From positions 496,001 through 560,000 of the forward strand of contig BGKB01000013.1 in assembly GCA_003116975.1 (NCBI GenBank): a stretch of 64,000 nucleotides of DNA. Direction: 5' to 3'. Each line of letters begins with the position of its first letter. The first letter of the stretch is position 1. The notes under the pieces were generated by a model. The model saw nothing but the letters and a program-made list of their open reading frames with translations. It had not been told where the DNA came from and made no database searches. This document shows, piece after piece, positions 1 through 64,000 of this stretch. A program made the position numbers and the translations under genes. Origin of the DNA: Aurantiochytrium sp. KH105. Lineage: Eukaryota; Sar; Bigyra; Thraustochytrida; Thraustochytriidae.

Positions 1-943
1 TGTTCTAAGCGATCGACTATCAAGTTAAGAGATAATACGCAGACAGAAACTGACCACAATTAATCGCAGCGTCTTTCGGTGTCGCTGATCGTTTCCACGC
101 GCACGAGCACCACCCTCTATGTGCGACTCCGAATCTGCCACCTTGCCAGCCCGACAGCCAGCCAGCCAGCCAGCTAGTTCGCAAGCTATATCTGCGTGAG
201 TCGCGAGTCCCAGCTCTCGCTCGCGTTCGGAAGGCACGTTGTCCTTCCCTTCTCCTTCTCCTTGCTCTTATCCTCCGCGGCCCCGTCGTTGTTCTCGCCG
301 CCGCCGCTGCCGAAGGCAGGCAAGCAAGCAAGCAAGCAAGCAAGTCTGACTCCGTGAGCGCCGCGAAGAAAGACGTCGCGAGCGCCAACGAGCTCGGCAG
401 GAAAGCGCTCTGGCGCAAGGGAAGGGGGGGAGGAAGCCCCGGCCGCGCGTCGCGCTCCTGCTCCTCCACGCACGCGCAGGCGGATCGGCCGCGCGACGAT
501 CGATCGACCGATCGATCGATCGCGAGTCGCGAGATCGAGAGATAGAGAGATAGATAGGGAGATGGTCGTTCGATTTTGCCATTGTTTGCTTTTTTCCTCG
601 CCCACTTTTTTTTTTTTGGCAAGCTTTGTTTTTTGGTCGCGTTCCTTGTGTTCTTCGGCAGCGTTCTCTCTCCCATAAATGCGTTTCGCAGATACTCCGC
701 GCCTGACTGTGATTGACAGATACTCCGCGCCTGAGCGAGGCGAGCATGCACAACATAACTTTTTCATGCGAGCACCGCGGGAGCTGCAGTCGAGTCCGGC
801 AGGGCCGAGGCAGACGTCTTGAGCGAGATTGAGACCGCCGCGGAAGTCGACTTTGCAGTAGTATCGGGGAGTTGAATCGACGTCGGCCGGGTCTTCTTCA
901 ACCTCGTCGATCTGCAGCGCTAGTTGCAGCGTGGGCGCGAACG
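1..943. other. Gene-free 5' stretch with simple repeats
   Basis: No convincing gene is seen on either strand; open frames here are low-complexity and rich in S/R/K. It holds a (CAGC)n run at about 155-174, a (CAAG)n run at 321-344, GATC-rich sequence at about 498-522 and an exact 18-bp direct repeat at 689-706 and 717-734. The right part is probably the promoter and 5' leader of the methylesterase gene that follows. Confidence 0.6.
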
Positions 944-2239
944 ATGTGGACCAAAACGGCGGCGGCGGCGGCGTCGGCGGCAGCAGCGGCGGCGGACTCG
1001 ATGCAGAACGAGGACGCCTCTGCACCGCACGCGTGGGCGGCCGCGGCACGGGTCCGGATGGCTGAGGGCACCAAAGTTATGGTGCGCTGGGCGCCGGCCG
1101 CGGCGCTGCAGACTCCAACTGAGATGCGCGGACCGCTGGAGGCGGCTGCGGACATGGAAATCGACGATGAAGACAGCATTCCTGAGCTTAATACGGGACA
1201 AATTGGACTTGACAAAGGTCGGGCACTCGTTCTCTTCTTGCATGGCGCTGGGCAATCATCGCAGACATGGGCTACCACTGTCGCGGAGTTGCAACGCATG
1301 ATTAGAGGCCCAAACGCCCCGGCCCTAGTCGCGTACGACGCACGTGCACACGGAGCGACACGGATCAGCCCTACTGATCCCAATACCGCTTACGAAACAA
1401 TGGACAAGGATCATCTCGTAAACGACGCGCTTAGTCTGCTCGATGCTCTATGTAGTGCGTCCAATGAGGAAGATGATGCGAGATCGTCCGCAGCAAAACC
1501 AACCCATGTTTTTATCGTTGGCCACAGCATGGGCGGAGCGATCGCATGCTGGCTGGCTCAGGCACTGCAAGCATCACGCACAGAGACGATGCAAGTTCGA
1601 GGACTCTTTGTCATGGATGCTGTCGAGGAGCTCGCTCTCGCCTCCCTTGAGAATTCTCTTAAATCTGTGACGTCGCGTCCCGCAGGTTTCGCAAGTCTTG
1701 AAGCTGCAGTGGGGTGGGCTCTTGAGCACGGGATGACCCAGAACCCTATTTCTGCACTACCATCGATGCGCGGTCAGCTGCGCGCCGCCACCCCGGAAGA
1801 GGCGCAGGCCTTTGGAGCTGAAGCTGGTCTTGTATGGCGCACAGAGCTCGAAAAGAGCTACCACCACTGGGCTGGCTGGTTTGAGGGATTTTCGCAGGCT
1901 TTTGTTGATATCAAGCTCATCAACAAAGCCATTCTTCTCGCCGGCCGCGAACGTCTAGATCAGCCCATGATGGTGGGTCACATGCAGGGTAAGTTGACAA
2001 GTTGTGCTGCTCAAATCACGCCTTGCGAGCGCATAGAACAGCGTAGAACTCTCACATGTTTTTCTCGGGAATCTTCTTTCCAACATCATGCTATCAAAGG
2101 TAAATTCAAGCTTATTGTGTTTCCTGAGGTGCGCGTGGGTCATTTTGTGCACGAAGACGCACCCGTACGAACCGCGCAGGAGCTCTTGGGATTCCTCAAT
2201 CGCAGGGTTTCGCTACCTGCGTTTCTGCGAAAAGGCTAG
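944..2239 (+). CDS. PPME1: Protein phosphatase methylesterase 1 (PPME1)
   Basis: Alpha/beta hydrolase that in its family removes the C-terminal methyl ester from the PP2A catalytic subunit. Seen: the oxyanion-loop motif FLHGAGQSSQTWA, the nucleophile elbow GHSMGG with Ser at about residue 195 of the spliced protein, the family motif LFVMDAVEELA, and the catalytic His in VGHFVHEDAP. The frame opens upstream through a TTG at 872, but the first ATG is 944. Removing the intron at 1989-2099 joins MQG to KFK and restores the PPME1 signature MQGKFK, giving about 394 residues, the usual family size. The N terminus is Ala-rich and variable. It converges on the kinase gene, with 130 bases between stops. 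The family call is firm; the exact start is less so. Confidence 0.93.
   Translation: MWTKTAAAAASAAAAAADSMQNEDASAPHAWAAAARVRMAEGTKVMVRWAPAAALQTPTEMRGPLEAAADMEIDDEDSIPELNTGQIGLDKGRALVLFLHGAGQSSQTWATTVAELQRMIRGPNAPALVAYDARAHGATRISPTDPNTAYETMDKDHLVNDALSLLDALCSASNEEDDARSSAAKPTHVFIVGHSMGGAIACWLAQALQASRTETMQVRGLFVMDAVEELALASLENSLKSVTSRPAGFASLEAAVGWALEHGMTQNPISALPSMRGQLRAATPEEAQAFGAEAGLVWRTELEKSYHHWAGWFEGFSQAFVDIKLINKAILLAGRERLDQPMMVGHMQGKLTSCAAQITPCERIEQRRTLTCFSRESSFQHHAIKGKFKLIVFPEVRVGHFVHEDAPVRTAQELLGFLNRRVSLPAFLRKG
1989..2099 (+). other. Intron in PPME1, stop-free and a multiple of three
   Basis: The donor is GTAAGT after the first base of a Gly codon (phase 1) and the acceptor is CAAAG before GTAAATTC. 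Removal restores the conserved MQGKFK junction. It is 111 nt long and open in the reading frame, so retention would insert 37 residues without a frameshift or stop. Confidence 0.88.
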
Positions 2240-2369
2240 GTCTTGACCCAGACACGATCTCCACTCACAAACCCCTCCTTTCCTTTCTGATACAAACGAA
2301 AATGCGTGTAGAAACGTTTGCGTTCCTCCAAGTGAATCGCGTCTTCATTGACCGAGGGAACTACTACTA

Positions 2370-5066
2370 CTACATGCTGTGATACATGCTGCGGTGCTCG
2401 TCTCTCTCTTGTGCAAAGTGCAATACCTTGACCTCGCGAAGCACGACTTGCTGACGGGCCTCAATCTTTTGCAACTGAATCCCGATTTTGGTGTTCATGG
2501 CATTGACTTCCTCGCGGAGTCGCGCGAGCGCTGCTCGAAAGTTCTTGGTGCTGCTCGCATCGGAGAGTGCTTCGCTTCGTCGCTGGATTTCTACATCGAG
2601 TTTGTCTCGCTGGTCTTCCAGCTCAGCCATGCGCTCGGCAAGTTCGTTGACAACAAGTCGTAGCGCATCGGTTCGAGATTGGATCGTCCGTGCGTGTGCA
2701 TTCAGCGCGCTTTGCGTGTCGCGTTCAAGCTCAAAGGCCCGCGCGATTCGCGTCTCACCGTGTCGAATGTGTTCCAAGTCTTGCGCCCAGACAGCGGCCG
2801 CGCCCTCAAGCCGCTCGACAGCCCTGCTACATTCCTGGCCAAGTTTGGCCTTGTGCACGGACAGAATTTCCTGTCGGCCTCGCCACGTCCCCTTCAATTG
2901 AGCATGGCACATTTGACTCACGTGCTGCAACCTTAGTCCCACTTTTTCTTTCTCTAGCTCCCAGGCTTTCGCCGAGTCTTGCGACGGGTTATCAAGCTTC
3001 GGTAGCAGAATTGGCGCCCCAATCGCCCCCGAGGTGGCGCGTGCATGCCGTTGCAAGGATGAATCATCTTTGCCGAAGAGTCTGTCGCCATCATCACCAT
3101 ATTCTTCTTCTTCTTCTTCTTCTTCGCCTTCGCTGTGCTCGAACTCCGCGATACTTGATGTGTCGTCCAGATGCTTCTCATCGACCTCGAGCGAGATTGC
3201 ATCTGATCTGACAGAAGCATAATCCGGCATCCGAAGCTGCACCTTTTGAACGCGGACGACTAAAGCTTCCGCAAGCACGCGAACTACTCGACACACACCC
3301 AAACCAAATCCATGAACAAGCTGTGCTGGACTGATTCCTGCGACTTGGTCCTGGATGCTTGGGCCCAAGCGACTCATGACCGCGAGAAGCGACCGCGAGA
3401 CATTCAGAGGCGGCGTCATAGCTTCATAAATCCAGTTCGACTTCATTCGGCGCAGCATCCACGAGCACAGCTTCATGCACGATGCAAATTGTGCATGCCT
3501 TTCGCCATCTCCACCTCCAATCATCGAGGGATCATGCGCAAAACGAAAAGCAGGATGAAGGTCCCTTCCATCATACGCTGCTAAGGCAAGGAAATCAGCC
3601 GCCTTGTCGATTTCGAGAAGAGCGCACCCAGAAAGGGCCGGTCTGACCGCTGTATCATCGTCCGCAACCCTCTCTGTCTTTTTTCGTCCGTGCTCGTGTC
3701 TTTTTGATAGGTGCTTGTGCTCGTGCTGTTGCTGCCGCTTGGCGCTTCCGGAAGAACCTGAAGGCTGCAGGCGCGATGACTCGCTGCGAGCCTGACTTAT
3801 ATCCTTTTCTCGTTCGCCGACAGCTCCCGGGACAGCGTGAACAGGCGATGGTTTCAAGGCTGTTCGTTGCGTTGCGATCGTTGGTGGGCGCATGTCAAGG
3901 CTCGTTTGTATCGCCTCAGCGCGAAGACAGATTTCAGCCATATCTGGCCGTCGTTCGGAATTTACCAAGAGCATGGCGTCAACGAGCGTGCCAAGCTCCT
4001 CGGAATAGTGACCTTCCAGGTTGAGAGCGGGGTAAGATCCATTTAAAATTTTGCGGAAAAGCTCGGGCAATGCAATGCCTTCTTCCTTGAAGGGGGAACG
4101 GAGCGCCGCAAGCTCGTACAGGATGCATCCAAGGCTCCAAACATCGGATTTCCAGTCGTATCCCTTTCCCCGCAATACTTCAGGTGACATATACAGAGGT
4201 GTACCCACCTTGGAGTGCGCCGTCAGCGTAGTGTCACTCAGAGCTCGTCCAAGGCCAAGGTCCCCTACCTTGACCGATCCATCTGTCATGAGAAAGACGT
4301 TGGCCGGCTTCAAATCACGGTGCATGATGCGTTTGGCGTGCATGTGCTCGATGGCGCTTGCAAGCTGAGTAAAGTATCTCCAAATAATGCGCTCCTGAAA
4401 TCCTTTGTTCTTTTCCCGCGCCTTGCGGATTTGACGCTTCAAATCGCCGGCACTCGCCCACTCAAGAACAATGATGAGCTCGTCCTTATCAATGAAGGCA
4501 TCGAGGCACTGAATAATATTCACGTGGTCAAGTGCTCGAATCAAATCCACCTCCTCGAGACACTTGATGCGTGTCTTGCGACTCATATTCAAGAACACAG
4601 ACACGCGCTTGAGCGCGCACATTTGGCCGCTTGACTTGCGCTCGGCGCGAAAGACTGTCGAAAACTTCCCTTTGCCGACCGCTCCAAAGACATTGTAATC
4701 GGTGAGGCACGTTGTACTGTTGCTGCTGACGGATTCGAGAAGTTCTTTGTCGCGCGCTCTTCTTCTCGTCTTGCTCGTTTGGTCTTTGCGGCCCGAAATG
4801 AGTGCTGTTGCCGTGGCGGTCGTCGCTGTCAAGGTCGTCATCGGTGTCGTCGTGGTAGTGTTACCAACGCTGGCCGCCTCATGGGCATCCTCATCACTCG
4901 CTACGTCGGCGTCGGTTGCTCCTGCAACAATTCCAGCACCAGCACGCGCTGTCGCTGAAGAGCTCTTGGACGTCAAGCTGTCTCTGGAGCAGGCTACCTT
5001 CCCCTCATCGCGGCCTTCCCGCCTTTCATTTGATGGCGGCGACGATGGTCGCTCCGAGCTGCCCAT
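2370..5066 (-). CDS. NEK-type protein kinase fused to IFT57
   Basis: One open frame of 898 residues from an ATG. Residues 1-120 are Ser/Thr/Ala-rich. Residues 124-390 are a complete NIMA-related kinase: glycine loop GKGKFSTVF, Lys153 in ALKR, HRDLKPAN at 249-256, DLG at 269-271, and T-loop SKVGTPLYMSPE. Residues about 400-475 are a His/Gln/Lys-rich linker. Residues 478-605 resemble the calponin-homology-like domain of IFT57 (FLALAAYDGRDL, NVSRSLLAVMS, HGFGLGVCRVVRVLAEAL). An acidic stretch at 646-662 follows, then the IFT57 coiled coil (AWELEKEKVGLRLQ, LREEVNAMNTKIGIQL). IFT57 belongs to the IFT-B train inside cilia, and NEK kinases often control cilium length. There is no Met between residue 392 and residue 515, so the IFT57 half has no start codon of its own ahead of its domain. 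The fusion looks real unless an unseen intron or assembly join intervenes. Confidence 0.88.
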   Translation of the reverse strand: MGSSERPSSPPSNERREGRDEGKVACSRDSLTSKSSSATARAGAGIVAGATDADVASDEDAHEAASVGNTTTTTPMTTLTATTATATALISGRKDQTSKTRRRARDKELLESVSSNSTTCLTDYNVFGAVGKGKFSTVFRAERKSSGQMCALKRVSVFLNMSRKTRIKCLEEVDLIRALDHVNIIQCLDAFIDKDELIIVLEWASAGDLKRQIRKAREKNKGFQERIIWRYFTQLASAIEHMHAKRIMHRDLKPANVFLMTDGSVKVGDLGLGRALSDTTLTAHSKVGTPLYMSPEVLRGKGYDWKSDVWSLGCILYELAALRSPFKEEGIALPELFRKILNGSYPALNLEGHYSEELGTLVDAMLLVNSERRPDMAEICLRAEAIQTSLDMRPPTIATQRTALKPSPVHAVPGAVGEREKDISQARSESSRLQPSGSSGSAKRQQQHEHKHLSKRHEHGRKKTERVADDDTAVRPALSGCALLEIDKAADFLALAAYDGRDLHPAFRFAHDPSMIGGGDGERHAQFASCMKLCSWMLRRMKSNWIYEAMTPPLNVSRSLLAVMSRLGPSIQDQVAGISPAQLVHGFGLGVCRVVRVLAEALVVRVQKVQLRMPDYASVRSDAISLEVDEKHLDDTSSIAEFEHSEGEEEEEEEEYGDDGDRLFGKDDSSLQRHARATSGAIGAPILLPKLDNPSQDSAKAWELEKEKVGLRLQHVSQMCHAQLKGTWRGRQEILSVHKAKLGQECSRAVERLEGAAAVWAQDLEHIRHGETRIARAFELERDTQSALNAHARTIQSRTDALRLVVNELAERMAELEDQRDKLDVEIQRRSEALSDASSTKNFRAALARLREEVNAMNTKIGIQLQKIEARQQVVLREVKVLHFAQERDEHRSMYHSM

Positions 5067-5886
5067 TCTGTACTCCGCGCTTCAGGGCGCCCGGGGTCCC
5101 TCGTGCGCGCTCTCGGGCATGCCAGCGCGAGCTCTTCTCTCCCCTCGAGCGACGACCGATTGCTGGCTGGTGCACTGCGAGCCCTCGATTCTCCAGCTGC
5201 GCGCGCGCAGCGCGATGCGCTTTTTCTTCTCGCAAAACGAGCGAACAAACAATCGAATGAACGAGCAAGCCCCCTTCGGGCGCGCAGTTGCAGGAGGCTT
5301 TTCTTCGCGGTATGAAGGGGAGTTCGTTCGTTTCCCGCCCCGATTTTCCGGCTTTCGCTGCCTGCTTCTTTCCGTCTGCGTTTGCTCCCAGTCGCGCGCG
5401 TCCGCCTTCCTGGGCGTGCGGTCCCGAAAGGGAGGCAGAGGGGCGGGCCCAGCCAAAGGAGCTGCGCGGAAAGTGCGGGCGCCTGGGACAGCCTGCCCGC
5501 CTGCCTGCCTATACCTGCCTGGTCGGGCTGCTGTGCCACTGAAGTGGGCTCTCTGGCCCGAGAAATCTGTCATCGACGTGAACGTGAACTTTGGGGAACT
5601 TCAACAAAACGTAACGGTAATGTCACACAGGCGCTCTCAGATGGTCAGCGGGTCGGGTCAAGGCCGCACAAGATGAGTTGACTGTGAGTCGCGCTGGAGC
5701 GCCGCACCATGGTGGAGGCAATGGGCCTCGGCCCCGGCGTAGCCGCCTCCGAAGAGGCGAGGCTGAGCGGAGGTCGCGCGCACGCGCAAAAGGAGGGGAG
5801 GGCAAGAAAGGGCACGGCGCGACCGTCACTTTGGCACCAAACCGAGACAGAACCAAAGAGGAAAGTCGACCTGCTCGCCGACCGGG
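5067..5886. other. Divergent promoter region, no gene
   Basis: About 820 bases separate the divergent kinase-IFT57 gene and the large membrane-protein gene. The sequence is GC-rich, and its open frames are overlapping, low-complexity and without recognisable domains. No repeat or RNA gene was seen. Confidence 0.6.
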
Positions 5887-8800
5887 ATGGGGGCCTCGTC
5901 GCGCGTCGCGCCAAGCGAAGGAGCGGAGACACACAAAGATGGACCCATGGGGAATGCTGTGTTTGATAGCTTTACAGATGCGCAGCGGCGGAGATACCTT
6001 AAACTCGTACGCTTGCGATATGTCGATCACACGCGAGAAGCCGTTTTCCCAACACCAACGCGAATGGCACATGAGCTCATCATGGAGAGTAGCATCCTCC
6101 TTCGACAAAAGCTGGCAATGCAGCTGCTCCTTGTATGTGCTTTTGCGGCCGCGCGTCTAGGCTTTGTATCTTCATGCGGAGTCGCCTGGGCCTTTGGCAG
6201 CGGTTGTCTGCTCGTCGCTGCAAGTACCGTGATTGGATTCTACGGCTGGTATCGCGTGCCTCGGGATGTACTTCACGACCTCGACGGACTCGAAACGCCA
6301 GGCCAGCGAATTCTCGAGTTCTTTTTCCATGCCACCTGGGTTAGCATGACACTCTTTGTGCTTCCAACCGCGACTGTTCTGCTCTCGAGCAACGTTGAGT
6401 CTGCCTGCCCGGAGGCGACGGGTCTTGCGCTTGCGCAAGCTGGCGCCTATCTCTCTTTTGTCATGATCCTCGCTGCGGGTTTTAGCATGTTTTACAGTCT
6501 TCGTATCGTCACCAAATACATGATCTTGCAATCCATGCAAGAGCTTTGCAGTCTGTGGACGCTATTGGGGGCTGTGCTCATCCTTACAGCGTCGCTCATG
6601 ATGCAAAATCGGGTTGCTTTTCTATCAGTATCGGTGGACAATTCCAAAGATCCTTCTGTCTGGGTGGGCATCGCGGTCGCATGGAGTGTAATCGAAATTC
6701 CGATTGCGATTTACGGTTTCGCAGCGGGCTGGGTCGAGGGAAGACACATGCTCCGCATACATGGCGCCCTCTCGCTCGGCATGATACTTGTCGCCTTGGT
6801 CTTTTTTGTCAAGCTACTTGACAACACTTTTGGCGCAGATATCGCAAGCACCGATGCAGAATGCGCCAGCGTCCTTAAACTCATGGGCAAGGAATGGTTT
6901 GAAGACTTTTTCGGGTGCGCCAAATACCTTCCGACCGGGGACACCGACGAACTAAATCCACCTATCTGCGAGCGGCTTGCGACCTACCCAGCACCATCCA
7001 AGATTCATACCACGCTCACCTGGGAGACGATCGCTTTGAATGGAACCGAAGCAGAAGCATGTTTGATTGGATGTGTGGATGCCAACTGTTGCACGAAGGT
7101 CACTGCTGCAATCTACACGCTCAAAACTATGATTTCTGGTGGAGGAATCTGGTTTCTTGTAGTCATGATCATTGGGTTCGCCGCAACATTGGACTTGTAC
7201 AACGAAATCGCAGATGATGGAAAAGTTCTGCGTCATAATCGGCGCGGTAGAATTGCCATCACCATGGGCGTACTCGTGTGCGTCGCTCTTGGGGTTGGCT
7301 TGGGAACCAAGTTAGGTGGCGATTTTTCTATCATGCAAGATGCTAGCCGCGCCGAAGCTTGCAACTATGTCCTCGATGCGAATGGCACCATCGATCATGA
7401 TACCACCTTCTCGTCATGCAGCAACGGCATTATCGACGGGGACGAACTCGAGGTGGACTGCGGCGGCGACCAGTGCCTCGCCTGCGAAACAGACCGCGAG
7501 ATTCTGTTTTCCCCGACATCTTCACCGTCAGCGACGCCTACAGAAGCAATTACAAACTCCCCGACGTCGACCCCCCTTGAGACCTTGACAGGGATGCCAA
7601 CCGAGACACCGACATCGGAACCAACATTACCGCCCACAGAGAGGCCAACCAGAACTCCTACGATGGCACCCACGCAGTCGCCTACGGTTCCCAAAGTCTC
7701 CGTGCGACTCCAGTGGAATCTAAGTTCCGCATGCGAGGACGCGTGCGACGCGCCAATCGATCTCGATCTTAAAGTTCGATTTGCTGTCGATGACAGCAAG
7801 ATTTGCACAGTTTCGAGTTTTGCCGATGTGAACAGCGCTTGCGGAGGCGCGACGCACTCAGGTGATGCGACTTTAAGCAACGGCGTCACGGAGGAGATTA
7901 TCGAAATGAATGCCATCGCACAGACGCTATATGTATTCTATGTCGAAAATAGACAACTCGATCGGCCCATTGAAGTAGCGGGTGCTGTCCTCAGCGCGTC
8001 TGTGGACGGGATATTGCAAGGTTCGTTCGGGTTGCCGTCACTAACAGCTTCTTCGTATGACTTGCTCGGATACACCGGAACTTGGTCAGAGATAAGCGAA
8101 ACCCTCAATGAAACAGGCACTCGTAATACGAAGTATGCGTTTGCTCGGATGCTGTGTTTTGACGGGTCTGCTAGCACACCGGCCTTCTTTGAGTGTCCGC
8201 AGTACTTTCTGTCAGGAATGGAGCAACGTGTGCATCAATGTACGCCCGGTGCCTCTTGTAATGGGTGTTCGCGAAAGGAATGGTTTTGGGATCTAGATGG
8301 CGACACTTTTGGCAACTCATCAAGCAGTGTGACGAGTTGTCAGCCCCCTGATGAGGACATGCAGCTCGTAAGTAACGCGGAGGATTGCGATGACACGGAC
8401 CCAAATCTCGGTGGCGCTGAGGCCTGCGCCCTCGCTGCAAATCCGTATCAGCCGGGTTGGTACGTAGATCCGCATGAGATGTCGTCCGTTGCGCGTTCAT
8501 GCGATGATGTCTGTGACACGTTTGAGCTGACCTGCCAAACGTCAGAAATGGCAACTATAGTTGACGAGCAAAGCTGTCTCGAAAAGCTAAGTCTGGCCTA
8601 CCAAAACTGGTGCAGTCCACAAGACCTCGAGTACTCTGGCTCAGGATTCGACGACCCTAGATTCGGAGGAGTGCTGCAAATGTCAGCACAAAATGGACGT
8701 GCGCATTGCGCTTGCACGGGTGGGATCCTGGAAGGGCTCTATGGCGATTACAGCGAGTCCACCGAGACTTCACTTGGGTTTGATGTAGATGACGTCGCTC

Positions 8801-9237
8801 TGGAAGGAAGTGTTTTCATGGTTGAAGCACAACGCGACGAGGCATTTGAGGACCCCGGGGCAACGTGCAAAGATGGGAACGCGACCTTGGAAGTCAGTGG
8901 TGACTCGGTGGACCTTACCAGCTTAGGAACCTATGTCAAGACTTATTCTTGCTGCGTTAATGAAACCTGTGCGGAGCGAAAAAGGTTTATCACGGTAGAT
9001 GGTGAACAGGACTCGTGCGATGACTTTCTCCTACAAGATATGGTCGTCACGGATCGGGCGACTGTTGGTGGTGGATGTCTCGTGTACAAGAAGCTCACCA
9101 CGAGCATGAACAACGCACATTCTGGTTTTCCATTTCCTGACACCTTTGATTATGGATCCAAGAATGGCATCTATGCTGGAGCGTGCAGCAAGAAGCCCGA
9201 CAGGACATACTATCGGCGCGTCTGCTATTGTGGTTAA
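5887..9237 (+). CDS. Large multi-pass membrane protein with Cys-rich modular ectodomain
   Basis: A continuous frame of 1116 residues, not assigned to a family. About nine hydrophobic segments lie between residues 80 and 480, with a Cys-containing loop (including a CC pair) before the eighth. The C-terminal ~630 residues look extracellular: a CSNGIIDGDELEVDCGGDQC motif near 513, a Pro/Thr-rich stalk at about 541-600, a domain resembling bacterial YfaP-like modules (RLQWNL, DLDLKVRF, CGGATHSGD) near 602-700, a DxDGD...DCDDTDP motif near 800-842, and near 971-1040 a segment like DUF5011 bacterial Ig-like domains (EDPGATCKDGN, GTYVKTYSCCVN). ATG 5887 is the first start. A second ATG at 5947 would give MGNAVFDS, a possible myristoylation start. 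A surface adhesion or cell-wall role is a guess. Confidence 0.8.
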   Translation: MGASSRVAPSEGAETHKDGPMGNAVFDSFTDAQRRRYLKLVRLRYVDHTREAVFPTPTRMAHELIMESSILLRQKLAMQLLLVCAFAAARLGFVSSCGVAWAFGSGCLLVAASTVIGFYGWYRVPRDVLHDLDGLETPGQRILEFFFHATWVSMTLFVLPTATVLLSSNVESACPEATGLALAQAGAYLSFVMILAAGFSMFYSLRIVTKYMILQSMQELCSLWTLLGAVLILTASLMMQNRVAFLSVSVDNSKDPSVWVGIAVAWSVIEIPIAIYGFAAGWVEGRHMLRIHGALSLGMILVALVFFVKLLDNTFGADIASTDAECASVLKLMGKEWFEDFFGCAKYLPTGDTDELNPPICERLATYPAPSKIHTTLTWETIALNGTEAEACLIGCVDANCCTKVTAAIYTLKTMISGGGIWFLVVMIIGFAATLDLYNEIADDGKVLRHNRRGRIAITMGVLVCVALGVGLGTKLGGDFSIMQDASRAEACNYVLDANGTIDHDTTFSSCSNGIIDGDELEVDCGGDQCLACETDREILFSPTSSPSATPTEAITNSPTSTPLETLTGMPTETPTSEPTLPPTERPTRTPTMAPTQSPTVPKVSVRLQWNLSSACEDACDAPIDLDLKVRFAVDDSKICTVSSFADVNSACGGATHSGDATLSNGVTEEIIEMNAIAQTLYVFYVENRQLDRPIEVAGAVLSASVDGILQGSFGLPSLTASSYDLLGYTGTWSEISETLNETGTRNTKYAFARMLCFDGSASTPAFFECPQYFLSGMEQRVHQCTPGASCNGCSRKEWFWDLDGDTFGNSSSSVTSCQPPDEDMQLVSNAEDCDDTDPNLGGAEACALAANPYQPGWYVDPHEMSSVARSCDDVCDTFELTCQTSEMATIVDEQSCLEKLSLAYQNWCSPQDLEYSGSGFDDPRFGGVLQMSAQNGRAHCACTGGILEGLYGDYSESTETSLGFDVDDVALEGSVFMVEAQRDEAFEDPGATCKDGNATLEVSGDSVDLTSLGTYVKTYSCCVNETCAERKRFITVDGEQDSCDDFLLQDMVVTDRATVGGGCLVYKKLTTSMNNAHSGFPFPDTFDYGSKNGIYAGACSKKPDRTYYRRVCYCG

Positions 9238-9392
9238 TCAATTTTTCGGACTCACTTACAATCGATAAACGAGATTTTCGCGTCATTGTAATCATTCAGG
9301 GCGAACGACGGAAAAATGTATGTGTTTTGGTGTGAAGAAACGTAAATTTACGCATGCATCCTTTCATTCGTAATGAACAATGGAAAGCACCT

Positions 9393-10211
9393 CTATGATA
9401 ACGAAGCTTCCGAATTGTACTTGTCGTCCTTGCACCACCATCCTTGCGGCCGAGGTCCGTTTTTGTGGAAATCTTTGAGGAAACGGTCCGCCGCGGCATT
9501 GAAATCGGCGGCTCGTACATTGAGAATATGACGAGGTGGGTTCTGGCCGTCCCATTTATGGTCTCGATTTTTTTTGCATATTCGCGAAGCAAAGCGCTCC
9601 CGCCCGTTCAAACAGAGCCCGCAGCTTGTGCAAGCAAAGTATGACCGGTCATTTAGCTCCTGTGCGACAATCTCTCTCTGAAACGTGTGGGTCCAAAGAA
9701 CAATTGCTAGACACCCATGTGCAGCTGCGATGGAAAGAGGACTCTTTCCGTCAAGGTTTTCCGTGTCAAGAGCTTGAGGACAATGCGAAGCAATTGCTTG
9801 ATAGAGCTGAATGTCGCCTCGCGCTGCTGCAAGATGGGCCCCAGTGTTTCCATGTTTGTCCACCTGATCCAAAATGTCTTCCGGCGAGATGGTCGTTAAC
9901 AGTGTATGAGCGGTGTCGCTTGTGTCCTCACGCTGGCATGATTTCAGGAAGAAAAGTTCTTCCTCGCTTTCGTCGTCGTTGTTACTGCTGCTATGATCGT
10001 CTTCGTCTTTGCATTCTTCATCTTCGTCTGCGCTGGCAAATGCTTCATCAAAATTGGCCAGCGGATCACTCTCAAGCGAGTCGTTCTTTGTCTCTTGTCC
10101 TTGACCTTTGCCTCGTTCCTGCGTGTCGGGGGCTAGAGCATCTTCTCCTCCTCCTTCTTCTTCTTCTTCTTTGCGGGCCTGTTCTGCGAGCAGCACCTCT
10201 GATTCATCCAT
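9393..10211 (-). CDS. Ankyrin-repeat protein with Cys-rich C terminus
   Basis: 272 residues from an ATG. The first ~110 residues are very acidic, with Glu/Asp runs. Two ankyrin repeats follow at about 118-172 (KHGNTGAHLAAARGD and LDGKSPLSIAAAHG). The C-terminal ~75 residues carry CTSCGLC, a later Cys, and WWCKDD near the end, which may bind zinc. The ankyrin part suggests protein binding; the specific partner is unknown. It converges with the large membrane-protein gene (156 bases between stops) and shares a divergent gap with the Sel1 gene. Confidence 0.78.
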   Translation of the reverse strand: MDESEVLLAEQARKEEEEEGGGEDALAPDTQERGKGQGQETKNDSLESDPLANFDEAFASADEDEECKDEDDHSSSNNDDESEEELFFLKSCQREDTSDTAHTLLTTISPEDILDQVDKHGNTGAHLAAARGDIQLYQAIASHCPQALDTENLDGKSPLSIAAAHGCLAIVLWTHTFQREIVAQELNDRSYFACTSCGLCLNGRERFASRICKKNRDHKWDGQNPPRHILNVRAADFNAAADRFLKDFHKNGPRPQGWWCKDDKYNSEASLS

Positions 10212-10665
10212 GATAGGGGATGCTTTTTCTCCCCTCTCCCCTATCCTGAAAAAAAAAAGTGATCTGTTTCGCTAAGCACGCGCGCTTGCGCGCGAACTCC
10301 GTGACATGCGTGAGAGAAGGCGTCCTCGAAGCGACTTTGGCTGAGTCGCCCGCCGCAAAGCCTCGATGAGGTTTGCATTGTGAAGATGACTCTCCGTGTC
10401 TCTTCTGTCTGTGTCACTCTAACGGACGACAACGGACTTTCGCAATCCCAACTCCAACTCGAGAAAGCTTCTTTCGCGACCGCCGACAGCACCAAGCATT
10501 GATTCAACGCCGCTTGCGGCATCACTACTGCTCCTTGCTCCCTTCCGCGCTTCGCCATCGCTGACGGAGAGCGCGCTGTGGCAACGACGCGCGCAGCGGC
10601 AACGGCGAACTCACGCACGGTCTTGGTTGGGGACGAGGGCTTGACCTGGCGCACAAACAGAGACG
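10212..10665. other. Divergent intergenic region
   Basis: 454 bases between the ankyrin gene (-) and the Sel1 gene (+). An A-run lies near 10250 on the + strand. No further gene, repeat or structured RNA was seen. Confidence 0.55.
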
Positions 10666-11781
10666 ATGAGGCTAGCTTGCGTGGTGCTGGGACTGACCTT
10701 GGCCACGGCGCTTGCGGCGGCGCAGCCCGAGAGCGCGCAGCTGGGCCAGCGTCTGCAAGGATTTCAGGGACGAGAGCGTGTGCCGAAAACCACAGACCCT
10801 GCAAGTCTCGCGAGAATTCGCGAGGGCGCCGACCGTGGCAGCGTTGACGCGCAGTACATGTCTGGCATCCTGACACTTTACGGAACGAACGGAGTGCGCA
10901 GAGATGAGACAGAAGCATACAGGTGGTTCTCGATGGCCGCAGCCCAAGTAAGTTTTAACGCGACAACGTTTTACAAGACTAAAATGATACAGTCCAGGGC
11001 TGAGAACTTTTGCTTGGCAGACGTGGTGACCTCGCGCACAAAAGATGGAAAAAGACTGACTTTGTAGCAGAACCACGTGCTTGCGATGACAAATCTGGGC
11101 CTCATGAGTTTACGCGGAATCGGCACGCAACCCAATCGAGAGACTGCAGCGCGCTGGTTTGAACGTGCAGGAAACTCTGGCGGTATAGACGCACAGTGGA
11201 TGCTTGGACGCATGTATTTTGATGGGGCCGTAGGTAGTAGGCATGGACAACCCGATTTTCGAACCGCCGCGCGATGGTTTAATATGGCCGCAAATGCACA
11301 TAGCAGCGAAGGTCAGTTCAACGCGGGTATCGTTCACGAGTACGGTTTGGGCGTGCAACAGAATTACGCGCGCGCTTTCGCATTGTACACGGAAGCTGCG
11401 CGTCAAGGACATGTACAGGCCAAATATTATGCAGGTGTAATGCTCCTTTTCGGTCGTGGCATGAACCAAGACTTTCGGAGGGCGACGGCACTGATTCGCG
11501 AGTCTGCGCAAGGGGGGTTTGCACCAGCCATGCTACAGCTCGCCAAGCTCTATACTCATGGCCAGGGCGTCGAAAAGGACTATCGACTGGCTGAGGCGTG
11601 GTTTGGCAAGACTGCGCAAGCAGCAGCATCAACCGATTCTGGCTTGCAAGAGGAAGCGGAGCGCTTCCAAAAGGAACTGCATGCGCTGCTGCGCAAAGCT
11701 GACGAGCGGATGCTTCAAGATGCAAGAAAAGTCGTCGCGAGCGGAATTGCGGACGGAGACCGGATCACTGGAAGAGGTTAA
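10666..11781 (+). CDS. Secreted/ER Sel1-repeat protein
   Basis: Two exons, 10666-10947 and 11071-11781, give about 330 residues. The N terminus is a clear signal peptide (MRLACVVLGLTLATALAAA). The body is a chain of Sel1 (TPR-like) repeats, for example DAQYMSGILTLYG...AYRWFSMAA, AMTNLGLMSLRGIG...AARWFERAG, DAQWMLGRMYFDG, YGLGVQQNYARAFALYTEAA, AKYYAGVMLLFGRG and YTHGQGVEKDYRLAEAWFGKTA. Sel1 repeats scaffold protein complexes; the secreted or ER forms include SEL1L/Hrd3 of ER-associated degradation, but no transmembrane segment is seen here, so it is not clearly that protein. Splicing joins FSMAAAQ to NHVLA with the normal repeat length. Confidence 0.86.
10948..11070 (+). other. Intron in Sel1-repeat gene with tandem TAGCAG acceptor
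   Basis: The donor is GTAAGT at 10948 after CAA (phase 0). Two AG acceptors lie three bases apart (11067 and 11070). Using 11070 gives AAAQNHVLA, the normal Sel1 spacing; using 11067 adds one Gln. The upstream frame meets TAG exactly at the first acceptor, so an unspliced transcript would stop there. Confidence 0.85.
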
Positions 11782-11907
11782 AGATAAAGCTGTAAATAGG
11801 TTTCTCCTGGATGGAATAAGTTGCGAGTTCTTTCACTTCTTCTCTCTTTTTTTTTCTTTTTTTTACATTTCCCCCCCTTCTCTTCTCGTGTTGTCCTGAA
11901 TATTTCG

Positions 11908-13368
11908 TCAAAAGTTTCTGTCATGTACAAGGTGGCGTTGCCAGGTTCGATCCACGCCGGCAGCTCGATTGAACCCGCCCCCTAATATTTCTCTGTTGCT
12001 CTGATACGCGGGTGGAAATTCTTTCGAGGATGCAAGCATCGACGACTGAAGCAAGTCATGCGCACCCATGGGCCCAAGAAAATCCTGCGCGGTAATTGTA
12101 GACTCTTTGAGCTTGATTGGACTCCGTACTTCCCCTTGCGGAGAAGATAAGGCCTGGGAACGCACTTGGCGACGATGCTGACGAAGGTCTGTGACGCGTT
12201 GGGCTTGCTCTTTGTGCCAGGCGTCGGCCTCCCGTTGCCGACGCGCCTGCAGGGACCTTTTTGCATCCTTCATGCTCTGGACAGTCTTTGCCCGGGCCTC
12301 TTTTTCCACAGCTTGCAGAGCTTTATGGACCGATCGTTCGGCTTGCCACTTTGCATCTCTGCGCTCGCGAGTTTGCCTGCGCGACTCCTCGGCCTGGTCT
12401 TGCGCAACCCATCGCCGATGTTGGTTGCGCGTGCGTTCCTGTCTGATTTCTTGGGCGCGGCGTCGCTGATACTCGCGCTCGGACTCGATGCGCAGCTTTC
12501 GAATGGTTGCGGGATCTGTGATCAACTGGTCGTCGGCGTCGTCCATGTCTTCGCTCGCGGGGTTGTTTTGCGGAGCTTCGAGTAGCAGGGCTCCGCTCTT
12601 TGAGCTTTCAAAGCCTTGTGCATGCCCGTTACCTTGCGCAGTGAGATCTAGAGATGGGTCGTAATCTAGCTGATGCTCCAGCATCAAATCTTCGGAAGGA
12701 TCAATTTCACCGTCACTTCCTCCCCTTGATGGAGGCTGTTGCAGCATGTCTGCATCCTCTTGCAAAAGACCATGCGCAGTGAAGATATCAGAGAGCGATG
12801 TGTTTTCGCCGCGCATTTCTGCGTACTTGTGCGTCGCAAGAACTTCAGTCGCAATGAATTCGCGGTGTCGTCTCTGAAGGGACTGAAAGGACTGACTTCT
12901 GTTCCGCTGAGAGCCTTGGTGAGTGCGAGGACGGCGTCTGCTGCCCACCTCAAAGTCTCTCAGATATTGCACTGTCTGAGGCCGCTCAATAACTGCAATC
13001 ATGGGTGGTGGTTTGCACTTTTGATGCCACGAGAGCGTGCTTGCCGAGAAGGACTCGCGAAGCATCTGCGATGCGCTTCGGGAGGCATCTTCAATCTGTT
13101 GGTCAGCATGCAATCCTGCACAAGGTTTGCTAACTGCGCTAATCGCGGTTCGCGCGTTGTATCGCGAGGATCTGCCGTCGAGAAAGTCTTCGGCAAGAGG
13201 ATGATCCGTGACGAGCGCAAGTGCTCGCGTCTGCCTTGCGCGTACGGGCCTGCCACCCTCAGGCCGAGGTCTCCAAACAACTTGGTCTTCGCTGGACGCC
13301 ACTCTGCTGAATATAGCTCGAGCTTTCTGGTTCAGGCGTGTCGGAGAGATGATCGAAGAGGCGTCCAT
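11908..13368 (-). CDS. Coiled-coil protein, unknown function
   Basis: 486 residues from the first in-frame ATG (MDASSIISPTRL). The frame continues upstream to about 13575 only through non-ATG codons. That extension (AEWTRLYVYIHPGQKQG) looks protein-like and may belong to an upstream exon, since a pyrimidine-rich TTTTTTTCTCTTACCTTGCG tract with CAG lies near 13530 on this strand. The middle is charged (residues ~270-330 acidic), and residues ~290-420 are a long Arg/Glu/Gln helix (EREYQRRRAQEIRQERTRNQ and onward), probably a coiled coil. The C terminus (GGGFNRAAGVDRTWQRHLV) is not helical. A cytoskeletal or axonemal role is possible but not shown. Confidence 0.65.
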   Translation of the reverse strand: MDASSIISPTRLNQKARAIFSRVASSEDQVVWRPRPEGGRPVRARQTRALALVTDHPLAEDFLDGRSSRYNARTAISAVSKPCAGLHADQQIEDASRSASQMLRESFSASTLSWHQKCKPPPMIAVIERPQTVQYLRDFEVGSRRRPRTHQGSQRNRSQSFQSLQRRHREFIATEVLATHKYAEMRGENTSLSDIFTAHGLLQEDADMLQQPPSRGGSDGEIDPSEDLMLEHQLDYDPSLDLTAQGNGHAQGFESSKSGALLLEAPQNNPASEDMDDADDQLITDPATIRKLRIESEREYQRRRAQEIRQERTRNQHRRWVAQDQAEESRRQTRERRDAKWQAERSVHKALQAVEKEARAKTVQSMKDAKRSLQARRQREADAWHKEQAQRVTDLRQHRRQVRSQALSSPQGEVRSPIKLKESTITAQDFLGPMGAHDLLQSSMLASSKEFPPAYQSNREILGGGFNRAAGVDRTWQRHLVHDRNF

Positions 13369-14672
13369 TGCGCTCACTTTGATCGTGCTTGAGGTGGCGA
13401 TTGGAGTTTGCGCGCGCGCGCGCGTGGTGTCCAGAGAAGTCCCGAATCGCGCTTGGACAAGAGTACCAAGGTTCGCGATTTCCCCTTGCTTTTGTCCAGG
13501 ATGGATATAGACATACAAACGAGTCCACTCTGCGCAAGGTAAGAGAAAAAAATTGACGTCGTCGCCAGCGCGCACACCTTGCTCGTCGCTGCGTTCTGCT
13601 TGCAGCTGCGGACTCTACGAACCTTTGCTGGTGCCAACACTGCGCAAGCACGGCGCTTGCATGCCCCAAAAACGAGACGTTGCTACTGCGACGCCGGGCA
13701 GAATCGCGCTGTAGCGGCTACGTCAGCAGAAGCTGCTGCCAATGGTGCTGCTGGTACTGCTGCTGTTAGTGACGGCTTGACAGTAAGCGCTGCTCTATAT
13801 TCGAGTCCGCGCCGCCTCGTCCAGGATGGACGGAACGGATATCGTGGGGACCCCTTGAGGACCCCCCCTTTCTATTCCTTCGCACACCTTTGGAATGAAG
13901 ATGTTCTGTTTGGAGGGGGATGAACGAGAGAGATTAGAAGGACACCGTTGTTCGGTCCCTGGAAGGTTACCTCGACGGGCGCGTCTCCAGCTTGTGAACG
14001 CCATGCCATCCCCTTTTATTAGTGGCCATGGTCGATGGACTTCTCTTGTCGATGGACGGGGTCTTCCTGCAACTGGTCGTCCGTCGCACATGAAAAGTTC
14101 TGCTACGGTTCCGCGGAAAAGACAAGCCAGCTTTCGTGCACATGTGCAGAGCCCCAGTCCTCGACTCTTCGCATGCTCCGCCAAACACGATTCGCTTCCG
14201 CAAAAGCATGCCGAGCTGCTGCCCTTTCCAGGGTGAGTGAACGAAAGACCCATCATGGATGGCCATCTCGGCTGCGACGCTTATTGGATCGCGACGCGAC
14301 CTCCGCCGTGTCGGCGATGGTGTCTGCGTTTCTCGGCCGCGCGCGCCCCTGGAAATCTCGAGCGGCTGGGCGACAGCAGGTGGAAGCTGGAGGTGCTCCT
14401 GTCCCGCGTGCATCGAACATCGAAGGTTTCGTCCCGGCTTTGTCCCAGCCGGCTTGATGTACTACAGTGGAGGGATCCAGCGGGAGAAAACAAATCCCGA
14501 ACACGAATCTCGAGGAGCAGCGGCTTCTGCGCTGAGCTGTGCTGTATTGCGCTGTGCGGTGCTTTTTTGAGCTGTGCTTTGCTGCGCACGGACGGCTTGC
14601 GCTTCGGCAGTGTCAACCTTGCAAAGCAGACAGACTTTGGGTGAAGAGGTCGCGAGCAGAAAAAAGAGGACG
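13369..14672. other. Divergent region of 1.3 kb, no assigned gene
   Basis: Its left 200 bases overlap the non-ATG extension of the coiled-coil gene. The rest holds several overlapping open frames of 80-150 codons on both strands, none with a recognisable domain. A (GCT)n-like run near 13730-13770 is visible. A spliced upstream exon or a small gene could hide here. Confidence 0.45.
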
Positions 14673-15569
14673 ATGGACCAGCTGCGAACACTCTGGGAGG
14701 ACGACCCCACCACGGTGCTGGCGTCTGCGGCCGCGCTCGGCGTGGGCCTCGTCGCATCGCTCGTGTTGTTCTCACGCAAGAAAGCAGCAGGTCCGAAGGA
14801 TGGCGAGCTCCTGCCGGGCGAGGAGCGAGACGTTGTCTACTTTTATACCTTTGACCGCTGGGCCTATGGTGCGAACGCCTCGTCACCATGCTGCAAGCTG
14901 GAAACCTATTTACGCCTGGCCAAGGTTAACCACAAGGTCGTTACGACCTTGACGCCTCATCCACGGACCAAAAAGACTCCCTACATTCGCTACAATGGAC
15001 ACTCGGTCCCAGACTCGAACTTGATTATCGATTTCCTTGTGAAGACGGTGGGCGCTAAAGATCTTGACGCGCATCTCTCAAAGCAGGAAAAGGCCACGCT
15101 GCTCGCGGTTCGTATCATGGCAGAGGAGTCGCTCTACTTTGAGGTCATGCACGACCGCTGGATGGAAAACACGGATAAGTTTGTTGAAGCTGTTCACAAC
15201 GAGAAAGCACCGCCTCTTGTTGTTCTTCGTTTCGTCTTTAAATATTTGATCGCGCCAAATATTGCCAAAGCCCTCAATGGACAGGGTACTGGTCGTTTCA
15301 CGGTGGAGGAGATCCACGAGCGCTCTGCAGCTGAGATCGACGCCTTCGCCAACATCCTTGGGGAAAAGGACTATTTTGGCGGATCAAAACCAAGTGTTGC
15401 GGATACGGCTGTCTTTGCAATTCTTTCGGGATGCCTGTACAACCCTTGGTCTGCGCAGCGTCCCATGATCGAAAAGTACTCCAACCTCGTCAAGTTCTGC
15501 GAGCGAATTAAGACAGAGGTCTACCCGGACTGGGATGACATTTCCACCGGCTTTTCTGCTAGAAAATAA
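14673..15569 (+). CDS. Membrane-anchored GST-like protein, FAXC/metaxin type
   Basis: 298 residues from ATG 14673 (MDQLRTLWEDDP). An N-terminal anchor (VLASAAALGVGLVASLVLF) is followed by a thioredoxin-like GST N domain (VVYFYTFDRWAYGANASSPCCKLETYLRLAKV, then KKTPYIRYNGHSVPDSNLIIDFL) and an all-helical C domain ending in GEKDYFGGSKPSVADTAVFAIL. This is the pattern of failed-axon-connections (FAXC) and metaxin-related proteins, which are outer-membrane GST folds. Enzymatic activity is not implied. It converges on the FAH-family gene, with 193 bases between stops. The family call is good; the exact orthologue is uncertain. Confidence 0.85.
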   Translation: MDQLRTLWEDDPTTVLASAAALGVGLVASLVLFSRKKAAGPKDGELLPGEERDVVYFYTFDRWAYGANASSPCCKLETYLRLAKVNHKVVTTLTPHPRTKKTPYIRYNGHSVPDSNLIIDFLVKTVGAKDLDAHLSKQEKATLLAVRIMAEESLYFEVMHDRWMENTDKFVEAVHNEKAPPLVVLRFVFKYLIAPNIAKALNGQGTGRFTVEEIHERSAAEIDAFANILGEKDYFGGSKPSVADTAVFAILSGCLYNPWSAQRPMIEKYSNLVKFCERIKTEVYPDWDDISTGFSARK

Positions 15570-15762
15570 GAAAGAAAGAATTGTTCCAAGTCTTGAATTT
15601 TAAGTGCCCAAGTGACCATCAATGACAAACTAAAGTTTGAAAATGCATAAACAAAGTAAATTGCGAGCGTCCGGCCCGATGAGCAGACCAAACTCCGAGT
15701 CGCTTTGCTAGTTCGATCCCTTTGGGGATTGTTTGCCTTCTGTAGCACGGCCCTCATTTGCT

Positions 15763-16665
15763 TCAGGCAACACGATTACGAATTGTACCCAAACCTTCAA
15801 TGGAAACAGTGACAACGTCACCTGGTTCCATAAACAAGGGAGGATCACGCGTGAATCCCACGCCCTCCGGGGTTCCTGTCAGAATCACGGTAAAAGGCTC
15901 CAAAGTGGTGTCTTGCGAAATAAAAGAGATGAGCTCGGGCACGCCAAAGATGAGATCTGCTGTGCTTGAGTCTTGAACGACCTTTTCCTGGGCACCGGGG
16001 CGCGAGAGCGTTGTCTGAATGCGAAGACTTTGCCCTCCATCGGGCAAACTACCAACGGGCACAATGCCAGGACCGAGAGGCAAAAAGGTATCAAACGACT
16101 TGCTACGGCACCACTGACCACCGCCCTTTCGGCCCTGCCACCTTCGCGCCGACACGTCGTGGGCAATGGTGAATCCAAGAACATGGTCCATCGCATTTTC
16201 GACCGAGATATCTTTGCCTCCCTTGCCAATGACCACAGCAAGCTCGCCTTCAAAGTCCATCTCGTGGTTGCACACGGCAGGCGTCTTGATGTCGCCAAAG
16301 GGACCATTCAAAGAAGATGTCGCCTTCATAAACAAGGTGGGAAAGCGTGGCACCTCCATGTTGGTCTCCTCTGCATGCTTTCTATAATTGAGACCAGCCG
16401 CCCACACGCAAGGGACTTCGGCCGAGGTGAGAGCGGAGAGCGTAAAGTCGGTATTGTGCTCGATGCGACCAGGCTCCTCTACGTAGACCCCTGGCTCCTT
16501 CCATTCCACGGCGCCAAAGTGCTGCTTTTCAAACTCGGCGCGCAAGTCCGCCGCCGACGCACTCATCGACGGCATGAGCAGGTCCGACTCAAGTACTGCC
16601 CACAAGCCTTGGCCTGTGCTACGTCTTGCCAGCCGAACAAGCGCGCCCTGCGGACACAGCAACAT
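15763..16665 (-). CDS. Fumarylacetoacetate hydrolase-family protein (FAHD-type)
   Basis: 300 residues from the first ATG (MLLCPQGALVRLARRSTGQG, Arg-rich, possibly a mitochondrial presequence). Family hallmarks: AAGLNYRKHAEE, the metal site HEMDFEGELAVVIGK (E-x-E), GFTIAHDVSARRWQ (Asp ligand), GGQWCRSKSFDTFLPLGP, and ILTGTPEGVGF. The family cleaves C-C bonds of acylpyruvates and beta-diketones or decarboxylates oxaloacetate, using Mg2+ or Mn2+. The substrate cannot be told from sequence. Length is normal for FAHD1/FAHD2-like proteins. Confidence 0.92.
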   Translation of the reverse strand: MLLCPQGALVRLARRSTGQGLWAVLESDLLMPSMSASAADLRAEFEKQHFGAVEWKEPGVYVEEPGRIEHNTDFTLSALTSAEVPCVWAAGLNYRKHAEETNMEVPRFPTLFMKATSSLNGPFGDIKTPAVCNHEMDFEGELAVVIGKGGKDISVENAMDHVLGFTIAHDVSARRWQGRKGGGQWCRSKSFDTFLPLGPGIVPVGSLPDGGQSLRIQTTLSRPGAQEKVVQDSSTADLIFGVPELISFISQDTTLEPFTVILTGTPEGVGFTRDPPLFMEPGDVVTVSIEGLGTIRNRVA

Positions 16666-17144
16666 CGTCGCTAACACTATTGATCTCGCGCTCCGTCAGT
16701 CTCGCGCGCCTCGCAACTTGCGAACGCCGGCGAAAGATACAGATTTGACCAAGTTCGAAACGAGTTCATCTTTTGGGGAACGAGTGCTCTTCTTGCGGGT
16801 GTGCGAGGATCTATGGATTGGAACATCTTCTTCTTAGAGATGTAATGTAGCACTGAAGCATCTCCTTCGAAGCCTCGATATCTCTTGGCCTGGCGACGTT
16901 GATTATTTTATATTCCAGTGATGGAAACGAAAAGTTTGTTCCAAGCCTGACTTGCTCCTTTTTTCGAGCCTCTTTACACGCTTCTCAAACTCAGCAAGGG
17001 GTCCCAGGTAGTGGGGCCCTTCTCGAATCCACCGATGGAACTTTCTGCTTGTTCCCCAGTGTCTGGCGCATGGAACGCAAGAAGCGGCCAAACTTTGATC
17101 ATTTCTTTATTTTCGCTTTAGCAAGTGGGAGGATCAGGATATTC
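16666..17144. other. Intergenic stretch, nothing recognised
   Basis: 479 bases between two genes on the minus strand: the upstream region of the FAH-family gene and the 3' flank of the SH3 adaptor gene. No gene, repeat or RNA structure was recognised. Confidence 0.5.
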
Positions 17145-20100
17145 TCAGTCGAGCATCTCCACGTAGGCCCGCGGAACCAAACCTTCTTGGCCATTCAGCT
17201 CGGCCTTCAGCCAGTCCGCACCCTCCTCCGCAACGATGTTCAAGACATCCCCAGCGGAACACCCCAGGTCATCTTCCTCTTGGGCTTCAAAGTCCCAGAT
17301 TACTTTGCACTGAGGCAGGGCAGACGACTTCGTGGCGGGAGGTGGCGGCGGCGGAGGAGGTGGCGGAGGTGGCGGTGCTTGCCCTGAAGACGTTGAAGGT
17401 ATATTTGCCGAAGCCGGAACAGCCATGAGATCCTCTATCGTGGTCCCGTCTGGCGGGATGGGACGGTATGCATCAAAAGAGCCTTCCGTCATGCGCGAAA
17501 AGTCATACTCGCCATAACTGACAGGATTAGGATTTTGCTCGAGAACCTTGAAATGCTGCGGGCCGAGACGACTAAAGACAATGGCTGTGTGGTCGGGCGA
17601 CCCTGCAGACTTCCAGCCATTGTCGGTTTTGAACTTTGCAGACTTGAATTGCAAAACATCACCCGGCAAAACCTGTTCGAGACTCATTTTGACGCCAAAG
17701 TTGAATCCAATCACGGGGGCAGTTTTCGCACTTCCCAAAGCCTCCTTGGCGAGCGTCCAGCATTCGCCGTTACCAACGCGTCGTCCGAGATTCATCTCGG
17801 CAAATTTGATAATGTCGGGGCCGTATTTCTTTCCTGCAAGCGAAAGCACCTCATCGGCCGGTCGCTGAAAAGGTTGAACGTTGGCCTGGTAACGACACAA
17901 ATCGGAATCCAGACTTTGCGATATCTCGAGACGCACCTTTGTGCGATCCTTTTTGAGAATGGTGTAGACATCGTTCCGGATCATACTTGCCTTCGACGAA
18001 AGAAAACCTCCGGATTGCGTCGTAGTCTTGAGCGAGTATGTCTCCCCCTGACTGTACCATGGTGCTGGCGGCGGCGAAGATTGCATCGAAGGTGGGCGTC
18101 GAAGCTCTCCCGAGGAAATGCCAGCCGTCAAGCTAGGAACAGAAGTTTGTCCTGATCCCGAAGAAGGTGGAGACGGTGGCGGTGGAGGCGGCGGTGGCGG
18201 CGAAGGAGACGACGGCGAAGAAGAATGAGCAGGGCCTGAATTAGCCGGGGAAAGCGCGGGCGGCGGCGGCGGCGGCGGAGGCGGCGACGATGGTGCGGAG
18301 GACGAGCCGCCACCCGAGAGTTCCGAAGGGACTTGGTCTGCTGGCACCTTTTCCACAAAGTTAATTGGAAAGATGCCTTCAAAGTCGGCCTTTGACGGGC
18401 CCAAGACCACCCTTCCACGTCTCCAATTTTCGTCTTCCGTCTCCGTCACTATTATGTAGTCTCCCACCACAAAGGCAAGATCGCCTTCCTCCTGGCCCGG
18501 GAAATTGTCAATCGCAATGTAGAGCGCACTCACGTCCACACTGGGCTGGGGTGGACTCGAAGGCTCTGCAGGTGGTGGTGGCGGCGGTGGCGGCGGCGAA
18601 GGTGGCGACGATGGTGGAGCCGGAGTGGCGGCCTTGGGCGAAGCCGCAGGCATGGACGCTTGTTGTGGCTGACGCATGCTCACGCTTGAAGCAAGCTTGC
18701 TGATACGAGCAGAAATGGGGCTTGCTGCATGAAGTTCATCCGACGTTGGTGCCGGTGCTGGTGGAGGAGGTGTGGGTTTTCTCGTCTTGACCGCCTCCTT
18801 TACCTCCTCTACGTAGTTGCTCGGAAAAGATCCAGACGCTCCATCCGTTTTGCTGCCGAGCCACCATCCTTCTGGATCAGTTTTCTCATCCAGATAAATG
18901 ATATCACCCACCTCGAATGAGATTTCGTCTTCTTCAGGGTTGCCGTGGAAGGGGTAGATGGCACGCAACTGTGTTCGCCCCCCTCCGTCTGCGGAGGAAG
19001 ACTGCTGTTTTCTCCGTTCTGCCACCGGAGGGGCTGCTGGCCCTGATACATCCACCGCCGAGGATGGCGCCTTGTTGGCAAGGCCACTTCCCTCTGCACC
19101 TCCTGAAGTGCTAGACGAGGCGTTTGGAGATCGATTGGCGCGATATGACCCATTCTGTGCAGCCGAAATCATTTTTGGGTCTGCAAAAAGCTTGGACTGG
19201 AGCTCAGCAACCGAGCTCCGTGCCGGATTCGGGATCCCGTCGGCTTGTGGAGGAGAGGACACCGACGATTCGGCGTCGCTTTCGGGTCCCTTGGCGGAAG
19301 TTGGTGAGGGTTTTGCGGCAGGAGCAGAGGACGAGGCTTTCCTGGCATCGAACTGCTCTTTAGAGATTTCCCGCACGTAGTTCGCGGGAAATAAGCCGCG
19401 ACGCGAGCCAATCTTCCCTTCCCACCAAGCGTCCTCTTTTTTCAGAACTTCAACAACATCACCTTCCTCCATGTGCAGATCGCCAACTCCTGTTGTCTCG
19501 AAAGAGTACAGCGCTTCTGCAAACGTGCTATCTTCCTTTTCCACTTCATCCGAAACGGTCTCGGTTCGATCGTTGGTGTATGCGTCTTCTTCTTCACTTT
19601 CTTTTCCGACATATTGAGCCGGGAAGAGCCCCTTTCGAGCGCCGATTGTCCCAGTCCACCAATCGCCATCCTTATTCTCGACAAGAACTAAATCGCCCTT
19701 TTGCAGCGCGAGGTCGCCATCTCGCGAGGCGTTGAGGTCGTACAGAGCCCGATACCTCTCCACATTCGCTGAGCCTTGCGGCGGGACCCCTGCAGACTTT
19801 TCGTTTGCACTTTGTGGCGAATGCGTCTCCTGTGAAGAGACGGATGGTGGTGATCTCTGAGGATTTGGAGAAGGAGTTGCAGTCTCGGCCGCAGGTGGGT
19901 CCTCCGTCGGAGCACGAGGGGCATTCGTTTTCCGCGATACTGGGCGTCGTGTCGACGGCGCTAATGCTGCGCGACTGTGCTGGCTTTTATGGTATCCGCA
20001 TTTGCAGGTGCCAAACTTCGAGGCGGTCACATCGACGTGGAATTCGTTGCAGGCGCCTGATTCCTGAGACTTTGGTTCTGCTGATGATTTTGCAGGCGAG

Positions 20101-20546
20101 GCAGCTGCCGACGCTCGCGGTGAAGACACCGCATGTCGCGGAGATGACGTTTCATTGCGAGGAGACGATGCTACTACATTGCGAGGGGATGGCGCCGCTG
20201 CATTGCGGGATTGTGTGGAAGCAGCAAAAGCAGCCCCGGCACTAGAAGCGGCATTGCTAGCCCCTGCACCGGACATCGAAGCTGGTCTTGGATGTGCTGA
20301 TCGTGCAGACAATGGTGTTCTTCTGTGGTCCGCCTTGGGATGCCCACACCTGCACATCCCGAAAGCTGAGGCGGTTACGTCGACGGTGAAGTTGTCGCAG
20401 GCGCCCCCTGCGGCGCCATTCGTATTTGCCGTATCTAAAGAGCGGCTCGGCCCATTCCTCGGTCGTGACACGTTTTCTGTCGTTCCCACGGAACTAGGTT
20501 CTGCAGCCTCTCTCCTTCTCGCCAGGATCTTCTGAAGTTCTGCCAT
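17145..20546 (-). CDS. Five-SH3 endocytic/actin adaptor with BBC1-type papain-like fold domain
   Basis: 1133 residues, no introns. Two related N-terminal motifs (about 50-75 and 166-191: CDNFTVDVTASAFGMCRCG, then Lys and His) look like small metal-binding modules. SH3 domains lie at about 264-315 (YRALYDLNASRDGDLALQKGD), 342-393, 526-582, 674-733 and 1078-1133. Long polyproline linkers separate them (650-660, 754-763, 784-793, 1058-1070). Residues ~860-1030 resemble the NlpC/CHAP-like domain of the fungal actin-patch proteins Bbc1 and Aim3: Cys929 in GNGECWTLA, PGDVLQF, His986 in PDHTAIV. The SH3-plus-polyproline architecture fits control of Arp2/3-driven endocytosis. Whether the Cys/His pair is catalytic is unknown. 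Confidence 0.85.
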   Translation of the reverse strand: MAELQKILARRREAAEPSSVGTTENVSRPRNGPSRSLDTANTNGAAGGACDNFTVDVTASAFGMCRCGHPKADHRRTPLSARSAHPRPASMSGAGASNAASSAGAAFAASTQSRNAAAPSPRNVVASSPRNETSSPRHAVSSPRASAAASPAKSSAEPKSQESGACNEFHVDVTASKFGTCKCGYHKSQHSRAALAPSTRRPVSRKTNAPRAPTEDPPAAETATPSPNPQRSPPSVSSQETHSPQSANEKSAGVPPQGSANVERYRALYDLNASRDGDLALQKGDLVLVENKDGDWWTGTIGARKGLFPAQYVGKESEEEDAYTNDRTETVSDEVEKEDSTFAEALYSFETTGVGDLHMEEGDVVEVLKKEDAWWEGKIGSRRGLFPANYVREISKEQFDARKASSSAPAAKPSPTSAKGPESDAESSVSSPPQADGIPNPARSSVAELQSKLFADPKMISAAQNGSYRANRSPNASSSTSGGAEGSGLANKAPSSAVDVSGPAAPPVAERRKQQSSSADGGGRTQLRAIYPFHGNPEEDEISFEVGDIIYLDEKTDPEGWWLGSKTDGASGSFPSNYVEEVKEAVKTRKPTPPPPAPAPTSDELHAASPISARISKLASSVSMRQPQQASMPAASPKAATPAPPSSPPSPPPPPPPPPAEPSSPPQPSVDVSALYIAIDNFPGQEEGDLAFVVGDYIIVTETEDENWRRGRVVLGPSKADFEGIFPINFVEKVPADQVPSELSGGGSSSAPSSPPPPPPPPPALSPANSGPAHSSSPSSPSPPPPPPPPPSPPSSGSGQTSVPSLTAGISSGELRRPPSMQSSPPPAPWYSQGETYSLKTTTQSGGFLSSKASMIRNDVYTILKKDRTKVRLEISQSLDSDLCRYQANVQPFQRPADEVLSLAGKKYGPDIIKFAEMNLGRRVGNGECWTLAKEALGSAKTAPVIGFNFGVKMSLEQVLPGDVLQFKSAKFKTDNGWKSAGSPDHTAIVFSRLGPQHFKVLEQNPNPVSYGEYDFSRMTEGSFDAYRPIPPDGTTIEDLMAVPASANIPSTSSGQAPPPPPPPPPPPPPATKSSALPQCKVIWDFEAQEEDDLGCSAGDVLNIVAEEGADWLKAELNGQEGLVPRAYVEMLD

Positions 20547-21261
20547 TTCACCTGGAGTGTCTGCCGCCGCTCGCGTTGCTGGCCCGCCCTCTTCTTCTGC
20601 CCAGCGCCTTCGCAGCCAGATCTCCGGGCTCCCCCGCGCGCACGCTCGCTCGCCCGGCTGGGCTCGTTCGTCGTGGCGCCGGCCGTACGCCGCCCTGCCC
20701 TAACTCGCTCGTCCAGAAGCAGCTGGCGCGCGCGTGCGTGCGGGCGGGCGGGCGGGCTTCGCTCGCGCGCGCTCGCAGCCGCGAGCTCCGCGCCGCCGCC
20801 GCGTGCCGCGCCCCTCGCGTCCGGCCTCGCCTCGCCTCGCCTCGCCTCGCTGCGTCCCGCGGCGCCCGCGTTCTCGCTTTGCCTTGCTCTCTCTCTTGGC
20901 TCTCTCTGCCTGCTCTGGCGGCCCGGAGTCAGTCTAGGTCTACAGTCTGACAGAGACGGCGGCGAGTATCTTTCGCCCGGGCGCTGCCTCCGTGCGCCGC
21001 GCACACGCTCAACGGACACTCGGCACCTTCTCGCCGGGAAGGCACGAACAAGTTGGGAGACGCGAGGGGCGGCGCGAGGCCCCGGAGAGCGAGCGGAGGA
21101 GCGAGCAAACAGGGCGCAGCTCGAGGGGGAGGGGCCCGAGGCCGAAGGCCAGAGCGAGGCCGCGGAAGACGCCGTCGACGCCGCCGTTGCCGTCGACGCC
21201 GCCGTCGATGCCGAGGCGGTGAACGGCGCCGTCGAAGAGGGGAGCGAGCGAGCAGGCAGAC
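20547..21261. other. Divergent GC-rich region upstream of channel gene
   Basis: 715 bases between the SH3 adaptor (-) and the channel (+). It is very GC-rich, with CTCGC repeats at about 20824-20850 and Arg/Ala-rich overlapping open frames on both strands. No gene is supported. Confidence 0.55.
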
Positions 21262-22641
21262 ATGAGCGCCCGGAGCCCAACCTCGAGACTGCCCACGGCG
21301 AGGTTGCGTGCCAGCTTGACGCAGAGACATGGCGGCGCGTCAGCAGGTCCGGGACTCAGGCGAGGCGGTAGCAAGGTGTTGCCCGCGATGAGGAGTCGAA
21401 GGTCAGGGATCGACCATGCTGATTCCAAGCTGAGTGTATCACGAAGACTGAGCAAGACCTTCCAAGGCTCGCTCATCTCGCAAGAGCTCTCGAAAATGCG
21501 TAAACTTGGGGCTGACATTGAACGCGATATCGAGGACCTCAGCAAATACCGAGGTACACTGCATTTTGTGGTCGCCAAGACGACTACGAGTCGCAGTTTT
21601 AACGTTGCCATTGTCGGGACGATTCTTGTAAACATGATCACAATCGCGCTGGAGACCCTTCCCGCGTTTCAAAACAAGCGAGCCGAAAAGACCTTTCAGA
21701 CGCTAAGTCTCGTTTACTTGACCATTTACACCATTGAGTTTTTCTTCAAAATCTTCGCGGAACCAGTCAAGTATTGGCAGAACAACTACAATCGTATGGA
21801 CTTTATTGTGCTGGCCATTTCGTACGTGACGGACGTAGCACTCGGCTCAGACGATAACAAGGCCGACGTGTCTTTTCTCAAAATCTTCCGCGCATTGCGT
21901 GCTCTACGTGCACTTCGTAGCATCTCCTTCATTCGCCCGCTCCAAGTGCTCGTGAGCGCGCTCATCAAGACGATGGCCTCCATTTTGTACCTGGTTGGTC
22001 TACTGTTGCTTTTAATGTTTGTGTGGGCCATGATTGGCCACTACTCTTTCGGACGTACTCCGGATGCCGAGGCCGAGGAATGGGGCACAATCCAATTCTC
22101 CATGTACCAACTTTGGGTTCTGGTGACGCTGGACAGTTGGACAGACATTCACAACAAACTCCTCTCCAGAGACTTTTCGGAAGGCTTAGTGGCGACCTAC
22201 ATCATTCCTTGGATTTTCGTGGGCAACTTTATCTTTACAAACCTGTTCATTGGTGTGGTGGTCCAAAACCTTGAGGAGGCTCAGGCAGAAGAAAAGGCCC
22301 TGCGGGATCAGAAACGAGCAGAGCTATTCAAGAAAAAGAAAGAGTTCATCCTCGAAAAACAGCGACGTGATTTGGAAGAGCTTATGAAGAGCCAGGAAAA
22401 GAATGGCCGTGTCTCGCTTGACGATTTTCTCAAAAATCTCGCGGGAACCCTAGACCATGAGGACGTTGCTCCTATCAAGACGCTTTGTTGTTCTCGCATG
22501 TGGTTTGAGACCTACATGGAGAGTCTTCAATACTATGAGGAAGCCAAGCAGCGCGTGCATCGTCTGCACTTGCGCACCGCAACTAAGCTCAACGAGGTTC
22601 TTGAGCGTCGCATGACGGCTATGCTCGTGCAGAGCTCCTGA
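21262..22641 (+). CDS. CatSper-like voltage-gated cation channel, single 6-TM domain
   Basis: 459 residues. One six-helix ion-channel unit at about 110-335: S1 from NVAIVGTILVNMITIAL, S2 from LSLVYLTIYTIEFFFKIF, S3 from RMDFIVLAISYVTDVAL, a short S4 with repeating Arg (FRALRALRALRSISFIRP), S5, pore, and S6 ending FIFTNLFIGVVVQNLEEA. The selectivity-filter segment is TLDSWTDIH at 289-297, matching the T-x-D-x-W pattern of CatSper pores, closest in my memory to CatSper3 (TVDGWTD), and unlike bacterial NaV filters (TLESW). A charged coiled coil follows S6. CatSper channels conduct Ca2+ into sperm flagella, so a role in zoospore flagella is the natural inference. A functional CatSper needs four subunits. 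Confidence 0.87.
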   Translation: MSARSPTSRLPTARLRASLTQRHGGASAGPGLRRGGSKVLPAMRSRRSGIDHADSKLSVSRRLSKTFQGSLISQELSKMRKLGADIERDIEDLSKYRGTLHFVVAKTTTSRSFNVAIVGTILVNMITIALETLPAFQNKRAEKTFQTLSLVYLTIYTIEFFFKIFAEPVKYWQNNYNRMDFIVLAISYVTDVALGSDDNKADVSFLKIFRALRALRALRSISFIRPLQVLVSALIKTMASILYLVGLLLLLMFVWAMIGHYSFGRTPDAEAEEWGTIQFSMYQLWVLVTLDSWTDIHNKLLSRDFSEGLVATYIIPWIFVGNFIFTNLFIGVVVQNLEEAQAEEKALRDQKRAELFKKKKEFILEKQRRDLEELMKSQEKNGRVSLDDFLKNLAGTLDHEDVAPIKTLCCSRMWFETYMESLQYYEEAKQRVHRLHLRTATKLNEVLERRMTAMLVQSS

Positions 22642-23115
22642 CATTCTTAATTCTTTTTCCTTGATCAGATTTTCTTACGTGGTCTGTCTTCGATAACTTT
22701 TGCTTGCCACGTGTACGCGTCGTACTTGGCCTCGGTCTAGGTCTGCTTGACACGCATAAAGCATTCTAAATTGAATTGGTTGCCGAAGTGCGCAAGCTCT
22801 GAATGAGACTGAATTGTTGATCACGAACTCGAGTGACAAGAAGGGTAGAAAAGGCAGAAGATTCGTTGTAAAAGTAAATTTGTCAAAACAGTATGCATGT
22901 CCAGTCGGCTTTGATGATTGGTGTGAATCCCCAAACTTTTCGATAGTAATCAGGTCTTGTAAAGGGGAAACATTTAAGAAGTCCAGATTCTGACCTCGTT
23001 TGGTTTGAGTAGGGGGAGAACGGGCCCGGAACGATGGCAAATTGCTCCTCAAGATGAGTTACAAAAGGAATGGGCAGAGAAGGCAAGAGCAGCAAGTTGA
23101 GGTAAGGCGTGCTCG
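22642..23115. other. Convergent intergenic stretch
   Basis: 474 bases between the stops of the channel gene and the acidic hydrolase-like gene. It is less GC-rich than the flanks. No gene or repeat was seen. Confidence 0.5.
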
Positions 23116-24963
23116 TCAGCCAAGTTTGGATATGAGCTTGAGGTTCTGGTGCATGTTGAGCCATGCCCGGACATCCGCAAGTACCTTGGCGTTGTTGGGT
23201 TCTTGGATGAGTTCGTGCCATAGCCCGCGCTCATTGAGCACAAAAAGTGCACTTTGCGTGTTCGACAACTTCTCGTGAAAAGTTTCAGTGCTTGTGATCT
23301 CCGAGATCTCATCAGTGAGAGACTGCACAGAGAGAATAGGGACATCGATGGCTGTCGCGCTCTTATTCACGGCGTCAATGACGGCCACAATGTCGAGGGC
23401 AACGCGACTACGAATGAGGCCTTTGTCCGTGAGCCGATCAGCGTTCCACGCGTTGCGCATGGCCTGCTCGATGTGCTGTGGACGCTCGATGCCCCGCCAC
23501 GAAGGCATGGTGGAGGCCATGAGGCGTGTGAGCGTTGAGGAGATGCGATTTTTGCTGCCCCCCAGAGCGCTGGTGGATAACATGGGCGACACGAGGACAC
23601 AGGCATCGACAGGTTCGATCCCTCGCTCTTTTTCAAGCTGCATCACGCGGCAGGCCAAGGTCGCGCCCAGGCCATTCGCCAAGATTGCAGTAGGAACACC
23701 AACATAGAGACTGCGCATATACTCGTGGAACTCTATGAGGTCCTCGACATGCGTCATTATGTTTTTGACGCAGAATCGCGTCTCAGATGGGCCATCAGAA
23801 CTCCGTCCATGCGCTTGCAAGTCGACAGCGATCACGAGAAACCCATCCTCGTTCATGGTCTCCACCCAGCTGCCAGCATAGGCAGGAATCACCGAGTATC
23901 CGCCCTCGTAGCTGTTGGGACGGGGGAATTTCATGTGTCGCAAGAAGTCAAACATGACGTGGGAGCCGAGGTCGTGAATGGCCCAGATAATGCCTCTAGG
24001 CCTTGCATAATTAGACCTCCACTCATAGACAAAGAGGTCCGCGCCGCTCGAGGTTGTGAAGGAGTCAACGTCAAGCTTTGTTGCGTCGGAGAGCGGCTCC
24101 TCCACCAGAGGAACGCGTGCGGGCTCCATGTCAAAGACGCGAGTGATGGTGCGCCGGAACGATGTCCACACAGATGAGCTCGACACCCGCGAGTCGTTGA
24201 TGGTGCTCTTACGCAGCGACTGCAAGCGTTTCAGCATACCTTGCGTGCCTCTGTTGGCCTCGTCTTCAAGTTCGACTTCGTAATCGTCCTCGTCGCCATT
24301 GCCGTTGCCGTCGTCCCCGTCCACTGTTTCAGCGTCGCTTCGTGCGTCGGCGATGACGGCAAGATGGGCATCGTGCTCGAGGTCCATGGGATGAAGATCT
24401 TCGAGTTCGCTGAGCGCGTCCTCCTCTTCTTCTTCATCTTCTTCATCATCATCATCATCTTCTTCTTCTTCATCGTCGTCGGAGTGGTGGTCGTCCTCTG
24501 ATTGCTCATTCGCTAGGTCTTCCTCCTTGAGATTGCCTGACGGTGGCGCGTCGGTAATGCTCTCGACCTCGCCGTCGTCCTCGTCCTCGTCTTCGTCGTT
24601 GTCGCCGTTTGATATTCCGCGAACTTCGGCATTGTGGGAAGACTTCTTTTTTTCAGCGTCATCCTCATCACCGGAGCTGGCGGAATCGTCGTCACTGACG
24701 TCATTCTCGTCGTCGTCGTCGTTATTATCGCTGCTGTAAAGCTTAGCATCGATCGCGTCGTCCTGTTCCTGACGGGTGCCGCGATCGAGAGCAATGCCTG
24801 CGGTCACCTGCAACGCAGCGACCAGTGCAGACGCGGCGGCGACAGTCCTGCGCGTGATCGACTGCGACTCCTTCTCGAGATCCTCGAGCGCGGGGTCCTT
24901 CTCCCTCTCCATTTTCCCCGCGTTGGCGTGCTCGTGCTCATCGCCCACCTCCTCCACCTCCAT
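23116..24963 (-). CDS. Alpha/beta-hydrolase-fold pseudoenzyme with acidic N-terminal half
   Basis: 615 residues from the first ATG (MEVEEVGDEHEH); the open frame extends five codons upstream from a GTG. Residues ~40-60 include one hydrophobic segment. Residues ~75-240 are dominated by Asp/Glu runs. Residues ~300-615 are a monoacylglycerol-lipase-like hydrolase closely resembling the protein at 36988-37995: shared YAGSWVE.MNE, VDLQAHG, LWHEL..EPNNAKVL. The nucleophile elbow, GISMGG in the paralogue, reads ANGLGA here, so the catalytic Ser position is Gly (GGC at 23671-23673). The Asp (SLTDE) and His (LWHEL) are kept. It is probably not a serine hydrolase; a binding or scaffold role is inferred. 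This is an intact host gene. Confidence 0.83.
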   Translation of the reverse strand: MEVEEVGDEHEHANAGKMEREKDPALEDLEKESQSITRRTVAAASALVAALQVTAGIALDRGTRQEQDDAIDAKLYSSDNNDDDDENDVSDDDSASSGDEDDAEKKKSSHNAEVRGISNGDNDEDEDEDDGEVESITDAPPSGNLKEEDLANEQSEDDHHSDDDEEEEDDDDDEEDEEEEEDALSELEDLHPMDLEHDAHLAVIADARSDAETVDGDDGNGNGDEDDYEVELEDEANRGTQGMLKRLQSLRKSTINDSRVSSSSVWTSFRRTITRVFDMEPARVPLVEEPLSDATKLDVDSFTTSSGADLFVYEWRSNYARPRGIIWAIHDLGSHVMFDFLRHMKFPRPNSYEGGYSVIPAYAGSWVETMNEDGFLVIAVDLQAHGRSSDGPSETRFCVKNIMTHVEDLIEFHEYMRSLYVGVPTAILANGLGATLACRVMQLEKERGIEPVDACVLVSPMLSTSALGGSKNRISSTLTRLMASTMPSWRGIERPQHIEQAMRNAWNADRLTDKGLIRSRVALDIVAVIDAVNKSATAIDVPILSVQSLTDEISEITSTETFHEKLSNTQSALFVLNERGLWHELIQEPNNAKVLADVRAWLNMHQNLKLISKLG

Positions 24964-25883
24964 GCTGCTGCCCTGCACGCGCCTTTCGAGCGCGGCCCAG
25001 CCCAGTCAAGCCAGCCTCGCTCCCGGCCCGGCAAGCCGCCCCGCCGCCGCGCAGACGCCTCCTCTACGCCCGCTCCTCCGCGCGAATACGGCTCTGCCGC
25101 CCGCGCAGCACGTGCACGTGCCCTGGCCGCTGTACGTCTTCGGCGGAGGCGCTGTCGCTCGCACTAACAGTAATGAAGAAAGAACGATGCTTGTCCTGCC
25201 ATGGTGCGCTCGCTGCTGCTGGCTGCACGTGCGCGCTGGACGCCGGCCTCTAGCGCCGGCTAGGCTGTGGCTAGGCCTAACTCCCCCGGCCGGGAGGTGT
25301 GCGCGCATTTCTCTCTGGTGCTTCTTCTTCTTCTTCGTGGGGTCCGCGGCGAGCGAGAGGACGCCAAGGTCCTGCGGGCCTTGCGGCGCTCGGCCGCCGC
25401 GACCTCGGCCGCGCGCGACGGCCCTCGCTAGCAGCCAGCAAAGCTGGCCCGCGCCCGCGAGCGGCGGAGAAGTCAAGGCGACGTCATCGTCAAGTCAAGT
25501 CGCGAGGCACTTTGTTCACCAGCAACCACCTATACTAAGAGTAATAACTGTCTTTCCTCGAGATTGCACTGGTGGGCCCGTCCTTCCTCCGTTTACGTAC
25601 ATTCTGGGCCGCGCCGTGCCGCCTCGGGCTTCGCGTCTGCGCTGCGAGCGCGCGGCTCCGGCCAGAGCTCGGAAATCGGCCTGCAGCAGACCGCGCGAGG
25701 GTCCTGCCGCTTTGCTGCGCGCGGCAGCGGACGGGGGGGCGGGCTCCAAGGGTTGGCTTCTGACCAGACCGGAGCGAAGAGAATGAATGAATGTTCGGGT
25801 CTCGCCGGGCCCCGCACAATCATAAATGAATAGCCTCGGAACAACACTACTTTTCGCGCGCCGTGAGCCGCGAAGGAGGAGGA
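24964..25883. other. Divergent gap of 0.9 kb
   Basis: Lies between the acidic hydrolase-like gene (-) and the DUF402-like gene (+). GC-rich with Arg/Ala-rich shadow frames. It contains the palindrome TAGGCCTA at 25272-25279. No gene is supported. Confidence 0.5.
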
Positions 25884-26444
25884 ATGGCGCTGCGGCGCGC
25901 GCTGACGGAGGTGAAACACAAGGCCGGCGGCGCGCGGCAGAGCTTCTCGCTGGAGCTGTGGCGGCAGACGCCCGAGGTGGTCGTCGGCCGATGGGCGGCG
26001 CCGGAGGATAACCCGTACGGCCTCGCCGCGGGCTCGTTCTCGTGGGGCGTGTGGCCGCTCGGCGCGGACGCCACGTGGGCCGCGTACCGTATCCACGAGG
26101 CGGATGGGCGCCTCAAGAGCTACCGCTTCGACGCCGTCGCGGAAAACAAGGCCACCGCTGAGGGCGTCGTTGAGTTCTGGGACCTCCTGCTCGACGCCAA
26201 GGTGAAGCCGAGCCAGAGCACAGGCACAGCCGGCGCGACACAGTGGATTGTGGCCTTTGAGGACGCCGACGAGGTCAAGGCCGCTATTGAGGCCGGAGAA
26301 CTCACTGACACCGAACAATCTTGCATCGCGCGCTTCCGACATGCGCTCGAATTCGACCTTGACGCGACCTTGGCGCGCGTGGACCGCGAGATCGCCGACG
26401 CAGAGTTCCACGAAAGCGAGCGAACTCGTGATCTCGACGCGTGA
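25884..26444 (+). CDS. DUF402-like small protein
   Basis: 186 residues from ATG 25884 (MALRRALTEVKHKAGG). The central and C-terminal parts fit the DUF402 barrel: GVWPLGADATWAAYRIHEADG, YRFDAVAENK, FWDLLLDAKVKP, then the typical end WIVAFEDADEVKAAIEAGELTDTE. In bacteria DUF402 proteins include nucleoside di- and triphosphate phosphatases and FomD; eukaryotic roles are unclear. The acidic metal ligands expected of the fold (Asp/Glu near FEDADE) are present. The call rests on motif resemblance only. Confidence 0.7.
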   Translation: MALRRALTEVKHKAGGARQSFSLELWRQTPEVVVGRWAAPEDNPYGLAAGSFSWGVWPLGADATWAAYRIHEADGRLKSYRFDAVAENKATAEGVVEFWDLLLDAKVKPSQSTGTAGATQWIVAFEDADEVKAAIEAGELTDTEQSCIARFRHALEFDLDATLARVDREIADAEFHESERTRDLDA

Positions 26445-26671
26445 TGATGCTATTTGAGAGGAAAATACACAACCATAGAAACAAGATTGCTATTTGATGA
26501 ATGAAAGAAGAAATGAAAGAACGAAAGAAAAAGTTACGTGACCACAATTGTGCCATGATAAAATGTACTCGTACAGCCGCGCGTCCGTGCGTGCGTACGT
26601 TTCCCAGAACAACAAAGACTTGCTCATCGTTGTAACTGACATGTGAGTGAAAAGGAGGCGAGTCAAGGCTG

Positions 26672-27808
26672 TTACCACGAACGCTTAATGTCCGCGTACC
26701 ATGAAATATCTTCGCGCGGGGGCTGTGACCTCCGCAAGCCAAGAAGAGAAGCAAAACCGATGTCCGTGAGGCCAATTATGTCCGTCAGAAAAGTCAGGAT
26801 GAAAAACATGACACATACAAAGATGACGAGCCCAATGAATGAGCTGAGGGCCTCATCTACCTCTTCCTCGTCCACGGAAAGAAGTTGACCCTTGTGCGAC
26901 CTCGCCCTCGTCCTTGGCCTGCGCCTGCGCCGCGTTCGGCTTGGACGTGGGAGTTCCATCTCTTCGGTCACTGGGTCCAGCTCACCTGCTCCCGCAGCTT
27001 TCCTCGCATCTACGGTCACGTCGTCGTTGGCGCCGTCGTTGCGAAGGGAGGCAGCGTGCACTGCCGCTGACACAGCTGGCGACGACTCTTCCCAGGCCAT
27101 TGCAGTTGCGGCGGCGGCAGAGGAGGAGGACAGAGGAGTGCTAACTGTGAGTTCACCGAGGGTAACTCCGTTGGCCTCATCGACAATGTCCTTGAATTCG
27201 ATGAGAAACGGCAGAATGATGGCGTCGAGATTCTCCGCCCGCAAGTCCTCAATCGTCGCCACGTAGCCGTGGTCCATATCCGTGACCTCTGCAATGGAAG
27301 TGTTGAAGGCGGCAAAATTTTCGCGACGAATCGCACGCGACATGCCACGCCGCGAGTCGCCACCATTTGTTCCAGATGGATCATGCGCCTGGACACGTGC
27401 AGCAGCGTCCGCGTCAAGAAGCCAGCCAAGCTTTTCGAGAATGGAGCAAAGGACCATGCTATCGCGCAGGTCAGCAATGAAAACGTCGTCAGAGAGTCCC
27501 CGCACACGAAAAGCGCTCTCTTGCGAAAGCCATCTGGCCACGGACCGCCTTGCCGAGGCGGAAAGTTCTTCGGCGCTGACCATACTCCACGCGCTTCCGG
27601 AGGAACTCACAGACCCGTGTCGCCGTTGCCGTGTCTCAACCATGAGGGGCTGCGACCCGGCTCGTTTCGCGCGTCGAACCTCGCGGGAAGCCTCCTCCGC
27701 CATGGGAATATCCTTCATAGACTGCGCAACAGACGTGGCTACGGCCAATCCCGGCCAATCTTCGCTTGGCACGGACTTGGACTTGGGTCTTTTCGGTGGA
27801 ACCCTCAT
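26672..27808 (-). CDS. CH-domain protein with C-terminal membrane anchor
   Basis: 378 residues from an ATG. Residues ~87-206 look like a calponin-homology domain: VARWLSQ, IADLRDSMVLCSILEKLG, RRENFAAFNTSIAEV, and TIEDLRAENLDAIILPFLIEF. A basic stretch (SRTRRRRRPRTRARSHK) precedes one strong transmembrane segment near 322-345 (IGLVIFVCVMFFILTFL) and a short C-terminal tail. A CH domain on a tail-like anchor suggests linking actin or microtubules to a membrane, as nesprins do at the nuclear envelope, but no KASH motif is evident. It converges on the DUF402-like gene. Confidence 0.75.
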   Translation of the reverse strand: MRVPPKRPKSKSVPSEDWPGLAVATSVAQSMKDIPMAEEASREVRRAKRAGSQPLMVETRQRRHGSVSSSGSAWSMVSAEELSASARRSVARWLSQESAFRVRGLSDDVFIADLRDSMVLCSILEKLGWLLDADAAARVQAHDPSGTNGGDSRRGMSRAIRRENFAAFNTSIAEVTDMDHGYVATIEDLRAENLDAIILPFLIEFKDIVDEANGVTLGELTVSTPLSSSSAAAATAMAWEESSPAVSAAVHAASLRNDGANDDVTVDARKAAGAGELDPVTEEMELPRPSRTRRRRRPRTRARSHKGQLLSVDEEEVDEALSSFIGLVIFVCVMFFILTFLTDIIGLTDIGFASLLGLRRSQPPREDISWYADIKRSW

Positions 27809-28946
27809 ATTTGCAAATGTAACCTCTTCCGTCGTCTACGTTTACAATTTTTGCTTTTGGCTTTGATAAAGACAAAGCGCAAGCCGAAAGAAGCGTCCCC
27901 TACGTTGTTTCTGCACGCGCGCTGCCGTAGCTCCGTCTCGCCCAGCTCGCGGTGCGCGCCGCCGTTCCTCGTCCTTTCTTTCCTCGTCCTTTTGCTCGTT
28001 GTCGGCCCTTTCTCCCAGGTCCTCGCCCCGCTTCGGCTCGGCTCGTCTCGGCTGGGCTCGGCCGCGCTCGGCCTAGCTCGGCGTAGCTCGGCGTAGCTCG
28101 GCTCAGGCCGCCCGCTCCCGCTGGCCTCGCGCGGGCGCCTGCGGCCTCGCGCCCCCGCGCCGTCTCTCGTCGCGTTGCCGGTGACGGTCTGCTGAGGCTG
28201 CACGCGCTCGTGCCTCGTCCCTTTCCTCGCACAGGCAGCGCAGGACGGCTTTTTCCCTTAAAGAGACCCAAACCTCCCTTAGGTCTCTTCGCATTTGGCG
28301 AGGAAGGGCGCGGTCTCGGAAATGGGCAAAGGACCTATTAAGCCGATAGGTCGCTTTGACTCCGGCGCGCGGCTTCGCTCCAGTTCGCTCGAGACCAGAT
28401 CGCCATTCTCGAGCTCGAGCTCGACGCGCGCGCCCGCCCGCTCGCCCGCCCACGGCCGCAGCGCGCGCGCGAGAGAGGGACCGGGAGCCCGGTGCCTCAG
28501 AGCGCGCTACCCGCGCTCGCGAGGCAGACAGAGACGAGGGAGGCCGCGGAAGCGCGGAAGGCGAGCCTAACGCCGAGGCAAAGGAAAGAGTACGTTGTTG
28601 CTTTTGGCGTGGACAGACAGACAGACAGACAGACACGGAGGACGAGGAGCTATCGCCTCGGGCGACGTGGCGCTGTCGAAAAACAGCAAGAGCACGAGGA
28701 CCACGAGAAAGATGATTGAAGCTCGAATTCCGTTTCGATCATCTTTAGGCCTCGTCCCAGAAAGCAAGCGAGGATGAGAGAGAGAGAAAGAGAGAGTGGA
28801 TAGAACTGCGATGCGACAGCTCAGTTTGTCATTGGATAAGCGAGTGAGCGTGCAAGCCATGAGCGTACGGATCAAAGTAAACTAACTTGCAAACCCCTGC
28901 TTTTTCGCAAATAAATTAACACTGCGCAGTGCCTCTCGAATCGACA
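27809..28946. other. Divergent region of 1.1 kb with repeats and possible RPN10 5' exon
   Basis: It holds a tandem GTAGCTCGGC-type repeat near 28060-28105 and a (GACA)n run at about 28612-28634. The last ~100 bases probably contain the 5' end of RPN10, including an acceptor-like CAG ending at 28929. No other gene is supported. Confidence 0.5.
28844..28929 (+). other. Putative 5' intron of RPN10 that would split the start codon
   Basis: The acceptor-like ACTGCGCAG ends at 28929 and is followed by TGCCTCTCGAATCGACAATG. If the upstream exon ends in A, splicing makes A|TG and a protein starting MPLESTMVC, matching the family start MVLESTM in length and sequence. Two donors preceded by A fit: GTGAGC at 28844 (86-nt intron) and GTAAAC at 28877 (53-nt intron). 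This is inferred from conservation, without transcript evidence. Confidence 0.45.
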
Positions 28947-30212
28947 ATGGTGTGCCTGGACAACTCGGAGTGGATGCGTAACGGGGACTACATGCCAACC
29001 CGCATGGAAGCCCAGCACGACGCTTCGAACCTTGTCTGCGGCAGCAAGACGCAGCAGAACCCCGAGAGTACCGTAGGCATTATGACGTGCGCTGGCGCAG
29101 GTGTCGAGGTGCTTTGCTCCCCAACAGACGATATGGGTCGCATTCTCAGCGCCACCGCCAACATCCGTGTCGGCGGCAAGGCCAACTTTGCCGCAGGGCT
29201 TCAAATCGCGCAACTTGCGCTTAAACACCGAAAGAACAAGAATGGCGGACAGCGCATCGTCATGTTTGTGGGCAGCCCCGTGGAGGCCGAGGAGCGCAAG
29301 CTTACCAAGATCGCCAAACAGCTCAAGAAGGCCAACATTGCCGTTGACATTATCAGCATGGGCGAGTCAGACATGAACGAGAGCAAGCTGAATACCTTCA
29401 TTGAAACCGTCAACAAAAACAACAACAGCCACATGGTCACCATCCCCGCAGGCACGCTTCCTTCGGATGTGCTTATCACCTCGCCGATCGTCACTGGCGA
29501 CGATGGAAGTGGCGGCGGCGGTGGCGGCGGCGGTGCTGCCGCCTTTTCCGAATACGGCGGCGTCGATCCCAACCTTGACCCTGAACTGGCCATTGCATTA
29601 CGTGTATCTATGGAAGAGGCCCGTGCCGAGGCTGAGCGCAAGGCCGCCAATGATTCCAACGCCGGAGGCGAATCGAAGAGCGAGGAGCAAGAAGCCGCGG
29701 CCGCTGAGGAACCCTCGAGCAGCCGTTCGTCTTCGTCGCGCCGTAGCCGCAGCCGTCGCAGCCGCAGCCGCAGTCGTAGTCGCCGCAGCCGCAGCCGCAA
29801 CAAGGAGCAGGATGCTGAGGATCAGGCTCTCGAAGCCGCAGCGGCCGCGGCTTCCGCCGCAGGCATCGACATTGATGACATGGACGACGACGCTCTCTTG
29901 CAGCAGGCTCTCATGATGTCAATGGCCGACGAAGGTGGCGATGCGGGTGGGTCCACGGGCGCGAGCGGCAGTGGCGGCTCGACCAAATTCATTGACAAAG
30001 ACTTTATGCAGAGTCTCCTCTCAGGCCTTCCTGGCGTCGATATGAACGATCCCCAGATCAGAGCCGCCATGGCGGGAGCTGGCGACGAGCAGGACGCCGA
30101 GGGCGACGATGATGATGACAATGATGGCGAAGACGACGACCGGAGCTCCCGCAGGAGCTCCAAGAAGCGCTCCTCGAAGCGACGCTCTTCCTCTCGCAAG
30201 GGCGACAAGTAA
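28947..30212 (+). CDS. RPN10: 26S proteasome ubiquitin receptor RPN10/PSMD4
   Basis: 421 residues from the first in-frame ATG; the true start is probably a few codons earlier, because codons for PLEST, conserved in this family, lie just upstream. The von Willebrand A domain spans residues 1 to ~185 (CLDNSEWMRNGDY, VGGKANFAAGLQIAQLALKHRKNK, VMFVGSPV). Ubiquitin-interacting motifs are at about 212-226 (ELAIALRVSMEEAR) and 314-328 (ALLQQALMMSMADE). Between them sits an SR-rich segment at ~258-285 (RRSRSRRSRSRSRSRR), and a second Arg/Ser/Lys-rich tail follows residue 398. RPN10 captures ubiquitinated substrates at the proteasome regulatory particle. The SR-rich insert is unusual for this family. 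Confidence 0.95.
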   Translation: MVCLDNSEWMRNGDYMPTRMEAQHDASNLVCGSKTQQNPESTVGIMTCAGAGVEVLCSPTDDMGRILSATANIRVGGKANFAAGLQIAQLALKHRKNKNGGQRIVMFVGSPVEAEERKLTKIAKQLKKANIAVDIISMGESDMNESKLNTFIETVNKNNNSHMVTIPAGTLPSDVLITSPIVTGDDGSGGGGGGGGAAAFSEYGGVDPNLDPELAIALRVSMEEARAEAERKAANDSNAGGESKSEEQEAAAAEEPSSSRSSSSRRSRSRRSRSRSRSRRSRSRNKEQDAEDQALEAAAAAASAAGIDIDDMDDDALLQQALMMSMADEGGDAGGSTGASGSGGSTKFIDKDFMQSLLSGLPGVDMNDPQIRAAMAGAGDEQDAEGDDDDDNDGEDDDRSSRRSSKKRSSKRRSSSRKGDK

Positions 30213-30306
30213 ATAAGACTCATGTTGACCTACCACCCTTTTTTCCCCATGTATTGTCTTTCTTTTCTTTTTCAACCCTTTTTCAACCCTCTATAACCCT
30301 GGCTAA

Positions 30307-30333
30307 ATTTCGTCCCGTTTTTCGGGACGAAAT
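30307..30333. repeat. Perfect 27-nt palindrome (copy 1)
   Basis: Eleven-base arms ATTTCGTCCCG and CGGGACGAAAT flank a TTTTT loop, perfectly complementary. Confidence 0.85.
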
Positions 30334-30367
30334 CATCGGCGAAATAGTTTTGCCGAAACGGGGTGTA

Positions 30368-30394
30368 GTCTCGGCCCGAAAAACGGGACGAAAT
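30368..30394. repeat. Near-palindrome, inverted copy (copy 2)
   Basis: It is the reverse complement of copy 3 with one mismatch over 27 bases, and itself can form a hairpin around AAAAA. Confidence 0.8.
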
Positions 30395-30860
30395 ATCTAA
30401 AAATCAGAAAAGTCATTGAAAGAAATACCCCAGATCAAATTTAAATCTCGCGCGTTGGCATGGTTATTCCCACGATACCCCTCCGTCGCCATGCAAGTTT
30501 TCGGGGAGATTCATCCGGTAGACATGATCAAGCATGATCTGCAAAGTGGACTTGTTGGCATTGTAGCGGGAGCCTAACCACCGCTCTTCGTTGATAGCTG
30601 CGACGGCTGCATAGCCTTACCTTGGCGTCGCGTTGCGACGCGCAACGACGAGATCACCCAGCAGACGTGCCGCAGCTGTTCTCGCATCATCCTTCTTCGC
30701 GCTGTGGTCGGCAACGCAAGTTCGTCCACGCCATGACGCACGCCTTTGAGGATGGTGACGTGCGAGCGCCGCAGCAATAAATTCTCCGAGCGCAACGCAA
30801 TTCTTAAATTTACTACACGAAACTCCAGTAAGAGGGTCTTATTCATATTAGCCTTAATTA

Positions 30861-30887
30861 ATTTCGTCCCGTTTTTCGGGACGAGAC
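30861..30887. repeat. Near-palindrome (copy 3), inverted relative to copy 2
   Basis: It starts ATTTCGTCCCG and ends GGGACGAGAC. With copy 2 it bounds a 520-bp segment as 27-bp terminal inverted repeats (26 of 27 match). Half-copies ATTTCGTCCC follow at 31080-31089 and 31091-31100. Confidence 0.8.
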
Positions 30888-31605
30888 CTATTCTGACCAA
30901 ATAGACCACTTTATACTCGCAGCCGCCAAGTCAGTCTTTCATCTAAATCTCAATCAAAAACACTTTTCAGAATCTCAAACTTTAGTATAGTAATCTAGAC
31001 ATGGAAACCTAGCTTTGCGCTCAATTTCATAACACGCGGTGTAGATCTGATCATGCCCAGACGGATAACGTGAGCAGAGATTTCGTCCCAATTTCGTCCC
31101 GTTTTATGTGGCTAGCCAGGGATAAGCTGGCGAGCCGCTATGATTGTTTCACTTTCCCCCATGTATCTCTCCGGTTTGAACATGAACGTTCTTCTTGTCG
31201 ACCGACCTCTTGAAATCCGCAAACCGCTTCTTTCTTCTTTTCTTTTTCCCGCTTGGAGCTTGACTGGCTCAGACTGGCGAGCTGGCCGGCTAGCTGGCTG
31301 GCTGGCTGGCTGGTTGAACATGGATGTGGCAAGCCCCTTCAGAAATATCTTGTGGGCGGCAGCGGGACGGGACGTTTATGTTGAAGTTCCCTCTGTTCCC
31401 CAACGGAACTCGTTTCACCCCAAATCATCGCATCGCCAGCTGAGTGTTACGTGCGTGCATGTGCGGGCGGGCGCTGCTTGCGCGGCGCGCGGCGTAGACG
31501 TCTGGCCTGGCCTGCCGTACGGAGTACACGGCAGGAAGGCAGGCGCGACGGCGGCGTGCATATTCCCTATATTTTGGTTTGGCAGCAGCTGAGCGGTCAA
31601 GTGAC

Positions 31606-34600
31606 ATGACGTCGCGGCCTTTGTCCAAAGTAGCCTCAGAGCCTTCACTTCACATACAAAGGCGAGGCGGTGGCGGTGGCAGCGGCGGCGGCGGAGGCGA
31701 AGGACCGAGGGCCAGGGAGGTCCATGTTAAGACCGATGAGGAAAAAGAGCGCGAACACAGAGCACAAGTCCGACTCGAGCAGTTTACCCAATTTCACGAA
31801 GCTGTCAAGCGAGGGCGACATCCCCGGAGTTTTCCCCATCGCACAGCACTATGGCAGCACATTGGGTCCTCGAGCAAAAGGCTCACAAAGCTTCAGGCAG
31901 GAAGCACGCTCGTGAATGTCCTTGGTGTTCACGAAAAAGAGGCAAAAACAATTCAGCGGGCCCACATGCGCGAAGTCGCTGCAGAGCACGAGCAGCTCCT
32001 GAAAAGTCAACAACCGCCGACGCTTACGCGACAACTTACAATACAGAATAACATGCTTCCTCGCAATGGACTACTACGACAAAAGCGGGGTGGCAGCGAC
32101 ACCGATGAAGCAAAGCTCGTAAGACCTGGTGCCCAGGCTGAGCTTGTGCTCAACAACCCAATTGCGCTCGCGCAGGGCTATGTAGCGCAGTACAAGTCAA
32201 GCGAGGTGCGTCGCGACCGTATCTCGCGCCGCATGTCAGACTTTCGGCAAATTGCCAAAACACGCCTCGACATGAACTTACGGAAACAGGACAGCTTCAT
32301 GTCGCAGCCGGGGGGACGTCTCATTTCCGCAGGCTCGCGTCGAAACTTTGAAGTACCTGAGCGCGAGGAAGTGGCCACGCAACATCAACGTTTGCAAAAT
32401 GTCACGCGCGGAATGCGCGAGTACAATCGTAAGCGTGCTATGCGCGCCTCGCAAGATTCTCAGAGGGACAACTCAAACCCTGTTGGTGCTTTTCTCTCCT
32501 TGGCACGCCAGCAAGGCCATCACACCCGACACGACACCGTCCGACGATTCCTTGACAAGAAGGATCGAGAAGAAGAGCGTAACCGCGGTTCGCCGCCTGC
32601 AACAGCCATTAGCGAGCGGTCCAAGGGACGCCCAGTCACAGGGTTGCCTCACCGCTCGGGTAGCGACAATCCTCCTACGCCCAAAGGGGGGAAATCGGGC
32701 CAAAACGCTGGCGGTTTTGCCAGCTGGCGCGGGGAAGCGCCGCCACGCGGAGATGATGATGAAGCCTTCCGCACTATTGAGTTTGTTCCGCCAGCAATGA
32801 GCACGCGACTCTTCTATGGCTCTCAAGTCGCCATCGAAGCCAGTGATGGCTCCTTTCTCACGGCCTCTGGCCCAAAAGGGGAGCTGACATGGATGGCGCA
32901 CCCAAAGAGCTTGCAAGCCTCTGATACCGGGGCCTCGGGAAACGGCAATGACGCACCAGATGAAGAAGACGACGATGAAGATGACTTTGATGAAGAAGAT
33001 GAACCCTCGGCTCACCGCAAGAGCCGAGGTGGAAAGCGTCCCTCCAGTGCAGCTTCCAAACGGGGTGATCCGCAGTCGCAGTCCGAAGGCAAAAGCGAAA
33101 GCCATTCGAAACCTCAGGTTGTCTTTACAAAGAACAAGTACGCGATGCTTTTTACTTTGGTCAATCTGCACGATCCTAGTTACGTTGGGCCTGTCAATGC
33201 AGGGGACGACGTCTGGCTCTGCATCCATGCCGGTGCAGGTCAGTTCTCGTGGAAGGACGGATCCATCATTGGAACGCGAGTCTCAAGTGGTGCAATGATC
33301 GACACCGTTCCAGTCGACCGAACCCAGACGCACACGGGCACAAGCGGCAAAGCAGGAAAGAGTGACCCGGGCACGACTTCGGTCGGAAATGCAGAAAATC
33401 GTAATGGAGCACAGCAGGCCAGCGAGTCGGATGAAGAGCCAATTGGAAGTGTCCTGCCCATTCTCACTTACATACCAAGCCTACCCGGTCAGGCTGTGCA
33501 CGCGGAAAAGTCGATCGATGAGCTTTTCCGAGATGCCAGCAATTTTGAGCGCGTGCAGCGCATGAACCGATCTGCAACGCATCTCGGCCAGTGGCGCTTC
33601 GGCGTTGCCTCAAATCAGCGACTCTCTTATGCTCAACAGGTGGAAAGGCTTCCTATCGAAAGCGACATGCATATTTACCTTGAGCAAGATTTGGCCTTTC
33701 TCTGCACAGCCGATTTGCAGGATGGTGGAAACAACAAGACGAAAGCGCGAGAGCTCGCACAGGCAGATGCCAACAGCAAGGAGGGCTCCGATCCCGTAAA
33801 GACGATGAATTCATGCTTGCGCAAACTCCCGAAAAAGCCTTTGTCTGGACAGTACTGTGTGAATCGTGCCGGTGTCTTTCGTGTACGTGTCGTGCAAACA
33901 AAGCTTGACCTTCGGCAAGGGACAGCCGGCGCAGGCCATGCCAAGGGTGAAAATTTGTTGATGCGTGCACGTGTACAGCTGAAGCACTCGGAGCTCGGCA
34001 GACATGGTCGCCACAGATATCTCCCAGGCCTCAAGTCTGGCAAGAAATTTACAAAGCAGCTGCGGCGCATGCGACAACGCTCCGAGCTCGAATGCGACGA
34101 GGCTTTTCTCGCTGCGATCGAGGACGTTGAGCCAGAGTCGAAGCAGCAAAAGTACTTTTACGAAATGTATCAGCGCAGTCCGTTGCCTTCTCCGACAAAT
34201 GCAGATGCACTCGAGGAGGCACTATCGCCCAAACGCGCGACGGATAATTTGTCTCTACCTGGAAAAACGAATCGACAGATTCCGAGAATTGGAAACGGCG
34301 GTCCTTACCACGAAAGCGCCGCGTCACGATGCGGTGAGGACGGCGACATCAATTTAAATGGCCAGAAACATGACGACGATGATGGCGATAACGACGATGA
34401 TGGCGATAACGACGACGATGACGATGACGACGACGATGACGACAACGATGGTGACGGAGACACATGTAGCCATTTCCGTAGTGACGGGGACGAAAGCCAT
34501 TTTGAGGGAGCGAGTGGCGGTGGCGATGATCTGGAAACCGACGAGGAGTCCGATGACAAAGGTGAAGAATCAGATGAAGAATCAGACGAAAACGAAAATG

Positions 34601-35352
34601 ATCCGGACCGCCAGAGTGACCCCGATACGAGCTCGGACGAAGAAGTGAGCGATCGTGCCGCGGGTTTTGACAAGACCAAGGGCCACCGCGGGAGAAGGGC
34701 TAGTGGCGATTCGTCCTCTCTGGTACTTCGAGGTCAAGGAAAGAGTTCATCTTCGTCATCGCGCGCACGACACGGAAAGCGGATGAAGGCAAGCAAACAT
34801 TCAAAAGAAAACGGAAGGAAAGAGCACGAGACTTCAGGCAGGCCGAAGCGAAGGGGCTCTTTGCGAGGAGGCGAATTCCATGGACACCACCAGGAGAGAC
34901 GCGGAAGCGTGCAAGGAAAATCGAGAAAAGACAAATCCGTGCGTCTTCGCGCTCAGCGACATCAGCGTCGGAGCCGCATGCGTCGTAGGTCGTCTGCGCG
35001 AGACTTTCTCGATGAGATCAAGGACCCAAAGTTGCGTGACTTTATTCTTGCACGGAATAGTGAGCCGTACAAGAAGAGACTCGAAGAATACGGCGGGGTC
35101 GTGCCATGGTTTGACACGGTCCATAATCTTCGCCTTCAAGACTTTAAGCTCGCACGTGATCTTGCGATTGGTCGCCGCGCAGATAATCGCGGCGAAGGCA
35201 TGACCTTGTTAAATCGCTCCGGGCCGGGTGCAATGGAACTCAAGCGTCAGCAGCGGGAGATTGCCCGATGGATGGGAACTGCCATCTATCGTCGGTTACT
35301 TGAAGAGGATCAGCGCATCAAAGAGTTTGCTCTGCACGAGAGCAAGGAGTGA
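31606..35352 (+). CDS. Large protein with MIR/beta-trefoil-like middle and charged tails, unknown
   Basis: 1248 residues from ATG 31606 (MTSRPLSKVASEPSLH); the frame opens at a TTG nine codons earlier. Residues ~1-380 are basic and helical (TDEEKEREHRAQVRLEQF and others). Residues ~390-830 contain beta-rich segments resembling MIR/beta-trefoil repeats: LFYGSQVAIEASDGSFLT, AMLFTLVNLHDPSYVGPVNAGDDVWLCI, MHIYLEQDLAFLCT, with acidic insertions. Residues ~920-1045 are highly acidic, including a run of Asp, and ~1048-1135 are basic (SRMRRRSSARDF). The last ~120 residues look folded (FLDEIKDPKLRDFILARNSEPYKKRLEEYG). No family is assigned. MIR-type domains occur in IP3 receptors and mannosyltransferases, but no membrane segment is seen. 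Confidence 0.78.
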   Translation: MTSRPLSKVASEPSLHIQRRGGGGGSGGGGGEGPRAREVHVKTDEEKEREHRAQVRLEQFTQFHEAVKRGRHPRSFPHRTALWQHIGSSSKRLTKLQAGSTLVNVLGVHEKEAKTIQRAHMREVAAEHEQLLKSQQPPTLTRQLTIQNNMLPRNGLLRQKRGGSDTDEAKLVRPGAQAELVLNNPIALAQGYVAQYKSSEVRRDRISRRMSDFRQIAKTRLDMNLRKQDSFMSQPGGRLISAGSRRNFEVPEREEVATQHQRLQNVTRGMREYNRKRAMRASQDSQRDNSNPVGAFLSLARQQGHHTRHDTVRRFLDKKDREEERNRGSPPATAISERSKGRPVTGLPHRSGSDNPPTPKGGKSGQNAGGFASWRGEAPPRGDDDEAFRTIEFVPPAMSTRLFYGSQVAIEASDGSFLTASGPKGELTWMAHPKSLQASDTGASGNGNDAPDEEDDDEDDFDEEDEPSAHRKSRGGKRPSSAASKRGDPQSQSEGKSESHSKPQVVFTKNKYAMLFTLVNLHDPSYVGPVNAGDDVWLCIHAGAGQFSWKDGSIIGTRVSSGAMIDTVPVDRTQTHTGTSGKAGKSDPGTTSVGNAENRNGAQQASESDEEPIGSVLPILTYIPSLPGQAVHAEKSIDELFRDASNFERVQRMNRSATHLGQWRFGVASNQRLSYAQQVERLPIESDMHIYLEQDLAFLCTADLQDGGNNKTKARELAQADANSKEGSDPVKTMNSCLRKLPKKPLSGQYCVNRAGVFRVRVVQTKLDLRQGTAGAGHAKGENLLMRARVQLKHSELGRHGRHRYLPGLKSGKKFTKQLRRMRQRSELECDEAFLAAIEDVEPESKQQKYFYEMYQRSPLPSPTNADALEEALSPKRATDNLSLPGKTNRQIPRIGNGGPYHESAASRCGEDGDINLNGQKHDDDDGDNDDDGDNDDDDDDDDDDDNDGDGDTCSHFRSDGDESHFEGASGGGDDLETDEESDDKGEESDEESDENENDPDRQSDPDTSSDEEVSDRAAGFDKTKGHRGRRASGDSSSLVLRGQGKSSSSSSRARHGKRMKASKHSKENGRKEHETSGRPKRRGSLRGGEFHGHHQERRGSVQGKSRKDKSVRLRAQRHQRRSRMRRRSSARDFLDEIKDPKLRDFILARNSEPYKKRLEEYGGVVPWFDTVHNLRLQDFKLARDLAIGRRADNRGEGMTLLNRSGPGAMELKRQQREIARWMGTAIYRRLLEEDQRIKEFALHESKE

Positions 35353-35651
35353 GTCGTACAGAACGCAACGCAAGCAAAGACGTATTTTTTTTTCTAAATA
35401 CGGGGACGGGAAAACAGAAGAGATGGCCTCTTCGGTATTTCGCTAGTTTGTCTTTAAGTTTATTGTTTTGCTTTTTACCTCGTGCTACTGTCGCTTTCCA
35501 GATTTCACTTACGTATACATACACCTCGAATCTTGCTGATGAAGAGAAAAAGAAAAAAGGTTTTTCTGGTGGGTGGGCAGGTATGCAGGCAGGCATGCAA
35601 TGCAATGCAGTGCAGTGCAATAGAATGGAAGAGAGTGGAATGGTCGAACGA

Positions 35652-36278
35652 CTAGCCCGAGTTCAAGGAGGCTTTAAAGTTTGCGTAGGCAGTATCGAGG
35701 TCGAGCAGCAGCTGACGGACCTGGTCGTCGTCAAGCTCTTGAGAAGCACGCATACCATTCAGATCAATCAGCCATTGCTGCAATTTGGACTTGTCAAACC
35801 CGCGCGTAATGGTATCGCATCGGTTGAGAACCTTGACCAAGTCGCTGATGGCGGGCTGGACTTCGTCCACAGCGCGCTGGTCGAGCTTGAGGACATCCAT
35901 GGCGGTAATGAACCACTGCGTGGCTTCCATGACCAGACTCGCCTCGTTGTTCTTGTCCTTGTCGGAGTGCGCGTAGATCACGGTCGCGGGAACGCCAGCG
36001 CGCAGGAGTCGTTCCTGTGCCAACGGGCAGTCCATCTTGTACTTGCGGATGAAGTCCTCTGTGTCCCGGAACTCTGGGTCCGACTTGATGGCTGCTTCTG
36101 TGGTCTTGAACTGCGCGATCAGCCTCTGGCACGCGTCCGTGTACTCGTCGGATGTGATGGCGTCGCGCACGTAGGCCTTTTCCAAGTGCTGCGTCGCCTT
36201 GATGATGGCGTAAAGGTCCGCGAGGTCCTCATACTTGCGTCTCTCCTTGGCGTCCTCGGACAGCCTGATCTCCGCCAT
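35652..36278 (-). CDS. VPS28: ESCRT-I subunit VPS28
   Basis: 208 residues from ATG 36278 (MAEIRLSEDAKERRKYEDL); the frame opens upstream only from GTG. The N-terminal ESCRT-I core part runs LADLYAIIKATQHLEKAYVRDAITSDEYTDACQRLIAQFK. The C-terminal four-helix bundle starts EASLVMEATQWFITAMDVLKLDQRAVDEVQPAISDLVKVL and ends ANFKASL. VPS28 assembles with TSG101/VPS23 and VPS37 and links ESCRT-I to ESCRT-II for sorting of ubiquitinated cargo into multivesicular bodies. Length is normal. Confidence 0.96.
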   Translation of the reverse strand: MAEIRLSEDAKERRKYEDLADLYAIIKATQHLEKAYVRDAITSDEYTDACQRLIAQFKTTEAAIKSDPEFRDTEDFIRKYKMDCPLAQERLLRAGVPATVIYAHSDKDKNNEASLVMEATQWFITAMDVLKLDQRAVDEVQPAISDLVKVLNRCDTITRGFDKSKLQQWLIDLNGMRASQELDDDQVRQLLLDLDTAYANFKASLNSG

Positions 36279-36987
36279 CCTCCCCGCGCGCTTGTCCTGT
36301 CCGTCTATACTCTTTCTGCGCGCTCGGCTGCGCACGCGCCGTGTCTCCGCCTCGCACGGTCAATCGACTATTGCTCGATCGCTCGATCCATCACGAGAGT
36401 TTTTTTTGTTGTTGTTGTTTCTTTCTTTCTTTCTCAGGCAATTGTTTTTTTTGCCTTTTGCGTTGCGCAGACCAAAATGACCGACCGTCATTCGCGCCAG
36501 CCAGCTTGGTGCAAAACGCCGATGCGCAGTCTCTCGACCGTGAGACCGAGCGCCCATCTGCATGTCCAGTTCTTGCGGGTCATCGGCCGCGGGACTGTAG
36601 TCCCGACGCGCAGTTCGTTCGACCGTGAGTCCCCATTCGCCAGCCGCCCGGGTCTCGGTCTCGGTGCCCCTCAATAAACAATCGATGTCACGGGCGATTC
36701 CTTGATGTCTTCCTTCCTTCGTTCCTTCCTCCGCGGCGTGTGCACCAAGCTGGCGCGACGCAGAGTAGGCCTAGTATCCACGCCGCCTTGACGTCAAAGC
36801 GTCATCGACAAGCACGTCGTCCACGCGAGCGGCCGGGACTCGGCGGTCGCAGCGCGCGCGAAAAGGGGACGGAGGCAGCGGGAGACCGCGGCTGCGAGGC
36901 CTGCTTGTCGTGTCTGCCTGCGCACGCACGCACACACGCACGCACGCACGCTCGCACGCAGGCTCAGACGGCACAGAGGACGAGGAG
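36279..36987. other. Divergent region with TAGGCCTA and ACGC repeats
   Basis: 709 bases between VPS28 (-) and the hydrolase (+). The palindrome TAGGCCTA lies at 36766-36773, and an (ACGC)n-type run at about 36920-36960 sits just ahead of the hydrolase start. No gene is supported. Confidence 0.55.
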
Positions 36988-37995
36988 ATGGCGTCCGCGC
37001 GGCTCTTGCAAGCGCCCTCGTACGTTACTGCGTCGGGGGCGAAGCAAGGGAGCTTCGTGAACTTGCAGGGCCTGACGCTTGCCACGTACGAGTGGGAGAA
37101 CAAGACCCAGGGCGAGCCCAAGGGCATTATTCTTGCCATGCACGGCGTCTCGTGCCACTTGCACTACGAGTACCTCAATATTGGCACCTTTGCCGCAGAG
37201 GATGGCTCCAAAGGATACGAGGGCGCTGAGCTCCACGAGCCACAGTACGCCGGCAGCTGGGTGGAACGTCTTAACGAAGAGGGTTACCTTTTCACTGGCA
37301 TGGATTTGCAGTCGTATGGTCTAAGTGAGGGGGCGCGGGGTCTCCAGTACTACTTTGAACGTTTCGAGGACCACGTGACTGATCTTGTACAATTTCGTAA
37401 GATGGTGAGCGAAGAATACCCGAACACGCCCATCTACCTCATGGGCATTTCCATGGGAGGTTGCATTGCCGCGCGTCTGGCTGAGTTCGATTGTGCCTTT
37501 CCGTACGCGGGTCTTATTCTCCTGGCCCCGATGCTCTCGATCGAGCAGCTCAAGAAGAGACCCATCAACAAGGTCCTCCTTCCCTTGGCTGACTGCATGT
37601 CTGCTCTGGCGCCGACTCTTCGACTTGCGGACAAAGCGGCACACCCCAACGTCTTGCTTCGCAAGCATTTTGAGGCCGATCCTCTGAACGAGACAACGTA
37701 CAAGATTCGCGTTCGTGTCGGCGCAGAATGTCTCAAGGTTGTGGAGCGTGCGCGACAGGAATTGACGCAGATTAAGTGCCCGCTCCTGGCCGTGCACTCT
37801 CGTCACGACACCATGACAGACCCGGCAGGGTCGGAGCTGGCAGTTGATCTTGCCACGAGCTCATCCAAGACGCTCAAGCTGCTCGACGATCCTTATCTTT
37901 GGCATGAACTTGGTCACGAGCCTGGTAATGCCAAGGTTCTTCAGCTCGTGCTCGAGTGGCTGGCCATGCCGCGCGTCGAAGTGACCAACAGTTAA
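36988..37995 (+). CDS. Alpha/beta hydrolase, monoacylglycerol-lipase type
   Basis: 335 residues from ATG 36988 (MASARLLQAPSYV); the upstream open frame is Arg/His/Thr repeat sequence without ATG. An intact triad is visible: Ser155 in GISMGG, Asp in SRHDTMTDP, His in LWHELGHEP. LAMHGVSCHLHYEYL is the oxyanion region and FTGMDLQSYGLSEG the usual strand. The family cleaves monoacylglycerols or related esters. It is the active-looking paralogue of the acidic protein at 23116-24963, with which it shares an unusual YAGSWVE.(L/M)NE segment and the C-terminal EP(G/N)NAKVL motif. Confidence 0.9.
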   Translation: MASARLLQAPSYVTASGAKQGSFVNLQGLTLATYEWENKTQGEPKGIILAMHGVSCHLHYEYLNIGTFAAEDGSKGYEGAELHEPQYAGSWVERLNEEGYLFTGMDLQSYGLSEGARGLQYYFERFEDHVTDLVQFRKMVSEEYPNTPIYLMGISMGGCIAARLAEFDCAFPYAGLILLAPMLSIEQLKKRPINKVLLPLADCMSALAPTLRLADKAAHPNVLLRKHFEADPLNETTYKIRVRVGAECLKVVERARQELTQIKCPLLAVHSRHDTMTDPAGSELAVDLATSSSKTLKLLDDPYLWHELGHEPGNAKVLQLVLEWLAMPRVEVTNS

Positions 37996-38972
37996 ATTCC
38001 TCGACTTTAGGTAAATAAAAAGAAAGAAGGCCAGCATTTGTTGAAAAAGTTGAAAAAAAACGAGCATTGCATCTTTTTACACGTGTGTCACCAACATTGT
38101 TCATCTCTGCGCTGGAATTTGTGCACCAAAGCGTCATCCAACTCCGCGAGCTTTCTTCCGACCAGAGGCCCCGCTCACAACTGGCCCTTTCGCTCGCGCC
38201 ACGCCAAGATTCTCTCTATTCGTCCTCGCGTTGCCAGCCCAGACAGTTCATCTCCTCTCCACGGCTACGGAATTGCCGATCTCACCTCACCTCGCAGGTT
38301 CCCGCTTGCGATTCGCAGACGCCCGGCGGCGCGGACATCCCCCTTCCCCTCTTCATCTGGCTGCTATACCTTCTCCTCGGCCCGCTCTCCGTCGCGGTCG
38401 CTATACTCTACCAAGCCGGCGACGGCAGTCAATTCGAGCGTGAGTGTCGAGGCGGCTCAGCCAAGTCCAAGTCCAAGTCAAGCCAACTCGACTTTATTTA
38501 CTTCGATTCGCAGCGTGAAAAAGCGCGCCGGCAAACACCCCAACGCCCCGCGCCTCGTGCTCCTCTCACCCGCGCGCCCGCACGCACGCCCGCCCGCACG
38601 CACGCCCGCCCGCCCGCACGCACGCACGCACGCACGCACGCGCGTCCGCCTCGCCTCGCCTCGCCTCGCCGCGGCGCGAGGGGGCGCAAGCGAGCGCGCG
38701 AGCGAGCGAGCGAGCAAGAAGAGTGAGCGGGAGAAGCGCGCGAGGCCCTTTCCTTTCCGCTCGGACCCTCCCTCCCTCGCTCGGACCCTTCCCGCCCGCG
38801 CCTTCGCACGGGGCCGCGCAGGCACGCAGGCACGCAGGCAGGCACGCACGCAGGCGCGCAGGCGCGCACGCAGGTACGCAGGCACGCAGGTACGCAGGCA
38901 CGCACGCACGCAGGCACGCACGGGAAGGAGGCGAGCGCGTCCCATCTTGCTTTTAGAAAGAAGGAAGGAAGA
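37996..38972. repeat. Gene-free stretch with degenerate ACGC/CAGG tandem repeats
   Basis: Two blocks of short tandem repeats, about 38560-38642 (CGCACGCACGCC type) and 38818-38932 (CACGCAGGCACGCAGG type), give repetitive open frames in every frame. No gene is supported. The right end is the leader of the PP1-inhibitor gene. Confidence 0.6.
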
Positions 38973-39326
38973 ATGTCCGAGTCGAGGCACGTGCAGGCGC
39001 GCGAGGAGGACTACGAGGGCCACGAGGATGAGCAGATGGAGAAGCACCTCACGATGAAGTACAACATGCGCGAGCTGCGGCTCTTCACCGAGTTCGAGAC
39101 GTGGGTGTCGGAATTCCTCGAGGAACAGGTCCCGGATGACTCCGAGCGACCCGTCATCGAGGCCGCCAAGATGGTGCGTTTGTCCGAGGAGAAGCGCGCC
39201 AAGGCCTTGCAAAAGATTCTCCAGCCGCATATCCCGGACGAAGAAGTCCTCGATTCTTTTATTGAGGAGTACATGGATCGATTTAACGATCTCCCCGACG
39301 ACGTTTTGGAGATTTTGCGCTCATGA
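38973..39326 (+). CDS. PP1 inhibitor of the CPI-17/PPP1R14 family
   Basis: 117 residues from ATG. Residues ~25-110 line up with the PPP1R14 (CPI-17, PHI-1, KEPI) domain: HLTMKYNMRELRLFTEFETWV corresponds to the vertebrate pattern RVTVKYDRRELQ...VEKWI, followed by LSEEKRAKALQKIL and DSFIEEYMDRFNDL. Thr27 sits where the activating phosphothreonine (Thr38 of CPI-17) lies, just before the KY pair. When phosphorylated, CPI-17 blocks protein phosphatase 1. The N-terminal 22 residues are acidic. I matched this from memory of the family; a profile search would settle it. Confidence 0.77.
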   Translation: MSESRHVQAREEDYEGHEDEQMEKHLTMKYNMRELRLFTEFETWVSEFLEEQVPDDSERPVIEAAKMVRLSEEKRAKALQKILQPHIPDEEVLDSFIEEYMDRFNDLPDDVLEILRS

Positions 39327-39952
39327 GCACGGAAACATACCATGTCGGCGGGCGCTCTCAGTCAATGCAACGGTGCCATGGTACCGCATACTCGCACGCA
39401 CGCACGCACGCACGCACATGCATACAAGCCCGAATGGCCGAATCTTCGTTGTCAGGTGATCCTTTTTTTCTCCTCCCCCCCAAAAGAAATGGCGCAGAAA
39501 CACAGAGAAGATCGAGACAGACGTGCGAGCCGGCATCATCAAAGTGCCATGTGCTGCGCTACCCTGACTAATGTTGCTAAAAGAAGAGGAAGAGAAAGTG
39601 GAGAAAAGGGAGAAAGTGTGCGCCGGCACTGGTCTCTGAAAAGCAAAATAAAAATAAGCGTTGGGTCGGCGCGAGCCATATCCACGCAAAGATTGTTCCC
39701 GGCGGCAGTCAATGTCTTCGAGTCGCCAACTGGTCACTCCCATTCCCGCTGCATAAAGCAAGGCTTATGCTTCGTCTGGGCTCGGGCAAGCACCGCCAAA
39801 CTCCGGAGAGCCTTTGTCAGTAAAAACTACCTAAACCTAAGAAAAGTGAAACTATTTGACTGCCTGAATTTGTTTTACGCAAGGAGTAGCCATATCTATT
39901 CAACAACGTCAACAACAATAACAACACCAGAAAGTAGAACGCTGCGCACAGC
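39327..39952. other. Convergent gap with ACGC run
   Basis: 626 bases between convergent stops. An (ACGC)n run lies at about 39392-39418. No gene is supported. Confidence 0.5.
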
Positions 39953-41356
39953 CTACTGGGTTTTCTTCGTATCGCGCGGCTCTGCGACGCCTGCGGCCGT
40001 AGTCTCGTCAGGATCAGTGATCGCGTCGTCCTCAAGCTCAAACTCTGAAGCGCAGAGCACAACGAAAAACATGATCACGACCAGAAGAACGAGAGCAAGA
40101 ATGACACCGCTCATGGGCAAAGATCGTAGAAAGGAACGCCATAGGCGCTTTGAAGACAAGACGATACCGCTACTTTGCGGGCTAATCTCGCCATCCAGCG
40201 CCCTGACAACAAACTGCTCGACGCCCTTGGCCTCCTCCTCGAGATCCTCATAAAAGGCATCTCCTTCGGTATCAATGATCACAACGCGGGGCAGGTCATC
40301 AAGGAAGATGCCATAGTCTTCGAGAAAGGCGGTCCACGCTTTACCGTCAATATGTGCCATGACAACGCGCGAAAGGGCGTCCTCTGGGAAGCTGCTTGCC
40401 TGACCGCGCGCCATCGCTCGAAGCTTTGAGAGAAATTGCGTTGTGTTCTTGCGGTCGTCCGGATTGACAGCACCGAGAACGAGCATGCGGCCGGGCTGCG
40501 CAGAAAGTGACTGAAAGTTATGCGTACCAAGTTCGGGAAAGACGGGCACGTTTTGCGTAGAGGCCCAAGTCTTGACAGCTTCGACGTCGAGCATGTCTCC
40601 CTGGAACCAAACCGGGACCTCGTTTGCTTCAAACCGCAAGAGCACCGGGGCATCACCGGCGTCGGTGCCTTCGCAAAAGGAAGGGGGCGAAGACCCCTTG
40701 CAGAAATGAGCCCAGCATGCCTCGCCAAGACACTCGGCAAAGAGAGCAGAGGGCCGTAGCGCTTTGGCGGCCTCGGCAACGGTTTGTACGCTCTTCGCTT
40801 CAGGGGAGACGGTCTTGCCAAGGACAACAAAAGACACGGGGTCCTTGGCTGGATCACGTTCCGTTGACGGTTGGCTGAACCAAGCGAGAAGATCTTCGGA
40901 TTTCTCAAAGTGACGCAGAGGGTCTGCAAGCATGCGCTCGCCGAACGCGAGCAGCGCGTCGAGACTTCTGCCTGATCTGTACTCGGTCACCTTCTCGCCA
41001 TCCTCAAAGTACATGACGCGAGGGTAGCTGTTAATTTCAAAGCGTGACTTGAGCTTCTTTTGCAGCGTGGCATCGACCTTGGCGACCTTGATTTCATCCC
41101 CAAAGTAGTTTTCTGCGGCATCGCTCAGCACAGGGCCAAAACGCTTGCAATGTCCGCACCACGGGGCGTGGAACATGACGAGCCATCTTCCTTCCTTGAT
41201 TCCCTCGTCAAAGTTGAAGTCCTTGAGCTCGTGCGTTTCGCCTTTTTTCTTCCGGTCCAGCAGGCCCGCCTCCGCCGCGGAGGGCAGGCTCGCAGCCATC
41301 GTCAGCACGGTCGCCACCAGCACCAGCGCCGCGCGAGCCGCCCAGGTCGGCCGCAT
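39953..41356 (-). CDS. TMX3-like transmembrane protein disulfide isomerase
   Basis: 467 residues from the first ATG (MRPTWAARAALVLVATVLTM, a signal peptide to about residue 30). A thioredoxin domain carries the redox site APWCGHCKRF (Cys67, Cys70) and the cis-Pro loop NSYPRVMYF. Two further thioredoxin-like regions lack a CxxC. One transmembrane segment (SGVILALVLLVVIMFFVVL) lies near the end, followed by an acidic cytosolic tail ending KKTQ, which fits the KKxx ER-retrieval signal. The layout matches TMX3-type PDIs of the ER membrane, which form disulfides in secretory proteins. Confidence 0.92.
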   Translation of the reverse strand: MRPTWAARAALVLVATVLTMAASLPSAAEAGLLDRKKKGETHELKDFNFDEGIKEGRWLVMFHAPWCGHCKRFGPVLSDAAENYFGDEIKVAKVDATLQKKLKSRFEINSYPRVMYFEDGEKVTEYRSGRSLDALLAFGERMLADPLRHFEKSEDLLAWFSQPSTERDPAKDPVSFVVLGKTVSPEAKSVQTVAEAAKALRPSALFAECLGEACWAHFCKGSSPPSFCEGTDAGDAPVLLRFEANEVPVWFQGDMLDVEAVKTWASTQNVPVFPELGTHNFQSLSAQPGRMLVLGAVNPDDRKNTTQFLSKLRAMARGQASSFPEDALSRVVMAHIDGKAWTAFLEDYGIFLDDLPRVVIIDTEGDAFYEDLEEEAKGVEQFVVRALDGEISPQSSGIVLSSKRLWRSFLRSLPMSGVILALVLLVVIMFFVVLCASEFELEDDAITDPDETTAAGVAEPRDTKKTQ

Positions 41357-41828
41357 CTTCCTCGCTTGGTCTCGCGTATACGCTCCCCCGCGCACGCGGC
41401 AGCGGCCAGTCGGCTTGGGACCTTGGTTTCTCGCCCGGGACTCGGACAGAGAGCGGCTGCTCGAGCGAGCCTCGCCTTGCCTTGCCTTGCGTTGCCTTGC
41501 CTTGCCTTGCGTTGCCTCTCTCCACTCCCGCCGCGCAGTCGATCTCCCCCGCGGCAGCCGCGTCGACCGGGGCTTCGAGCGCTTGCGTATCTGCTGTCCT
41601 CTTGCGCCTTCCTTGCCTTATTTATTCCTCTCGTGCTCTTGCTTGCTGAGCGTGCGCTCTGCTTGTTTGGGCTCCTTCGACGCTCCGCGCTTTCTCGGCC
41701 TTCCTCTCGAGCGCAGTGGCCGTGAGCGACCAGCAGACAGCAGACACCAGCCAGAGCGCAGAGCTCGGGCTCGGGCCCAGCGAGCAGCCCCGTCTCCGAC
41801 GCCAAGACCCGTGGTGCGCGACGCGACC
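41357..41828. other. Divergent region with CCTTG repeats
   Basis: 472 bases between the PDI (-) and GluRS (+). A (CCTTG)n/GCGTTG repeat lies at about 41471-41517. The GluRS frame is open through this stretch but has no family resemblance before ATG 41829. Confidence 0.55.
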
Positions 41829-43634
41829 ATGGCGCTGGTGGCGCCGCTGCGTGCGCTGGCAAGGCGCGGGCGGGATGGCCGTCCATGGCAGCTGGCCAGG
41901 ACCACCACTGCCGACACCACCGCCCTGGGCAGCGGCCCGCACAACGCAGGACCTCTGCGGCAGCTGGGGCTACCGCGTGCAAGGATGTTCTGCGCCTCGG
42001 CGAGCGGAGAAGGGTCCGAGGCGTCGACGCAGACGCCGGTCGTGAGGACGCGGTACGCGCCGAGCCCGACGGGGTCGCTGCACTTGGGCGGCCTGCGCAC
42101 GGCACTCTTCAACTATCTGTGGGCGCGCAAACACGGCCCAGAGAGCGCCTTCCTCGTGCGCATCGAGGACACCGACAGAACAAGAACGATCCCTGGTGCT
42201 GCTGATAATTTGCTGGAAACGATGGCCAGGTTTGGACTCAAAGCCGACGAGCCCGTGGAGCAGCAGTCGGATCGCACCGAGCTTTATCGAAAGCATGCCG
42301 ACGAATTGCTGGAGCAGGGCCACGCGTACAGGTGCTTTTGCTCGGCCGAGCGTCTCGCCGAGGTTCGCGCCCAGCAGTCGCGCCACGGTAAGGCCACTGC
42401 ATACGACCGGAAGTGCCGCGGTATCTCCGCGGAAGACTCGGATGCACGCGCGGCTAGTGGGGAGTCTTTTACCGTGCGACTGCGTGCGCCGCTCACGGGT
42501 CGCACTCAGGTCGACGACCTTGTCTGCGGCCGCGTTTCATTCGAAAACAAGGTCATGGACGACCAGGTCCTCCTCAAGTCAGACGGCTTTCCAACGTATC
42601 ATTTGGCATCCGTGGTCGACGACCACGACATGCGTATTACGCACGTTATCCGCGGCGAGGAATGGCTGAGCTCTACGCCCAAGCATCTTACGTTGTATAG
42701 CATGTTCGGCTGGACTCCGCCGCAGTTTGCGCACTTGCCGCTGCTGCTCAACACAGATCGTTCCAAGCTCTCGAAACGGAATGCAGATTCGGCTGTGACA
42801 GAGCTCCTAGGAGACGGAGGCGCCGCATCCGGGTACTCAACCATGGCAATCCTCAATTTTGTGGCGCTCTTGGGGTGGAGTCCTGCGCAGGCAGCCATGG
42901 CCGCTGCCGCCGCTTCGCTGGACAGCAATGAGAACGCGGATGGCATCGTGCAGGACAAGTCATGGCTTGCAAACTTTGCAGAGGCGCCTGAGGGTGACGA
43001 CGCGCGCGAAAGCATGATCTTTACAGACTTGGAGTCTCTTGCCAGCGCCTTTGACCTCGCGCACGCCACTCGCAAAGGTGCAGTGGTGGACCCGGACTTT
43101 TTGCATTGGCTCAGCGGCCAGCATGTCCGTCGCCAGGATCGTGCCTCGCTTATCGAGGCCCTCCGCTCGCAGCTTGGCTGGGACTCGTCTTCATTTTCTG
43201 ATGAGTACGCGGACCAAGTGCTTGATCTGATCCTCTTTCGCGTCTTTCGCGTGCGCGATCTGCATGAAGTTGCAGCACACTTTTTCGCGCCGCCAGGACG
43301 GCCCGAGCTCGTTTTTCAAGACGATAAAGTTTCCAGTCCACAGGACTCAGTTGCGCCAAAAGAAACTATGCTCCTCGCTCTCGAGGTGGGCGCTGAGACC
43401 TTGTCCGCGGTGGATGATTTCTCACCCAAGAATCTCAAAGCGGCGCTCAAGCGATTACCAAAGGAGGTGTCGCAGCGCCAAGGGGCCAAAGTGAAAGTCC
43501 CTCATGTGATGCTTTCGGTCCGCTGGGCCACCACCGGGGCCACGGTTGGCGCAAGTCTTCCGGAAACCTTGGCTTTGCTTGGTCGCGAACGTGTAGTGGA
43601 ACGTTTGCAGCACGCACGCTCCATCATTGCCTGA
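41829..43634 (+). CDS. EARS2: Organellar glutamyl-tRNA synthetase (EARS2/GltX type)
   Basis: 601 residues from ATG 41829. The first ~65 residues are Arg/Ala-rich, a likely mitochondrial presequence. The class I catalytic core begins RTRYAPSPTGSLHLGGLRTALFN, with the HIGH-type site HLGG. Also seen: FLVRIEDTDRTR, YHLASVVDDHDMRITHVIRGEEWLSSTPKH and the KMSKS-type loop SKLSKRN. A bacterial-type helical anticodon-binding region completes it. It charges glutamate onto organellar tRNA(Glu), and possibly tRNA(Gln) for the amidotransferase route. The bacterial-type sequence distinguishes it from cytosolic GluRS. Confidence 0.95.
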   Translation: MALVAPLRALARRGRDGRPWQLARTTTADTTALGSGPHNAGPLRQLGLPRARMFCASASGEGSEASTQTPVVRTRYAPSPTGSLHLGGLRTALFNYLWARKHGPESAFLVRIEDTDRTRTIPGAADNLLETMARFGLKADEPVEQQSDRTELYRKHADELLEQGHAYRCFCSAERLAEVRAQQSRHGKATAYDRKCRGISAEDSDARAASGESFTVRLRAPLTGRTQVDDLVCGRVSFENKVMDDQVLLKSDGFPTYHLASVVDDHDMRITHVIRGEEWLSSTPKHLTLYSMFGWTPPQFAHLPLLLNTDRSKLSKRNADSAVTELLGDGGAASGYSTMAILNFVALLGWSPAQAAMAAAAASLDSNENADGIVQDKSWLANFAEAPEGDDARESMIFTDLESLASAFDLAHATRKGAVVDPDFLHWLSGQHVRRQDRASLIEALRSQLGWDSSSFSDEYADQVLDLILFRVFRVRDLHEVAAHFFAPPGRPELVFQDDKVSSPQDSVAPKETMLLALEVGAETLSAVDDFSPKNLKAALKRLPKEVSQRQGAKVKVPHVMLSVRWATTGATVGASLPETLALLGRERVVERLQHARSIIA

Positions 43635-44316
43635 TTTCTTCTGAAAAACAAAACCGATGCTGCGTTTCTCTTTTTAGGAGTGTTCGTACCATATTATTGT
43701 TGAACGAGTGTTTTTCTTGGGGAAGAGGCGAGCAAGAATAAGAATCGCCTCCCCTTCAAGCAAGAAAAGAATCGCTATCGTGCACAACGCATTGCAAGCT
43801 CTTTCATTTTCTTGTCGCTGCTGCTGTTATAAACGCTGGCACTTGATGCAGGCTTACTGCACATGCGCCAAGCCTTGTATGAACGTTGAGAATGTTAAAA
43901 ACCTTGTGAAACACTCGCAAAAGTGTGTGGAGACGATCATCCAAAAGCGAATTGAAGCACCCTCGTTCATTTTCATTCCATCGACAAGAAAGAAGGAACG
44001 TCCACGTTCGAGTTCGAAGAACGATTGGTCCGCCAACGCAGTCCTTTCGCATAACGAAGAGCTATTTTCTTTCAAAATTTCTTGTCTGTTTCTCTTCTTC
44101 AACACAAACAAAATTAGAAGCTGCGTAGATGCGACTCGAAGCAAATTTGGGTCGATACACGAGCCAAGTAGAGCAAAAGGCTTGTGCACACTTTTCTGGG
44201 CGCGAGAAATAGAAAAAGAAGTGAAAGATGGAAAACGTTTTGTTACTTTGTTGAAGGGTGCGCTTGCCTATCTCTCCACATTCATGGGTCAGAAAAAAGT
44301 CTGTCTTTGCTTGCCT
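43635..44316. other. Convergent gap; no gene
   Basis: 682 bases between GluRS and the redoxin-like gene. An open frame without an early ATG continues from here into the antisense of the redoxin gene and is judged spurious. Confidence 0.55.
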
Positions 44317-45126
44317 TTAGTAGTTGCCGCTGCCGCCGCCAAGGAAGTCGACATCGTCAGGGATGGCAGCGCCACCCTCCTCTTCCTCCTCCTCGACCTC
44401 GGGAGCCTTGCCGTTGGAGAGGAGCTCGGTGCCGTTGATGATGGCGTTGAGCTGGTACTCGAACTGCTTGGTCTTGTTGTCGCCGCGGACAAAAGTGTCG
44501 AGCCAGCGGATGGTACCCTCCTGGTCGATGATGATGGCAAGACCGACACCAACGACAGCGCGCTTGAGGGCAGTCTTGAACTCGGCGTTGACCTTGTGCT
44601 CCGGGTCAAAGGCCATCTGGAAGTCGCAGTGCTGGGTGACACCGGCCTCGCCGTTGGGGCCCTTCATCTCGGCCATGAAGGCGCCCTGGTACTTCTTGAG
44701 CCACTTCTCAACATCGGCCTCGTCGTGGTCGCGGCTGATGGAGACAAAGTTGACCTTGCCCTCGTACTTCTTGTAAATGTCGCTGAGGACAGCGAGGGTG
44801 ACAAAGTCACTCTTGTTCAGGTTGCAGTGGAAGGTCACGACGACGGGCTTGCCCTGGCCAACGTCAAAGGCGTCACCGTTCTTGAACTTGAGCGGCTCCA
44901 GCGAGGGGGCCTTGGCGCCGATGGCCGGATCGTCATCGTAGGTCAGGAGCTCCTTGGCCTCGTCCGAGAGCTCCTCGGTGGCGGGCGGCTTCGGGGGCGC
45001 GGCCGCGTCGGCGCCCGAGCTGCCGCTGCCCTCGAGCTGCTCGATGATCTCGTCCTTCTTCTTGTTCTCCAGCTCCAGGTCCTTGACCTGCGCCTCGAGG
45101 GCCTCGGTGTTCGTCTGCTCCGCCAT
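44317..45126 (-). CDS. Redoxin-fold protein without the catalytic CxxC
   Basis: 269 residues from ATG 45126 (MAEQTNTEALEAQ); the open frame upstream is GC-rich leader. Residues ~8-32 are a short coiled coil, ~33-50 a Ser/Ala/Pro linker, and ~68-245 an AhpC/TlpA-like redoxin fold: PAIGAKAPSLEPLKFKNGD, PVVVTFHC, YKKYEGKVNFVSISRDHDE, VGLAIIIDQEGTIRWLDTF. At the usual WCxxC position the sequence reads LNKSD, so both redox Cys are absent; Cys101 lies three residues before the usual place and Cys167 lies further on. The acidic tail is EVEEEEEEGG. The strong codon bias suggests high expression. Classical peroxidase or thioredoxin activity is unlikely. Confidence 0.82.
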   Translation of the reverse strand: MAEQTNTEALEAQVKDLELENKKKDEIIEQLEGSGSSGADAAAPPKPPATEELSDEAKELLTYDDDPAIGAKAPSLEPLKFKNGDAFDVGQGKPVVVTFHCNLNKSDFVTLAVLSDIYKKYEGKVNFVSISRDHDEADVEKWLKKYQGAFMAEMKGPNGEAGVTQHCDFQMAFDPEHKVNAEFKTALKRAVVGVGLAIIIDQEGTIRWLDTFVRGDNKTKQFEYQLNAIINGTELLSNGKAPEVEEEEEEGGAAIPDDVDFLGGGSGNY

Positions 45127-45903
45127 CTTCTCTCTCTGCTCCCTCCGGGGCTCGCGCGACTGCGTCTCTGCCTTCTGCCTGCTCCGCTCCTTTCCCGCTT
45201 CTTTGCGCTTCTGCTGCTCCTGCTGCTGCTGCTGCTCCGCCTCCTCCTCGTCGCTCTGCGCCACGCGATCGCGAAGATTTCCGTGGTCGGCGCGGGGGGC
45301 ACTCTCGGAGTACCTCCCTCCTCTCCGGCCCGGCCCTGCCTTCCCGCCCCCGCCGACCCCTCGCGAGCCCCGCCCCAGACTTCCCCCGCGCTCCCCCCTC
45401 CCGCGCCCCCGCTGCCCCCCTCGCGCGCGGCCCGGCCCCGGCGCGGGGGGGCACGCGGGGCGGGGCCCGCAGCGCGCAGCGGCGCGCGAGCGGGCGCTGG
45501 CAGTGAAGCTTCGCTTCTCCGGCGGGCGGGCGGGGCCTAGCGCGCGGCCACGGGAAACGCTAGGGCGCGCGGGCGGGGCGATCCTCAGTCGGGGCGAGGG
45601 CGGGCGCGAAGGCGAGACAGACACGGACAGAGCAGGGAGAGCAAGAACCGATCGAGGCGACGCGCGGCGCCGGGCCGTGCAGCAGCGGGCGCGCGAGGGC
45701 GGGGCGGAGGCGCACGCACGCCGGGCGAGGCAGCGCGACTTCGGAGGCCCGCGGCTTGGTTCGGGGCGCGCCCTGCTGGCTGACTGCCCGCGGCGGCGGT
45801 TGATTGATTGATCTTCGTGCGTGCTCTTCGTCTTCTTGACGAGCTCCAACGGCGCGGCGAGCCAGCGGGCTGGCGAGGCAGGCAGGCGAGCGAGCGAGAC
45901 AGG
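45127..45903. other. Divergent, extremely GC-rich region
   Basis: 777 bases between the redoxin-like gene (-) and RPN3 (+), with C- and G-rich runs near 45290-45540. Arg/Pro/Ala-rich frames on both strands are compositional artefacts. Confidence 0.55.
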
Positions 45904-47463
45904 ATGGCGGGCAAGAAGAAGGACGCGGGCAAGGACGGCGAGAAGTCGGATGCCTCAAAGGAGAATTCGCCCGAGCAACAGCAAAAGGAGGAGGCGAGCG
46001 CCAAGGAAGAACCCTTTGTGGCAATGGATGCCCTCCACGAGAATCTGCAGCTCCTCGAAGCGTCTGTACAGAGCAAAGACCAGAACGGCCTGAAGCGCGT
46101 GCTGCGCAAGAATACGGCCATCCGCAAAACAATCGCTTTCGATGACTTTGGCCTGGTCATGGACGTATGGATCCCACCAACGTCTTCGCTCAACAAGCAG
46201 CTGCACAGCGAGCTGAGCGCGGCGGCTCGTGGCGGCGCAGAGAGCGCACTCGTTCCCGAGAACGAGGAAGAAGTCGAATTCCTGGCGAAAAGGCGCAAAG
46301 AGTACACTGCGATGGACGTCAAGACCGACACCCTCCCCGAGACCGAGGCATATCTGAGCCTCTTTGCCATCAAGGCGCTCATGGATGGCGGCCGCATCGA
46401 GCAGGCGCAAGACAGCGCCAGCCAGCTGTTGGAGATGATTTCTGCTGAGAACAGGCGCACGCTGGATCTTTTCCAGGCCAAGGCGTACCAGTTCAAGGCG
46501 CGGTGCGCGGAGCTGCTCGGCGACGCAGCGGCGCTGCGCCCCGAGCTCCTGAGCGCGCATCGCACGGCGTGTCTGCGTCTTGACGAGCAGGGCCAGGCCA
46601 TGCTTATCAACCTCATTCTGCGCAACTATACCGAGGCCAACCTTGTCGATCAGGCCGTCAAGTTTGCCTTTAAAGCACACTTTCCCGAGTCGGCCTCGAA
46701 CAACCAGCAGGTGCGCCACTTGTACTACATGGGCCGACTGTCGGCGCTGCAGCTTGACTACTCGGTGGCTTTTCAGAAGCTTACGCAGGCGATTCGCAAG
46801 GCGCCCTCCAACACGGGCCTCGGGTTCCGCATTGCGCTGCACAAGCTAGCCTCCATCGTGCAGTTGCTCATGGGTGAGACCCCGGAGCGCTCCTGGTTCG
46901 CACAGCCCGAGATGGAAGTTCCTCTTGCGCCTTACTTTGAGCTTGTGCGTGCTGTGCGCAACGGCAGCCTCGCAGAGTACGACCGCGTGCGCGAGGCGCG
47001 CGCCGCCGTTTTTGCAGAGGACAAGCTCGCGACGCTCGTAGTCCGTCTGCGCAACTCTGTCATCCGCACGGGTCTGCGCCGCATCAATGTTTCGTACTCC
47101 CGCATCAGTTTCAAGGACATTGCCAAGCGTTTGGCGCTCGATCAGCCGGAATCTGCCGAGCTTGCCTGCGCCAAGGCTATTCGCGACGGCGTCATTGAGG
47201 CCACGCTTAACCATGAAAAGGGCTACATGAAGTCGTCTGATGTCATGGACATTTACTCGACCATTGAGCCGCAGCAAGCCTTCCACCGCCGCATTCAGTT
47301 CTGCCTTGACATGCACAACGAGGCCGTCAAGTCCATGCGGTATCCTCCTGACGCGCACAAGGTCAAGCACGACCAAACCGAGGACGATGATGACCTTGAG
47401 AAGAAGTCCGAGGAGGAGCTTGCCAAGGAGATCGAGGAGGAGCTCGAGGAGGACGAGGACTAA
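45904..47463 (+). CDS. RPN3: 26S proteasome lid subunit RPN3/PSMD3
   Basis: 519 residues from ATG 45904 (MAGKKKDAGKDGEKSDASK). After a charged N-terminal tail, TPR-like helices lead to a PCI domain. RPN3 family hallmarks: TEAYLSLFAIKALMD, HRTACLRLDEQGQAMLINLILRNYT, YYMGRLSALQLDYSVAFQKLTQAIRKAP, LAPYFELVRAVRNGSLAEY, GLRRINVSYSRISFKDIAKRL and FHRRIQFCLDMHNEAVKSMRYPP. The C-terminal acidic helix (KSEEELAKEIEEELEEDED) is typical of the lid bundle. RPN3 is a structural lid subunit of the regulatory particle. Length is close to other RPN3 proteins. Confidence 0.97.
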   Translation: MAGKKKDAGKDGEKSDASKENSPEQQQKEEASAKEEPFVAMDALHENLQLLEASVQSKDQNGLKRVLRKNTAIRKTIAFDDFGLVMDVWIPPTSSLNKQLHSELSAAARGGAESALVPENEEEVEFLAKRRKEYTAMDVKTDTLPETEAYLSLFAIKALMDGGRIEQAQDSASQLLEMISAENRRTLDLFQAKAYQFKARCAELLGDAAALRPELLSAHRTACLRLDEQGQAMLINLILRNYTEANLVDQAVKFAFKAHFPESASNNQQVRHLYYMGRLSALQLDYSVAFQKLTQAIRKAPSNTGLGFRIALHKLASIVQLLMGETPERSWFAQPEMEVPLAPYFELVRAVRNGSLAEYDRVREARAAVFAEDKLATLVVRLRNSVIRTGLRRINVSYSRISFKDIAKRLALDQPESAELACAKAIRDGVIEATLNHEKGYMKSSDVMDIYSTIEPQQAFHRRIQFCLDMHNEAVKSMRYPPDAHKVKHDQTEDDDDLEKKSEEELAKEIEEELEEDED

Positions 47464-47844
47464 ACTTAACATCGCATATCGTTTGCACTCTTGTTTTCAT
47501 TTGCTTTTTTCCGTTCTCCCTTTTCATTTTCCATTTCTTGTTTTCCTTGTTTTCCTTGTTTTCCTTTTCCTTGTTCTCTTTCATGTTTCTTTCTGTCTTT
47601 CTTTCAACTTTCTTTCTTTCAACTTTCTTTCTTTCTTTTTATCCCAGCAGCGACCCCTGTGTGTGGAATGGATTCTGCATCCGCGACGCCTTGCAACGGC
47701 GCGCATGCGCGAGTGGCGTGAGTGCGCGAAGAGCAAGTCTTTAAAAGCGTAGCGGCAAAGAAGCTTCGTCTTGGCGAGACCCGGCTCGGACCTTTGATCT
47801 TATCGCGCCACGTGCAGCCGCTCCTCCTGAGGTTGGCTCAAGGC
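47464..47844. repeat. Pyrimidine-rich intergenic stretch
   Basis: The + strand carries TTTTCCTTG repeats at about 47535-47575 and CTTT/CAACTTT repeats to about 47640. It lies between RPN3 and the glucokinase gene, both on +, and is probably 3' UTR plus promoter. Confidence 0.6.
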
Positions 47845-49458
47845 ATGGACCTCGTACTGCCAGCTTTCGTGGCTCTCTGGGCTCTGCTTTGGGCCCTTCT
47901 CGAGGCGCGCGAGCCCGGAGCCCCGATCCACGCTGTCCGAGAAGTACACCAGCCCGACAAACACGTGTCAGATGCTGCTGTCGCGCTCGATCCAGCCCAG
48001 GTGTCAAGCGAAAGCGCGTCTCAGCACCGTCGCGACATCGTCCACAACGACGACGATGACGACAGCAAAAGTGACAACAGCAACCACAACAGCAGCGGCA
48101 GTGACGACAATATCAGATTAGCGCTGTTAAAAAACTTGCGCAAGACGCGCGACCAGGTAAAGCCTCGGAGTGCGGATGGGAAAATTGCTATTGGATTCAA
48201 TGTGTGCGTGGATGCCGTCGTGGACGCGCTCGAGCTGCTGCAAAAGTCAGGGGTCGAGCCCGTGCAAGGCAAACTACCTCAGTCCGTAACTAGCCTCGAC
48301 GACGTGGGCGAGATCTTTACGCATCTCTTTGAGCGTGCTGCCGGTGGCGAGCGCTTTGTTGAAGACGATGAGACCTTTGCCTCTCTTGAAGATGGCCTCG
48401 CGCAGTGTGACTCGCGCCGTCTTCTCCTCGGCGGCAATGCAGCCATTATGGCTGTGGTCCTTGCGCGCGACTGGAATTTTAAGCATATTAGTCTTGGCGG
48501 ACCAATTGGCCCCTTTGCTGAGCCGCTACTTCCTGCTCAAGTTGCGACTTTCAGCTTGGACGAGGGCGAGGACGTCTTGGGCGTCAAGACCAAGGCTGAT
48601 GAGGTGCACATTATCATGGAGTACAAGAAGGGATCAAAGTGGGCAGGGAGCGCGGCGCGGCGCGCGAACCGCTTCATCGTTTCTCGTGACCTGTCAAACG
48701 CGGTCATTGCAGCTCTCGAGCCACTCATGGAGCACGTGCGTGACGCTCCCGACGGGCCATTTGACCTCCTCATCGCTGCAGGTTTGCACATGCTTGACGC
48801 CATGGAGGCGGACGTGCAGCGCAAACGTGTCGGTGAAATTGCCGAGAGCTTTCGCTCCCTGCCTGCTGAGACGTTGATTCATTTCGAGCTGGCCGCAGTT
48901 GGAAAGCCAATCTTGCTCGAGGAGCTTGGCACTCGCATTCTACCTGAAGTCGACTCGCTCGGACTCAACGAGCAGGAAATTGGCGCACTCTATGTGGCTC
49001 TTGGACTTGAAGGTGTCAATCTCGACGCCGTCACAGGTCTCGTACCGGACGTCGAGGCCGTGACAAAGATCATCACGGATATCCTTGCCGGTGCCGAGAG
49101 GCTCGGCCGCATTCACTTTCACTGTTTTGGGTATCATGTACTTGCCTTGAAAAAGGCGAGCATTGATCGTTGGCCACACGCTACGTCCTCCGTGGCTGCT
49201 GGATCAGTAAAGGCATCGGAGCGTGCATGCGCGAGCGCCAATCTAGGCGCGCAAGACGTCACACTTCAGCTTCACGGGCCGATACGCTTCGCAGGATCCC
49301 AGCGCGAGTACAGAGTGACGCCCGAGTCTCCTGTCATTGAGCATGAGACTGAGACTCTTTACTTTGCACTGGCGCCCGTGCTCACCTGTAACGAACCTGT
49401 TCAGACTGTTGGTCTCGGTGACTCGATTTCCGCTTCGGCGCTAGCGTATCAGATCTGA
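47845..49458 (+). CDS. ADPGK: ADP-dependent glucokinase (ADPGK)
   Basis: 537 residues from ATG 47845 (MDLVLPAFVALWALLWALLEAREPG), a hydrophobic N terminus that is a likely signal anchor for the ER, as in animal ADPGK. An Asp/Ser/Asn-rich linker precedes the ribokinase-fold domain: IAIGFNVCVDAVVDAL, LGGNAAIMAVVLA, GGPIGPFAEPLLP, EVHIIMEYKKGSKW, ANRFIVSRDLSN, DLLIAAGLHML and the catalytic GLGDSISASAL near the end. The family phosphorylates glucose using ADP and is known from archaea and animals. A 41-bp tandem duplication covers the stop codon. Confidence 0.93.
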   Translation: MDLVLPAFVALWALLWALLEAREPGAPIHAVREVHQPDKHVSDAAVALDPAQVSSESASQHRRDIVHNDDDDDSKSDNSNHNSSGSDDNIRLALLKNLRKTRDQVKPRSADGKIAIGFNVCVDAVVDALELLQKSGVEPVQGKLPQSVTSLDDVGEIFTHLFERAAGGERFVEDDETFASLEDGLAQCDSRRLLLGGNAAIMAVVLARDWNFKHISLGGPIGPFAEPLLPAQVATFSLDEGEDVLGVKTKADEVHIIMEYKKGSKWAGSAARRANRFIVSRDLSNAVIAALEPLMEHVRDAPDGPFDLLIAAGLHMLDAMEADVQRKRVGEIAESFRSLPAETLIHFELAAVGKPILLEELGTRILPEVDSLGLNEQEIGALYVALGLEGVNLDAVTGLVPDVEAVTKIITDILAGAERLGRIHFHCFGYHVLALKKASIDRWPHATSSVAAGSVKASERACASANLGAQDVTLQLHGPIRFAGSQREYRVTPESPVIEHETETLYFALAPVLTCNEPVQTVGLGDSISASALAYQI

Positions 49459-49506
49459 CCACTGCGATTTTCTCTTTGGTGCTAGCGTATCAGACTTGAC
49501 CACTGC
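49440..49506. repeat. 41-bp-period direct duplication across the ADPGK stop
   Basis: GCTAGCGTATCAGATCTGAC and six more bases (49440-49465) recur at 49481-49506 with two mismatches. The first copy encodes the final residues and stop of ADPGK; the second is 3' flank. A CAATCC/CAATTC tandem repeat follows at about 49510-49543. Confidence 0.85.
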
Positions 49507-49935
49507 ACATCCAATCCAATTCAATCCAATCCAATTCAATCCAAATGTCACGAAACGAAATGAGAATTGGAAAGCCATACATGTCTTCTTTCTCATCAAC
49601 TCGTTTGTTGATGGCGCATCTAAGTCAGTCAAAGCCTCTGAGAGCTTTCGATACATGAGATTCCAGTCTCGGAAAGGATGTGGTTTATTGCCTAAACATG
49701 ACGGACTGCGGCTATCACAGAGAACATGCACAGAATCTTGCTCGTGGGAAATCCTGCTTTCACCACCTCACACGTTCACGCAAATCGGCAAGAGACGAGA
49801 AGAAGGAGAAGATGATACAAGACTGCTTGCAATGAGTGCAACGCAAGAGCAAACGCGCAAAGAGATCAGGATTTATGACACAACGGACCTTGTCAAGTGC
49901 TCAATACATCTTTATCTTACTAAGGACTACAGGCG
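49507..49935. other. Convergent gap
   Basis: Between ADPGK and FCF2 stops. Apart from CAATCC-type repeats at its left end nothing is recognised. Confidence 0.5.
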
Positions 49936-50844
49936 TTATTTGCGACCACGACCGCGGCCACCGCCACCGCCGCTGGTTTTCCTGCGCTTGTTCTTAGAAA
50001 AAGGAGTTCGTGCGCGCTCTTTTTGCATGCCGCCAAAGACACGCTTCGTGTACGATCGTACAGAAGTGTCCCCAAGAACTTCGTCAACAAAGGTTGGCTT
50101 GCGGTCGCGCTTCTTGATACGATGGCTCTTAAACTCGCCGAGGCCTTCCTGAATGGTACCGATTTGAAATTTGGTCGGCATTTTGGCGCGATCGTTCGCC
50201 TTGTAGAATCGAGAGGGATCCATGTAGTTTCGGAGCTGAAGCGCGCGAAGGTCCATCTTGACCTCGGCTGTCAATTCGGGCGTCACCATATCGTGGAAAT
50301 CCTTCTTCTCGCCACGTTTGCGAGCGTGCTTTTCCCGTTGCTGCAGAGCAGTACCGCTCGGTGCGCAAAGAGCCTCCTCATCAGTGAGCAGTTTCTGTGT
50401 TTGCTTTTCAGTATCACGGGGCTTGGTCTGCGCCTGCAATCGCGTTGGGTAAATAAGGGTACCGTCAGGCCTGCGTTCGGTAGGCGGGGCCTCCAAGTCC
50501 TCCTCGTCCTCGTCAGCTTCTTCATCTTGTTGTTTCTTTTCGTCTTGATTCTGCCTGACACGCATACTTTCTGGGGCCTTGCGATCCAATTCTACGCCAG
50601 CAAAAGGGTCGCTTGTTCGTTCGTCTTCGCTGTCGCTGTCGCTGTCGCTGTCGCTATCGCTGTCGCTCTTGGCCTCCTTGGCCGCGCGCTCCGGGGAGTT
50701 CTGTGACCGCTTGGCCTCGAAGGCGCGAGGCAACGAGGGCAGCGCGCCACGTGCCACGGGCTCGGACGTCTCTGTTTCCAGGGCCTTCTCCGCCTCTGCC
50801 TTCGCCTCTGCGGCCCGAGGCCGGCGCATCCCCCGCGGTGCCAT
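49936..50844 (-). CDS. FCF2: FCF2/DNTTIP2-type pre-rRNA processing factor
   Basis: 302 residues from ATG 50844 (MAPRGMRRPRAAEAKAE); the frame upstream has only TTG. The N-terminal half is low-complexity: a Ser-Asp repeat (KSDSDSDSDSDSDSED), then Glu/Asp/Gln-rich. Residues ~185-285 are the Fcf2 domain: DFHDMVTPELTAEVKMDLRALQLRNYMDPSRFYK, MPTKFQIGTIQEGLGEF, RKPTFVDEVLGD. The C terminus is basic and GGRGRGRK-like. Fcf2 works in the small-subunit processome in the nucleolus, in early cleavage of pre-18S rRNA. Length is normal. Confidence 0.92.
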   Translation of the reverse strand: MAPRGMRRPRAAEAKAEAEKALETETSEPVARGALPSLPRAFEAKRSQNSPERAAKEAKSDSDSDSDSDSDSEDERTSDPFAGVELDRKAPESMRVRQNQDEKKQQDEEADEDEEDLEAPPTERRPDGTLIYPTRLQAQTKPRDTEKQTQKLLTDEEALCAPSGTALQQREKHARKRGEKKDFHDMVTPELTAEVKMDLRALQLRNYMDPSRFYKANDRAKMPTKFQIGTIQEGLGEFKSHRIKKRDRKPTFVDEVLGDTSVRSYTKRVFGGMQKERARTPFSKNKRRKTSGGGGGRGRGRK

Positions 50845-51431
50845 CGTCTCACGCGCGCACGTCCAATGACTTTGCGTTTGCAAGCGAGCGTCTTTTGCCA
50901 CCCACCATTCGCTGCATGTGCGCAACGCAATTTTAACATGCGCAACGCAGATTCATGGATTCATTTTTTTTTTCGAGCAAAGTTTGGAAATGTTCAGGTT
51001 GTCGAGTGACCGTGTGAGGGTCTCACTGTCAAGAGCACTTGCATTTCTGCACACGTTCCAATTTTTCTCAAGTCTTTGTTTTGATTCAGCTTGGTGGAAA
51101 GAGGCCTATACTACGAGAATGCAGCGTGCGAAAATGGCGATTTTCCTCGTTGACGCAACGAGTATCGAAAGCTTCGACTTTGCTATCTCTGAGGCTCTCA
51201 CTCTCACTATCGTTCTATTTGCTGCCTCGCAAGAAACATGCTTTCTTTCGCTCGCAAGGCACCGCCTACATGCTTGTCAGCCCTGCTCGCACAAGGAGCC
51301 TCTTAAATTCACCTCGGCCATCCTTATCTTCTTTGTCTTCCCTCGCACCGACCGCTGCTGGCGGCGGCGAAAGGGAAACCGAGGCAGTTCGGGTGAAAAC
51401 TCTCGGCGCGGCTGTGCACGCGCATCCCTTC

Positions 51432-51486
<55 letters not shown>

Positions 51487-52009
51487 TTCTTTGGCTTTCT
51501 TTTCTTTGGCTTTCTTTTCTTTGGCTTTCTTTTCATTTCTTTTCTTTTCTTTTCTTCTACCATCTACCACTTCGACTTGGCCGCCGCGTAAAGTTCACTG
51601 CTTGTCATTGTTTGTTTGTTTGTCATTATTGTTTGGTCAATTGCCTGTTTGTTTGTTTGTTTGTTTGTTGCCATGGTTGTTGTTTGACAGGGCAGGAAAG
51701 AAGGCGACAGAGACCCATCGCCGAGCCCGCCGAGCGCGTGCGAGCGTGCGCAGTCCGCCGCGCCGCCCGGTCGCTCCGCCGCCGCGCGAGCACGCCGCGC
51801 CCGCTCCGGATACCGCCTCCCCCGCGCAGCCGCGTAGCCGCGTAGCCGCGTAGCCGCGTAGCGCCCGCGGGCGGGGGCTGGACGCGCATCGGGAGCGAGG
51901 GCAGTACGGCCTCGCCAAGCGCACGTGCACGTGCCGAGCGCGCAAGCCAAGCAGCAAGCAGCTGTACGGGGAGCGCGAGGAGCTCGCGCGCACGAGGACC
52001 AACGCCACG
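50845..52009. repeat. 1.2-kb upstream region with CTTT, TTTG and GTAGCC repeats
   Basis: It holds a long (CTTT)n run at about 51429-51487 followed by TTTGGCTTTCTTTTC repeats to ~51550, (TTTG)n runs at about 51608-51668, and four copies of GTAGCCGC-type units at about 51830-51862. The frame immediately before ATG 52010 is open and could be coding. Otherwise no gene is supported. Confidence 0.6.
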
Positions 52010-53747
52010 ATGAAGGGCCTATACGGCGTGGTCGAGTACCAGGGCCGCCGCGGGTAAGTCAGACTCGGAGAAGAAGAAGAAGGAGGAGGAGGAGAGAATC
52101 AAGGACGAGGCGCGTGAGACCGTGTGCGCCGAGAGGCCGAACAAGGGGTGCGCGAACTAACGAGCGAGGGAATGACTTTACAGGGGCATGGAGGACGCAA
52201 GCTCGACGCTGCTGACGGACGACTTTGTTATTCTTGGCGTCTACGACGGCCACGGCGGCTCAACGTGCTCGGACTTTCTCAAAGAGAAACTTTTGGCACG
52301 CGTAAGCAGCAACTTGCAAAAGGGAGACGCGCCGAAAAGAGCCCTGGAGAATGCCTTCGAGAGCATCGACGACGACTATTGCGATTTCGCGCTCAAAATG
52401 GACATTGACGATGGGTCGACGGCGACGGTCCTCCTCCTCAAGGATAAGGAATACTATCTTGCCGCTGCCGGCGACTCGCGCGCTGTGCTCGTCATGGAAG
52501 ATGGCACCGTCGAGGCGCTGAGCCATGATCACAAACCCGACCGGCGAGACGAGAGACTCCGCGTTACCGAAGCCGGTGGCCAGGTCGAGTACGACCACGA
52601 CAACGGCACGTATCGCGTCTTTTCCGAGGAGGTCGGCGGCCTCGCCGTCACGCGTGCCCTTGGCGATGCCCATTTTAAGCCCTATGTGACCGGCACACCC
52701 GAGATTACGAGCGGACGGATCTCATCCAAGGCCTCATACGTGGTGATGGCCAGCGACGGGCTCTGGGACGACGTTACCAACGCCGAGGCAGGCGAAGTGA
52801 TTTGCGAAATGCGCGACCGCGACATGGACCGTGAGGAGCCCGGTAGACACTTGCAGGAGGCCGTCAAGGAGCTCGTCTACATTGCGTACTCGCGCGGCTC
52901 CGAAGACAACATCACCGTGCTAGCCACCGATTTGCAGCGGTACTTGCAAGTGCAGCAGGAGCAGCAAGCATCCAAGGCGGAAGCGCTGCGCGCCGCACGT
53001 GCCGCTCAGGCAGAACCTGACGCCGAGGAAGAACCCGAGAAGCCCAAGCGGCATCATTACAAGCGCACCATTCCAGGCCTTGACGAGTACGGCAACCTGA
53101 GCGAGCTCTTGTTGTGGAAGAATCCATTACGTACCTTTTTGTGGTTCTCCGTGGGCTGCCTCACGTTTTTCCTTACGCATGGTGCAAATTATTCGCTGCT
53201 GACGCTCGGATCGTACTTGCTCATGATGCAAATCGTCATCACTACTTTTGTTGTCAAGGCCACGCCTGGGCTGAAAAAGCTCCGCCTGGTTGGCGAGAAC
53301 TTTGATGCCACCATCTTTGTGCTCCAAGGTTCACTTCTCAGTGACGAGATCGTGCGCCGCGCCGCGGAGTTCACTTTGCGCACGACAACCTCGATATTCT
53401 CCAAGTGGAACACGGTCGTGCAGGTAGGCTCGGCAAAGCGCATTCTCCTGAGTCTGCGCTTTATCTCGTATCTGTTTTCGCCGCTGCCGCTCGATGTGGC
53501 GCTCTTTGTCCTTTTTGTTGCCATGTTCAGTCTCCCGGCCACGTACTTTTACAACCAGCCCTTTATGGACCGCCAGTACAACTCCATGCTCGCCTCTTAT
53601 CATCGTTCCACCCGAAGTGTATCAAAGCTGTTTGGCTGGTCGAGCAGCTCCGCCGACGCCACGTCCTCCAAGCGGTCTAGCAGGTCCAGCAGGGCCAGCA
53701 GGTCTCGTCGCAGCGAGCTCGCGGACGACGAGGAGGACACGCTCTGA
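52010..53747 (+). CDS. PP2C protein phosphatase fused to a reticulon-homology domain
   Basis: Two exons, 52010-52053 and 52184-53747, give about 535 residues. The N-terminal ~265 residues are a full PP2C (PPM) phosphatase: VEYQGRRGGMEDA, VYDGHGG, ATVLLLKDKEYYLAAAGDSRAVL, HDHKPD, GGLAVTRALGDAHFK, VMASDGLWDDVTN and EDNITVLATDL, so the metal-binding Asp are present. A charged linker (~265-315) leads to a reticulon-homology pattern: ELLLWKNPLRTFLWFSVGCL...LLTLGSYLLMMQIVI, a ~66-residue loop, then a second hydrophobic hairpin (LLSLRFISYLF...DVALFVLFVAMFSLPATYFYN). The Ser/Arg-rich end is SSKRSSRSSRASRSRRSE. Reticulons shape ER tubules; PP2C dephosphorylates Ser/Thr. All the signal after the intron lies in one open frame. 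Confidence 0.87.
52054..52183 (+). other. Intron in PP2C-reticulon gene
   Basis: The donor is GTAAGT at 52054 (phase 2) and the acceptor TTTACAG ends at 52183. Splicing joins QGRR to GGMEDA, the conserved start of PP2C domains. 130 nt. Confidence 0.87.
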
Positions 53748-54054
53748 TCATAAGTTTTCTTGCAAGCATAACCCACAAAGTAACCCAAGTGCCACCTCGT
53801 TGTTGTTTCCCTACCCCCTTTTGACGTGTGCCTGCTGCTGCGTGCATATGTGCGTGCGTATAAGGCGCAATGATTTCCGTGGAACACTGCACAACGCCGA
53901 GTGATTGTCCCCTTTGTTCCATCGAGAGACCCTCAGCTCGTTGGTATACTAGGCCTAGGCCCAGTAGGCCTAGGCCTATTAGTTGGTGGCCGCGGAGCCC
54001 AAACCCAGAGCTCTTGAAGTGCCCGCCCGCTCCGAGCTCGCGCAGCGCGGCGCG
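53748..54054. other. Intergenic stretch with TAGGCCTA cluster
   Basis: 307 bases. Three copies of TAGGCCTA (two overlapping) lie within 53950-53978, about 80 bases ahead of the exosome gene start. No gene is supported. Confidence 0.6.
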
Positions 54055-55005
54055 ATGGCCGAGGCATCGGCGGCGGCGGCCGCAGCAGCGGAGACAGCAG
54101 CGGGCCCAGCGCAGACTGCCGACGCGCTGAGCCGGCTTCACCCGCGCGCCTTCTTCGAGCGACTCTTGGATCATGGCGTGAGGCCCGACGGCCGCAGCAT
54201 GCTCGAGGCGCGGCCACGGGACTGCGTCGCGGGCTGGCTGGCCGCAGACGCGCAGACCGCGTTTGGCGCGACGACAGCAAAGGGCGCGCCATGCAACGAA
54301 GCCGAGACAAACCATGCTCGAGGAGAAATTGACGACTCCTTGGATGCATCGAGCAGCGTGCGCATGGGAGGCACCTGGGTGGTCTGCGGTGTCCGCGTCT
54401 TGGTTGGCACGCCGCTGAGCTCGCGACCCGCTCAAGGGTGGATGGACGTCAACGTTCACGGACTCGACAATCAGCCCGGTGAACTCGCGCGTCATCTTCG
54501 CAACATTGCGATGCACATGATTCAAATGGAGGACCTTTGCCTGGTGGAAGGCGTGGAGTGCATGGTGCTCTGCATCGATCTTTGTTGTCTAGCAGACGAC
54601 GGCGGCGTGCAGGATGCCGCTGTCGACGCTTTGCGCACGGCCTTGAACGATCTTTCGCTTCCTGTGCTAGTGCGTGAGGAAGGTGAAGACCCAAACAAAC
54701 CTCTCGTCGTTATTGAGACGGACGGCAAACGCGATTCTACGCCGCTGCACATCGCAGCCGAACCCACTGCGCATACCTTTGGGATTTTCCGCGCTAGCGC
54801 GCAGTCCGAGCTTCAGCTCGTCCGGGATCCAACGGCGCACGAACGCGCTCTTCTCGATGGCATCGTTCACGTGGTCCTCGACAAGAATACTCAGCACTGT
54901 CTGCACATTCTTAAACCGGACGGTGTCCCGCTTCCCACTTCTGTTTTATTCAAAGCCTTCGACCTTGCTCTTGAGGACAATGACGGTCTCGCTGGGAGTG
55001 ACTAG
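54055..55005 (+). CDS. EXOSC8: Exosome core subunit RRP43/EXOSC8 (RNase PH-like)
   Basis: 316 residues from ATG 54055 (MAEASAAAAAAAETAAGP). The family start LHPRAFFERLLDHGVRPDGRSMLEARP is followed by the RNase PH fold: GGTWVVCGVRVLVGTP, ARHLRNIAMHMIQMEDLCLVEGVECMVLCIDLCCLADDGGVQDAAVDALRTALNDLSLP. EXOSC8 is one of six ring subunits of the nuclear and cytoplasmic exosome, catalytically inactive in eukaryotes. RRP43 fits better than RRP42 or RRP45, though these are close relatives. Confidence 0.9.
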   Translation: MAEASAAAAAAAETAAGPAQTADALSRLHPRAFFERLLDHGVRPDGRSMLEARPRDCVAGWLAADAQTAFGATTAKGAPCNEAETNHARGEIDDSLDASSSVRMGGTWVVCGVRVLVGTPLSSRPAQGWMDVNVHGLDNQPGELARHLRNIAMHMIQMEDLCLVEGVECMVLCIDLCCLADDGGVQDAAVDALRTALNDLSLPVLVREEGEDPNKPLVVIETDGKRDSTPLHIAAEPTAHTFGIFRASAQSELQLVRDPTAHERALLDGIVHVVLDKNTQHCLHILKPDGVPLPTSVLFKAFDLALEDNDGLAGSD

Positions 55006-55551
55006 CTTGTCAGCAACATCTTTACATTGGGCCCCAACCCAACGAGCCGCCCATCTCCCTGATAGTTTACAATAAGATTTCACATCATCGTCCAGATACT
55101 CTGCCATTCTTATTCTCTCTCCCCCTGAAATCCCGAGGCCACACCTCTTTCATTTGTAATGATCTTTTCATCATCATTATACCCGAGTTGTGACAGTGAG
55201 CCCACCAAAAAAAAACAAAAAAAAACGATCCGTTGCAGATTTCATCGATGATCATTTTTTTTTTTTTACGCCGGTCGCCTGATGATATCACAGCTGCAAC
55301 AATCAAGGAAAAGGACAAGAGGCTGTCAAAGCTTGCCTTGTTTTCCAAGGGTTTGTAGAAAAGAGAGAAAACTTGCCCTTTGTCGTTGCGCTGCATTCTA
55401 TGGCAAGCAAAGGTCACAAGGGCAGGCTTGTACGCCCGCTCACCTGGCTGGATTGATTGTGACTGACTGACGGATAGACTGCTTCTTCGCCCAGGGGCAA
55501 TTCCTGTTCCCCGAGAGCGCTGGAGCAGACGTGCAGTCCAACGCAGCAACC
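55006..55551. other. Intergenic stretch with A-rich runs
   Basis: 546 bases between two + genes. A-runs and T-runs lie near 55206-55267. No gene is supported. Confidence 0.5.
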
Positions 55552-56697
55552 ATGATGGCGGAGGCCGACGAAAGCAAGTTGGAGGCTGACAAGGCGCCTT
55601 TTGAGCCGCTCTGGCGAAGGAACGAGCGCGGTGCGCAAAAGTCGGGCACGCGACACACCATTTACTGGGTGAAAAGAAACCCCAAATTTCAGGCCTACGA
55701 GCGCGATGGCGCACTTGTGGCCGCCACTGCCCCCGCCAAGTTCAAGACCGGAGCGACGTACGCTGGCGATTGGCTTGAAGATCGCCGCCACGGCTTTGGC
55801 ACCCAGACGCTCCCGAATGGGACCAAATACCAGGGTGACTTTGAGAACAACTTGAGACACGGCACCGGCACACTCTGGGTGCGTGTCCAGGGCAAACTCG
55901 TGAAGCGATACACTGGGGAATGGAAGGCCAACAAGCGAGATGGTCTGGGCATTCACTTTTATGACAACGGCGACAAATACGAGGGGAGCTGGCAAACAGG
56001 CAAACGACATGGTCGCGGCAAAATGATTTACGCAAATGGCGAAGAGTATGATGGTGATTTTGCAGAAGACAAGCGTCATGGTCTCGGTGTGCTATCATAC
56101 CCTAATGGAAACTGGTACGAGGGACACTTTGATCACGATGACAAGCACGGACCAGGCCGATTCTTCTTTGTCGACACAGGAAAGGTATTAGAGGCCGAGT
56201 GGAAACGCGGTACCGCCGCATGCGGAAGCTATCTGGACGCGCCGAAGTCGGCTGTCCCAAGACACTTTCGCAACGGTGTCTCGAGCAAGCAGAACTTTGA
56301 GCTTCCAAAAATTAAGCTCTGTGATCCGGAAGGGGTTCTTGCGGACGCCCTTCGGCGTACGAGGCGCCAGGCGGCGTCGGAGAGCGACCGGCGTCACAAC
56401 ACACGCGAGTCAAAGCAGGAATTGGGTTCCGACGGAGAAAACGGGCAGAGTGACGCGTACCTGCACGGATTTGAGATTGGCGAGTTCGATGATATCCGAG
56501 CCGCTTTCGAGGAAGTCGACACTGAGCGAAAGGGTACCATTCTCGGGGCTGAACTTGAGACGGTCCTCAATGGACTTGGCATCTATCCTCTTCAGGGCGA
56601 CATGGACCAGCTTCTGGTCGAGCTTGGTGCCCATGCTGATTCCGAGATCAGCCTTGACAGCGTCGTGCGTCTCCTGGCCGCACTGCGCGAGGACTGA
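55552..56697 (+). CDS. MORN3-like protein with EF-hand-like C-terminal extension
   Basis: 381 residues from ATG 55552; a second ATG follows at once. The start matches MORN3 (PFEPLWRRNERGAQKSGTRHTIYWV). About seven MORN repeats lie at residues ~68-240 (YAGDWLEDRRHGFGTQTLPNG and so on). The MORN3-specific end FELPKIKLCDPEGVLADAL follows. Human MORN3 stops near here at about 240 residues; this protein adds ~105 residues ending in an EF-hand-like pair (IRAAFEEVDTERKGTILGAELETVL and a weaker second). The loops lack several Ca2+ ligands, so Ca2+ binding is doubtful. MORN3 is linked to sperm flagella in animals, so a ciliary role is inferred. Confidence 0.88.
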   Translation: MMAEADESKLEADKAPFEPLWRRNERGAQKSGTRHTIYWVKRNPKFQAYERDGALVAATAPAKFKTGATYAGDWLEDRRHGFGTQTLPNGTKYQGDFENNLRHGTGTLWVRVQGKLVKRYTGEWKANKRDGLGIHFYDNGDKYEGSWQTGKRHGRGKMIYANGEEYDGDFAEDKRHGLGVLSYPNGNWYEGHFDHDDKHGPGRFFFVDTGKVLEAEWKRGTAACGSYLDAPKSAVPRHFRNGVSSKQNFELPKIKLCDPEGVLADALRRTRRQAASESDRRHNTRESKQELGSDGENGQSDAYLHGFEIGEFDDIRAAFEEVDTERKGTILGAELETVLNGLGIYPLQGDMDQLLVELGAHADSEISLDSVVRLLAALRED

Positions 56698-56790
56698 TCG
56701 TGAGCCTGCTAGCCAACAACAATACCTAAACACCAAGTAGCACTCTGTAGTTGCCATCCTGCTCGCTCCGACGATTGTTTGTTTTTGTCT

Positions 56791-57081
56791 TCATGATGCA
56801 GCAAGCTGCGCGTTCTCCCCTTCTTGCCGCTCGTCGACTTCTTCGTCGCCAAGGTCCCTGAGCATGCCGCGCACGAGCTCTTCGTGGGCGCGCAGCACCA
56901 CGAGCAGTTCGTTGGTGCCTTTGGCTCCAAGCTGCGGCAGCACCGCGCGAATTCGCTGCGCAAGCCGTGGAGCCTGGGACGGGCCTTGCTGCGCCAAGTT
57001 TTGCGCCGCAAGCGCGCCTTGGCCCTCTCCTCGACTCTCGGCGTCGCCTCGCTCGGCGTCGCCTCGCTCGGGGTCTGTCAT
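56791..57081 (-). CDS. Possible small protein, unknown
   Basis: 96 residues from an ATG (MTDPERGDAERGDAESRGEG) to TGA, lying alone on the minus strand between two + genes. An acidic repeat start is followed by a likely helical stretch (APRLAQRIRAVLPQLGAKGTNELLVVLRAHEELVRGML) and an acidic end. No family is recognised. Weakly supported: it could be a chance frame in the leader of the GPCR gene. Confidence 0.4.
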   Translation of the reverse strand: MTDPERGDAERGDAESRGEGQGALAAQNLAQQGPSQAPRLAQRIRAVLPQLGAKGTNELLVVLRAHEELVRGMLRDLGDEEVDERQEGENAQLAAS

Positions 57082-57200
57082 GGTATTCTGCCTCTGCAAC
57101 ACTGTCACTGTCAGCAAGAGACAAAGTCATCAGAAGCACCAGCACAGCAGAGCGTTGTTGCTCTGCGTTGTGCAGACGTCGACGAAGCGAAGGAGAGAGA

Positions 57201-58220
57201 ATGCGCGACGAGGGCGGCCGGAACCTCGCAGCGCTGGCGCTAGCGCTAGCGCTGACGCAGGCTTCGGGCTGGAGGCTGCTCGAGTCGGACACGGCCGAGG
57301 CTACTTCTGATCTCTGCGCTTCTGTCTTTGATGAGGCGCAGACACAGGTTCTGCGGACCGTCACGCTGACGGGCGCTGGGCTCTCGCTCGCAGGCAGTTT
57401 GTTCATCGTCATCTCTTACCTGATCCTGGTGCGCATTCGCACCTTCCCGTACAAGCTCGTCATGTTTCTGAGCGTGGCCAACGTGGGCTCGAGCTTGGCC
57501 TACTTTGTTGGTCTCGCGAGTATTAACGAAGGCAACGTTCACGAGTGCACCTCGTCCGTAGGGTGCATTCTTGCAGCAGCCATGACTCAATTCTTCGATG
57601 TGGCCTCATTCTTTTGGATTGCCATCATTGCCTTCAATGTGCACGCAGTCCTGGTCCGTAACAAGGGTCGCGCGGTGGAGGCCTATGAACGTTGGTACCA
57701 CTTGGTGGGCTGGGGGATTTCGCTCATCATTACAATCATTTGTGGCGCCCTGGGCTGCTTTGGCGATAGCGGTATCTGGTGTTGGATCAAGCGAGACCGT
57801 CAGACAGCCCGCTTCTTTGCGTATTATCTGCCACTCTTGATCGTCTTTTCGTTCACGGCGAGCACCTACCTAATTGTCAGCTCTGCACTCCAACACCAAG
57901 TTCAAGGGCGCACCGTTACGCGACGACTTCGACTTTACCTCGCGGTTTTTGTGGTTTTTCGCGTCTGGGGGGTTGTGCACCGCACTCACAACTACTTTCA
58001 TGAAAACCAAATGTTCTGGCTTGCTCTTATGCATGCGATTTTCTCGCCCCTGCAAGGTTTCGCCAACGCGCTTGTTTATGGCTGCAATGCTGCGGTAGCA
58101 CGTGAATATCGACGCTATTGCAGCGGTCTCAACACCGAGGACCGCATTGAGGATGGTGACGACGATCTCGATGACGACGATGTGCGTGAGGTGCGCGCGC
58201 AAGAGCTGACTCCAATCTAG
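57201..58220 (+). CDS. cAMP-receptor-like seven-transmembrane GPCR (class E type)
   Basis: 339 residues from ATG 57201. A signal peptide (ALALALALTQASG) and a short acidic ectodomain are followed by seven hydrophobic helices: TM1 GAGLSLAGSLFIVISYLILV, then RIRTFPYKLVMFLSVANVGSSLAYFVG, TQFFDVASFFWIAIIAFNVHAVLV, WYHLVGWGISLIITIICGALG, FFAYYLPLLIVFSFTASTYLIV, LRLYLAVFVVFRVWGVVHRTHNYF and HAIFSPLQGFANALVYGCNAAVAREYRRY. This pattern (TFPYKLVMFLS, PLQGFANALVYG) fits the Dictyostelium cAMP receptor/GCR1 group. The cytosolic tail is acidic. The ligand is unknown. Confidence 0.88.
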   Translation: MRDEGGRNLAALALALALTQASGWRLLESDTAEATSDLCASVFDEAQTQVLRTVTLTGAGLSLAGSLFIVISYLILVRIRTFPYKLVMFLSVANVGSSLAYFVGLASINEGNVHECTSSVGCILAAAMTQFFDVASFFWIAIIAFNVHAVLVRNKGRAVEAYERWYHLVGWGISLIITIICGALGCFGDSGIWCWIKRDRQTARFFAYYLPLLIVFSFTASTYLIVSSALQHQVQGRTVTRRLRLYLAVFVVFRVWGVVHRTHNYFHENQMFWLALMHAIFSPLQGFANALVYGCNAAVAREYRRYCSGLNTEDRIEDGDDDLDDDDVREVRAQELTPI

Positions 58221-58463
58221 ATTCGATGGAGGCGGTCGGCTCAAACAAACCCAAGTGCGTCAATGTAATATCCGTATCCTTTCCTTTTGGCCGGACTCGA
58301 TATTATATTCTGGGGGTGGCGAGGGGGAAGAGAGAGATAGAGAGGGTGGAAAGGATTTCTACAGACCTGAGCAATGTCTGCCTGGGGCACCGTTGCCACG
58401 ATACTGGCGAGTTCGAGATCAAGGCCTCTCAACCAAGTTTCTAAGATCTTAATACATGTTTTG

Positions 58464-59848
58464 CTAGCTCGAAGTCTTGTCCTTGTTTTGCTGTTGCTGT
58501 CGAGCACGGTCACCAAGTCGCTGCCGCGCGTCATCAATCATCGGCTCAAGGCGCTTTTCCTTGGCGAGGGTCTTGAGAATGGCCACGCAAAGCGGAATGT
58601 AGTTGTGCCGTCTGCGAATGTTTTCGCTGTGCCACTTGGCAAATTTGGACTCCTTCTCCTCGAGCGTTGGCACGAGTTCCATCTTCCGCACCCGCTCCGC
58701 GCGGAGCTGCGTTTTGAGAGATGGAAGGTCATTGGAATACACGAGCTGTTCGAAGCCCTCCGTATCCTCCAGCGGTACCGGCGTGAAGCTGTCGTCTGCC
58801 GTCACGTCGTCGTGTCCATCGAGCATGGCCTCCAAAGTCTGCGTGCGAGTTTCGCACTCGTCAATCTTGTCCTGGAGCACAACGCGTTGATCTTTGATTA
58901 CAGCCATGAGATTGAAGCGAATTTCGGAAGCCGCGTATCGCGCGATGCGTTGCTGAATATGAGGCGCAACGGCGGGGATCCAGTCTGCGCCTTCCTCGAC
59001 CTCCCCAAGACAAATGGGCCCTGCCTTGAGACCGTCAAGCTCGTAAATCTTGTTCTTGAACGGAATGTACGCGATAAAGTGAAAGACGTCGTCGTCGGGA
59101 CCTGCGTATTGCTTCTTGTCTGAAATAAAAGGCTCTGGTCGGTTGAAGCTGTTGTGCGCAAGCCGGACATTATCAAGGTTGCTAATGGCCTCGCCGCGCA
59201 TGTCGGGTGGCATGACCCCGACGAACTCCTTGAAGCTCCGCAGACTCGGCCCAATGTCCACCTCATCCGACTGGATGTTGAGCAGGATCGACAGCAGCGC
59301 CTGCGTTGCACATGCGTTCGTGATCATTTGTCGCGCGAAAAACAGTTCTTCGTCGCAACCCACATTCACGGGCCGATCATCCTCCTCGGGTCTCCACTTG
59401 AAAAGAAAAATGAGCCCGTACATGGGCTTCATGTCCGAGAAGTCATCATCGAGGCTGTACAGTTCCTCCACCTGGATGTTCTTGACGCCGATCTTTTGGA
59501 TCAGCTCCGTGAAAACGCCTGCAGCACCTCTTCAGCATCAGCGTCAGCGCGCGTTCATTTTATCAATACCTTCGTCACTTTCTCTACTCCCCTCTTTCCC
59601 TGATCTGCTCTGCCCTCTCCCGTGTCCTCGCGAAGAGCCGCTCGCGTGCTTCAGCGCTGCAGCAGCGGCGGTTGGGCCCGTGCTATCCCTCCTCCCCCGC
59701 GATGATCTCCGCGCAGGAGCCAAGCATCCAGCCAGCTGCCGCATCGAAGACGCCAGCCCCTCGCAGGGCCGCGTCCTCGGCCAGAGCGCGCCCCTCGCCC
59801 CGCGCAGAACCTACCGGGGTCCGACTCGATCGTGCACCAGTCTGCCAT
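58464..59848 (-). CDS. UCHL5: Ubiquitin C-terminal hydrolase UCH37/UCHL5
   Basis: Two exons on the minus strand, 59815-59848 and 58464-59518, give about 362 residues. Exon 1 encodes MADWCTIESDPG; exon 2 continues VFTELIQKIGVKNIQVEELYSL, exactly as in UCH37. Catalytic residues: Cys in NACATQALLSILLN, His in DVFHFIAYIP, Asp in YELDGLKAGPI. The C-terminal part (IRRRHNYIPLCVAILKTLAKEKRLEPMI, then Gln/Asn/Lys) fits the ULD tail that binds RPN13 at the proteasome. The enzyme trims ubiquitin chains on proteasome substrates. It converges on the GPCR gene, 243 bases between stops. Confidence 0.94.
59519..59814 (-). other. Intron in UCHL5
   Basis: On the minus strand the donor is GTAGGT after the first base of a Gly codon (phase 1) and the acceptor is GCTGCAG. 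Splicing joins SDPG to VFTEL, the conserved UCH37 N terminus. 296 nt, the longest intron found here. Confidence 0.9.
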
Positions 59849-60651
59849 GGTCCCGCGCACGTCGCTCGCTCGCCAGCCCGTCGCTCGAGCGAACTTCGTT
59901 TGCCCCGGGCCGGGGCCGCCCGCGCAGCCGCAAGTGGGCTATCGCCGCGACGCCGACTTGCGAGTCAGCGGATGATGCACTTGCGCGCCGGCGGATACTT
60001 CACTTTCCGCAACCAAAAGAGATCCGTTGAGGTGTTTGAGTGTGTGTGCGCGGCGGGCTGAGCGGCCTGCCTGAGTGACGGATGGTACCGCGATGCCATG
60101 GCGAGCGGCGAGCGACACGCGGGCCTGGCGCAACATGAATCAGATTGTACGATTGTGAGGCATTGAGGCGCGCACACACACATTTCAAACCTAGAGGCAA
60201 GCGTAGTTACGGTAGAAAAGGAAACTCGCTTGTTGACTTGAGAAAAACCAAGTTCTTTCACTTGGTGTTTTATTCTTGGCTTTGCCGGCACAGAGTTGGG
60301 AAAGCTTTACAGAAAGAGGCTGGCCATCTTGCCGCGCTTGGCTCGATTCAATGTTGTGTGTGCTGCATCGTGCTTGAGAATAATAGTAGGCGTAGGAGCT
60401 TGCCCTCGACAAACCTTTCGTTTGATTGACGGACAGACCGCCAGCGGCGGGCGGCTGGCTCTGGCTCTAGCGAAGCGGGGAGGATTGAAGGACCGCGCAC
60501 GGCCTTATCGCATAGACTCAAGTAGAAGCAATCGCGACAGAATCGTCGGGATAAATAACCAAGGAAGCGCCGCGGCGTATTCCGCCTTGGTTTTGCGCTT
60601 CTTTTGCAAGTTTCGTCGTCCTGCACAGCGCCGCCAAGGCATCCGCAAACG
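59849..60651. other. Divergent region between UCHL5 and a coiled-coil gene
   Basis: 803 bases. GC-rich at the left, less so at the right. Shadow frames up to ~120 codons lack domain signal. No gene is supported. Confidence 0.5.
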
Positions 60652-63048
60652 ATGAAGACTACCAAGTCTGCATCAACGCTACTTTACGGGCGCGAATACG
60701 ACCTTGAGGAGGCCAAGAGCAAAACTGCGAGTGCAAAGCACGCGAGAAAATCTCCATCTTCAAAGACGCAGCTTCAACCGACCAGCAAGACAACAAGCTC
60801 TTCACGCGTGGACGTCATCAGCCTCAAAGAGAGCAAAAAGGGTAGTCTGCCGCTCGTGAACCAGAAGCAGTCCAAGCAAAAACATGCAGTCAAGAAGCAG
60901 CCGAGACCAAGACCTACGACCGCTCCTGCACCCAAAAAGCAGCCGCAGCAGCACAGGGAACTGAGCAAACCGAATCAGCCACAGGCGCAACGACGGGGAC
61001 TCAGCGCGTCAACCAAGGCGCAGCTCAAGTTCGATCCGGAGCCCGTCGAAGCTTTGGCGCAGATTGCTCTGCGCGAGAAACCAGAGCTCGTTCCTGTGAG
61101 TATTCTCGCGCAGATCAACAAGGAGAAGAAGCGGGAGAAGGAGCTTGAGCGTCAGGCCACAAAAAAAACCAGACAGACTAGGCCCCGCACAGCCGACCCG
61201 GTGCCTTGTGATGAATCAAAGGAGAAACACGCCGAGACGCAAGCATCCATGCCTTCGGCGCGCTCCTCGCATGGCAATTCCAAAGATGAAGACGCCTGCG
61301 GAGACGAAGCACTCGAGCCGATCGAGGGTACCGCATCACAAGCAAAACCCAAGTTTAGCACAATCAGCCTCAACAACTCCCGTCGCGCATTCAAACAAAA
61401 GTTGCGTGACTCCCTCGCGGACGGCTTGGTGAAGATGTGCGGCATTCACTCGCGTCTCTTGCACGAGGCGTCCAAGAAGGAAGAGACCTTGCGCAGACTC
61501 TGCAGCCAGATGGAAGACCTCCTTGTTCTCGCCGGCGATCGCAACGAGTCCAACTTTGTTGGCGTTGACGCAGGAATTGTTCGTCGCAGGCAAGAATTGC
61601 TCAAAGCTGGAAAGGAGATCAGTGCCAAGCTCAAGCAGGTCGAAATTGATCATGTCGCGATCCAAAAGCGTTTGCGACACATGGAGGACACGCACGTCGT
61701 GCACAAGTCGGAACTCCGGGATGAGGAAGAATCGGTCGACCAAGTCATAACCGAGCGCAAAGAGCTTACGAAGCTTCTCGCTCAGCTCGTGGACTTGAAC
61801 AAGCGCACACACGCTAAACTCACCTCCAAGATGAGCGCTTTTATTCTTCGCAAAGAGAAAATTGACGCGGCGCTTCAGGAGCGGCGCATTCAGGTTGGTT
61901 TGCACAACGAAAAGCTCAAGATGGAGGAGAAGATCTCCAAGGGTCTCGAAAAGTGGGACAATGACCTCGACAATGGCGTCGGCGTGGCCTCGCCCCCGCT
62001 TGATAGCTGCATGGGATCTCGGGGTCTTCTGAACCAGGTTGTTTCCGTGCTGTCGATCGATGTCGACGCAGATAAACGCCGCATCGACGTTGACACGCCG
62101 CATCGTCCCGAGCCTCTTCACTCTCCCAAGTTTCAGGCCAAACTGCGTCAGATGGCCGCGATCGAGTCAAAATTCCAAATGGGGCAGGAAGCCTTCCCAC
62201 TTGACGCGAAGAACGCAACACCGGAAGAGCTCGAAGCTCGCCAGGCAGACCTCCAAGCTCGAAGGCGGAATCTTCAGATTGCATTTGCCAATGCCTCTGT
62301 TTTGTCTCTCGTGGGCGAGGTCTTGCAGATTGCCAATACACCTGCTGAAGCACCAGAAGACGAGAGCTCTCGAGACGAGGAGAGCTCTGATGAAAAGGTT
62401 CTGAGCGCCATTGACAGCGCCTTGGAAGCAATTTACTCTCGAGTCAAGGAAACGGGCAAGGTAGCTGCGGAAAGAGTCGCCGTTGAAGGAATCACTTCGA
62501 CTGGGGCAGAAAGCGCAACGGAAAACACGTGTGGACCTCCTCCCAAGGCCGAAAAGAACTCTCTCGTCGAGACTGCTTCAGCGCAAGATGACGACGATAC
62601 CAGTGGCAATCGAGCTCCTGCTTCTGCTTCCGCTTCTGCTTCTACATCATCTTCTTTGTCAAGCCCCAAGTCTGCCGAGACCAAGGAGGAGGCAAGCAAG
62701 ACTGCCAGTGAGGTCGACGAAAAGGCATCGACAGAAATGAGTGACTCTGATGCCATTAAGGAGACGGCGAACGAGGAGAAGGAGTGTGCCAGTACAGAAA
62801 GCAAGTCCAGCCAAGAAAATTTGAAAGAGGAGCAAGACGAAACCTCAAAACAAGCCAGAAACGCCAGCGATACGATTGCAAGTGATATTGTCGCAGATGC
62901 GATCTCCGCTTCGGTCGAGAAGGCTCAGGAGCGAGTCTCTGACATTGGTCAAACTGCCGCAGGCACTGTTAAACATGCAATTTCCGAGGCCTTGAGCCGT
63001 GTCTCTACCTCTGCATCTCTCGTTTCACGAGAGGATGCTCCCCCATAG
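60652..63048 (+). CDS. Coiled-coil protein with basic head and acidic tail, unknown
   Basis: 798 residues from ATG 60652 (MKTTKSASTLLYGREYDLEE). Residues ~1-230 are basic and Gln/Pro/Lys-rich. Residues ~245-440 are a long helical coiled coil (AFKQKLRDSLADGLVKMCGIHSRLL, RRRQELLKAGKEISAKLKQVEIDHVAIQKRL, RKEKIDAALQERRIQVGLHNEKLKMEEKI). Residues ~500-575 form a second helical part. The C-terminal ~230 residues are Ser/Glu/Ala-rich, with an amphipathic end (SDIGQTAAGTVKHAISEALSRVS). No family is assigned. The basic-head/coiled-coil layout is common in microtubule-associated and flagellar proteins, but that is inference. Confidence 0.75.
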   Translation: MKTTKSASTLLYGREYDLEEAKSKTASAKHARKSPSSKTQLQPTSKTTSSSRVDVISLKESKKGSLPLVNQKQSKQKHAVKKQPRPRPTTAPAPKKQPQQHRELSKPNQPQAQRRGLSASTKAQLKFDPEPVEALAQIALREKPELVPVSILAQINKEKKREKELERQATKKTRQTRPRTADPVPCDESKEKHAETQASMPSARSSHGNSKDEDACGDEALEPIEGTASQAKPKFSTISLNNSRRAFKQKLRDSLADGLVKMCGIHSRLLHEASKKEETLRRLCSQMEDLLVLAGDRNESNFVGVDAGIVRRRQELLKAGKEISAKLKQVEIDHVAIQKRLRHMEDTHVVHKSELRDEEESVDQVITERKELTKLLAQLVDLNKRTHAKLTSKMSAFILRKEKIDAALQERRIQVGLHNEKLKMEEKISKGLEKWDNDLDNGVGVASPPLDSCMGSRGLLNQVVSVLSIDVDADKRRIDVDTPHRPEPLHSPKFQAKLRQMAAIESKFQMGQEAFPLDAKNATPEELEARQADLQARRRNLQIAFANASVLSLVGEVLQIANTPAEAPEDESSRDEESSDEKVLSAIDSALEAIYSRVKETGKVAAERVAVEGITSTGAESATENTCGPPPKAEKNSLVETASAQDDDDTSGNRAPASASASASTSSSLSSPKSAETKEEASKTASEVDEKASTEMSDSDAIKETANEEKECASTESKSSQENLKEEQDETSKQARNASDTIASDIVADAISASVEKAQERVSDIGQTAAGTVKHAISEALSRVSTSASLVSREDAPP

Positions 63049-63455
63049 ACAGGTTTAGGCCTAGGCCTAGAAGCTAACAGTGGCAATGATGATTTGTTTT
63101 GTTCTTGTTGTTTGCGCTTCGCTTGTGACGTCCGAATTTCCGCATTCACCATCTTACATGCTGGCACCTGGCGAGTCGATTCTCTCCGCGTCAGACTTGT
63201 TCGAGTCTGACTGCTGGACGAGTCTCTCAAATCTCTCGTAAACAGAGTGTTGATCGAAAGTGTGCGCACTGCGTATGTCTGTGAATACGTCTGTGTGTGA
63301 TGGCGCGATCGAGAAGACGCCCTCTCTGACTATAGCGCGGCTTCCCGCACGCGCCTCGCAGCAAAAGCAGATTGAGAGCAGAGTAGCAGAGCAGAGCGGA
63401 GCGAGACAGACAGGCGGGCAGGCAGGCAGGCGCAAGGCCGTCGAGCGGGGCGACG
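63049..63455. other. Intergenic stretch with TAGGCCTA pair
   Basis: 407 bases. Two overlapping TAGGCCTA palindromes at 63056-63069 lie directly after the stop of the coiled-coil gene. A GCAGGCAGG run near 63415-63430 precedes the next start. No gene is supported. Confidence 0.55.
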
Positions 63456-64000
63456 ATGAGTGTAGCAGGCGGAGACAAGAGCGGGATGCGCGCGACGACG
63501 GTGGCGAGCTCGCCCGGCAAGGTGCTCATGGCAGGGGGCTACGTCGTCCTCGAGACGCCCAACCGAGGATATGTGCTGGCGACGAGCGCTCGCTTCCACA
63601 CGAGCGTGCAGAGCTCGGAAGAGATGTGCGCTGCAGGCAAGGCGAGCGTGCTCTCGATCCACTCGCCGCAGTACCGGCAAAACATCGAACTCGAGGCCAC
63701 CCCTGTGGAGGGCAGCGACGACGTCAAGGTCACTCACGTCAAGGGCGCCAAAAATCCGTACGTGGTGCAGACCGTGGCGGTCGCGATCACTGCAGCAAAG
63801 GCACTGCGAAGGCGCTGGGAGCGCGCCGAGGATCTTGAGCGCCTTTTGCTGGGCACCGAGACTCCCAAGGACGTGAGCGCAGAAGTGCTCCGTGAGACCC
63901 TTGCGTTTCACTTTCGCTTTCCCGAAAACCTCGTCGCCACCATTGGCGCTGACAAGACCAAACTCGATTCGAGCTCGAAGGACATCCAAGACGTAACTGC
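63456..64000 (+). CDS. ERG8: Phosphomevalonate kinase, 5' part (cut by window end)
   Basis: 181 codons from ATG 63456 (MSVAGGDKSGMRATTVASS), open to the window end, so the gene continues outside. SSPGKVLMAGGYVVLETPNRGYVLAT is the GHMP-kinase start typical of eukaryotic phosphomevalonate kinase (Erg8-type: SAPGKVLLAGGYLVLD). Next come SIHSPQYRQNIELEAT and GAKNPYVVQTVAVAITAAKAL, as in that family. The enzyme phosphorylates mevalonate 5-phosphate in isoprenoid and sterol synthesis. The catalytic ATP-binding motif (GLGSSA type) lies beyond the window. Confidence 0.9.
   Translation, partial: MSVAGGDKSGMRATTVASSPGKVLMAGGYVVLETPNRGYVLATSARFHTSVQSSEEMCAAGKASVLSIHSPQYRQNIELEATPVEGSDDVKVTHVKGAKNPYVVQTVAVAITAAKALRRRWERAEDLERLLLGTETPKDVSAEVLRETLAFHFRFPENLVATIGADKTKLDSSSKDIQDVT

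Follow-up and report, generated by a model that had tools for sequence, protein, structure and literature searches.

Both enzyme-reticulon fusions (Arabidopsis RTN19 and RTN20) and ER-bound PP2C phosphatases (PPM1L) are known already; what is new at the locus reported here, within the literature that we searched, is their combination. The membrane anchor of PPM1L (PP2Ce) is N-terminal and is not a reticulon domain. To our knowledge, most canonical reticulons (RTN/RTNLB/Rtn1) carry no catalytic domain, and plant PP2Cs of the ABI/HAB group carry no reticulon domain. RTN19 (3BETAHSD/D2) and RTN20 place an N-terminal enzyme, a sterol 3beta-HSD/decarboxylase, before a C-terminal reticulon domain; RTN19 is seen throughout the ER and RTN20 in puncta, the mutants alter sterol composition, and over-expression is described without ER constriction in the part of PMC5797236 that is cited here. 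On the phosphatase side, PPM1L is a PP2C-type enzyme at the ER membrane that acts on IRE1 (PMC4219728, cited in part). The FAM134/RETREG ER-phagy receptors are likewise proteins with a reticulon-homology domain (RHD), and they are under phosphorylation control, by CK2 (PMC9432840 and PMC10724265, excerpts). A PP2C-reticulon protein is not announced in the titles or abstract openings of the papers that our open-access searches for one returned, and an earlier annotation elsewhere is possible.

We analysed a stretch of 64,000 nucleotides (the window) that carries such a fusion. The domain fusion is real and well supported in the DNA, and both domains probably lie in one protein. Splicing and translation of a two-exon gene on the plus strand (52010-52053 joined to 52184-53747) gives a product of 535 aa. 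This bears out the coordinates of the preliminary description (52010-53747): the ATG at 52010 is the earliest one downstream of an in-frame stop, and the stop codon at 53745-53747 closes exon 2. The features of the gene are as follows.

52010-52053, plus strand: exon 1 (44 nt), coding for residues 1-14 plus the first two bases of codon 15; the PP2C domain begins here, and R14 of RxxMED is included
52054-52183, plus strand: intron, GT-AG, 130 nt; splicing it out lengthens the PF00481 match
52184-52937, plus strand: rest of the PP2C/PPM catalytic domain; PF00481 covers residues 6-258, motifs aligned with plant PP2C structures
52188, 52245, 52470, 52755 and 52905, plus strand: the PP2C motifs MED, DGHGG, GDSR, DGLWD and DN, respectively, from the alignment with solved plant PP2Cs
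52938-53102, plus strand: linker, residues 267-321; a Gln/Ala/Glu-rich stretch, then a charged stretch
53100-53579, plus strand: reticulon-homology domain, residues 321-480 (PF02453 match)
53121-53255, plus strand: hydrophobic stretch (putative hairpin) 1, with hand-set boundaries at residues 328 and 372
53256-53441, plus strand: hydrophilic loop of 62 aa between the two stretches (residues 373-434), likewise with hand-set boundaries
53442-53552, plus strand: hydrophobic stretch (putative hairpin) 2, with hand-set boundaries at residues 435 and 471
53571-53633, plus strand: candidate amphipathic helix, residues 478-498, from a weak helical hydrophobic moment
53640-53744, plus strand: Ser/Arg-rich, then acidic tail, residues 501-535, from composition and motif counts

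The N-terminal part appears to be a complete PPM phosphatase, as first proposed. In Pfam, PF00481 matched the spliced protein almost over its full length (profile positions 4-255 of 255, E 3.7e-49, 168.1 bits vs a cut-off of 20.3), and the RxxMED, DGHGG, GDSR, DGLWD and DN motifs were intact when aligned to solved plant PP2Cs. Motifs of this kind provide the phosphate-binding Arg and the metal-binding Asp. In a PDB sequence search, the nearest solved PP2C sequences were plant proteins (E down to 2.2e-28), which are presumably members of the ABI/HAB group, and this closeness may reflect only what has been solved. An NCBIfam scan placed PP2C models below cut-off and returned no reticulon-type match.

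Exon 1 is short but backed by homology, because the PF00481 match begins at profile position 4 when exon 1 is spliced in and at position 32 without it, and because human PPM1A/PPM1B chains align from query residue 5 in the PDB sequence table. With 3nmv_B, a plant phosphatase, the part encoded by exon 1 aligned weakly and apart from the rest (2.9 bits, LYGVVEYQGRRGGMEDAS with LYGVTSICGRRPEMEDSV); despite this separate alignment, it falls inside the single PF00481 profile match.

The same frame continues into a reticulon-homology domain. PF02453 matched the spliced protein over profile positions 2-154 of 157 (Pfam, E 2.8e-13, 50.5 bits vs a cut-off of 31.8), so that both Pfam matches stand above their curated cut-offs in one protein, which supports the first reading of a PP2C and a reticulon-homology domain in a single frame; translation from the exon-2 Met gave the same two domains. 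The preliminary description had named a reticulon profile search as the check on this assignment and a missing match as its refutation, and PF02453 was matched. The match held for the C-terminal part alone (E 3.6e-14) and for a segment of 191 residues (E 2.4e-14). Because composition alone can make hydrophobic sequences match membrane families, 10 control sequences were generated. The 8 that were scanned comprised one reversed sequence, two complete shuffles and five local ones in blocks of 8, which roughly preserve the hydropathy profile. PF02453 matched none of the eight, with HMMER filters hiding most matches above E ~0.1. A PDB search with the RHD alone returned a single chance-level match (E 5.3). 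With its near-full PF02453 match and two hydrophobic stretches around a hydrophilic loop, the C-terminal part is laid out like a canonical reticulon; here, however, a PP2C domain stands where reticulons have their variable N-terminal region.

Two more specific identities were considered. The RTN19/20 enzyme is a different one, and no 3beta-HSD/decarboxylase domain was present among the Pfam matches listed. FAM134/RETREG identity was rejected: the RETREG RHD model (PF24456) stayed below its cut-off of 27 (22.3 for the protein, 25.2 for the isolated segment), and of the 10 LIR-like motifs in the 535 aa none falls within the C-terminal tail (residues 501-535). One LIR-like motif, LDEYGNLSE at residue 317, lies right before the RHD; it was given no weight, such motifs being frequent in this protein.

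The two long hydrophobic stretches separated by a loop, as first described, were recovered (residues 328-372 and 435-471), and the loop comes to 62 aa rather than the ~66 residues given before, both values depending on the choice of boundaries. ELLLW begins at residue 322. With these hand-set boundaries the stretches measure about 45 and 37 aa on either side of the 62-aa loop, lengths that would suit hairpins more than single spans of ~20 residues, and the C-terminal position and layout match those described for reticulons in the cited part of PMC5797236. A Kyte-Doolittle scan (19-residue window, mean above 1.2) flagged only residues 349-378 and 435-473. The threshold thus misses the first half of hairpin 1, yet residues 332-372 are free of charges; in hairpin 2 there are two charged residues, an Arg and an Asp. 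Structure prediction by AlphaFold2 without an alignment gave no usable fold (mean pLDDT 45.3 for the C-terminal part and 39.2 for 519 aa). In these low-confidence single-sequence models, hairpin 1 was drawn as two helices and a turn, the second region as a short helix and one helix of 48 residues with no clear hairpin, and the linker as a helix; the Gln/Ala/Glu-rich stretch of the linker is probably helical in this prediction.

The linker runs from the end of the PP2C part, near residue 266, to the start of the RHD, near residue 321, and the question is whether two neighbouring genes, or a chimeric assembly, have been read as one. This is the explanation that we find by far the least probable. 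In its favour, the fusion is known from one genomic copy, and relatives were not confirmed in viral or prokaryote contig collections, where two scans of viral contigs gave 4 and 5 pattern matches and one scan of genome contigs gave 26, with a single-protein query that detects close relatives only. Because these collections hold viruses and prokaryotes, and only close relatives would be found, the scans are silent on how widely the fusion has spread. Within the window, a tblastn search with the protein recovered the protein itself and three chance-level matches (E 1.8, 3.7 and 6.4). The linker itself argues for one gene. It contains no in-frame ATG, the next in-frame Met after the PP2C domain being residue 362, inside hairpin 1, so the RHD would need an unseen upstream exon to start alone in this frame. 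Both other forward frames carry stops across the linker, and no GTRAG donor was found in it.

Codon use points the same way. The scores, for which 12 ORFs elsewhere in the window served as the training set, were computed in 90-nt windows, and the frame of the gene scored best in 46/49 windows among the three forward frames and in 42/49 among all six. The linker reached 0.30 bits/codon, whereas its five alternative frames ranged from -0.54 to 0.10, and none of 2000 shuffles scored as high; its codon use thus fits the other ORFs of the window best in the frame of the gene. Two separate genes are unlikely given this coding-like linker, the lack of an in-frame ATG and the stops in the other forward frames; the two-gene and hidden-intron readings were set aside on the linker ATG, the stops, the donor and the coding score. 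AATAAA and ATTAAA were also absent from the linker, which is uninformative as the 3' flank of the gene lacks them too. The last 47 codons, which encode the RS-rich tail, are not clearly coding (-0.03, vs 0.24 in one antisense frame; 65/2000 shuffles).

We consider that this protein would act as an ER-membrane phosphatase, in which the RHD concentrates an active cytosolic PP2C on curved ER to dephosphorylate ER proteins, and we give this reading a probability of about one half. The simplest mechanism would be localisation, the RHD bringing the phosphatase to the ER membrane, which is probably curved there. The N-terminal PP2C domain would be an active metal-dependent Ser/Thr phosphatase, joined by a stalk of ~55 residues to the C-terminal reticulon domain. 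Because known reticulon topology leaves both termini in the cytosol, as described in the cited part of PMC5797236, the PP2C domain is expected on the cytosolic side. The two RHD hairpins in the ER membrane would gather the phosphatase along tubules and at the edges of sheets, and its substrates at the curved ER could be proteins of ER shaping or fusion, receptors for ER-phagy, or IRE1-type stress sensors. Precedents are PPM1L, which acts on IRE1 from the ER membrane, and the CK2-regulated RHD proteins of the FAM134 family.

Whether the membrane is curved at that site is the less secure part of this proposal. In the Schizosaccharomyces japonicus reticulon, an amphipathic helix is required for exclusive localisation to tubules (PMC7835363, cited in part). 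In the present protein, 18-residue windows with starts from residue 271 to 517 were compared for their helical hydrophobic moment, which is highest in the segment following hairpin 2; the maximum, 0.49 at residue 481, was reached by 526/20000 shuffles of segment 474-501 and is therefore weak; the helix after hairpin 2 is thus a candidate, and suggestive only. Points against the proposal are this weakly supported helix, the low-confidence models, which draw no clear hairpin 2, and the example of RTN19/20, which shows that ER constriction is no necessary consequence of carrying a fused RHD. Taken further, this example leads to a protein whose RHD only tethers the phosphatase, with neither curvature preference nor shaping. 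RTN19/20 have the same order of N-terminal enzyme and C-terminal RHD and no constriction phenotype in the cited part of PMC5797236; on the other hand, the RHD studied here covers the profile almost from end to end (2-154 of 157) and is followed by the candidate helix, weak as it is, and we regard a plain anchor as unlikely.

Another possibility is that the RHD itself bends the membrane and the attached phosphatase acts on the RS-rich tail of the protein, which the preliminary description took for a possible substrate, or on reticulons that share its oligomer, so that the phosphorylation state would switch oligomerisation, shaping or ER-phagy. The near-complete RHD, the candidate amphipathic helix directly after hairpin 2 and the composition of the tail (15 Ser/Thr and 8 RS/SR dipeptides in 35 residues) are consistent with such self-regulation, as is the need for phosphorylation in the dense clustering of the RHD receptors FAM134B/C (PMC10724265, in the excerpt cited). 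The helix is however weak (526/20000 shuffles), the coding score of the tail is not the highest of the six frames, and a motif scan of residues 501-535 found one CK2-type site but no RxxS/T motif; we consider a self-regulating shaper doubtful.

The finding bears on how RHD proteins are controlled. Their phosphorylation controls ER-phagy, and the cited parts of two studies differ in direction: activation of FAM134C needs dephosphorylation (PMC9432840), whereas function of FAM134B/C needs phosphorylation by CK2 (PMC10724265). A phosphatase hard-wired to an RHD would be a natural experiment on this control.

The fusion matters more if its host, first taken for a labyrinthulomycete, is a stramenopile, given the reported loss of reticulons in that group. 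A survey of 2022 judged a loss of reticulons to be the most likely history of stramenopiles (PMC9804665, cited in part), and a Plasmodium reticulon is named in PMC4980331 (cited in part). That survey required the original query or annotated orthologues among the top five reverse-BLAST hits, together with conserved length and domain architecture, and used HMMER and tBLASTn as fallbacks (PMC9804665, same excerpt). In our judgement, a PP2C-led fusion would tend to fail under such rules: its strongest domain is the PP2C, so reverse-BLAST and architecture criteria would tend to discard it. One could then imagine that, in this lineage, the reticulon survives only within a PP2C phosphatase, coupling ER shape to dephosphorylation, and that the reported loss is an artefact of reciprocal BLAST. 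We hold this to be rather improbable, since the survey also used HMMER and tBLASTn.

Other genes of the window were also inspected. On the minus strand, 2370-5066 is an ORF of 898 aa with a protein kinase domain (residues 124-380, E 1.4e-59) followed by IFT57 (residues 523-864, E 4.8e-30), another case, within this window, of a signalling enzyme joined to a domain of cell architecture; IFT57 could start separately at a Met, residue 515. The host is a eukaryote and, because the window encodes an IFT57 domain, probably a flagellated one. Also on the minus strand, 17145-20546 encodes five SH3 stretches and an AIM3/BBC1 C-terminal domain of cysteine-proteinase fold (E 7.9e-28); AIM3/BBC1 are actin-patch proteins of fungi. 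Three proteasome-linked genes lie within 31 kb, which could be chance: a VWA protein that looks to us like Rpn10 (28947-30212, plus strand), Rpn3/PSMD3 (45904-47463, plus strand) and a ubiquitin hydrolase that we take to be UCH37-like (58464-59432, minus strand). An ADP-dependent phosphofructokinase/glucokinase with a hydrophobic N-terminus is encoded at 47845-49458 on the plus strand (E 8.4e-100), and a seven-helix receptor, with the cAMP receptors of slime moulds as its top family in Pfam (E 8.7e-19), at 57201-58220 on the same strand.
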